A stretch of DNA of 35,838 bases from Lachnospiraceae bacterium (GTDB lineage Bacteria > Bacillota > Clostridia > Lachnospirales > Lachnospiraceae): contig JAILLI010000113.1 of assembly GCA_024693225.1 (NCBI GenBank), positions 1 through 35,838 on the forward strand, in the 5' to 3' direction. How positions within the stretch are numbered: the stretch's first letter is position 1; the number at the start of each line of letters is the position of its first letter. The translations under genes were made by a program, and so were the position numbers. The notes beneath the pieces are model-generated. The model was not told the origin of the DNA, did no database searches, and was given only the letters and a program-made list of their open reading frames with translations. Below are positions 1 through 35,838 of the stretch, one piece after another.

Positions 1-3000
1 CTTCCCGACAGCGTTACAACTGTTGATTTCGGGGCCTTTTCAAACTGTGATAATCTGCAGACCGTCAAAATGTCCGAAAGCGTTAGAACACTTGGTTCCA
101 GCGCTTTTTCGGGTTGTACGGATCTGTATTCGGTCAGCATCCCCAGAACAGTCAGGTCCATTGGCTCGGGAACTTTCGCGGGATGTTCTTCGCTTGCGAG
201 TGTTCCGGTATCAGACGCCAATAAGAACTATACCAGTTATGACGGCGTCATATATTCAAAGGATGGCAGGAAGCTTGTACAGTACCTGGCCGGAAGACCT
301 GCGACCACATATGAGATGCCCCTATCGGTCAGGGAGATCGAAGAATACGCTTTCTGGGGGGCCAACAATCTTTCCAAGCTTTCCATAACCGGCGGTGTCA
401 GAAAGATCCCGGAGTATGCTTTCGCTAACTGCAGGGGTCTGCAACACGTGACACTTCCCCGTTCCGTACAGTCCATATTTGCCTATGCTTTTCAGAACTG
501 TGACAGTCTTTCCTACATAAATATACCGGATTCGGTAGGATATATAGATGACAGGGCTTTTTCCAATACGAATGGTGCCAAGCTCCGTTTCATAGACCCG
601 GATGGAAATGTTGTAAAGACCTTTAACTCGGAGGATGTTGACCAGTACGGAAGCGGCACGGGTGGAGTAGATGCTATAGAAAAGCCTGATTATTCTGCGA
701 ACAAGGCCGAAAGTACGGACGGCAGCGAAGATGCGGCCGATTCCGATACAGGGGATGTATCCGGAAGCACCGACAGACCGGCTGATACCGGAAGTACGGA
801 TAAAGCGGAAGAAGGAGGAAGTACGGAGAATACCGGAAGTACAGAAAATACCGGAAGTACGGAGAATACCGGAAGTACAGACAATTCCGGGAGCACGGAA
901 AATACAGGAAGTACGGACAATACCGGAAACTCCGGAGCGGATGCATCAGCCGATACGGCAGACGGGAATGTGATAAATGATAACGGATCGACTGTTTTCA
1001 TAGAAGAGGGTGAGCCCGGGGAGACTTTCGATCCGACAGATGTTACTCCGCTTGAAGGAGAAGACGGCGGAGAGGGCGGTACTTCGCAGGAAGAGGAAAC
1101 ATCGGCTCCCGAGAATATCATTACGGGAAACAATATATATAATGACGGTTATTACAAAGCATCCGACAGCGGCACAAAGCCCTGGGATACAAAGATAGAG
1201 TATCATGATTATGAGGATAACATGACCGGTTACGATCTTGGCGGAGGAAAGGTCCTTGGCGGAGTTGCGGTACTTCGTATGTCAAGCGATATCCCGGTCA
1301 AAGGGTTTGATCTTGGCGGAGCGGAGTATGAGGATGAGTTTATGGGCACTGCCGGAATGAACCCCATCCAAAGGGAAGAGGATATCATAGGAGATACCTA
1401 TGCCTCATATTCCGGGGATGCTTCTTCGGTCTCGGTTCCGGCTGGTGTTTCAAGGATAGGCAACCGGGCATTTTATAACAATGATAACCTCAAGTCGGTC
1501 GACCTTCCTTCGGGGATAACAGACATAGGAGAGTTCGCCTTTGCAAGGAGCGGCCTTACTTCGGTCGCCATTCCTGAAGGGACCAAAAGGATAGACTATG
1601 CGGCCTTTTATATGTGCCCTGACCTTAATGATATCAGTATACCCGGCAGCGTGGAAAAGATAGGGCTCGGTGCTCTGGACGGGACCCCCTATATGGAAAA
1701 CCGCAAAAATTCCTCGCCGGAAGATTTCATAATCGAGGGAGACGGTATCCTCATGGCTTACAAGGGACATGACCGCCAGGTCGTGATCCCCGACAATGTC
1801 AGACATATCGGGCCTGCGGCCTTTGCCAAAAACAGCAATATAACAAGTGTTGTCATCCCTTCAAATGTCAATGATATAGGTGAGGAAGCCTTCTGTGACT
1901 GCGATAACCTAAAAGAACTAGTCATGGATGAAGGGCTTAAGGAGATTGAGGACAGGGCCTTTAAGAACTCTGCCTTAAAGGCTGTGAGTATACCTGATTC
2001 CGTGGAAAAGATCGGCCTGTCCGCCTTTGATAACGGTGGAACCTTAAAGACAGTTATAATCAAGGGTGATGATGTTCCAAATGTTACATACGATAAGAGC
2101 GCGACCAGACTGTCGGCCAAGAAGCTCCGTACCGATGCCTTTGAAGGGGCGGAGAATGCGATCGTGTCCCGGACATGCGATATAGACAGCGGGACCCTCT
2201 TCGATCCCAGATATTACGGCTTCCATGGTGAAGTGTACTCGATAAACCCGGATACGGATAAGACCCTTGTTCTTGAACGGGCCCTTATCAAGCCCGATAT
2301 AGCCGGTAATGTCCTTATCAACCAGGATGTTATGATAGCGGGGGAGAAATATACCCTGGGACAGGTTAAGAGCAATGCTTTTGACAGTTACAAGAACTGG
2401 GCCGAGCTCTATGACAACAAGCCTGTAAATGTAGCTGTAAACGGTGAGAGATCGGATGATCTTAATGCTCTTCTTGCCGGTGTCAACTCGGATGTCATAT
2501 CCGAGGACGAGAGTGATGGGCAGGCTGGGCCCGAGGAGGATCAGATCAGATCGAACATCACAGTCAGCCTTGACGGAAAGCGGTTTCCGACAAGAGGAAC
2601 GGCAAAAGCCACCATACCGGGCGATAATGACAGATACAAGATCAATATATCCGAGGACGAGAGTGCAAGCGACAGGATAGAAGCTGCATTCCTTCATGGT
2701 TACGGGACAAGCCCTTCGGGAGGCTTTGTTCCGCTTTCCGTGGATATGTATGATAAGAGCGGGACTGTTCCGATACATAAGCTCGGATCTTCCAAGATGG
2801 AAATGTCCATACCGGTCCCTTCGGGTATGGAAGATGATGAGGGAGTGACCGTGGCCTGCCTTGATGACAACGGGCTTCTTACCAATCTGTCAAGCGACAT
2901 CAAAGATGAAGACGGAACAAAGACCATAAACTTTGTTACGGGTCACTGCAGTACTTATGTCATATATTCAAGATCATCACGCACCCCTTCGGGAAATGGT

Positions 3001-3183
3001 GAAGAGGTGATGTCCTATGAGGAGGAAAATGCCGCAGGCAATGCTTCCTTAAGCGGCACATGGCAGACCCTTAACAAAAAGGTTTATGGACCCGTAAGCA
3101 CAAAATGGTTTATAATCATAATCCTGGTTGCTATGGCAGGTATACTGGTACTGTACGACCGGGGCAGGAAAAAACATAAATAA
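1..3183 (+). CDS. BspA-like leucine-rich-repeat surface protein (5' truncated)
   Basis: The reading frame is open from the first base, so the gene starts before the window; 1060 residues are visible. Two blocks of LRR_5 (BspA/TpLRR-type) repeats occur, at about residues 1-190 and 475-690, with the recurrent pattern of a short beta strand, 'IP(x)SV..I', then 'AF..C..L'. Between them lies a Ser/Thr/Glu-rich linker containing six near-perfect GST(E/D)N(T/S) hexapeptides (residues 273-308). A beta-rich C-terminal region (about 840-990) is followed by one hydrophobic segment (about 1036-1052) and a basic tail, a membrane anchor without an LPxTG motif. The family sits on the cell surface and often mediates adhesion or protein binding; the ligand here is unknown. 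It ends 20 bases before icd, with no clear terminator between. The family call is firm, the role inferred. Confidence 0.9.
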   Translation, partial: LPDSVTTVDFGAFSNCDNLQTVKMSESVRTLGSSAFSGCTDLYSVSIPRTVRSIGSGTFAGCSSLASVPVSDANKNYTSYDGVIYSKDGRKLVQYLAGRPATTYEMPLSVREIEEYAFWGANNLSKLSITGGVRKIPEYAFANCRGLQHVTLPRSVQSIFAYAFQNCDSLSYINIPDSVGYIDDRAFSNTNGAKLRFIDPDGNVVKTFNSEDVDQYGSGTGGVDAIEKPDYSANKAESTDGSEDAADSDTGDVSGSTDRPADTGSTDKAEEGGSTENTGSTENTGSTENTGSTDNSGSTENTGSTDNTGNSGADASADTADGNVINDNGSTVFIEEGEPGETFDPTDVTPLEGEDGGEGGTSQEEETSAPENIITGNNIYNDGYYKASDSGTKPWDTKIEYHDYEDNMTGYDLGGGKVLGGVAVLRMSSDIPVKGFDLGGAEYEDEFMGTAGMNPIQREEDIIGDTYASYSGDASSVSVPAGVSRIGNRAFYNNDNLKSVDLPSGITDIGEFAFARSGLTSVAIPEGTKRIDYAAFYMCPDLNDISIPGSVEKIGLGALDGTPYMENRKNSSPEDFIIEGDGILMAYKGHDRQVVIPDNVRHIGPAAFAKNSNITSVVIPSNVNDIGEEAFCDCDNLKELVMDEGLKEIEDRAFKNSALKAVSIPDSVEKIGLSAFDNGGTLKTVIIKGDDVPNVTYDKSATRLSAKKLRTDAFEGAENAIVSRTCDIDSGTLFDPRYYGFHGEVYSINPDTDKTLVLERALIKPDIAGNVLINQDVMIAGEKYTLGQVKSNAFDSYKNWAELYDNKPVNVAVNGERSDDLNALLAGVNSDVISEDESDGQAGPEEDQIRSNITVSLDGKRFPTRGTAKATIPGDNDRYKINISEDESASDRIEAAFLHGYGTSPSGGFVPLSVDMYDKSGTVPIHKLGSSKMEMSIPVPSGMEDDEGVTVACLDDNGLLTNLSSDIKDEDGTKTINFVTGHCSTYVIYSRSSRTPSGNGEEVMSYEEENAAGNASLSGTWQTLNKKVYGPVSTKWFIIIILVAMAGILVLYDRGRKKHK
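817..924 (+). repeat. Six tandem 18-bp repeats encoding GST(E/D)N(T/S) stalk
   Basis: Six in-frame 18-base units begin at 817, 835, 853, 871, 889 and 907, each a variant of GGAAGTACGGAGAATACC. They encode a hydrophilic linker in the surface protein. A partial seventh unit follows. Units 1 and 3 are identical, which suggests slippage or recombination could change copy number. Confidence 0.95.
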
Positions 3184-3203
3184 GATACAGGAAGGTTGAT
3201 ATC

Positions 3204-4415
3204 ATGGAAAAGATCAGTATGATCACACCCCTAGTCGAGATGGACGGGGACGAGATGACAAGAGTCTTATGGCAGCTTATAAAGGACGAACTTCTGATGC
3301 CCTTTATAGATCTTAAGACGGAGTATTACGATCTGGGGCTGAAGAAGCGTAACGAGACCGATGACCAGATCACTGTGGACAGTGCCTATGCAACGCTCAA
3401 ATACGGGGTTGCCGTAAAGTGCGCCACCATAACTCCCAATGCGGCCAGGGTTGAGGAATACGGCCTGAAGAAGATGTACAAGAGCCCGAACGGGACCATC
3501 AGGGCCATATTGAACGGGACGGTATTCCGCACCCCTATCATAGTAAAAGGCATCACTCCCTGTGTTTCAAACTGGAAGGAGCCTATAACGATAGCAAGAC
3601 ATGCGTACGGAGATGTCTATCAGAATGTTGAGGATAAGCTAAATAAGGGAGATAAGGCCGAGCTTGTCATAACAAAGGCGGACGGGAGCGAGGAGAGAAG
3701 ACTTATCCATGATTTTGCCCAGGGTGACGGTATAGTCCAGACCATGCACAACATGAACGGGTCGATAGAAAGCTTTGCAAGAAGCTGCTTCAATTATGCT
3801 CTTGATCAGAAAAAGGATCTGTGGTTCGGTGCCAAGGATACCATTTCCAAGCAGTATGATCATACCTTTAAGGATGTCTTCAATGATGTCTTTGAGAAGG
3901 ATTACAAAAAGAAGTTTGAAGAAGCGGGCATCGTATATTTCTACTCACTCATAGATGATATAGTTGCCAGGATCATGAAGTCCCGGGGCGGGATGATATG
4001 GGCCTGCAAGAACTATGACGGTGATGTGATGTCTGATATGATCAGTTCCGCCTTCGGTTCGCTGGCCATGATGACAAGCGTTCTGGTCTCGCCCTCAGGT
4101 GTATATGAATATGAGGCGGCACATGGTACGGTACAGAGGCATTATTACAAGCATCTTAAGGGTGAGGAGACCAGCACGAATTCGGTGGCCACCATATTTG
4201 CATGGACCGGGGCTTTAAGAAAGAGGGGAGAACTCGATGATATCCCCGGGCTTGTCAAGTTTGCCAACAAGCTGGAACTGGCAACGACACTTACCATAGA
4301 AGAAGGAAAGATGACCAAGGACCTGGCTCTTATCACATCGATGACGGAGACGGTCTCACTATCTTCACACGATTTTATCCTTGCAGTCAGAAAAAACCTG
4401 GAAAATCTAATATAA
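3204..4415 (+). CDS. icd: NADP-dependent isocitrate dehydrogenase, eukaryotic-type
   Basis: The 403-residue protein has full family length. It converts isocitrate to 2-oxoglutarate with NADP, supplying carbon for glutamate. The start of the protein (VEMDGDEMTRVLW), the substrate-binding segment SPNGTIRAILNGTVFR (about residue 95) and the C-terminal HGTVQRHY motif match the homodimeric, eukaryotic-like IDH subfamily rather than the E. coli Icd type. The Arg-His pair in HGTVQRHY corresponds to the NADP 2'-phosphate contacts of that subfamily, so NADP use is likely. The ATG has GGAAGG about 8 bases upstream. The stop codon TAA overlaps the ATG of rex by one base, so the two are translationally coupled and probably co-transcribed. 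Confidence 0.95.
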   Translation: MEKISMITPLVEMDGDEMTRVLWQLIKDELLMPFIDLKTEYYDLGLKKRNETDDQITVDSAYATLKYGVAVKCATITPNAARVEEYGLKKMYKSPNGTIRAILNGTVFRTPIIVKGITPCVSNWKEPITIARHAYGDVYQNVEDKLNKGDKAELVITKADGSEERRLIHDFAQGDGIVQTMHNMNGSIESFARSCFNYALDQKKDLWFGAKDTISKQYDHTFKDVFNDVFEKDYKKKFEEAGIVYFYSLIDDIVARIMKSRGGMIWACKNYDGDVMSDMISSAFGSLAMMTSVLVSPSGVYEYEAAHGTVQRHYYKHLKGEETSTNSVATIFAWTGALRKRGELDDIPGLVKFANKLELATTLTIEEGKMTKDLALITSMTETVSLSSHDFILAVRKNLENLI

Positions 4416-5062
4416 TGGATAACATAAACATATCACAGGCAGTCATAAAGAGGCTCCCGAGATACTACAGATATCTAGGAGAGTTGAAGGATGAGGGAGT
4501 AATGCGCATAAGCTCGAGGGAGCTTTCTATCCTCATGCATGTAACGGCATCCCAGATCAGACAGGATCTTAATCATTTTGGAGGCTTCGGTCAGCAGGGC
4601 TACGGCTATAATGTCCGCAATCTCTATGATGAGATCGGAAAGATCCTCGGCCTTGACAAGAACCATAAGCTCGTTGTCATAGGTGCAGGGCATCTGGGAC
4701 AGGCTCTTTCAAACTATGAGAATTTCAAAAGGCGTGGTTTTCATATACTTGGAATATTTGACAGGGATCCTGCTCTTGTGGGTACCAGAATCGGTGACGT
4801 ATGTGTCAGTCCCATGGAGGAGCTTGAGGACTTTATAAGGAACAATGATATAGATATAGCCGTGCTCACCATACCCAAGTCAAGTGCCGTCGCTGTTGCC
4901 AAGACACTTGTCCGGTGCAATATCAAGGCCATATGGAATTTCGCCCATGTGGATCTGGCCGTTCCCGATGATGTTGTGGTTGAAAACGTCCATCTGTCAG
5001 AAAGCCTGATGAGACTGTCTTATAACCTGAAGGATGATAATGTCGAAACACGAAGAGTTTAA
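4415..5062 (+). CDS. rex: Redox-sensing transcriptional repressor Rex
   Basis: Rex binds DNA as a dimer when NADH/NAD+ is low and leaves it when NADH rises, controlling fermentation and reoxidation genes. The 215-residue protein has the expected winged-helix N-terminus (about residues 1-80, with RISSRELS and TASQIRQDLNHFGGFG) and a Rossmann domain with the NAD(H)-binding GAGHLGQAL at about residue 90. Its start overlaps the icd stop by one base, which ties a redox sensor directly to an NADP dehydrogenase gene. Its 3' end overlaps the next gene. I did not find a convincing Rex operator (TTGTTAA-N4-TTAACAA type) within the window, so its targets are not visible here. Confidence 0.95.
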   Translation: MDNINISQAVIKRLPRYYRYLGELKDEGVMRISSRELSILMHVTASQIRQDLNHFGGFGQQGYGYNVRNLYDEIGKILGLDKNHKLVVIGAGHLGQALSNYENFKRRGFHILGIFDRDPALVGTRIGDVCVSPMEELEDFIRNNDIDIAVLTIPKSSAVAVAKTLVRCNIKAIWNFAHVDLAVPDDVVVENVHLSESLMRLSYNLKDDNVETRRV

Positions 5063-5717
5063 CAATGCCATAGTTTCTGCCAAGATACCGATCCTGATAC
5101 TGGATAACAAGTGGCACAGGATCTTCGGCAGGATGAATCCGACCGATGAGATCAAAAAGCTCGAAGCCGAACTGTCCGAGCTTCTGAAGCGTCAGGGGAA
5201 GCTTGTCAACGAGAACAAGGAGCTCAAGAAGATAAAGTCAAATCTCATGTCGGAGATCGTTCTGAATATTGACGGCGTTGACAACAGGGACAATGATGAG
5301 AACGTTGATAAAAAGCTGAATGACAACAAGCGCCTCATCAATGATGTCAACGAAAAGCTTGACAACAATGAGGAAGAGCTCAAGGACCTGCCGCGCGAGA
5401 TAGACGGTATCAACAAAAAGCTGATGATAGCGACCATGGACCTGTGCTACGAAAGGCTGCAGTCCAATACCACCCAGATCGAGGAGATCGCCGAATGGGT
5501 AAAGGGGATCAGGGTGGAGCTTAAAAAGAACCTTGTCAGGAAACAGGACATGGAGCTTTACAATGCCGAACTTTACTCATACATGCATGATATATTCGGA
5601 CCGGTAGTCATGGAGCTCTTTGACATGAAATACGTTCCGACCATCCACAAAGCCCCGGAACTGAAGACTCCGGAAAAGAAAGATGAAAGTGCCCGTGAAG
5701 GGAAAAAAGAAGAATAG
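5040..5717 (+). CDS. Conserved hypothetical coiled-coil protein
   Basis: I do not recognise a named family. The 225-residue protein is strongly charged with long heptad-like stretches (about residues 38-75 and 90-150) rich in Lys, Glu, Asn and Leu, so an extended coiled coil is expected. There is no signal peptide or membrane segment. The C-terminal part (about 165-205, around YSYMHDIFGPVVMELFDM) looks more globular; the tail is a charged Lys/Glu run. The ATG at 5040 is preferred over the one at 5034 because AAGG at 5030-5033 leaves a workable spacing only for the later codon. The gene begins inside rex (23-base overlap), so it is likely translated from the icd-rex message. Function unknown. 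Confidence 0.75.
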   Translation: MSKHEEFNNAIVSAKIPILILDNKWHRIFGRMNPTDEIKKLEAELSELLKRQGKLVNENKELKKIKSNLMSEIVLNIDGVDNRDNDENVDKKLNDNKRLINDVNEKLDNNEEELKDLPREIDGINKKLMIATMDLCYERLQSNTTQIEEIAEWVKGIRVELKKNLVRKQDMELYNAELYSYMHDIFGPVVMELFDMKYVPTIHKAPELKTPEKKDESAREGKKEE

Positions 5718-5719
5718 TT

Positions 5720-5748
5720 TTGACCTGTGGCGTTATAAATGGTAAAAT
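5720..5748 (+). promoter_or_regulatory. Sigma-A-type promoter for yebC
   Basis: TTGACC (5720-5725) and TAAAAT (5743-5748) are separated by 17 bases, right after the stop of the coiled-coil gene and about 45 bases before the yebC start. Confidence 0.75.
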
Positions 5749-5792
5749 TAAGCGATTATGCCGGAATATGATCAGATGAAAAGGAGTTAAAT

Positions 5793-6530
5793 ATGTCAGG
5801 ACATTCGAAATTTGCCAATATAAAGCACAAAAAGGAAAAGAATGATGCCGCAAAGGGCAAGATTTTCACGATCATTGGACGTGAGATAGCGGTAGCCGTC
5901 AAGGAGGGAGGGCCTGACCCTGCCAACAATTACAAGCTGGCCGCTGTTATAGCAAAGGCCAAGGCCAATAACATGCCCAATGACACCATAAATAACGGCA
6001 TCAAGAAGGCTGCCGGAGATGCGGGCAGTGTCAATTACAAGAATTATACATATGAAGGGTACGGTCCCAACGGTATAGCCATCATCGTTGAGACGCTTAC
6101 GGATAATGCAAACCGCACAGCGGCAAATGTCAGGAGCGCCTTTACAAAAGGAAACGGGAGCATAGGTGCCCAGGGCTGCGTATCTTTCATGTTTGACAGG
6201 AAGGGGCAGATCATCATCGATAAGGAAGAATGTGATATGGATCCGGATGAGCTCATGATGCTGGCCCTTGACGCCGGAGCGGATGATTTTAACGAAGAGG
6301 ATGACAGCTTCGAGATACTTACCGATCCGGATTCGTGCGAGAGTGTCCGTAAGGCACTTGAGGATGCGGGGGTCGCCATGGTATCTGCCGAAGTGACCAT
6401 GATCCCGCAGAACTATGTAAAGGTGACCGACGAGGAAGCCCTTAAGATGCTTAACCGTACACTTGATCTTCTGGATGAGGATGATGATGTACAGGCTGTA
6501 TATACCAACTTAGAGGAAGATGGAGAATAA
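5793..6530 (+). CDS. yebC: YebC/PmpR-family protein (TACO1-type)
   Basis: The N-terminus MSGHSKFANIKHKKEKND is the family hallmark, and length (245 residues) is normal. The three-domain family includes DNA-binding regulators and proteins that relieve ribosome stalling at proline-rich stretches; which role applies here cannot be read from the sequence. The ATG follows AAAAGGAGT at good spacing, and the gene has its own promoter at 5720-5748. Its last 11 bases overlap the start of the downstream membrane protein, so the two are probably co-translated. Confidence 0.95.
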   Translation: MSGHSKFANIKHKKEKNDAAKGKIFTIIGREIAVAVKEGGPDPANNYKLAAVIAKAKANNMPNDTINNGIKKAAGDAGSVNYKNYTYEGYGPNGIAIIVETLTDNANRTAANVRSAFTKGNGSIGAQGCVSFMFDRKGQIIIDKEECDMDPDELMMLALDAGADDFNEEDDSFEILTDPDSCESVRKALEDAGVAMVSAEVTMIPQNYVKVTDEEALKMLNRTLDLLDEDDDVQAVYTNLEEDGE

Positions 6531-9039
6531 GAAGACAGATCCCATTTTAATGACATCTGCCGTTATCGCGCTCATATGTACGGTCTATGTACTGTACATC
6601 ACGGTTTTCGAGCAGATAATCAGTCAGAATCAGGGCTTCTTTTATGCAGTGATATTCGGATTTATACTGCTGGTCCTGTTCCTTCTGTGCAATCTGTTCA
6701 CCAAGCTCATAGCGATATCGGGGACTGAGCAGCAAAGCTCTTACCACAGGCTGGTGGTTGCGATCGGACTGGTCGTAGCTGCGGGTCTCTTTCTTGTTAC
6801 AAGGATGCGCTATTACACATCTCTTTCTCCTGATGACAGTCCGATCTACAGAGGTGCCGTTGCCATGGTTGATGGCACCTATTCGCAGAGCCACGATCTT
6901 ATCAATCTGGCAAATGCCAATCCGGGACAATATCTGTATTCCCTGATACTGTCAGTAGTATTCCGCATAGTCACACCTGATGCCAGGGCTTTCATGTGGG
7001 TCAATGCTTTCTTTATCATACTGTGCGGTTATCTGACCTTCAGGATAGTCAGGAAGTTCACAAATTCCATGTGCGGGCTTTTTGCAGTTGCGCTTTGTGC
7101 CCTGATCCCGTCCCAGACATTTGCGGTATATTCATTTTCTTCAGAGCCCATGGTCGCCGCCTTTTTCCTCGGAGCAGCCCTGTCGCTCATATCCCTTGTT
7201 TCCTATGACAAACATGTCAAGGAACAGAAGGAGGGCTGGAAGGACCGCGGCGGTATAGCCTATACGATCATAGGGAGCCTGCTGATAGGTATCATCATCT
7301 TCGTGGAACCTTTTATGATAATACCTGTAGCCCTTGTCGTACTTTTCTCGGCCATATCACACAATCCCAAGACCTTCAACATGCTCATAGCTTTTGCGGC
7401 AGGTCTTGTCATCCTGATCCTCATGTGCTTTGTCAAATCAACCCATATGGGAGTGGATCTGGGAACGGTCTTTGCATCGGAGCTGTCGGCTTTTGACCCT
7501 TCTACCAATGCCAATACGGGCCAGGTTTCCGAATTTTCCGATGTCTATCATTCCTTTAACGCGGAACTTTCCACAACTGACAGGAATGTAACGGATAACT
7601 ATATGTTCATATCCGAATCCGAAGGCACAGTCGGCATGGGAGTTTATTCGGATCTGTCCATATCATGGGTGATCGTGCTCAACCAGATACTCTATATGTT
7701 CATACTGATGATGACCATCAGCTGCATAATACTTGCTGTCAAGGAGCAGAAGGATTATGTCATAACCATAAGTATGCTCATTGTCGGAGCCGTGGTCATG
7801 CTCATGTTCCAGCAGAACAGGGAGAGCCAGAAGTTCCTCTTCATCACGGTCTTTATAATAGCGTCGTCAACAGGTATCCATTATCTGTACCTTGATCATC
7901 ATCCCGAACTCAAGGTTGGCGTAAATGCACTCGATGCTCTTGAAAAGACCGGCCGCAAGGAGATGGCCGCGGCAACCAGGTCAAACCTCAAGAATGCCGC
8001 ACAGATGAGTGAAGGCGATTTCGTCAAGAGAGCAAAAGCCCTTATATTCATTGGAAGTGATGAGGATCTGTATAGAAAGATCAAGGATGAGGAGCATAAA
8101 CTTTCTCTTAAATACGGACGCCGTCAGGATGAAGAGACGGGAGCCCTTGATGATTATGATGAGGATTTCTTCCTTGACAGCGAAGATAATTCCGATCTTG
8201 ATGTAAAAGTAACCACAGTGACACCCACAGGCATCAGCCAGACCGTCGGCAGACAGAAGAATGTTTACGAGCCCAATGCCGAGATGCATGCGAGTGCAAA
8301 CAGTGCATACAACAACAGTCCTCTTCCTGCCTGGAAGAGGCCCGAGCGATTTGGAGATGATGAACTGTTTGATGAGGATGAGGTTGGAGTTGGCCAGGAT
8401 CATTCCGAGTTTGACGGAAGAGATAAACTTGTCACGGGAGGCGGACTTACAACTGATGAACCTGAACCCGTGGTTGAAAAGATCAAGAGAAACGTCACAA
8501 AGATAGATCTCGAACCGGATCATCCGGGCAGAAGAGTTGAAGCGGAACCTGATATTCCTAAGGTTGCATCGGCCAGGGCCAAGAAGGTCAATATGCCTGT
8601 CTTGGAAAAGCCTCTGATGCCCGAGCCGCAGGTCGAGGAGCCTGTGACCGGGGAAGCTTTGGATAGTGAACCGGTAACTGAAAAAGCCGTAAAGAAAAAA
8701 GGTATAAAGGAAAAGCCGGCCAAGGAGAAGACAGTCAAAGAAAAGCCTGTCAAGGAGAAAGCCGAAAGCAGGAAACACAAGGGCTTCGGACAGAAGGAGG
8801 CAGCTCTGCCACCCGGTAAGAGCGTAAGAAGGATCAAGACCGTGGGTTCAGGCCCTGCAAAGACGGTGAGCATCGCAACGGATGTCGCACCTTCAAAGCC
8901 CCTGCCCAATCCTTTGCCCACACCCAAGAAGAAGCCTCATAAGGATCTGGATTATGATAAGAAGTTAAATAAATCTTCATCAAATGATGATTGGGATTTC
9001 GATTATGATGTGAGCTCAGACGACGACTGGGATGTATAA
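6520..9039 (+). CDS. Multi-spanning membrane protein, possibly GT-C glycosyltransferase, with long charged cytoplasmic tail
   Basis: The 839-residue protein has about ten or more hydrophobic segments over residues 10-465, then a hydrophilic tail of roughly 370 residues. An acidic loop (SPDDSPIYRGA, about residue 104) after the early membrane segments resembles the catalytic acidic loop of GT-C enzymes of the PMT/ArnT type, which move sugars from lipid carriers; this is an inference from topology. The tail contains Asp-rich patches, KEKP(V/A)KEK-type repeats (about residues 728-750) and ends in an acidic Asp/Trp motif (DDDWDV), features suited to protein-protein contacts. The ATG overlaps yebC by 11 bases with GAGG just upstream. 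The membrane part and the tail could be separate functional modules. Substrate unknown. Confidence 0.7.
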   Translation: MENKKTDPILMTSAVIALICTVYVLYITVFEQIISQNQGFFYAVIFGFILLVLFLLCNLFTKLIAISGTEQQSSYHRLVVAIGLVVAAGLFLVTRMRYYTSLSPDDSPIYRGAVAMVDGTYSQSHDLINLANANPGQYLYSLILSVVFRIVTPDARAFMWVNAFFIILCGYLTFRIVRKFTNSMCGLFAVALCALIPSQTFAVYSFSSEPMVAAFFLGAALSLISLVSYDKHVKEQKEGWKDRGGIAYTIIGSLLIGIIIFVEPFMIIPVALVVLFSAISHNPKTFNMLIAFAAGLVILILMCFVKSTHMGVDLGTVFASELSAFDPSTNANTGQVSEFSDVYHSFNAELSTTDRNVTDNYMFISESEGTVGMGVYSDLSISWVIVLNQILYMFILMMTISCIILAVKEQKDYVITISMLIVGAVVMLMFQQNRESQKFLFITVFIIASSTGIHYLYLDHHPELKVGVNALDALEKTGRKEMAAATRSNLKNAAQMSEGDFVKRAKALIFIGSDEDLYRKIKDEEHKLSLKYGRRQDEETGALDDYDEDFFLDSEDNSDLDVKVTTVTPTGISQTVGRQKNVYEPNAEMHASANSAYNNSPLPAWKRPERFGDDELFDEDEVGVGQDHSEFDGRDKLVTGGGLTTDEPEPVVEKIKRNVTKIDLEPDHPGRRVEAEPDIPKVASARAKKVNMPVLEKPLMPEPQVEEPVTGEALDSEPVTEKAVKKKGIKEKPAKEKTVKEKPVKEKAESRKHKGFGQKEAALPPGKSVRRIKTVGSGPAKTVSIATDVAPSKPLPNPLPTPKKKPHKDLDYDKKLNKSSSNDDWDFDYDVSSDDDWDV

Positions 9040-9044
9040 AGGGC

Positions 9045-9073
9045 TTGCAATAAGTTTCTTAATAATATATAAT
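9045..9073 (+). promoter_or_regulatory. Promoter for tRNA-Thr
   Basis: TTGCAA (9045-9050) and a perfect TATAAT (9068-9073) lie 17 bases apart, about 45 bases before the tRNA. The placement is typical of a strong stable-RNA promoter. Confidence 0.85.
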
Positions 9074-9118
9074 CGTGCGAGATGACGCTCACGGTGTCGT
9101 AAGGGGTCTTCCCGGTTT

Positions 9119-9191
<73 letters not shown>

Positions 9192-9196
9192 TTATG

Positions 9197-9227
9197 GGAA
9201 CAGGGCATGTCCCTGTTCCGATTTTTT
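9197..9227 (+). terminator. Rho-independent terminator after tRNA-Thr
   Basis: A perfect 9-bp stem GGAACAGGG (9197-9205) / CCCTGTTCC (9211-9219) with loop CATGT is followed by GA and six T residues (9222-9227). It lies only 18 bases before the argH start codon. Confidence 0.93.
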
Positions 9228-9245
9228 ATAGTATGAGGTATGTAT

Positions 9246-10622
9246 ATGGCTCAGTTATGGGGCGGAAGATTTACAAAAGAAACGGACAGAAAGGTTTTTG
9301 AGTTCAATGCTTCCTTAAGCTTTGACAAAAGACTTTTAGAGTGCGATATAAGAGGCTCAAAGGCCCATGTCAATATGCTCATGGCATGCGGTATCATTAC
9401 AGAGGATGAAGCAGAACTCATCATTTCCGGCCTTGACGGTATATACTCCGATGTGACGTCGGGCAAGCTTGAGATAGATCCCGGGCAGGAGGATATCCAC
9501 AGCTTTGTTGAGGCTGTCCTTATAGACAGGATCGGAGATGCAGGCAAGAAGATGCATACCGGCAGATCCAGGAACGATCAGGTCGCACTGGATATGAGAT
9601 TATACACCAGAGATGACATAGAGGCCGCAAAGGAGGCCCTGACAGGGCTTCTTAAGGAGATCCTCGAGGTCATCGAAAAGAACAGGGATACTGTGATGCC
9701 GGGCTTTACCCATCTCCAGAAGGCACAGCCCGTGACCCTGGCCCATCATTTTGCCGCATATTTTGAGATGTTCAAAAGGGATCACGGACGGCTTTGCGAT
9801 ATATATGAGAGGATGAATTACTGTCCTTTGGGTGCGGGAGCCCTTGCCGGAACAACTTTTCCCCTTGACCGTGACATGGTGGCAAGGCAGCTTGGCTTTG
9901 CGGCCCCAACGGCCAATTCCATGGATTCCGTATCCGACCGTGATTATCTGATAGAATATCTTTCGGCCCTTTCCATCATAATGATGCATCTGTCCAGATT
10001 TTGCGAAGAGATCATCATCTGGAACAGCAATGAATACAGATTTGTGAGCATAGATGATGCATATGCAACGGGTTCGAGCATAATGCCCCAGAAGAAGAAC
10101 CCCGATATAGCAGAGCTGACCAGGGGCAAGTGTGGAAGGGTTTACGGGGATCTTATGGCACTTCTTACGACCATGAAGGGTCTGCCCCTTGCATATAACA
10201 AGGATATGCAGGAGGACAAGGAGAGCGCATTTGATGCCATGGATACGGTGCGAAACTGCCTTGAGCTCTTTACCGGCATGATATCCACCATGACTTTCAA
10301 TACCGATGTTATGAGACAGTCGGCGGCAAAGGGCTTTACAAATGCGACGGATGCGGCTGATTATCTGGTCGGAAAGGGAGTGCCTTTCAGAGATGCGCAT
10401 GGTATTATCGGCAAGGTTGTGCTATACTGTGACCAAAATTCCAAATCGATCGAGGACTGTACCCTGTCGGAACTTCAGTCGATAAGCGGGTATTTTGATG
10501 AGGATATATATGATGCCATAAGCATGGAAGCGTGTGTTGACAACCGTCTTACCAAAGGCGGTCCGGCACCGGCTGCCATGGATGCATATATAAAAGAAGC
10601 AAAAGAATGGTTGAGGAGATAA
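9246..10622 (+). CDS. argH: Argininosuccinate lyase
   Basis: Splits argininosuccinate into arginine and fumarate, the last step of arginine synthesis. The 458-residue protein has the usual length, the N-terminal AQLWGGRF, the HTGRSRNDQVA segment and the fumarase/lyase signature GSSIMPQKKNPD (about residue 275), whose serine lies in the catalytic loop. The ATG at 9246 is chosen over 9240 because GAGG at 9235-9238 then has 7-base spacing and the protein begins MAQLWGGRF like its relatives. It is 3 bases from asd. Its message must cross or start at the terminator just upstream, because there is almost no room for a separate promoter. Confidence 0.96.
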   Translation: MAQLWGGRFTKETDRKVFEFNASLSFDKRLLECDIRGSKAHVNMLMACGIITEDEAELIISGLDGIYSDVTSGKLEIDPGQEDIHSFVEAVLIDRIGDAGKKMHTGRSRNDQVALDMRLYTRDDIEAAKEALTGLLKEILEVIEKNRDTVMPGFTHLQKAQPVTLAHHFAAYFEMFKRDHGRLCDIYERMNYCPLGAGALAGTTFPLDRDMVARQLGFAAPTANSMDSVSDRDYLIEYLSALSIIMMHLSRFCEEIIIWNSNEYRFVSIDDAYATGSSIMPQKKNPDIAELTRGKCGRVYGDLMALLTTMKGLPLAYNKDMQEDKESAFDAMDTVRNCLELFTGMISTMTFNTDVMRQSAAKGFTNATDAADYLVGKGVPFRDAHGIIGKVVLYCDQNSKSIEDCTLSELQSISGYFDEDIYDAISMEACVDNRLTKGGPAPAAMDAYIKEAKEWLRR

Positions 10623-10625
10623 GTT

Positions 10626-11711
10626 ATGGGTGAGAAGTTAAGAGTTGGTATCTTAGGTGGTACGGGAATGGTTGGCCAGAGGTTCATATCCCTTCTTGAA
10701 GACCATCCCTGGTTTGAGGTGAAAGCCATAGCGGCAAGTCCGAGAAGTGCGGGTAAAACCTATGCCGAGGCAGTATCCGACAGGTGGAAGATGAAAAGCC
10801 CCATGCCGGCAGCCGTTAAGGACATGACGGTTCTGAACGTTAATGAGGTTGAGAACGTTGCCGATCAGGTGGACTTTGTTTTTTCAGCCGTAGACATGAC
10901 AAAGGATGAGATCCGTGCCATAGAGGAGGCATATGCAAAGTGCGAGACACCGGTCGTTTCAAACAACAGTGCGCACCGTTGGACACCGGATGTCCCCATG
11001 CTGATCCCGGAGATCAATCCTTCCCATATGGAAGTCATAGATCATCAGAGAAAACGTCTGGGAACGAAGAGAGGTTTTATCGCTGTCAAGCCCAACTGTT
11101 CCATACAGAGCTACACTCCGGCCCTTGCGGCATGGGCTGATTTTGAACCCTACGAGGTTGTTGCCACCACATATCAGGCCATATCCGGAGCCGGGAAGAC
11201 CTTTAAGGACTGGCCCGAGATGGTGGAGAATGTCATCCCCTATATAGGAGGAGAAGAGGAGAAGTCCGAGCAGGAGCCTCTTCGCATACTGGGAACTGTA
11301 TCAGACGGACAGATAGTAAAGGCAGCAGGTCCGCTCATAACCTGTCAGTGCATAAGAGTACCGGTCCTTGACGGTCACACTGCCGCTGTATTTGTTAAAT
11401 TCAGGAAGAAGGCGACAAAAGAGGAGCTTATAGAAAAGCTCGTCACCTATTCGGGTGAGCCTCAGAAGCTTAAACTTCCTTCAGCCCCCGAACAGTTCAT
11501 AAGATATATGGAGGAAGATGACAGACCCCAGGTAAAGCTTGATGTTGATTATGAGAGGGGTATGGGCATTTCCATAGGAAGACTTCGCGAAGATACCGTT
11601 TATGATTACAAGTTCGTGGGACTGTCCCACAATACCCTTCGTGGTGCTGCGGGCGGCGGTGTCCTTTGTGCGGAACTCTTAAAGGCAAAGGGCTACATTA
11701 CGGGAAAATAA
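10626..11711 (+). CDS. asd: Aspartate-semialdehyde dehydrogenase (archaeal/fungal-type class)
   Basis: Reduces aspartyl phosphate to aspartate semialdehyde with NADPH, the branch-point step for lysine/diaminopimelate, threonine and methionine. The N-terminal GILGGTGMVGQRF is the NADP-binding loop, and the catalytic cysteine lies in KPNCSIQSY (about residue 158). Length (361) and the C-terminal GRLREDTVYDYKFVGLSHNT segment fit the class shared by archaea, fungi and some Firmicutes. It follows argH by 3 bases and precedes the phosphodiesterase gene by 19 bases, so the three likely form one transcript. Confidence 0.95.
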   Translation: MGEKLRVGILGGTGMVGQRFISLLEDHPWFEVKAIAASPRSAGKTYAEAVSDRWKMKSPMPAAVKDMTVLNVNEVENVADQVDFVFSAVDMTKDEIRAIEEAYAKCETPVVSNNSAHRWTPDVPMLIPEINPSHMEVIDHQRKRLGTKRGFIAVKPNCSIQSYTPALAAWADFEPYEVVATTYQAISGAGKTFKDWPEMVENVIPYIGGEEEKSEQEPLRILGTVSDGQIVKAAGPLITCQCIRVPVLDGHTAAVFVKFRKKATKEELIEKLVTYSGEPQKLKLPSAPEQFIRYMEEDDRPQVKLDVDYERGMGISIGRLREDTVYDYKFVGLSHNTLRGAAGGGVLCAELLKAKGYITGK

Positions 11712-11730
11712 AAGGCGAAAGAGAAACAAA

Positions 11731-13473
11731 TTGGACGATTTAAAATACCAGGTCGATCTGCTTACGGCTTTAAATGAAAGATTAATGAAGAGCGAAAAGA
11801 TGTACCGGCGCATCGCAGAGTGTTCCGGCACTCTTTTCATGTATTTTGATCTCAAGTCATCTCCGGCTAAGGTCGATCTTGTGGGCCCATGGGACGATAT
11901 GGTAGGGGAGAAGATAGCCAATCATCCCTATGATGAGTCTTATATGCTGAACCTACTCCTGGATGAGGATCAGGACGAATTCCGCATACATATGCTGGAA
12001 CTCGAAAGGGAGGGCCTTGAGAGCGGAAGCTGTGAGGTCAGGAGCAGGAACAAGCGCTACTGGCTGTCCTGTTTTGCAAAAGTAACCTATGATGACGAGC
12101 ACAGGCCGATCGAGAAGATCATTTCCATCAAGGATATCACCAAGATAAAGATGAACTCGGAAGAACTCGAATACCTGGCCTTCTATGATTCGCTGACCGG
12201 CGTTTACAACAGGAATTATTTCGTCAGAAAATTCCGTGATATGTGCGAACTTGCCGACAGCGAGGAGACGAGCGTGGAGATCATGTTCGTTGATATAGAT
12301 GATTTCAAGAAGATCAACGATTCGATAGGGCTTCTGTTCGGTGATGAACTGGTTCAGGAGTTCGGCCAGTATCTCAAAGACTTTAACAGCGATGATATAT
12401 TGGTGGGCCGTTTCGGAAGTGACGTTTTTGTCATTGCCGTATACAATCCCTGCGGACAGCGCAGTGCCGATGTTGTTTACCGCAAGATCAAGGAACGACT
12501 CCGTCATCCCTTTGTCCTGACCAACAAGACAGAGCTTATGTTTACCGTATCATGCGGAGTGGCTGAATATCCGGATGCCGGAAGGACGGCTCTCGAAGTC
12601 ATCAAGAATGCGGAGATAGTCCTCTATAAGGCAAAAGAGAGGGGCAAGAACGGGATACAGTACTTCGAACTTGAGATTCTGAACAAGTTCATCAATAACA
12701 TATCGGTAGAAAAGCAGCTCAAGGAAGCCATAGAGACAAACGGCTTTCAGCTCTATTACCAGCCACAGTATTATGCATCGGACGGAAAGCTCCGGGGAGC
12801 CGAGGTCCTTCTCCGCTGGCCGGATCCCGAGGGCGACGGATTTATTACATCTCCCGATGAGTTCATACCGATAGCGGAAAAGAACGGAGCCATAGTTCCC
12901 ATAGGAAACTTTGTCCTGAAGGAAGCACTCAAGACCTTCAATGACTGGAGGACCAAGTATCATATACCCATGATCCTTTCCGTGAACATATCGGCTGTAT
13001 CGCTTGAAAAAGAGAACTTTGTGGACACTGTGTCCCATGCGCTCAGCCTCTATGGTGTCAGTCCCGAAGTGCTCGAGCTTGAGATAACCGAGTCTGTTTT
13101 CATAAACAACTTTGAAGATGTCATAGATAAGATCAAGACCCTGCGTGGACTTGGGATCAGGGTGAGCCTTGATGACTTCGGTACGGGCTTTTCATCCCTT
13201 TCCTATCTGAGACAGATCCCCATAGATACGATCAAGATCGACAGGTCCTTCATTGAAACGGCTGTTAAGGACGACAGTTCCGGCATCATATATGAGAGTG
13301 TTATCGAAATGTCCAAGAAGCTGGGATTTGAGACCGTTGCGGAGGGAGTAGAGACTAGAGAGCAGTTCAATTACCTTCGTGAGAAGAAGATCGACATCAT
13401 ACAGGGCTTCCTGCTGGGCAGGCCCATAAGCAAGGTTGAATTCGAGAAACTGCTCATAAGACAGATGCCATAA
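11731..13473 (+). CDS. c-di-GMP phosphodiesterase with PAS-like, degenerate GGDEF and EAL domains
   Basis: The 580-residue cytoplasmic protein has three parts: a PAS-like sensor (about 15-140), a GGDEF-fold domain (about 145-310) and an EAL domain (about 325-575). The GGDEF motif is replaced by GSDVF (about 229-233), so cyclase activity is unlikely; the domain may bind GTP or be structural. The EAL domain keeps the metal and catalytic residues: the Glu of GAEVLLRW (about 358), the Asn of SVNIS, the Glu of ELEITES, the pair in DDFGTGFSS (about 480), the Lys of IKIDRSF, the Glu of AEGVE and the Gln of QGF. It should therefore hydrolyse c-di-GMP. The start is TTG with only a weak purine-rich site; expression may rely on coupling to asd. 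No membrane segment is seen. Confidence 0.88.
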   Translation: MDDLKYQVDLLTALNERLMKSEKMYRRIAECSGTLFMYFDLKSSPAKVDLVGPWDDMVGEKIANHPYDESYMLNLLLDEDQDEFRIHMLELEREGLESGSCEVRSRNKRYWLSCFAKVTYDDEHRPIEKIISIKDITKIKMNSEELEYLAFYDSLTGVYNRNYFVRKFRDMCELADSEETSVEIMFVDIDDFKKINDSIGLLFGDELVQEFGQYLKDFNSDDILVGRFGSDVFVIAVYNPCGQRSADVVYRKIKERLRHPFVLTNKTELMFTVSCGVAEYPDAGRTALEVIKNAEIVLYKAKERGKNGIQYFELEILNKFINNISVEKQLKEAIETNGFQLYYQPQYYASDGKLRGAEVLLRWPDPEGDGFITSPDEFIPIAEKNGAIVPIGNFVLKEALKTFNDWRTKYHIPMILSVNISAVSLEKENFVDTVSHALSLYGVSPEVLELEITESVFINNFEDVIDKIKTLRGLGIRVSLDDFGTGFSSLSYLRQIPIDTIKIDRSFIETAVKDDSSGIIYESVIEMSKKLGFETVAEGVETREQFNYLREKKIDIIQGFLLGRPISKVEFEKLLIRQMP

Positions 13474-13476
13474 TAT

Positions 13477-13770
13477 GTCATAAGGTGTCATCGAAGATGA
13501 CGGAACCTTGTGACACGGCGACATCGACGAAGTCGATGTTGTAATGCAAGACGATCCAAATGGGCGACCGTCCTACGTCATAAGGTGTCATCGAAGATGA
13601 AGGAACCTTGTGACACGGCGACATCGAATATCTCACATTGAAAATGTGAGATGCCATCCCGGCGAGGGACGAAGTCGATATTGTAATCTAAGGCGATCCA
13701 AATGGGCGACCGTCCTACGTCATAAGGTGTCATCGAAGATGTTGTAATGCAAGACGATCCAAATGGGCGA
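13477..13770. repeat. Three tandem mosaic repeats made of GAA-capped hairpins (fills the 13474-13791 intergenic gap)
   Basis: Copy 1 (13477-13576) and copy 2 (13577-13718) both start GTCATAAGGTGTCATCGAAG and end GGGCGACCGTCCTAC. Copy 3 (13719-13770) has the start fused directly to the end with the middle lost, and stops at GGGCGA. Each copy contains perfect hairpins with a GAA loop: GTCATC-GAA-GATGAC (13487-13501), ACATCGAC-GAA-GTCGATGT (13521-13539), and an extra module in copy 2 with a 10-bp stem ATCTCACATT/AATGTGAGAT (13630-13652) inserted inside the second hairpin. No gene or clear terminator is seen here. It looks like a REP- or MITE-type non-coding repeat. Confidence 0.9.
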
Positions 13771-13791
13771 TAGGCTTCATAATACAGATAT

Positions 13792-15165
13792 ATGTACAGA
13801 AAAAAAGATCTGCAGTTCCTGCAGGATATTTATGACAGACCATCCAATGATATCGCACTTCTGTATGGCGACAAGTCCTACGGCCTTATCGAGGTGATCA
13901 CAGATCTGATGCGTGATAAGGACTGCCTTTACTACAGGGCAAGGGCCGTGGATGATACGACACAGAAGCTCTTCTTTGCACGCGCACTTCATGAACAGAC
14001 AAGAACACCCGTATTTCCCGAAGATGATTATGAAAGACTTATCGGATCATATATCAATGAGCATACGGACAGGAAGAAACTGATAATCCTGGATGATTTT
14101 TCATATCTGATTAAAGAAAATCCGACCTTCGTAAATTTCCTGACAAGCCTTCTGTCCGACAGATCCAGGCTCGGATCCGCCATGTTCCTTCTGGTATCGG
14201 ATGACAGCGGATGGGTTGAGAATGACATGCTCCGTATCATAGGAAGGAGATCTTCCGAGATAAGCGGGGTCCTTAAACTTCGGCCATATACCCCGGCTGA
14301 GTTTGCGGCATGCTTTCCAAAGATGCCATATGAAGAGATGATCGGCATATATTCCTTTGCAGGCGGCAAATGCGCCATTTACAATGATATCACAGAAAAA
14401 ACAACACTCCGTGATATGGTGGTGAAGTATCTGGCCATATGGAGCAGCCGCGATTTTGACCCCGATTCATATCTGCCAAGGGAGATAAGGGAACCCCAGG
14501 TATATAATACGATACTGGTAAATCTCGCCGCGGGCATGACAAAACCCAAAGATCTTCATAAGGCGACCGGGACAGACAGGGCAAAGCTTGCGGTCTATCT
14601 GAAGAAGCTCATGGAATATGATATCGTCGAAAAGAAGATAAATGAGGCTGCTGCCGAGGCTTCCGACAGCAGGAAGGCCGGTATCTATGTCATAAAGGAC
14701 CAGCTTATAAGGTTTTATTACAGGTATGTTTATGCGAACGCATCCCTCCTGCAGATATCCGGACCCGAGAGATTTTACAGAAGGTATATAGAACACGGGA
14801 TCGATGAGTTTACGGGAAGCGTATACCCGCTCTTTTGCATGGATCATATCAGATATCTGCAAAGAGAAGGACGTCTGACCTTTAAGCTGGCCTCTGTCGA
14901 GGAATACAATGACAGGTATGATGCCATTGATTTCATAATCGTTGCGGCCGGAGGGAGTGTTATAGCATGCGCCTGTAAATACGGGACAGCCCATATGACC
15001 CATAAAACCTACGAGGATGTCAGGGCATCGGTCAGAAAGAACAGGCTTATGTGTGATAATATCTGGCTGTTTTCTTCAGGGGGCTTTGATCAGAAACTTG
15101 TGACCATGGAAGGAGAGACCCCGGGGCTCAAGCTGATAGAGGGAAAAGATCAAAGGCTTCATTGA
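13792..15165 (+). CDS. DUF234-type AAA/STAND ATPase homologue with lost Walker A and nuclease residues
   Basis: The 457-residue protein aligns by pattern with archaeal-type ATPases that begin MFIGREKEL and end in a DUF234 nuclease-like domain. Here the P-loop position reads LLYGDKSYGLIEVI (about residues 23-36), with no GKT/S, so ATP binding is doubtful. The Walker B-like strand KKLIILDDF (about 95) is kept. The middle (about 240-300) is a winged-helix segment. The C-terminal DUF234 part keeps YDAIDFIIVAAGG, but the expected E-x-K is C-x-K (ACACKYG, about 397), so nuclease activity is also doubtful. No Shine-Dalgarno site is visible; a CATAAT at 13778-13783 would put the transcript start almost at the ATG, hinting at a leaderless message. 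It lies directly after the hairpin repeats. Role unknown. Confidence 0.75.
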   Translation: MYRKKDLQFLQDIYDRPSNDIALLYGDKSYGLIEVITDLMRDKDCLYYRARAVDDTTQKLFFARALHEQTRTPVFPEDDYERLIGSYINEHTDRKKLIILDDFSYLIKENPTFVNFLTSLLSDRSRLGSAMFLLVSDDSGWVENDMLRIIGRRSSEISGVLKLRPYTPAEFAACFPKMPYEEMIGIYSFAGGKCAIYNDITEKTTLRDMVVKYLAIWSSRDFDPDSYLPREIREPQVYNTILVNLAAGMTKPKDLHKATGTDRAKLAVYLKKLMEYDIVEKKINEAAAEASDSRKAGIYVIKDQLIRFYYRYVYANASLLQISGPERFYRRYIEHGIDEFTGSVYPLFCMDHIRYLQREGRLTFKLASVEEYNDRYDAIDFIIVAAGGSVIACACKYGTAHMTHKTYEDVRASVRKNRLMCDNIWLFSSGGFDQKLVTMEGETPGLKLIEGKDQRLH

Positions 15166-15190
15166 CAGGGGCCAAATATGATGGTAAGTT
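15162..15190 (+). promoter_or_regulatory. Possible promoter for the ABC transporter operon
   Basis: A perfect TTGACA (15162-15167) overlaps the stop codon of the upstream gene, with a poor -10 (TAAGTT, 15185-15190) at 17-base spacing; TATAAA at 15192-15197 is too far away. The region is AT-rich and precedes a 45-base leader. Low certainty. Confidence 0.35.
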
Positions 15191-15241
15191 ATATAAATAG
15201 TTGATTTTACAAAGGTTCAAGAAATCTGGAGGTCCAAAAAC

Positions 15242-15970
15242 ATGAAAAAGTTAATGGTTTTATCAAGTGTTGTATGTGCCATGCTCTGTCTTTGTGCATG
15301 CGGCAGTTCATCAAAGAAACTGGTCATGGCTACCAATGCCGCTTTTCCTCCCTATGAGAGTGTAGAGGGAAATGAGATAATTGGTATCGATCCCGAGATC
15401 GCCAAGCTTATCGCCGATGATCTTGGCAGGGAACTGGTTATAGAAGATATGGCTTTTGATTCTGTCATAGCTGCCGTTCAGACCGGAAAGGCAGATATAG
15501 CAATGGCAGGACTTACTGTTACGGAAGACCGCAAGAAGAATATCAATTTTACCGATCCCTATACAGAGGCCGCTCAGGTCATTGTTGTAAAGGAAGGTTC
15601 TGAAGTTACGACACCTGACGATCTTGAAGGCAAAACGATCGGTGTTCAGATAGGAACGACAGGGGATATCTATGCCGAAGATATCAAGGATGCGACGATA
15701 GAACGTTATTCAAAATTCTTTGAGGCCATAAACGCCCTTTCACAGGACAAGATCGATGCAGTTATCGTTGACCGTGAGCCCGGTAAGGTCTTTGTTTCGG
15801 AGAATGAAGGTCTTAAGATGATAGATGAGGAATTCACGGTTGAAGAATATGCCATAGGTGTTGCGAAAGAGAATACGGAGCTCCTTGACCAGATCAATGC
15901 TTCTCTCAAGAAACTTCAGGAGTCCGGCAAGATAGACGAGATCATCGGTAAGTATATCAAAGCTGAATAA
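15242..15970 (+). CDS. Polar amino-acid ABC transporter, substrate-binding lipoprotein
   Basis: The 242-residue protein starts with a lipoprotein signal: basic MKK, a hydrophobic core and lipobox LCAC with the lipidated cysteine at residue 20. The mature part is a family-3 periplasmic-type binding protein (ATNAAFPPYE, then IGIDPEIAKLIADDLG, then GLTVTEDRKKNINFTDPY), which binds polar amino acids such as glutamine, histidine, arginine or cystine; the exact ligand cannot be read. GGAGG at 15228-15232 supports the ATG. It is the first gene of a three-gene importer and is two bases from the permease. Confidence 0.93.
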   Translation: MKKLMVLSSVVCAMLCLCACGSSSKKLVMATNAAFPPYESVEGNEIIGIDPEIAKLIADDLGRELVIEDMAFDSVIAAVQTGKADIAMAGLTVTEDRKKNINFTDPYTEAAQVIVVKEGSEVTTPDDLEGKTIGVQIGTTGDIYAEDIKDATIERYSKFFEAINALSQDKIDAVIVDREPGKVFVSENEGLKMIDEEFTVEEYAIGVAKENTELLDQINASLKKLQESGKIDEIIGKYIKAE

Positions 15971-15972
15971 TA

Positions 15973-16659
15973 ATGAGCCTTAAGGAAAATCTATACCTGA
16001 ATTTCATAAAAGATGACAGGTACATGTACCTGATATCGGGTCTTGGCAATACATTACTCATCACGATCGTTGCGGTCGTGGTGGGTATTTTGCTGGGTTT
16101 TTTACTTGCTTATGTAAGGTCCACTCATGACAAGACCGGTAAATGGAAGGCTGCCAACCTGTTTGCTCATCTTTATATCACGGTCATCCGCGGGACGCCC
16201 ATGGTGCTTCAGCTTCTGATCGTCTATTTTGTTATATTTGCATCGGTCAACATACCCAAGATCATAGTAGCCTTTATAGCCTTCGGTCTGAATTCGGCAG
16301 CCTATGTTGCGGAGATCATAAGGGCAGGTATAATGTCCATCGACCAGGGCCAGTTTGAGGCAGGGGCAAGTCTGGGCTTTTCCTATACCCAGACCATGCT
16401 GTATTTCATACTTCCCCAGGCCATCAAGAACGTACTTCCTGCACTCGGCAACGAGATGATAGTCCTTCTCAAGGAAACATCGGTAGCCGGATATATAGCA
16501 ATGAACGATCTTACAAGGGGAGCTGACATCATCAGGAGCCAGACCTATTCGGCCTTTATGCCGCTCCTTATGGCTGCGGCCATTTACCTTTTCTTTGTGC
16601 TCATGTTTGACAGGCTTGTCAAGAAACTCGAAAGGAATCTGAAGAACAGTGACCACTGA
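15973..16659 (+). CDS. Polar amino-acid ABC transporter permease
   Basis: The 228-residue membrane protein has about five hydrophobic segments and the HisM/GlnP-type features: [16 protein letters not shown] near the N-terminus, [11 protein letters not shown] (about 73) and the EAA loop [20 protein letters not shown] (about 133-152) that contacts the ATPase. It would form the membrane channel as a dimer. It begins two bases after the binding-protein gene and its last 11 bases overlap the ATPase gene. Confidence 0.94.
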
Positions 16660-17407
16660 CAGTAGAAAACCTTTGATCGAGGTTAAAGATCTCACCAAGG
16701 AATTTCATAACAGCCGCCATGATCTGGTGGTCTTCTCGGATGTGAACGTGAGCTTCCACGAAGGAGAAGTGGCCTTCATAGTCGGACCTTCCGGAGCCGG
16801 CAAAAGCACCTTTCTCCGGTGCCTGAACCGCCTTGAGGAAGCCACATCCGGCCAGATCCTCTTTGAAGGTACCAATATCTTGGACCCCAAGGTCGACATA
16901 GACAGGCACAGGCAGAAGATGGGAATGGTATTCCAGCAGTTCAATCTCTTCCCGCATTTAAATGTGCTGTCCAATCTCACCATCGGGCCGGTAAAGCTGC
17001 AGGGCATATCAAAGGAAGAGGCTGATGAGCGTGCCATGAAGCTCCTTGAGCGCGTAAAGCTTGCCGACCGTGCATACTCATACCCTCACCAGCTTTCAGG
17101 CGGCCAGCAGCAGCGTATAGCCATTGCGAGGTCTCTTTGCATGGAGCCTGATGTCATGCTTTTTGATGAGCCCACAAGTGCTCTTGACCCCGAGATGGTA
17201 GGCGAGGTCCTTGAGGTTATGCGCGAGCTTGCCGGGGAAAAAATGACCATGATCGTTGTTACCCATGAGATGGCTTTTGCCAGGGAAGTGGCCCACCGCA
17301 TTATGTTCATGGCAGATAAGGGGATCCTTGAGGAAAACGATCCCGTCAATTTCTTTGAACATCCGCAGAACGAACGTCTTAAAGCCTTTCTTGAAAAGAT
17401 GCTCTAA
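16649..17407 (+). CDS. Polar amino-acid ABC transporter ATP-binding protein
   Basis: The 252-residue protein has all ABC motifs: Walker [10 protein letters not shown] (46-54), Q-loop in [12 protein letters not shown], signature [15 protein letters not shown], Walker [15 protein letters not shown] and the His switch VVTHEM. The FQQFNLFPH form and length place it in the GlnQ/HisP group. The start is GTG inside the permease gene, with AAAGG upstream. It powers uptake together with the two preceding genes. Confidence 0.95.
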
Positions 17408-17432
17408 GGTCAAAACGGAGTAGATCCAGCCA

Positions 17433-19460
17433 ATGTCCAAAAGTGTTTTTATAGCCGAAAAGCCCAGTGTCGCAAAGCAGTTTGCCGAGGCTTTGAAGCT
17501 TTCTGCAAAATCCAATGACGGCTATCTCGAATCAAATAACTGTATCATAACCTGGTGTGTCGGACATCTTGTCACAATGTCTTATCCGGATGCATATGAT
17601 ATGAAATACAAAAAGTGGAGCTTTGCTACGCTCCCTTTTTTACCGTCCGAATACAAGTATGAGATCATAAAGGCATCCGAAAAGCAGTTTTCCATAGTAT
17701 CACGCCTTTTGAACCGCGAAGATGTGGATACCATATATGTATGTACCGACTCGGGAAGGGAAGGGGAATACATTTACAGGCTGGTGGCCTCAATGGCCAA
17801 TGTGACCGGCAAGGTGCAGAAACGAGTGTGGATAGATTCACAGACCGAGGAAGCCATCAGGGAGGGGATCAAAAATGCAAAGGATATATCCGAGTATGAT
17901 TCCATAGCCGACAGCGCCTATCTGCGGGCCAAGGAGGACTACCTCATGGGTATCAACTTTTCCAGGGCTCTTACTCTTAAGTACGGTGATACCATAGCAG
18001 GTTTTCTTGGCCAGAATTATTCTGTGGTTGCCGTAGGCCGGGTCATGACCTGCGTACTCGGTATGGTGGTAAGACGTGAACGTGAGATAAGAGCCTTCGT
18101 CAAAACTCCCTTTTACAGGATATCTGCGGAATGCAAAATAAATGACGTCTCATTTACAGCCGCCTGGAAAGCGACCGAGAAGAGTGAGTACTATATGTCT
18201 CCAAAGCTCTACAAGGATAACGGTTTTCTTGACAGGGACGAGGCCTCCTCTTTTATCGATAAGATAAGAGAAAGATCGGAAGGTAAGGGTACCCTTACCG
18301 GCATAAGTAAGAAAAAAGAGACCAAAAACCCGCCCTTTCTCTACAATCTGACCGAGCTGTCAGCCGACTGTTCCAAACTGTTCAAGATCAGTCCCGCTGA
18401 CACCCTAAATGTGGCCCAGGAACTCTACGAGAAGAAGCTGACAACTTATCCCAGAACAAATGCCAGGGTGCTTTCGACAGCTGTTGCCAAGGAGATAGCA
18501 AAGAACATAAGAGGTCTTACGGCCTACGGACCCGTTGCCGACATAGCAAAGGGCATAATGGATGATAAGGCCTACGAAGGTATAGCAAAGACAAGATATG
18601 TAAATGACAAGCTCATAGAGGATCATTATGCCATAATACCGACCGGGCAGGGCTTTGAAGCCTTAAAGAACCTGTCGGACAGGTCGGCTAAAATATATGA
18701 ACTGATAGTCAGGAGATTCTTGAGCATATTCTATCCCGCAGCCATATACCAGAAGGTAAGCCTTGAAGTGGATGTGGCCGGTGAGAGCTTTTTTGCCAAC
18801 TTCAAAGTCCTTGATAAGGAAGGTTTTCTTGCAATATCAAGGCCGTCTTATTTAAAAGACAGGACCAAAGACAAGGAAGATAAAGATGAGGCCGAAGAGG
18901 AAGAGGATGCAGCTGTAGACGGAGCTTTTCTTGAGACGCTCAAAAAGCTTAAAAAAGGATCACAGGCAGATATTGGCGACTTTACCATAAAGGAAGGGGA
19001 GACCAGTCCGCCCAAGCGGTATACGACCGGGACCATGATGCTGGCCATGGAGAATGCGGGGCAGCTGATAGAAGACGAGGAACTGCGCGCCCAGATCAAG
19101 GGAAGCGGCATAGGTACCAGTGCGACCAGGGCGGGTATACTTGAAAAACTCGGCAATATCAAATATCTTACCATGAATAAGAAGACCCAGGTCATAACCC
19201 CTGCCCAGCTTGGAGAGATGGTATATGATGTCGTGGATGTTTCCATAAAGGCCCTGCTCGATCCCAAGCTCACAGCCAGCTGGGAAAAGGGGCTGACCAT
19301 GGTGGCCTCCGGGGAGCTTGCCGCGGATGAATACATGACCAAGCTCAATGATTATGTGGCAAGACGGACCAATTATGTAAGGGACCTTTCCAATCAGGGA
19401 ATGGTAAGGAAGATGTTCGGCAAGAGCGCCGAATATTATGTCAGACAAAAGAAGAAGTAA
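17433..19460 (+). CDS. topB: DNA topoisomerase III (type IA)
   Basis: The 675-residue enzyme cuts one DNA strand through a tyrosine and decatenates replication and recombination intermediates. The Toprim domain begins FIAEKPSVAKQFAEAL with the catalytic Glu, and YVCTDSGREGEYIYRLV supplies the metal-binding acids. The active-site Tyr lies in LTTYPRTNARVL (about residue 339). A Glu/Asp-rich insert occurs around residues 475-492. There are no C-terminal zinc fingers, as expected for TopB rather than TopA. It is 25 bases after the ABC operon with GGAG upstream, so it may be read from the same message. A chromosomal housekeeping role is likely; no plasmid or conjugation genes flank it. Confidence 0.94.
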   Translation: MSKSVFIAEKPSVAKQFAEALKLSAKSNDGYLESNNCIITWCVGHLVTMSYPDAYDMKYKKWSFATLPFLPSEYKYEIIKASEKQFSIVSRLLNREDVDTIYVCTDSGREGEYIYRLVASMANVTGKVQKRVWIDSQTEEAIREGIKNAKDISEYDSIADSAYLRAKEDYLMGINFSRALTLKYGDTIAGFLGQNYSVVAVGRVMTCVLGMVVRREREIRAFVKTPFYRISAECKINDVSFTAAWKATEKSEYYMSPKLYKDNGFLDRDEASSFIDKIRERSEGKGTLTGISKKKETKNPPFLYNLTELSADCSKLFKISPADTLNVAQELYEKKLTTYPRTNARVLSTAVAKEIAKNIRGLTAYGPVADIAKGIMDDKAYEGIAKTRYVNDKLIEDHYAIIPTGQGFEALKNLSDRSAKIYELIVRRFLSIFYPAAIYQKVSLEVDVAGESFFANFKVLDKEGFLAISRPSYLKDRTKDKEDKDEAEEEEDAAVDGAFLETLKKLKKGSQADIGDFTIKEGETSPPKRYTTGTMMLAMENAGQLIEDEELRAQIKGSGIGTSATRAGILEKLGNIKYLTMNKKTQVITPAQLGEMVYDVVDVSIKALLDPKLTASWEKGLTMVASGELAADEYMTKLNDYVARRTNYVRDLSNQGMVRKMFGKSAEYYVRQKKK

Positions 19461-19473
19461 TTTTTGTATGGAT

Positions 19474-19496
19474 TTTTTCACATGATTGTGAGAAAA
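19474..19496 (+). promoter_or_regulatory. Palindrome, possible operator before the Fe-S scaffold operon
   Basis: TTTTTCACA and TGTGAGAAA flank a TGAT centre, forming a 9-bp inverted repeat with one wobble pair. It overlaps candidate promoter sequence (TTTTCA at 19475-19480, TATATA at 19497-19502) and is followed by no clean T run, so an operator is slightly favoured over a terminator for topB. Confidence 0.4.
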
Positions 19497-19548
19497 TATA
19501 TAAAGCGTTTTTAATGAACTAATACAATTCTGAAAGGAGTTATGTTGC

Positions 19549-20256
19549 ATGGTTTATTCAAAAGAAGTTGAATTAATGTGTCCGGTAGCGCAGGGCGTTC
19601 ATCACGGCTGTGCTCCGATACCCGAAGAAGCTAAATGGGTAAAGGCTAAGGAAGTAAAGGATATTTCCGCCTATACACACGGTGTTGGCTGGTGTGCTCC
19701 CCAGCAGGGTGCCTGCAAGCTTTCCCTTAATGTAAAAGACGGTATCATCCAGGAAGCTCTTGTTGAGACGCTCGGATGTTCCGGAATGACCCATTCTGCA
19801 GCTATGGCAGCCGAGATTCTTCCCGGACTTACCATACTTGAAGCTCTTAACACAGACCTTGTGTGCGATGCCATCAATACGGCTATGAGAGAGCTTTTCC
19901 TCCAGATCGTATACGGACGTTCACAGTCTGCATTCTCTGAGGACGGTCTTGCAATAGGCGCCGGACTTGAGGATCTGGGCAAGGGAATGCGTACCATGGT
20001 AGGTACCACATACGGAACCCTTAAGAAGGGTCCCAGATACCTTGAACTTACAGAAGGTTATATCACGGCGATCGCACTTGACGAGGAAGATCAGATCATC
20101 GGTTACAAGTATGTAAACTTTGGCAGGATGATGGATTTCATCAAGGGCGGAGAAGATCCCAAGGTTGCTCTTGAGAAGGCCAGCGGTCAGTACGGACGCG
20201 TGGCTGATGCTGTTAAGCTCATTGACCCCAGAACCGACAAAGAGATTAAAGAGTAA
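19549..20256 (+). CDS. NifU/IscU-like iron-sulfur cluster scaffold-type protein, partner of GGGtGRT protein
   Basis: The 235-residue protein carries the IscU-like pattern ALVETLGCSGMTHSAAMAAEIL (around residues 67-88), with the cluster-type cysteine and further cysteines at VGWCAPQQGACK and CPVAQGVHHGC. This is the annotated partner of the GGGtGRT protein in many anaerobic Firmicutes; it is not part of a nitrogenase or standard suf/isc set here. AAAGGAG at 19534-19540 leads the ATG at 19549; the nearer ATG at 19542 is out of frame and closes quickly. Fourteen bases separate it from the next gene. Cluster binding is inferred from the cysteines; the client protein is unknown. Confidence 0.88.
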   Translation: MVYSKEVELMCPVAQGVHHGCAPIPEEAKWVKAKEVKDISAYTHGVGWCAPQQGACKLSLNVKDGIIQEALVETLGCSGMTHSAAMAAEILPGLTILEALNTDLVCDAINTAMRELFLQIVYGRSQSAFSEDGLAIGAGLEDLGKGMRTMVGTTYGTLKKGPRYLELTEGYITAIALDEEDQIIGYKYVNFGRMMDFIKGGEDPKVALEKASGQYGRVADAVKLIDPRTDKEIKE

Positions 20257-20270
20257 GGAGGACTTGGAAA

Positions 20271-21290
20271 ATGGCATTATTTGAATCATATGAGAGAAGA
20301 GAGCCCCAGATCCTTGCCAAGCTCAAGGAATACGGCATTTCATCAATAGAAGAATGTAAGGATATCTGTGACAAGGCAGGTATCGATGTATATCATCTTA
20401 TAGAGGGTATCCAGCCCATCTGTTTTGAAAACGCCAAATGGGCTTACACGGTAGGTGCAGCCATCGCCATCAAGAAGGACTGCCGTAAGGCTGCCGATGC
20501 TGCAGCTGCTATAGGCGAAGGCCTTCAGGCATTCTGTATCCCCGGATCAGTTGCAGACACACGTAAGGTCGGTCTCGGACACGGTAACCTTGGTAAGATG
20601 CTCCTTGAAGAGGAGACCGAGTGCTTCGCTTTCCTTGCAGGTCATGAATCATTTGCGGCAGCTGAAGGTGCCATCGGTATAGCAGAGAAGGCCAATAAGG
20701 TCCGCAAGACACCCCTTCGTGTCATCCTTAACGGACTTGGCAAGGATGCTGCCCAGGTCATCTCACGTATCAACGGGTTCACTTTTGTTGAGACAGAGTA
20801 TGATCCTTATACAAACACCGTCAAGGAAGTATCCAGAAAGTGCTACAGCAAGGATCCCGCTTCTCCACGTGCAAAGGTCAACTGTTACGGCGCCAATGAC
20901 GTTTGCGAAGGTGTTGCCATCATGTGGAAAGAGAACGTTGACGTATCCATCACGGGTAACTCCACCAATCCTACTCGTTTCCAGCATCCCGTTGCAGGAA
21001 CATACAAGAAGGAGAGACTTGAGGCCGGCAAGAAGTACTTCTCGGTTGCATCAGGCGGTGGTACAGGACGTACACTTCATCCCGATAACATGGCAGCAGG
21101 TCCCGCATCCTACGGTATGACCGATACAATGGGACGTATGCATTCAGATGCCCAGTTCGCAGGGTCTTCATCGGTTCCCGCCCATGTTGAGATGATGGGT
21201 CTTATCGGTGCAGGTAATAACCCCATGGTCGGAATGACTGTTTCAACGGCTGTTTCGATCGAGGAAGCTGCAAAAGCCGGCAAATTCTGA
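20271..21290 (+). CDS. GGGtGRT protein
   Basis: The 339-residue protein contains the family-naming motif SGGGTGRTLHPDNMAAGPASYG (about residues 262-283). Other conserved-looking parts are NCYGANDVCEGVAIMWKENV and SSSVPAHVEMMGLIGAGNNPMVG. No membrane or signal segment is seen. GGAGG about 10 bases upstream gives good initiation, and the spacing to the scaffold-like gene marks a two-gene operon. The family is widespread in anaerobes and its biochemical role is not established as far as I know; a Gly-rich loop of this kind may bind a nucleotide or cofactor. Codon use is strongly biased towards a few codons, suggesting high expression. Confidence 0.9.
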   Translation: MALFESYERREPQILAKLKEYGISSIEECKDICDKAGIDVYHLIEGIQPICFENAKWAYTVGAAIAIKKDCRKAADAAAAIGEGLQAFCIPGSVADTRKVGLGHGNLGKMLLEEETECFAFLAGHESFAAAEGAIGIAEKANKVRKTPLRVILNGLGKDAAQVISRINGFTFVETEYDPYTNTVKEVSRKCYSKDPASPRAKVNCYGANDVCEGVAIMWKENVDVSITGNSTNPTRFQHPVAGTYKKERLEAGKKYFSVASGGGTGRTLHPDNMAAGPASYGMTDTMGRMHSDAQFAGSSSVPAHVEMMGLIGAGNNPMVGMTVSTAVSIEEAAKAGKF

Positions 21291-21305
21291 TAATAAATAT
21301 GATCT

Positions 21306-21405
21306 AGTGTCAATGGGGACGGCTCTTACAGAGTTGTCACAGGGGGCGGTTCTATTTGTCAGCTTTTATGAAAAGCTGTCAAAATGAGCCGTCCCCGTTG
21401 ACACT
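21306..21405. repeat. REP-like long palindrome (GGGGACGG family)
   Basis: The 20-base outer arms AGTGTCAATGGGGACGGCTC (21306-21325) and GAGCCGTCCCCGTTGACACT (21386-21405) pair with a single G-T. Inside is a second, diverged copy of the arm (GTTGTCACAGGGGGCGGTTC, 21333-21352) and a 12-bp hairpin TTGTCAGCTTTT/AAAAGCTGTCAA with loop ATG and one mismatch. Similar GTGTCAA-GGGGACGG palindromes are common intergenic repeats in Clostridia. Here it separates the GGGtGRT operon from alr and could also stop transcription. Confidence 0.88.
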
Positions 21406-21454
21406 ATAGAACCGTTATCGCTGACAGCTTATGACACATAAAGGAAGTTGTTTT

Positions 21455-22624
21455 ATGAAATCAACTCTAAAGAGAACATGGGCCGAGATAGATCTTGATG
21501 CTCTCGAATACAACTATAACAGGATAAGGCAGCATATCGGGGAAAATGTCGCATTCTGCGGGATCGTAAAGGCAGATGCATACGGACATGGTGCCGTCAT
21601 GACTGCCAAGAGACTGCAGAGCCTTGGCACCGATTATCTGGCAGTATCATCCATAGACGAGGCAATGGAACTTCGTTTTAACGGTATCACAATGCCCATA
21701 CTGATACTGGGTCATACGCCCCGTGAGCAGGTTGACAGGCTTATCTGTTTTAACATCACCCAGGCAGTCACCTGTGAGGCCAAAGCAAAGGAGTACAGCG
21801 AAGAAGCCATCAGGTACGGCGGGTCTCTGAAGGTCCATATCAAGGTCGATACCGGGATGAGCAGACTGGGATATATATGCGAGGGTGATTATTTTGAACA
21901 CGGTGTAGAAGGGATATGTTTTGCCTGCGGCCTGCCCGGACTTGATGCGGAAGGTATATTCACTCATTTCGCAGTCGCAGACGAAGATGATGAAGCATCG
22001 GTTGAATATACCCGGCACCAGTTTGAGCTCTTCAGGAATGTGATATCCGCTGTGGAGAACAGGAGGGCCTGTAAGTTCAAACTCAAACACTGTGCCAACA
22101 CGGGTGCCACCTGTGACCACCCGGAAATGTTCCTTGATATGGTACGTCCCGGCCTCCTTCTGTACGGATACGGAGAATATGCAAGGAAGCTGCAGCTTAA
22201 ACCTGTAATGACCATGAAGACTACCGTCAGCACCATCAAGATCTATCCCGAAGGAACCAAGATAAGCTACGGGGGCATGTTTACCACAGACCAAAAGACA
22301 AGGGTCGGGGTCATTCCTTACGGATATGCCGACGGTTTCATGCGGTGTCTGTCAGACCGCTACAGCGTCATGACATCGGAAGGGCCTGCTAAGGTGCTGG
22401 GAAGGATCTGTATGGATATGTGCATGATAGATCTCACCGACAAACCGGGTGTCGGCGTTGGGGATGAGATCGAGATATTCGGGCCCGGCAATCCCATAGA
22501 GGATATGGCGATCATGGCCGATACCATTCCCTATGAGATCGTATGTGCGGTCAGTAAGCGTGTACACAGACAGTATATATATAAGGGTGAGAATGTATTC
22601 AGTGAAGTGATGCTGAGAATGTAG
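21455..22624 (+). CDS. alr: Alanine racemase
   Basis: Interconverts L- and D-alanine with pyridoxal phosphate, supplying D-Ala for peptidoglycan. The 389-residue protein has the N-terminal barrel with WAEIDLDALEYNYNR and the PLP lysine in IVKADAYGHGA (about residue 38). The second catalytic residue is the Tyr of KISYGGMF (about 272). The ATG at 21455 is preferred over 21431 because AAGGAAG lies 8 bases before it and the protein then begins like its relatives. The REP-like palindrome is directly upstream. No clear promoter was found between them. Confidence 0.95.
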   Translation: MKSTLKRTWAEIDLDALEYNYNRIRQHIGENVAFCGIVKADAYGHGAVMTAKRLQSLGTDYLAVSSIDEAMELRFNGITMPILILGHTPREQVDRLICFNITQAVTCEAKAKEYSEEAIRYGGSLKVHIKVDTGMSRLGYICEGDYFEHGVEGICFACGLPGLDAEGIFTHFAVADEDDEASVEYTRHQFELFRNVISAVENRRACKFKLKHCANTGATCDHPEMFLDMVRPGLLLYGYGEYARKLQLKPVMTMKTTVSTIKIYPEGTKISYGGMFTTDQKTRVGVIPYGYADGFMRCLSDRYSVMTSEGPAKVLGRICMDMCMIDLTDKPGVGVGDEIEIFGPGNPIEDMAIMADTIPYEIVCAVSKRVHRQYIYKGENVFSEVMLRM

Positions 22625-22645
22625 GATCTGATCATTCCGGCACAG

Positions 22646-22821
22646 TATAATAAAACTATCTGGACTGTTAATGTTAAGAGAAGTGGGTGTCTGCAAGGAT
22701 ACCATCGTGGCGAACGACTGGTTCCCTGTCAGACAGGACCTGCTTCAGGTGTAGATTATTGTACAGTTAATTGTCGTACGGAACACAAGTAAATGGAACA
22801 AGTAGAAAGAAGGGTATGTCC
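22646..22821 (+). promoter_or_regulatory. Leader region with possible -10 and successive hairpins before the lipoprotein gene
   Basis: TATAAT (22646-22651) has no good -35. Downstream, GGTGTC/GATACC (22686-22703) forms a 6-bp stem with a 6-base loop, and CCTGT-CAG-ACAGG (22726-22738), extendable by GGT/ACC over a bulge, forms another. The rest of the roughly 165-base leader has no ORF I would call. It matches no riboswitch consensus I can recognise. Confidence 0.35.
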
Positions 22822-24246
22822 ATGAAAAAGAGAAAGCTTGCACTGATGATCTGCCTTGCACTTGTCATGACAGGGCTTGGCGCATGTAACGCGAATATAA
22901 ACATCAACACGGAGGATGGGGCAGCCGCTCAGACTGACCGGTCATCTGTCACAGAGGCGGATGCTTCAGAGAATGTTAAGACTGAAGAAACGGCTCCTGC
23001 AGCCGATGAGATCTCTGAAGAGGACACGGTCGTACTTCCGGAACTGAAATCCGTTCCCTTTGACATGACCGAATATGATAAGGACGGTGAACATAAAGTC
23101 TTTGAAAGCTACGGGAATTCCTATCTCTTAAGTGACATATCCGCAAGGGATTATCCGGCCCTTGATGCAAAGCTCAAGAAGATCGATGAAGACGAAAAGG
23201 AATTCTACCGGCAGGCTATAGATGACAGCAGGGAAGATGCCCTTGAATTTGCTGAGGAGCAGAGAAAGTACGGAGAGGATTATACCTTCTTCCGTTATTC
23301 CGAGACCCAGCTTATGAACGCAGATGACAAGGTGGTCAGCATGCTCAGGATGGAATACGGATACCTTGGCGGAGCTCATCCGGATTATTATTATGAAACG
23401 ATGAACATTTATACAAAGACAGGAGAAGACATACCGCTTTCCGATATACTGACGGATGATGTGAAACTCAGGAGTATCTTAAAGGAAAGGCTCAATAAAG
23501 AATATCCCGACGGAAACTGGTTTGATCTTGATTCTTCACTTGATACATACGTCATAGATGATAAGAAAACAGGGGATGATAAATTCGCCTATATATTTAC
23601 CATGAACAGCAGAGGTATCATGTTCTATTTCAACCCCTATGATCTTAATTCCTATGCTGACGGAGCACAGCAGATAGAGATCAGTTACACCGATCTTGCA
23701 GACATAATAAAGCCGGGTTTTGTATATGAGGATCCTGTGAAGGAAGATCTGGCTACGGATGCAGAGGAAGGCGCAGGTGGTGCCGATAGCGGATCAAAGA
23801 ATGATATGGCTGTAAAAGCTCCTTCTTTTACGGGCCTTGAGAACATCAGGAACGAGAACAACGAAGACGGTACGTATTTCTATCAGGATATGACGCAGGA
23901 CGGCCTTACGGTCATAACAAACATGTGCGCGCCCAACTCGATAAGCAGCGATCAGGCGGAAGATGCTTACGTTAAGAACTTCATAGGGTCCCAAATAGAC
24001 AAGGATGCCAATGTGACTGAGATGGAATATGATGATGACCTGTCAAGGCTTCTGTCATTATCAGCTTATGAGGTTGAGTGGACCAGCGGGGCAAATGAGG
24101 ACAGTAAGGTAGGCAAGGGAATAGTGATACTTACCGACAGCTTCACATATTATTACGGATTTTCCTGCCCTCTCGATTACTTCGAGGAGAGCGAAGACTT
24201 TTATGAGGATGAACTTGAGAATATTGAGATGCTCAAGCTTGACTGA
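22822..24246 (+). CDS. Lipoprotein with DUF4163/DUF3298 (PdaC/RsiV-like) domain
   Basis: The 474-residue protein begins MKKRKLALMICLALVMTGLGAC, a lipoprotein signal with the lipidated cysteine at residue 22, followed by a Thr/Ala/Glu-rich spacer. The core (about 75-300) shows the DUF4163-DUF3298 pattern, including YGYLGGAHPDYYYETMNIY, then IPLSDIL, then a C-terminal MFYFNPYDLNSYADGAQQIEISY. The family occurs in extracytoplasmic sensors and peptidoglycan-binding proteins (RsiV binds lysozyme). A second domain (about 335-474) is not recognised. The start is taken at 22822 because AGAAGGG then has 7-base spacing. It is followed after 9 bases by a membrane EAL protein, so the two are co-expressed. 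An envelope sensing role is inferred. Confidence 0.82.
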   Translation: MKKRKLALMICLALVMTGLGACNANININTEDGAAAQTDRSSVTEADASENVKTEETAPAADEISEEDTVVLPELKSVPFDMTEYDKDGEHKVFESYGNSYLLSDISARDYPALDAKLKKIDEDEKEFYRQAIDDSREDALEFAEEQRKYGEDYTFFRYSETQLMNADDKVVSMLRMEYGYLGGAHPDYYYETMNIYTKTGEDIPLSDILTDDVKLRSILKERLNKEYPDGNWFDLDSSLDTYVIDDKKTGDDKFAYIFTMNSRGIMFYFNPYDLNSYADGAQQIEISYTDLADIIKPGFVYEDPVKEDLATDAEEGAGGADSGSKNDMAVKAPSFTGLENIRNENNEDGTYFYQDMTQDGLTVITNMCAPNSISSDQAEDAYVKNFIGSQIDKDANVTEMEYDDDLSRLLSLSAYEVEWTSGANEDSKVGKGIVILTDSFTYYYGFSCPLDYFEESEDFYEDELENIEMLKLD

Positions 24247-24255
24247 GGCTAGCAC

Positions 24256-26322
24256 ATGGCAAATCTAAAGGAACAGAAACTTCGCAAACTGAAAAGATCA
24301 AACCTGAGCGGATCGCTCATAGGTTTTATCGTAATAGAGCTGATCGTCTTTGTGTCCTTTGCAGTGATGCTTGAAGTTTTCGGGCTTTATATCACGGATT
24401 CAAAGCTTAGTTCAGAGGTCGAAAGAGTACTTGGGATCGCTAAGATCTATCAGCTGTCCGCTGCCGATAAGACGTCTAAGACGGATCAGGTGCTTGATGA
24501 AACAGAGGCTTACCTCATCCTTGATGAAAAGGGTAATGTTGTAAAGGTAAATGGCGAAAATACATGCAACCTTGAAGGGGGCAGGAGGATCGATATATTG
24601 GGCCTGTCCCGTGCACTCGATGAAGAAGGCTCTGCAGATCTTTTGCCTCACAGTATTGACCATGCCGAGCTGGCAAAAGCCATAATGGAAAACGCACCGG
24701 TTATGTATCCCGATACGGGGAATGCTGTCATAACTCCCGATGAGGACGGCCATATACAGATAGATTTTCCGAAGCTTAAGGACATACTTATGAAGGAACG
24801 CGGAGATGCCGCACTTCCCTTCTGGATAGAGGTCAGGCTTGATGACGGTATGAGGATGGTCTGCAAGGCTTATTTTAATGTCTTCTTCAGGGAGATCATG
24901 ATAATCTCGGCCCTTTCTGTCATTATCCTGGTACTCGCGGTCGCCATGCTGATATTCATTATCGTTTATCTGTGTAAGACTATCAGGAACAGGAAGCGGA
25001 TGAACGAAGTCTTCTTCATGGATGAGGTTACAGGAAAGCATAACTGGCTCTGGTTCATGGTCAATTCCGAAAGGCTCCTTAAGAAGAGATCGAATGAGGA
25101 TAATAAGTATGCGATACTTGATATAGTTTTTGTCAACTACAGGAACTTCTGTGTCTGCCATTCCGTTGAAGAAGGCGAGAGGATGCTGAAGATCGTCGAT
25201 GAGGTGATAAACAGGCATCTGGATCAGAGGAAGGAGCTGGCTGCTCATCACTCTGCCGCACATTTTGCAGCCATGCTGCTCTATACGGATGAAGAGGCCT
25301 TAAAGGGCAGGATCCGTAATATAGTAAATGAACTCGAGGTAATAAACGAAGACCATAAGTTCAGCTTCTGGGTCGGTGTGGACAGGATAGAGAGCCTATC
25401 GAAGGAAAAGGGGGCCGGATCAAAGCGTAAGGATATTGATATCGAGATAAATTACAATAATGCCGGTGCAGCCCGGTCCACCATCACGGGAGGTGATTCC
25501 GCTATCGCCTTCTTCGATGACAAGATGGTAGAGGAGCAGAGATGGATTGACAGGATAAATGAGAACCGGCGGAAGGCCCTGGATAATGAAGAGTTCATAG
25601 TATATTACCAGCCCAAGTATGATCCGAGGACCAATGAGCTCCGTGGGGCGGAAGCCCTTATCAGGTGGAAGAGCCCGGAGGACGGCATGATAAGCCCGGG
25701 ACGCTTTATACCGATCTTTGAGAAGAACGGCTTTATTACCGAGATCGACCATTATATGCTCCGTCATGTGGCGACTGATCAGAAGAAATGGCTGGATAAG
25801 GGATATGAATGTGTTCCGGTGTCGGTAAATGTATCAAGAGCACATTTCATTGAAAGCGACCTCGCAGAGCAGATAAGGGATATAGTCGATGCTGCGGGTA
25901 CCCCACGCCGGCTTATAGAGATAGAATTAACGGAAAGCGCATTCTTTGATGATAAGAACGCACTGATATATACGATAGGAAAGCTTAAGGAATATGGTTT
26001 TACGGTATCCATGGATGATTTCGGATCGGGATATTCCTCACTCAATTCATTAAAGGAAATGCCCCTTGACGTATTAAAACTCGATGCGGAATTTTTCAGG
26101 AGCGGTGATACCGATGACCGGGGAAGGATAGTTGTCGCGGAAGCCATAAAACTGGCCAAAAACCTTAATATGAAAACGGTCGCCGAAGGTGTCGAGATAA
26201 AGGAACAGGTTGATTTTCTGGCCAATGAAGGCTGTGATATGATCCAGGGCTTCTACTTTGCAAGACCCATGCCGGGCGATGAATATGAGGAAAAGATGGC
26301 GAAAAATGCCAAAAATGTTTGA
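24256..26322 (+). CDS. Membrane-bound c-di-GMP phosphodiesterase (extracellular sensor, degenerate GGDEF, EAL)
   Basis: The 688-residue protein has a first membrane segment (about 20-45), an external region of about 165 residues, a second membrane segment (about 215-240), a badly decayed GGDEF domain (about 250-425, no GGDEF motif) and a full EAL domain (about 430-680). EAL residues are present: GAEALIRW (about 466), SVNVS, EIELTES, DDFGSGYSS, LKLDAEF, AEGVE and QGF. It should degrade c-di-GMP in response to a signal sensed outside. It begins 9 bases after the lipoprotein gene, with GAGG across the junction. Its stop codon overlaps the -35 box of the rplU promoter. Confidence 0.88.
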   Translation: MANLKEQKLRKLKRSNLSGSLIGFIVIELIVFVSFAVMLEVFGLYITDSKLSSEVERVLGIAKIYQLSAADKTSKTDQVLDETEAYLILDEKGNVVKVNGENTCNLEGGRRIDILGLSRALDEEGSADLLPHSIDHAELAKAIMENAPVMYPDTGNAVITPDEDGHIQIDFPKLKDILMKERGDAALPFWIEVRLDDGMRMVCKAYFNVFFREIMIISALSVIILVLAVAMLIFIIVYLCKTIRNRKRMNEVFFMDEVTGKHNWLWFMVNSERLLKKRSNEDNKYAILDIVFVNYRNFCVCHSVEEGERMLKIVDEVINRHLDQRKELAAHHSAAHFAAMLLYTDEEALKGRIRNIVNELEVINEDHKFSFWVGVDRIESLSKEKGAGSKRKDIDIEINYNNAGAARSTITGGDSAIAFFDDKMVEEQRWIDRINENRRKALDNEEFIVYYQPKYDPRTNELRGAEALIRWKSPEDGMISPGRFIPIFEKNGFITEIDHYMLRHVATDQKKWLDKGYECVPVSVNVSRAHFIESDLAEQIRDIVDAAGTPRRLIEIELTESAFFDDKNALIYTIGKLKEYGFTVSMDDFGSGYSSLNSLKEMPLDVLKLDAEFFRSGDTDDRGRIVVAEAIKLAKNLNMKTVAEGVEIKEQVDFLANEGCDMIQGFYFARPMPGDEYEEKMAKNAKNV

Positions 26323-26347
26323 CAATCTCGTACTTTGATGGTATGAT
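26319..26347 (+). promoter_or_regulatory. Strong promoter for rplU-prp-rpmA
   Basis: A perfect TTGACA (26319-26324) and TATGAT (26342-26347) lie 17 bases apart. The -35 overlaps the stop codon of the EAL gene. The predicted start is near 26354, giving an approximately 80-base leader. Confidence 0.9.
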
Positions 26348-26353
26348 GCGTGA

Positions 26354-26431
26354 GTATGCCGCGCAGTGGGGTTATAAGTGATCCGTGATATTGGGTCCAC
26401 CGAAGCTGGCGAGAAAGAATATAGGAGGTGC
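26354..26431 (+). ncRNA. Putative L21 leader (ribosomal protein autoregulatory RNA)
   Basis: The untranslated segment between the promoter and rplU can fold with GTGG (26366-26369) paired to CCAC (26397-26400) and GCC (26358-26360) near GGC (26408-26410). The GGGTTATAAGTG and GAAGCTGGCGAG strings and the place before rplU fit the Firmicutes L21_leader family, which is thought to let ribosomal protein repress its own operon. I judge this from memory of the family, not an alignment. Confidence 0.6.
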
Positions 26432-26434
26432 AGC

Positions 26435-26740
26435 ATGTACGCTATCATTGCAACAGGCGGAAAACAGTATAAGGTTTCCGAAGGCGATACCATAAGGGTA
26501 GAAAAGCTCGGAGCTGAGGCCGGAGATACTGTTGAGTTTGATGATGTTCTTGCAATCGGTGGTGATAAGCTCATGGTAGGTGATGATGTCAAGTCTGCTT
26601 CCGTATCTGCAACTGTTGTTGAGAACGGAAGAGGAAAGAAAGTCATCGTATACCGTTATAAGAGAAAGAGCGGATACCACAAGAAGAACGGTCACAGACA
26701 AGCATACACTAAAGTCAAGATCGACAAGATCAACGCTTAG
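26435..26740 (+). CDS. rplU: 50S ribosomal protein L21
   Basis: The 101-residue protein [18 protein letters not shown]... with [21 protein letters not shown] is typical bacterial L21, which binds 23S rRNA in the large subunit. The ATG at 26435 has ATAGGAGGTG just upstream (26421-26430); an in-frame GTG at 26378 lies inside the leader and is rejected. It is first in the conserved rplU-prp-rpmA order. Confidence 0.97.
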
Positions 26741-26758
26741 ATCTTTTCAGGTGGTGAT

Positions 26759-27112
26759 TTGGTTACTGCGACAGTAGTTAAGGATTCATCAGGATATGTC
26801 TCATTTACATGTAAGGGACATGCAGGGTTTATGAAGAAGGGTAAGGATATAGTGTGCTCGGCTATTTCCATGCTGACCGTGAACACAGCCAACTCCATCA
26901 TGACCCTTACCGATACTGGTATAGATGTCAGGGAAGATGACGGGTTCATCTCATGGGAATTTAAGGAAGTTCCCTCATATGAGGCAGGACTGCTGATGGA
27001 TTCGATGATCATCGGACTTAGGTCCGTTGAAGAGGAATACAAGGGTTATCTTACGGTAAAGATAGAGGAGGTAAGTGATGTTAAAGTTAAACCTTCAGTT
27101 ATTTGCTCATAA
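26759..27112 (+). CDS. prp: Ribosomal-processing cysteine protease Prp (YsxB-like)
   Basis: Prp removes the N-terminal extension of L27 in Firmicutes. The 117-residue protein has the catalytic His in CKGHAGF (H21) and Cys in DIVCSAIS (C33), at the usual 12-residue separation. The start is TTG, with AGGTGG at 26749-26754. Its last 35 bases overlap rpmA, its own substrate's gene. The L27 of this operon carries the matching cleavable extension. Confidence 0.93.
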
Positions 27113-27362
27113 GAAAGGAATGGGTTCTACCAAGAACGGTAGAGATTCCGAAGCCAAAAGGCTTGGCGCAAAGAGAGCTGACGGACAGTTTGTAAAGGCA
27201 GGGAATATTCTTTACAGACAGCGCGGGACGAAGATACACCCCGGTGTGAACGTCGGACGCGGCGGAGACGATACGTTGTTTGCAACGATTGACGGAGTTC
27301 TCCGTTTCGAGAGAAAAGGAAGAGACAGGAAGCAGGCTTCCGTTTATCCTGTGGAACAGTAA
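27078..27362 (+). CDS. rpmA: 50S ribosomal protein L27 with Prp-cleavable N-terminus
   Basis: The 94-residue protein reads [18 protein letters not shown]..., the Firmicutes form in which Prp cuts before Ala-10 to expose an AHKKG end like mature E. coli L27, reaching the peptidyl-transferase centre. The second of the usual two Phe residues at the cut site is kept and the first is Leu. The ATG at 27078 (not the GTG at 27075) is correctly spaced from GAGGAGGT (27065-27072). The gene starts inside prp and is followed by a strong terminator. Confidence 0.97.
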
Positions 27363-27368
27363 ATGCTA

Positions 27369-27402
27369 AGGTCTTAAGGCGGCGTGCTTTAAGACCTTTT
27401 TG
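27369..27402 (+). terminator. Rho-independent terminator after rpmA
   Basis: A perfect 10-bp stem AAGGTCTTAA (27369-27378) / TTAAGACCTT (27390-27399) with an 11-base loop runs into five T residues (27398-27402). Confidence 0.93.
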
Positions 27403-27444
27403 TTATGGAAGGATGCATATCCTGCGATATGAGATGGTAGATAT

Positions 27445-28725
27445 ATGTTTGCAGACAGGGCAAAGATCTATATAAGGAGCGGTAAAGGCGGAGACGGCTG
27501 TGTTTCTTTCCGCCGTGAGAAATATGTTGCAAACGGCGGGCCCGACGGAGGAGACGGCGGCCGGGGCGGAGATGTCATCGTTGAAGTCGATGACGGTATG
27601 AACATGCTGACCCCCTACAGGCATATCAGGAAATACTGTGCCAAGGATGGCGAGAACGGCAGCAAGCGGAACTGTAAGGGGAAGAGCGGAGAGGACATAG
27701 TCCTCAAGGTTCCCGCAGGTACCATTTTCCGTGAATCCGAGACGGGAAAAGTCATTGTTGACATGTCCGGCGAGAACAGGAGGGTCGTACTCCTTAAAGG
27801 AGGACTTGGGGGTAACGGCAACCAGCATTATGCGACACCCAGAATGCAGGCGCCAAAGTATGCCCAGCCAGGACAGCCGGCCATGGAACTGAACGTGGAT
27901 CTTGAGCTTAAGGTCATTGCGGATGTTGGCCTTGTAGGTTATCCCAATGTTGGAAAATCAACCCTTCTGTCTGTTGTATCAAATGCCAGACCCGAGATCG
28001 CCAATTATCATTTCACGACCATAAGTCCCCATCTGGGCGTTGTCGATCTGGATGGCGGAACGGGAATTGTCATGGCAGATATCCCGGGACTTATAGATGG
28101 TGCCGCGGAAGGTGTGGGCCTGGGACATGATTTTTTAAGACATATAGAGCGATGCAGGATGTTCGTGCATATGGTGGACGCATCAGGCAGCGAGGGCAGG
28201 GATCCCGTCGAGGATGTCAATGCCATTAACAAAGAGCTTGAGGCTTATGAAGAAGGACTTTCAAAAAGACCTCAGATCATAGCTGCCAACAAGACGGACA
28301 TCATTCCACCGGGAGAGGACCCGGTAAAAAGACTTCAGGACCATTTCGGCCCCCAAGGGATCAAAGTTATCCCAATATCGGCTGCCACCCGGTCCGGCAT
28401 TGATGAGCTCATAAAAAATGTACGCCTGATGCTTTCCGAGATTAAAAGCGAGCCTGTGGTCTTTGAAAGCCAGTTTACTCCCCAAAGAGGAGACGACAGT
28501 TCCTCTTATGAGGTCTTATATGATGAGAAGACTGAAAAATACAGTATTGAAGGCCCCAGGATAGACAAGATGTTAGGCTATACCAATCTTGATTCGGAGA
28601 AGGGTTTTGCCTTCTTCCAGAAGTTCATGGAAGATAACGGTATCATAGACGAACTGAAAGCCCTCGGCATAAAAGAGGGCGATACGGTAAAGATATACGG
28701 ATGGGAATTTACTTATTATGAGTGA
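27445..28725 (+). CDS. obgE: GTPase Obg/CgtA (50S assembly)
   Basis: The 426-residue protein has three domains in order: the glycine-rich Obg fold (about 1-158, with GGDGCVSFRREKYV and GGPDGGDGGRGGDV), a G domain (G1 GYPNVGKST at about 165, G3 DIPGLIDGA, G4 NKTD) and the C-terminal OCT domain found in many Gram-positive Obg proteins. It acts in late large-subunit assembly and stress control. The ribosome binding site is weak (GAGATGG). It sits in the conserved rplU-rpmA-obg order but behind a terminator, so it needs read-through or its own promoter, which I could not identify. Confidence 0.96.
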   Translation: MFADRAKIYIRSGKGGDGCVSFRREKYVANGGPDGGDGGRGGDVIVEVDDGMNMLTPYRHIRKYCAKDGENGSKRNCKGKSGEDIVLKVPAGTIFRESETGKVIVDMSGENRRVVLLKGGLGGNGNQHYATPRMQAPKYAQPGQPAMELNVDLELKVIADVGLVGYPNVGKSTLLSVVSNARPEIANYHFTTISPHLGVVDLDGGTGIVMADIPGLIDGAAEGVGLGHDFLRHIERCRMFVHMVDASGSEGRDPVEDVNAINKELEAYEEGLSKRPQIIAANKTDIIPPGEDPVKRLQDHFGPQGIKVIPISAATRSGIDELIKNVRLMLSEIKSEPVVFESQFTPQRGDDSSSYEVLYDEKTEKYSIEGPRIDKMLGYTNLDSEKGFAFFQKFMEDNGIIDELKALGIKEGDTVKIYGWEFTYYE

Positions 28726-28793
28726 TGATCATAAATGGTGAGACTTAAATCATCGGATCATGGAAATACCGTCATTTGAGGAAGGAAAGACAA

Positions 28794-29093
28794 TTGACCA
28801 GTAAGCAGAGAGCATATTTGAAAAGCATATCGAGTACGTATGATCCTGTAATACAGATAGGAAAGGGCAGCATAACGCCTGAAGTGTGTGAGGCCGTGTC
28901 CGAGGCGCTTTCGGCCAGGGAACTCATCAAGATAAGTGTCCTTAAGAACTGTGCCGACGATCCCAGGGAAGTTGCAGCAATTCTCTCAGAACGGACAAGG
29001 TCGCAGACAGTTCACGTCATAGGCAGAAAGATCGTACTTTTCAGGCAGAATACCAAAAAGGAAGATCAGAAGATAAAACTACCGGTTGGCTGA
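28794..29093 (+). CDS. yhbY: YhbY-type RNA-binding (CRM domain) ribosome assembly factor
   Basis: The 99-residue protein starts MTSKQRAYLKSISSTYDPVIQIGKGS, the standard YhbY beginning, and is one CRM domain, an RNA-binding fold linked to pre-50S particles. The start is TTG at 28794 with AAGGAAAG at 28781-28788; an upstream in-frame TTG (28776) would add six residues not seen in relatives. It follows obgE and is followed after 4 bases by nadD. Confidence 0.9.
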   Translation: MTSKQRAYLKSISSTYDPVIQIGKGSITPEVCEAVSEALSARELIKISVLKNCADDPREVAAILSERTRSQTVHVIGRKIVLFRQNTKKEDQKIKLPVG

Positions 29094-29097
29094 CATT

Positions 29098-29715
29098 ATG
29101 GATAAAGGTTACTCAAAAAAGATCGGAATACTTGGAGGGACTTTTAACCCCATACATACAGGGCATATGATACTGGCACAGAATGCCCTGGAGTATTGCA
29201 GCCTTGACAAGGTACTGATCATGCCGTCAGGATGTTCCTATCTGAAAGATCCGTCAATGATCGTTGATAAAAGGCACCGTATAGAGATGGCAAGGCTTGC
29301 CATAGAGGATAATGAAGCTTTTGAGCTGTCCCTGATAGAGACCGATCGGCCCGGTAATTCATACACATATGAGACTCTTGAGATACTTTGCGAACAGGAT
29401 CCCCATGTCAGGTATCATTATATAATCGGAGAGGATACTCTTTTTGGTATGGAAAGCTGGAGATATCCCGAGAGGATATTTTCAAAATGTACGGTAGTCT
29501 GTGCCCAGAGGGAAGGCCGCTCTGATGACCTCCTGGATGAGAAAGTCAGGTACCTGAAAGAAAAATTTGATGCTGATATAGTGATAATGGATGTTCCCGA
29601 GGTCGCCATATCATCATCCATGATACGAAAACTTTTAGCAGAGGGGAAAAGCTGCAGATACTATATAGACGATAAAGTAGCTGCATATATAAAGGATAAC
29701 GGGTTATACAGGTGA
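29098..29715 (+). CDS. nadD: Nicotinate-nucleotide adenylyltransferase
   Basis: Joins nicotinate mononucleotide and ATP to make deamido-NAD in NAD synthesis. The 205-residue protein has the nucleotidyltransferase loop GILGGTFNPIHTGH (HxGH at 20-23) and the C-terminal SSSMIRKLL motif that contacts the ATP phosphates. The ATG at 29098 is chosen; an upstream TTG at 29086 inside yhbY is possible. Its stop overlaps the possible GTG start of yqeK. The nadD-yqeK-rsfS order is conserved in Firmicutes. Confidence 0.95.
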   Translation: MDKGYSKKIGILGGTFNPIHTGHMILAQNALEYCSLDKVLIMPSGCSYLKDPSMIVDKRHRIEMARLAIEDNEAFELSLIETDRPGNSYTYETLEILCEQDPHVRYHYIIGEDTLFGMESWRYPERIFSKCTVVCAQREGRSDDLLDEKVRYLKEKFDADIVIMDVPEVAISSSMIRKLLAEGKSCRYYIDDKVAAYIKDNGLYR

Positions 29716-29717
29716 AG

Positions 29718-30314
29718 ATGGGAAGCATAGTTATAGATGAACAATATGAGAAGTGCCGGAAACTTCTCAGGGAAAGCCTCAGTCACAAGCGTTACATGCA
29801 CTCTTTAGGCGTGGCAGATACAGCAGCGTGTCTTGCTATGAGATATGGATATGATCCGCGAAAAGCCAGGCTGGCCGGTCTCCTTCATGACTGCGCAAAG
29901 GGGCTTGACCAAAAGGAGATGTATGAAAAGGTTGCCGGGGCGGGAATTGAGATATCGGTCATGGAAAGGGACAATCCGGAACTTCTTCATGCCAAGGCGG
30001 GAAGCCTGGTGGCCCGGGAAAAGTATGATATAGAAGATGAAGAGATATTAAGCTCCATATACTGGCATACAACGGGTAAGCCGGGAATGACCCTTCTGGA
30101 GGAAATCATATTTATAGCGGATTACATAGAGCCGAACAGAAGCACCATCCCCTCTCTTGACGAGATAAGAGCTACGGCCTTTACAGATATAGACAAGGCG
30201 GTTGCAATGGCCTGCCGTAATTCCATAGAATATCTCAAGAGGGATTCGAAGCAGATCGACAGGATAACGGTTGACACATATGAGTATTATGATGACAGGA
30301 TCAGAAGGTCATGA
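29718..30314 (+). CDS. yqeK: YqeK-type HD hydrolase (symmetrical Ap4A hydrolase)
   Basis: The 198-residue HD-domain protein has the metal ligands H of HKRYMHSLGVADTA, HD of LLHDCAKGLD and D of IADYIEPNR. YqeK enzymes split diadenosine tetraphosphate into two ADP. ATG 29718 is placed with AGGTG at 29710-29714; the GTG at 29712 is an alternative that adds two residues. It lies between nadD and rsfS as in many Firmicutes. Confidence 0.92.
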   Translation: MGSIVIDEQYEKCRKLLRESLSHKRYMHSLGVADTAACLAMRYGYDPRKARLAGLLHDCAKGLDQKEMYEKVAGAGIEISVMERDNPELLHAKAGSLVAREKYDIEDEEILSSIYWHTTGKPGMTLLEEIIFIADYIEPNRSTIPSLDEIRATAFTDIDKAVAMACRNSIEYLKRDSKQIDRITVDTYEYYDDRIRRS

Positions 30315-30468
30315 AACGATCTTGCCTGCATGGATCTCTTTATGGACTGTGGATTTGCAGAACAAGGGTAAGTAGCGCCAGACGGGCGGATCTTAATACT
30401 ATTCGGAAAGAAACAGACTTTTGATAAAGTAGGGGCCGATTTATTAATCAGAAAAGGAGAAAAGCAAT

Positions 30469-30819
30469 ATGGCATTATCACCGGAAGCGGAAAAGATCAT
30501 AGAGACCGGAGTCAAGGCATTATCGGACAAAAAAGCCGAGGACATAAAGGTCATAGACATATCGGATATAAGCGTGATAGCTGATGCACTTGTCATCTCA
30601 AGCGGAAACAATAAAAAACAGATACAGGCCATGAGTGATGAAACCGATGAAAAGCTCTCAAAGGCCGGATACGATCATTACTGCATAGAAGGCTATGACA
30701 GTGCCAACTGGATCCTGATAGGGTATGATGATGTCATATTCCATCTCTTTGACAGGGAAACAAGGAATTTTTACGATCTGGAGCGCTTGTATCGTGACGG
30801 GAAAGAAATAGAAGTATAA
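30469..30819 (+). CDS. rsfS: Ribosomal silencing factor RsfS
   Basis: The 116-residue protein binds L14 and blocks joining of the ribosomal subunits when nutrients are scarce. The family pattern is clear: KAEDIKVIDISDISVIADALVISSG near the N-terminus and GYDSANWILIGYDDVIFHLFDRETRNFYDLERLY at the C-terminus. AAAAGGAG at 30453-30460 supports the ATG. The 154-base gap before it holds no convincing promoter. A terminator follows. Confidence 0.95.
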   Translation: MALSPEAEKIIETGVKALSDKKAEDIKVIDISDISVIADALVISSGNNKKQIQAMSDETDEKLSKAGYDHYCIEGYDSANWILIGYDDVIFHLFDRETRNFYDLERLYRDGKEIEV

Positions 30820-30820
30820 A

Positions 30821-30856
30821 AAAGGATCCGCAGGGGTTACCTGCGGATCCCTTTTG
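30821..30856. terminator. Bidirectional terminator between rsfS and lexA
   Basis: An 11-bp perfect stem GGATCCGCAGG (30824-30834) / CCTGCGGATCC (30840-30850) has a T run on the plus strand (30852-30855) and an A run (30818-30823) that gives a T run on the minus strand, so it can serve both rsfS and lexA. Confidence 0.9.
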
Positions 30857-30920
30857 TGGTCTCCGGTCCTGTATGTGCTGATACAGACCGGTATATATGA
30901 GGGGCGAACTAAGGAGAATG

Positions 30921-31538
30921 TCAGTTCATGAAACGGAATACTCCGTAGACCCTTCCAAGAATATCAACGTGGTCCACAATGATGGGCTCCATCGTATCGT
31001 TCTCGGGCTGAAGTCTGTAATGTCCGTTCTCTTTGTAATAGGTCTTGACCGTGGCACTGTCATCAACAAGAGCCACGACTATATCGCCGTTCCTGGCTGT
31101 ATTGCAGCGTTCCACAAATATCTTGTCGCCGTTCATGATACCGGCGTTTATCATGCTCTCGCCCTTGACGGTAAGGATAAAGCTCTCTGTATTGGGAGCA
31201 TATTCAACCGGGATGGGGAAGTAGTCGGTAATGTTCTGCTGGGCGAGTATGGGCTGGCCTGCGGCAACCGTACCGACAACAGGTATCTGAGCCATCTCAC
31301 GCCGGGTCAGCTGGAAACTGTCATCAACTATCTCTATACATCTGGGCTTGGCCGGATCTCTTCTTATATAACCGTTCTTCTCAAGCTTCTCGAGATGATT
31401 GAAAACGCTTGAAGTGGAGCTTAGTCCCACAGCATTGCAGATCTCCCTGACCGAAGGGGGATATCCTTTCTTCAAGATCACTTCCTTAAGATATTGAAGT
31501 ATTTCCTGCTGCTTGGCAGATATATTCCCGTAAGCCAT
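30921..31538 (-). CDS. lexA: LexA SOS repressor
   Basis: The 205-residue repressor has a winged helix (about 1-70, with SVREICNAVGLSSTSSVFNHL) and a self-cleaving C-terminal domain. The cleavage site Ala93-Gly94 (TVAAGQP), the catalytic Ser128 (KGESMI) and Lys165 (ATVKTYY) are all present. RecA filaments trigger cleavage after DNA damage. The ATG at 31538 has GGAGGT upstream. Candidate LexA boxes lie in the shared region with the divergent yneA-like gene, so it controls that gene and probably itself. Confidence 0.96.
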   Translation of the reverse strand: MAYGNISAKQQEILQYLKEVILKKGYPPSVREICNAVGLSSTSSVFNHLEKLEKNGYIRRDPAKPRCIEIVDDSFQLTRREMAQIPVVGTVAAGQPILAQQNITDYFPIPVEYAPNTESFILTVKGESMINAGIMNGDKIFVERCNTARNGDIVVALVDDSATVKTYYKENGHYRLQPENDTMEPIIVDHVDILGRVYGVFRFMN

Positions 31539-31623
31539 ACACACCTCCATACTGGTATTTTTATTGGACACCTTATCAAGTATCATACGGATGAAAGATA
31601 AATGAGATCCATCCACTGATTAG

Positions 31624-31652
31624 ATGATAACATATTTGTTCGATAAATGCAA
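31624..31652 (-). promoter_or_regulatory. Promoter for lexA
   Basis: On the minus strand TTGCAT (31647-31652) and TATCAT (31624-31629) are 17 bases apart. The spacer carries a CGAAC...GTTA half-site pair with a 6-base gap, and a weak LexA-like box (CAAAC-ATAT-TTTCG, 31650-31663) touches the -35. Confidence 0.65.
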
Positions 31653-31695
31653 ACATATTTTCGAAAAATATGTTCGAATTTTTTCAAAATACCTA

Positions 31696-31724
31696 TTGAC
31701 AATCGAATAAGCGTTCGATATAAT
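31696..31724 (+). promoter_or_regulatory. Consensus SOS promoter for the yneA-like gene
   Basis: A perfect TTGACA (31696-31701) and perfect TATAAT (31719-31724) are 17 bases apart. The LexA box CGAATAAGCGTTCG (31704-31717) fills the spacer, so bound repressor would block RNA polymerase. Confidence 0.93.
31704..31717. promoter_or_regulatory. LexA box (promoter spacer)
   Basis: CGAATAAGCGTTCG matches the Firmicutes SOS box CGAAC-N4-GTTCG with one mismatch. Confidence 0.85.
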
Positions 31725-31733
31725 TCGAACATA

Positions 31734-31747
31734 AGAACATTTGTTCC
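31734..31747. promoter_or_regulatory. Second LexA box near the transcript start
   Basis: AGAACATTTGTTCC has a perfect GAAC-N4-GTTC core just downstream of the predicted +1 of the yneA-like gene (about 31731). A half-site CGAAC lies at 31726-31730. Confidence 0.7.
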
Positions 31748-31856
31748 GAACGGAAGTTTTATTACGATAGTTCTCAGATGATCAGGAAGGTGTTTGGAAG
31801 TCTTGTGAACTATGGTGGTGGATGAGGGAGAACCTGATAGCAGGGAGGCAGTGAGC

Positions 31857-32246
31857 ATGAGACAGACTTATTATGGAGACTATGATTACATGGACAGGAT
31901 AACCGAGCGCAAGAGCAGGAGAATGGCCATAGCAAGAGCGCGGCAGGTAAGACGTCAGAAGCTGTTTGTTATCATAGGTATCATCATTACATTGGCTATA
32001 TGCTCGTTCTTCTCTGTCAAGGCTTTTGCCGATACAGGTTCATCCTCATCTGCATCATCTGTCAAGAAGTATAAGAGTATCATGATCTATTGCGGTGATA
32101 CGGTTGGATCCATAGTGGAAGATAACTGCGATTTATCATCACAGTCGGCAGACAGTCTTGCAGATGAGATCAGGAGCATCAATAATCTGTCGGATCATGA
32201 AGAACTTATACCCGGCAACTATCTGGTGATACCCTATTATGACTAA
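31857..32246 (+). CDS. YneA-like SOS cell-division inhibitor (membrane + LysM)
   Basis: The 129-residue protein has a basic N-terminus, one membrane segment (about 36-57) and a LysM domain (about 71-126, ending PGNYLVIP). This order, the divergent place next to lexA and the LexA-controlled promoter match B. subtilis YneA, which halts division during DNA damage. The N-terminal basic region is longer than in YneA. The ATG at 31857 follows GGGAGG (31843-31848); an in-frame ATG at 31812 lacks a good site. Its stop overlaps the stop of the convergent recombinase gene by 4 bases. Confidence 0.85.
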   Translation: MRQTYYGDYDYMDRITERKSRRMAIARARQVRRQKLFVIIGIIITLAICSFFSVKAFADTGSSSSASSVKKYKSIMIYCGDTVGSIVEDNCDLSSQSADSLADEIRSINNLSDHEELIPGNYLVIPYYD

Positions 32247-33292
32247 TCTTCACGGAGTTTAACGGCACTTGCAGCCATGCGGCGTCTGTCATCTTCAAGC
32301 GCAGCATAGTGCTTTTTGGTCGTATTTACATCTGAATGGCCCAGTACATCTGCTACCAGGTAGATATCCCCGGTTTCACGATAAAGGCTGGTGCCGTAGG
32401 TACTTCTGAGCTTATGAGGCGTAATCTTTTTAAGGGAAGTAACCGCTGATGCATATTTTTTGACCAGTTTCTCCACAGCACGTACGGACAGACGTTTATT
32501 CTGGAGAGACAGGAAGAGAGCATCCTCATGACCGCTTTCCGGGATTATCATATGACGCTCCGCCAGATATTCCTTCAGCGCTTTTTCAACTTCTTCACCG
32601 AAGTATACTACAGCTTCATATCCGCCCTTTCTTCGTATGAGTATACCGTTGTTCTTGAAATCTACATCTTTGATATCAAGTCCGACGCATTCGCTTACAC
32701 GTATCCCCGTTCCCAGCAGAAGAGTAATAAGAGCCAGGTCTCTTACTTTTGTCTTCTCATGGAAGGCAGATTGCTGTTTACTCATTTGATCCCCGTTTTC
32801 GACATGATCGAGCAGAAGAGCGACTTCATCGGGATCCAGTCGGATTATCTCTTTCTTGTGAAGTTTTGGCATGGATACGAGGGCAGCCGGGTTTTTTTCG
32901 ATCATCTCCGAATTGAAGAAGAACTTGTAGAAACTTCGAAGTGAAGCCAACTTACGCTGTTTACCGCGCTCCTCATTGGTTATGGCTTCATTGTCCTTTT
33001 CGTAATATGACAGATAATCCAGATATTCGGTTATATCGATGGCTTTTACCTCATCGAGCATTTTAACTTCATATCCGGTTATGTCTTTGTTTTGGAATCG
33101 GGGATGATTTTCGTGAAGATATTCAAAGAACATGCGAAGATCATATGCATAGGCAAGCCTTGTGCGCGTTGATGTTGTATCCTTTATACCAAGGAAGAAT
33201 TCCCTGCAAAAGGGTGGGAGAGTCTTCATGAGCTCACGCAGCTTGACCATGTTCTCCGCGTTTTTCTTGTCATGATAATTCATGTTATTCAT
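32243..33292 (-). CDS. XerS-like tyrosine recombinase
   Basis: The 349-residue protein has an N-terminal SAM-like domain and a C-terminal catalytic domain with all six residues: Arg198 (GTGIRVSE), Lys222 (RRKGG), His293 and Arg296 (HKLR), His319 (LGHSD) and Tyr329 (KKHYA). Length and the N-terminal pattern (SRTRLAYAYDLRMFFEYL-like) resemble XerS, the single-protein chromosome dimer resolvase of streptococci, more than phage integrases; this is an inference. The start at 33292 has AAGGGG upstream. The open frame continues back to 33487, but those 65 residues are composed of hairpin-rich DNA and lack a good start site. No phage or transposon genes accompany it. Confidence 0.85.
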   Translation of the reverse strand: MNNMNYHDKKNAENMVKLRELMKTLPPFCREFFLGIKDTTSTRTRLAYAYDLRMFFEYLHENHPRFQNKDITGYEVKMLDEVKAIDITEYLDYLSYYEKDNEAITNEERGKQRKLASLRSFYKFFFNSEMIEKNPAALVSMPKLHKKEIIRLDPDEVALLLDHVENGDQMSKQQSAFHEKTKVRDLALITLLLGTGIRVSECVGLDIKDVDFKNNGILIRRKGGYEAVVYFGEEVEKALKEYLAERHMIIPESGHEDALFLSLQNKRLSVRAVEKLVKKYASAVTSLKKITPHKLRSTYGTSLYRETGDIYLVADVLGHSDVNTTKKHYAALEDDRRRMAASAVKLRED

Positions 33293-33647
33293 ATTTATAC
33301 CCCTTATCATCCTTATCCTCAGCCTATTAAAACTGCCTTCGGCATATGAGCTGAGGCTGCATGTCAGGCTTTCGTATAAACCTGACACATTCACTTTTAA
33401 CACCGGCCCTTCACCGATGCTGTAATATATTCCCCTACCGGACATTATAGCACCAGTTTGAGGATCAAGGAAGATAATCCGATCCAAAATTCAGCAAAAT
33501 TCGGGCAGGATACATTTCGAACAAGATCATTTTATTTTAGACCGGTATGTGGTAATATAAATTGACAAATTCCAAACTATAATAAATGCATACGATTGCG
33601 AGGCATCGCAGATGCTCTTCCTTTTGCAATCGTTAACTATATAAGGT
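33293..33647. other. Structured intergenic region between recombinase and ttcA
   Basis: No gene is called in these 355 bases. Three inverted repeats occur. CCTCAGC/GCTGAGG (33317-33356) encloses a TGCC-TTC-GGCA stem. TGTCAGG/CCTGACA spans 33362-33387. ACGATTGC/GCAATCGT (33592-33633) encloses GAG-CATC/GATG-CTC with one bulge. An AT-rich stretch around 33541-33590 lies between. The last hairpin may end the ttcA message. The place next to a Xer gene raises the possibility of a recombination site. Confidence 0.6.
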
Positions 33648-34358
33648 TCACGGTTTCCACATCCCGCTCCGCTCAATCGCCGTAAACATCCTGTCCATAA
33701 CACCGGGATTGTCCCGGTTCAGTTGCCGGAGGAGATCTTTGGCGTATTCGCGCTTGGTATGCCCGTCCATCGGACATGTCTTTTGGGCAACGGGAAGGTT
33801 CATCCTGTTTGCAAATCCGAATATGTCAGCTTCTTCAATATACAAAAGAGGTCTGATGACGGTGATCCCGGTCCTGTCCAGAAATGTCACGGGATTAAAA
33901 GTGTGTATCCTGCCTTCGTATATGAGGGAGAGCAGGAGTGTCTCAACCGTATCATCCTTATGGTGACCGTAAGCCACCTTGTTACAGCCCATTTTGGCTA
34001 TGGTCTCATTCAGAGCACCTTTTCGCATCTTGGCACACAGACTGCAGGGGCTGCTTTCCTTGCGGTCTTTGAACACTATCCTGTAGATATCGGTCGACAC
34101 TACAGTATAAGGTACATCCAGCTCCTGACACAGATCGGCGATAGGGGCCGTATCAAAGCCTTCAAAGCCCAGATCCACCGTTATGGCACAAAGTTCAAAC
34201 CTGTGAGGATAAAACCTTCTGAGCTTAGCCAGTGCATAAAGAAGAGTGAGCGAATCCTTGCCGCCTGATATCCCGACCGCGATCCTGTCACCATCATTTA
34301 TCTGTTTGTAGTCATCCACAGCCTTGCGTGTAAGACTGAGCAGTCTCTGTAATTCCAT
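33648..34358 (-). CDS. TtcA-family tRNA 2-thiocytidine synthetase (PP-loop)
   Basis: The 236-residue protein has the PP-loop SGGKDS (31-36) that adenylates tRNA. Cysteines C105 and C108 (CSLC) plus C195 fit the three-cysteine Fe-S site of TtcA, which adds sulfur to cytidine 32. The GHHKDDTVET segment is also typical. The RBS is GAGG before the ATG at 34358. TtcA relatives of this length could act on another nucleotide, so the target is not certain. It is transcribed alone from the minus-strand promoter at 34421-34448. Confidence 0.88.
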   Translation of the reverse strand: MELQRLLSLTRKAVDDYKQINDGDRIAVGISGGKDSLTLLYALAKLRRFYPHRFELCAITVDLGFEGFDTAPIADLCQELDVPYTVVSTDIYRIVFKDRKESSPCSLCAKMRKGALNETIAKMGCNKVAYGHHKDDTVETLLLSLIYEGRIHTFNPVTFLDRTGITVIRPLLYIEEADIFGFANRMNLPVAQKTCPMDGHTKREYAKDLLRQLNRDNPGVMDRMFTAIERSGMWKP

Positions 34359-34420
34359 AATTCCTCAAAATGCAGTTAAAGTGCCCGAACAGTGCCATGG
34401 TTTCGATAAAACACTCCTAT

Positions 34421-34448
34421 ATTATACTTTCCGTGAGAAAATTGTAAA
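34421..34448 (-). promoter_or_regulatory. Promoter for the TtcA-family gene
   Basis: On the minus strand TTTACA (34443-34448) and a perfect TATAAT (34421-34426) are 16 bases apart, with the gene start about 60 bases downstream. Confidence 0.8.
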
Positions 34449-34488
34449 GAATAAGCGAAATCATAATTTTCCCGAATACATGGCTTTA

Positions 34489-34497
34489 TGGTATAAT
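34489..34497 (+). promoter_or_regulatory. Extended -10 promoter for the zinc-ribbon gene
   Basis: TGGTATAAT is an extended -10 (TGn plus perfect TATAAT). The -35 position (TTCCCG) is poor. It is about 40 bases before the start codon. Confidence 0.7.
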
Positions 34498-34535
34498 CAC
34501 ATTCAGTCGCAAATGATGCATTATGGAGGTGGGAT

Positions 34536-34742
34536 ATGAGATCAGTTGCTGTTAAAAACTGTACATTGGTAAAGGACGACGGTGAAAGAGTCAGGGTTCA
34601 GCCCGTGTGTGAAAAGTGTGGTGAGAGCAGGAATGCACAACTGTCCATTCCCGTAACACCCGGAAAGGAAACAGTACATCATGCATCCTGCCCTAATTGC
34701 GGCCTCAGGTTTGAATACGTTGTTGAGACCTTTGAGTCTTAA
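34536..34742 (+). CDS. Small zinc-ribbon protein
   Basis: The 68-residue protein has two CxxC knuckles (CEKCG at about 25-29, CPNCG at about 52-56) that would bind one zinc ion, and a hydrophobic C-terminal strand. GGAGGTGG just upstream of the ATG and an extended -10 promoter show it is a real gene. I do not recognise a specific family; such ribbons can bind RNA, DNA or protein. Confidence 0.8.
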   Translation: MRSVAVKNCTLVKDDGERVRVQPVCEKCGESRNAQLSIPVTPGKETVHHASCPNCGLRFEYVVETFES

Positions 34743-34907
34743 GACGGTAATATGAAAGATCTTATGAAGACAGATGCGGGTGTGACAGTTTAGTGACATA
34801 CAGGCATTTATCATGGGATCAAACAGTATTTCTTCAATAAAGAAATGCAGCGGCCATTTACCGCAGATGGAGCTAATGTAAGTTTCATAGAAACAGGAGA
34901 AGACTAT

Positions 34908-35792
34908 ATGTTAAATAATGTAAAGATCAGATTGATGTGTGCACTTACGGCTGCATCGGTAGCTCTCGGATCGATGTCAATGCCGGTAAATGTATGGGCA
35001 TACGACGATGATGATTTTCTGGATGATCTGGATGATCTTGATGATGATGAGATAGAATTCCTCAGATTAATATCAGATTATGACGATGATGATGATGTTG
35101 ACGAGGATGATGTCGATGCAATTGCAACATTGATCGCCATTGCGGAACTCGAAGAGGAGGAAGCAGAATATCGGAAAAAGATGGAGAGAGAAGAGGAGGA
35201 GAGGAGAAGAAATGCCAGGGTATGCGGTATATGGGTCAGTACGACGGATATGGTACTTACAACCGGCCAGACATATCAGATAACAGCCGGGGTCAAACCT
35301 GACAGTGCAGTTAACAGGGGTATTTCTTTTTCATCAAGCGATCCGTCATGTGCAAGTGTTGACGGAAGCGGAATAGTAAGGGGAAACAGCGTAGGAAGCT
35401 GCGTTATAACGGCAACCACGAATGAGAACGGCTATCAGGCACATACCTATGTAAGGGTCAATCCCGCACCGGCTGCAGCGGCACAGACCAAAGCAGAGGA
35501 TGCAAACTGGACCGCACTTGCAACTGACATGATCGTTTCGTCGGTGCCCGGTACGGTGCTTAATCTTTCGGCACCTAAAGCTATCAGCTTCGATGCAAAT
35601 ATGATCAATGCACTTATAAGCCGCCCTGATGTGGGACTTTCAATAACATATCCTTATAACGGACATGTATATCTTATGAAAGTTCCCGCAGGTTATAATC
35701 TTGCATCAAAGATGGACGCAAAAGGAAAGGTAAGCTTCCTTTCTCTTGCAGGTGTTAAGGACGGCAGGCTTACGGTGACCATGGTCAAGTAA
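34908..35792 (+). CDS. Secreted Asp-rich protein with bacterial Ig-like (BIG2) domain
   Basis: The 294-residue protein starts with a Sec signal peptide (about 1-31, cleaved after VNVWA). An Asp-rich stretch follows (about 32-75, DDLDD-type repeats), then a short charged helix (about 80-105) rich in Glu, Arg and Lys. A BIG2-type Ig-like domain spans about 110-185 (TTGQTYQITAGVKPDSA, then SSSDPSCASVDGSGIV). The unrecognised C-terminal domain (about 200-294) has no membrane anchor, so the protein may be secreted or held by its domains. The ATG at 34908 has GGAG upstream; the earlier in-frame ATG (34845) would spoil the signal peptide. The acidic patch may bind cations. Role unknown. Confidence 0.85.
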   Translation: MLNNVKIRLMCALTAASVALGSMSMPVNVWAYDDDDFLDDLDDLDDDEIEFLRLISDYDDDDDVDEDDVDAIATLIAIAELEEEEAEYRKKMEREEEERRRNARVCGIWVSTTDMVLTTGQTYQITAGVKPDSAVNRGISFSSSDPSCASVDGSGIVRGNSVGSCVITATTNENGYQAHTYVRVNPAPAAAAQTKAEDANWTALATDMIVSSVPGTVLNLSAPKAISFDANMINALISRPDVGLSITYPYNGHVYLMKVPAGYNLASKMDAKGKVSFLSLAGVKDGRLTVTMVK

Positions 35793-35795
35793 AGT

Positions 35796-35821
35796 TGTCA
35801 AAAGTGACGTTTTTTTTGACA
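35796..35821. other. Inverted repeat at the window end
   Basis: TGTCAAAA (35796-35803) and TTTTGACA (35814-35821) form an 8-bp stem. Six of the T residues lie in the loop and arm, so it is a weak terminator at best; TTGACA at 35816-35821 could also be a -35 for a gene beyond the window. Confidence 0.45.
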
Positions 35822-35838
35822 CAAAGGATGTAATATCA

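Follow-up and report, generated by a model that had tools for sequence, protein, structure and literature searches.

The hairpin array lying between two coding sequences of the window (the whole 35,838-nt stretch of Lachnospiraceae DNA analysed here, contig JAILLI010000113.1) is probably a non-autonomous mobile element that was inserted in this lineage only; it would be a composite form from a family that we call D1-D2, which would have spread through one Lachnospiraceae clade. We base this reading on the empty locus in relatives, the copy numbers, the covariation, the placement of the copies, the data on a second small module (the I-module) and the elements found inside L10 leaders.

The array (window 13476-13770) is made of a hairpin-rich unit in three tandem copies, located between a GGDEF/EAL gene and a DUF234/ATPase-like gene (Table 1). 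An earlier note on this DNA had described copies of 100, 142 and 52 bases with at least four GAA-capped hairpins, and both observations hold. A repeat search confirmed the copy starts. Copy 1 carries the stems GTCATC-GAA-GATGAC (13487-13501) and ACATCGAC-GAA-GTCGATGT (13521-13539), copy 2 has TCATC-GAA-GATGA and the 10-bp ATCTCACATT-GAA-AATGTGAGAT, and a short CATC-GAA-GATG is retained in copy 3. The 10-bp hairpin had been proposed to be inserted within an existing one, and it does belong to a 42-nt insert sitting in the unit's second hairpin. Copy 3 had been taken for an internal-deletion form, which we can confirm because the 39 nt that it lacks equal the spacing of two GATG tetramers of copy 1 (13496 and 13535), with GATG at both ends of the loss. 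The fold of the array has a z of -4.25 on the + strand and of -5.57 on the - strand, and equal stability was found in 0/100 shuffles for either strand.

Table 1. Features of the hairpin array and its neighbouring genes (positions in the window).
Feature	Position	Strand	Remarks
Upstream gene, GGDEF + EAL	11731-13473	+	TAA stop ends 2 nt 5' of the element
Copy 1 of array	13477-13576 (100 nt)	+	From sequence and repeat search
Copy 1, domain D1	13476-13515	+	Hairpin GTCATC-GAA-GATGAC within outer stem TGTCATAAGG/CCTTGTGACA; GGAA as one-sided spacer
Copy 1, H hairpin GGCGACATCGACGAAGTCGATGTTGT	13517-13542	+	Occupies the place of D2's upper 5' arm
Copy 1, 3' half of domain D2	13543-13573	+	ATCCAAATGGGCGA ... 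CCGTCC
Copy 2 of array	13577-13718 (142 nt)	+	Longer by the 42-nt insert; from sequence and repeat search
I-module insert of copy 2	13628-13669	+	Hairpin ATCTCACATT-GAA-AATGTGAGAT + GCCATCCCGGCGAG (+GGA), within H hairpin
Copy 3 of array	13719-13770 (52 nt)	+	Internal-deletion form, 39 nt lost between GATG repeats; from sequence
Downstream gene, DUF234/ATPase-like	13792-15165	+	318 nt after the EAL-gene stop

Pieces of the array unit gave 12 matches in the same genome, 5 in the array itself and 7 elsewhere, and the H hairpin (up to 4 mismatches) was found at 7 further distinct places among the collected loci, often as the second hairpin of a different two-hairpin unit. Pattern searches and reading of the matches led to a fuller element of ca. 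90 nt, composed of two bulged hairpins. In D1 a purine internal loop (about AGGGG / AAGAA) separates the outer stem from an inner hairpin. D2 has two stems, the first of them short, with tandem GA on either side between them, and then an asymmetric loop (CYAT / ATYCAAAT) that leads to its inner hairpin. By eye, the ends of the element (TG.., ..CC) do not resemble inverted repeats of one another such as MITEs have. Searching with ATCCAAATGGGCGA, one mismatch allowed, produced 19 matches (at least one of them in coding sequence) against 0 in the control; the pattern GTAGNTAGN{12,42}CTGNCTAC was weak, with 6 matches against 3. Two loci from a 21-mer scan (L103 and L141) were dropped since their genomes have no covariance-model match.

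A covariance model was built from nine copies of the same genome, which match it by construction. With 150 of 320 candidates scored, this genome has at least 34 matches at E<=1 and at least 31 at E<=0.001. A search of 61 genomes, with stricter filters and 70 candidates scored per genome, also gives lower bounds: at least 23 have matches at E<=0.01, all of them among the 37 genomes of the same genus. Among the candidates scored, 13 genus genomes (the window's own included) have at least 16-39 matches, 10 have at least 1-3 and 14/37 have none at E<=0.01; 0/24 genomes of other families have a match at this threshold. Four further loci of the poor genomes (L089, L090, L092, L093) lie in tRNA or rRNA clusters. 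The rich genomes (>=16 matches) are the most alike in two proteins, and judging from these sequences they look like a clade of Lachnospiraceae. The bacteria in whose intergenic DNA the family is scattered are a gut and rumen group. A named strain, Eubacterium uniforme ATCC 35992, has 4 matches. The refuting alternative considered in the earlier note, a purely local duplication, is thus contradicted by the dispersed copies that the genome and genus searches recovered. In Rfam only a tRNA reaches the gathering score in the window, and only tRNAs do so at 8 element loci searched at E<=5; searches of open PubMed Central papers showed no description of the family.

Within this family the window copy is a divergent and rearranged member. 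Against a covariance model made from other copies, copy 1 reaches 24.4 bits with E 8.6e-4, and copy 2 reaches 15.8 bits with E 0.066, in an unfiltered scan of the 35.8-kb window, and in the whole-genome search the window copy is weak (22.8 bits, E 0.145). Copy 1 has the D1 fold with its one-sided purine spacer, as recovered in the window search; the intact D2 fold, with its tandem GA and CYAT / ATYCAAAT loop, is not present in the window copies, where only the 3' half of D2 is found.

The structure is best seen in an alignment of 112 distinct copies from seven genomes (80 stretches around copies among those listed, plus 17 of the 30 loci of genome G000), which was fitted to the model and is hence biased toward it. 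In this alignment 96.8% of the cells pair, two-sided changes appear in 27 of the 29 pairs, and covariation amounts to 0.483, compared to 0.125 after shuffling and at most 0.058 when the partners are slid. Twelve of the 33 occupied unpaired columns are 97-99% one base; among these are all four GA bases of D2 as well as the AT preceding its 3' arm, and the rest are looser. The earlier note had asked whether stems covary while the GAA loop stays fixed. The compensatory changes bear out the first part; as to the second, the loop is usually but not always GAA (per base, 66/83/86% in D1 and 96/75/98% in D2). Nor is the unit a "stem-GAA-stem", as had been supposed, but a two-domain element in which the most conserved unpaired bases are in internal loops. 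Pair 7 of D1 is T.G in 66/110 copies and pair 4 is mismatched in 35; the T.G pair agrees with a constraint acting on the strand that bears the GAA loops.

The placement of the copies follows a strict rule. Of 38 usable copies (those that also have a co-directional downstream ORF and a usable gap), 32 have their 5' end within 4 nt of a stop codon or overlapping it, against 8.1 expected from uniform placement, in a sample of seven genomes with mechanical ORFs that includes orthologous loci, so that not all copies are independent. A co-directional upstream ORF exists for 60/114 copies, 37 of which are located at -10 to +4 nt. Similarly, where a tRNA lies 5' of the copy, the distance is at most 5 nt in 21/22 cases (14 antisense, 7 sense), while none of the 10 with a tRNA on the 3' side is within 5 nt. 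By eye, two of the matches in E. uniforme begin at most 1 nt after a stop codon and one is beside a tRNA. This abutment could reflect an insertion preference or a spacer that eroded until conserved sequence was reached.

The first 13 nt of the element recur within 60 nt downstream (at least 11/13) in 22/104 copies, compared with 5.7% of cross comparisons. At several loci a partial D1 repeat reaches the next start codon, carrying AGGAGG, and to judge by its sequence it may act as ribosome-binding site of the downstream gene. The idea that D1 was itself built from the ribosome-binding site of the target is weakened, since four sequences (L149, L150, L154, L172) from the locus that follows the SRP RNA have neither element nor D1-like sequence, and tRNA-side copies have the same D1. 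At that SRP RNA locus L158 and L159 have the 5' half of D1 only, and the empty L105 shows some likeness to D1.

The age of the array can be approached through its neighbours. The downstream protein has a homologue in 35/37 genus genomes (the window's own included), 22 of these being weak ones (<=31% identity), and the comparison covers the 12 nearest (48-59% identity, L313-L324). Each of the 12 has an ORF with an end like that of the EAL gene, and 1-15 nt separate its stop from the start codon of the downstream gene (318 nt in the window); no element is found between both genes in any of them. This makes the array specific to the window's lineage. The sequence CATAATA occurs on the + strand immediately left of the array (13469-13475) and again at 13778-13784; the pair, noticed post hoc and at a single locus, is a possible 7-nt target duplication. 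Elsewhere in the window (70-3183) there is an ORF with a run of short GSTENT / GSTDNT-type repeats.

The 42-nt insert of copy 2 is a member of a module of ca. 36-42 nt, ATATC..hairpin..GATGCC..GGCGAG (the I-module). Its pattern has 32 matches in 8/37 genus genomes against 1 control match, although three (L285, L286 and L287) are probable chance coding matches, included both in this number and in the 29 distinct contexts. Eight of the 29 contexts are the same point of the D1 inner hairpin, after the second base of the loop; the remaining ones are other repeat types, the D1/D2 junction and D2, and some are unplaced. Four I-modules of genome G022 share 95-100% identity, compared with 58-77% for the hosts around them (6 pairs), a difference pointing to movement of the module. 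The D1 loop of L206 (G022) carries an I-module that the orthologous L225 (G020) does not have, a change that may have gone in either direction. A test for helices around the insertion points was weakly positive (9/29 at >=5 bp, against 16.7% of controls), so that targeting to loops rests on the D1 cases.

The nesting of hairpins is not restricted to the repeats themselves, since a D1-D2 element is also located within the L10 leader (RF00557) of six genomes (G000, G010, G020, G026, G035 and G023), in the apical part of a hairpin of this RNA. All six loci score above the RF00557 gathering score, the matches being to the host RNA. In the L221 alignment, 14 model positions of the AGCAGG/CCUGCC hairpin are taken up by 120 nt. 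The earlier note suggested that the repeat grows when one hairpin is inserted into another, which fits both the I-modules and these leaders. More tentatively, and as a reading that we think unlikely, the hairpins of ca. 36-42 nt might be units of a loop-targeted mobility system, entering other hairpins in folded, single-stranded form behind the second base of an apical loop, bringing their own GAA loop and building hairpins within hairpins, the L10 leader included, by means of an enzyme that is not of the Y1 type.

If the array is a mobile element, elements would arrive beside gene ends, with the 5' end at a stop codon or a few nt from the end of a tRNA, would then multiply locally in tandem and lose segments by slippage, and would diversify through the arrival of further small modules (H, I) within their own hairpins. 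In its active form the element would be a folded single strand with GAA loops, either ssDNA or RNA, which an enzyme would move in trans. The structure may be kept by the needs of movement, by an RNA function or by both, and some copies seem to have gained roles through their position. Several results count against this reading. The target-site duplication characteristic of MITEs was not found in 104 copies (exact matches of >=5 nt in 4/104 against 3.1 expected, of >=6 nt in 0/104), and a diagonal test gave a z of 3.4 against a maximum of 3.7 in 20 shuffles. There is no recent burst of D1-D2, as identity within genomes (0.652) is about that between genomes (0.641). No mobilizing gene was found when PF01797 was sought as a partner, and the helix test was weak. 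Besides, pairs of filled and empty loci may reflect loss as well as gain, and elements at the same locus in several species fit a selected function equally well.

That function could be that of a cis-acting RNA, a 3'-end stabiliser, processing site or device for translation coupling, with mobility ancient or absent, an alternative that we consider unlikely. It would account for the covarying stems and for the 12/33 unpaired columns at 97-99%, and the same-locus elements speak for it, L207 and L228 being 100% identical with flanks at 87.8%. So do the copies in transcribed L10 leaders, present also in G026, G035 and G023, which have at least 1-2 D1-D2 matches each, and the D1-like tails that seemingly supply a ribosome-binding site to some downstream genes. 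However, 14 of the 21 tRNA-abutting copies are antisense to the tRNA, locus occupancy varies between species, and some same-locus pairs have diverged more than their flanks (L198/L223, 0.739 against 81.6%). Paired changes are seen in same-locus copies across species (L245/L261, L236/L269, L214/L251/L273), in which one domain can stay nearly constant and the other be quite different; this could result from module exchange, re-insertion or stepwise compensation.

Small structured repeats are common in bacteria, and Y1 transposases move REPs; the way in which such gene-less repeats spread is less clear outside RAYT systems. A second alternative is that a RAYT (Y1 tyrosine transposase) moves the elements, which would then be REP/BIME repeats of the classical kind. 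Copy number, intergenic location and stop codons supplied by the element would all agree with it, as is described for GTAG REPs (PMC3733652), and Y1_Tnp is found in 18/37 genus genomes and in 3/5 of the rich ones that are >=94% complete (G004, G010, G015). We nevertheless regard it as very improbable. Only 4/13 rich genomes have Y1_Tnp (the three just named plus G001), and it is missing from G025 and G029 (99% complete, with at least 39 and 30 copies), while 14/24 poor or empty genomes have it, and a RAYT/Y1 association with the elements, tried across the genus genomes, was discarded as not consistent. Neither is there a fixed, unpaired terminal GTAG: the corresponding positions 2-5 pair and covary in the D1 outer stem, position 3 being T57 C37 A5% and position 4 A64 T35%. 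The Y1_Tnp frames of the genus are short (about 120-165 aa) or long (about 220-305 aa), plus fragments.

Template switching in replication (quasi-palindrome correction) is able to produce perfect palindromes, and a purely local duplication perfected in this way would suit the tandem copies and the matching 4-nt ends of the copy 3 deletion, but we give it hardly any credence, since the family, dispersed over at least 23/61 genomes, refutes it as the whole explanation and the conserved unpaired bases, the T.G at pair 7 (66/110) and the mismatches at pair 4 (35) should have been removed; it may contribute to the turnover of the stems.

The behaviour of the D1-D2 elements, which we favour as mobile, is REP/BOX-like. 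The BOX elements of Streptococcus pneumoniae are likewise modular, structured, intergenic repeats of a Firmicute; 36 annotated genes get their stop codon from a BOX and one BOX forms a composite RNA structure with T-box riboswitches (PMC3049150). By that description BOX is set apart by its modules A/B/C and terminal inverted repeats, whereas D1-D2 has two bulged hairpins, strong covariation and separate hairpin modules inside hairpin loops. REP, BIME and REPIN sequences are also small palindromic repeats at gene ends, in clusters and with repeat-supplied stop codons (PMC3733652), but D1-D2 is ca. 90 nt long, with two bulged hairpins in one orientation and no consistent link to a Y1 transposase. 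Hairpin elements, some of them double, invade mitochondrial intergenic regions patchily, although these are organellar (sponge) and the word "nested" is absent from the text on them (PMC2800124). IS1397, IS621 and ISKpn1 are mobile DNA inserting into palindromic repeats, IS1397 and others into REPs (PMC1525189); they are insertion sequences with transposases, while an I-module (ca. 36-42 nt) is too short for a transposase gene. Stem-loop families have been surveyed in 40 genomes (PMC2267715).

What the D1-D2 family combines is a strict positional rule, covariation with conserved unpaired bases and the apparently recent movement of ca. 36-nt hairpins from host to host, which suggests that structured RNAs can grow by insertion of hairpins into hairpins. 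Its presence in a named strain, E. uniforme ATCC 35992, makes the mobilizer, the ssDNA or RNA form and the effect on neighbouring genes testable.

Other repeats were met along the way. A second dispersed hairpin repeat, around TGAGCGGGTACGGC (L057, L059, L297, L305, L308 and others), adjoins some D1-D2 elements or tRNAs and hosts an I-module at three or more loci. At L282, L288, L290, L303, L307 and L310 an I-like module is carried by a repeat ending CTGTCAGACAGGACCCGCT (or ..GGTCCCGCT); this repeat lies at contig ends in several places of the window's genome, and its short frame imitates a protein C-terminus (SEFRRREGFPEASRTV). Some I-modules have beside them a duplicated "ORF" with SRTV or SRTA at its end, which was considered as a transposase end and rejected; the frame, 31-34 residues common to unrelated places (four loci), is read as another repeat and not as a gene. 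Among the genomes, G033 carries a gene nearly identical to that of G010 plus a second homologue (L149, L150, L172) and may be a mixed MAG, and the sequences L112 and L132 of two named MAGs share 98.6% identity.
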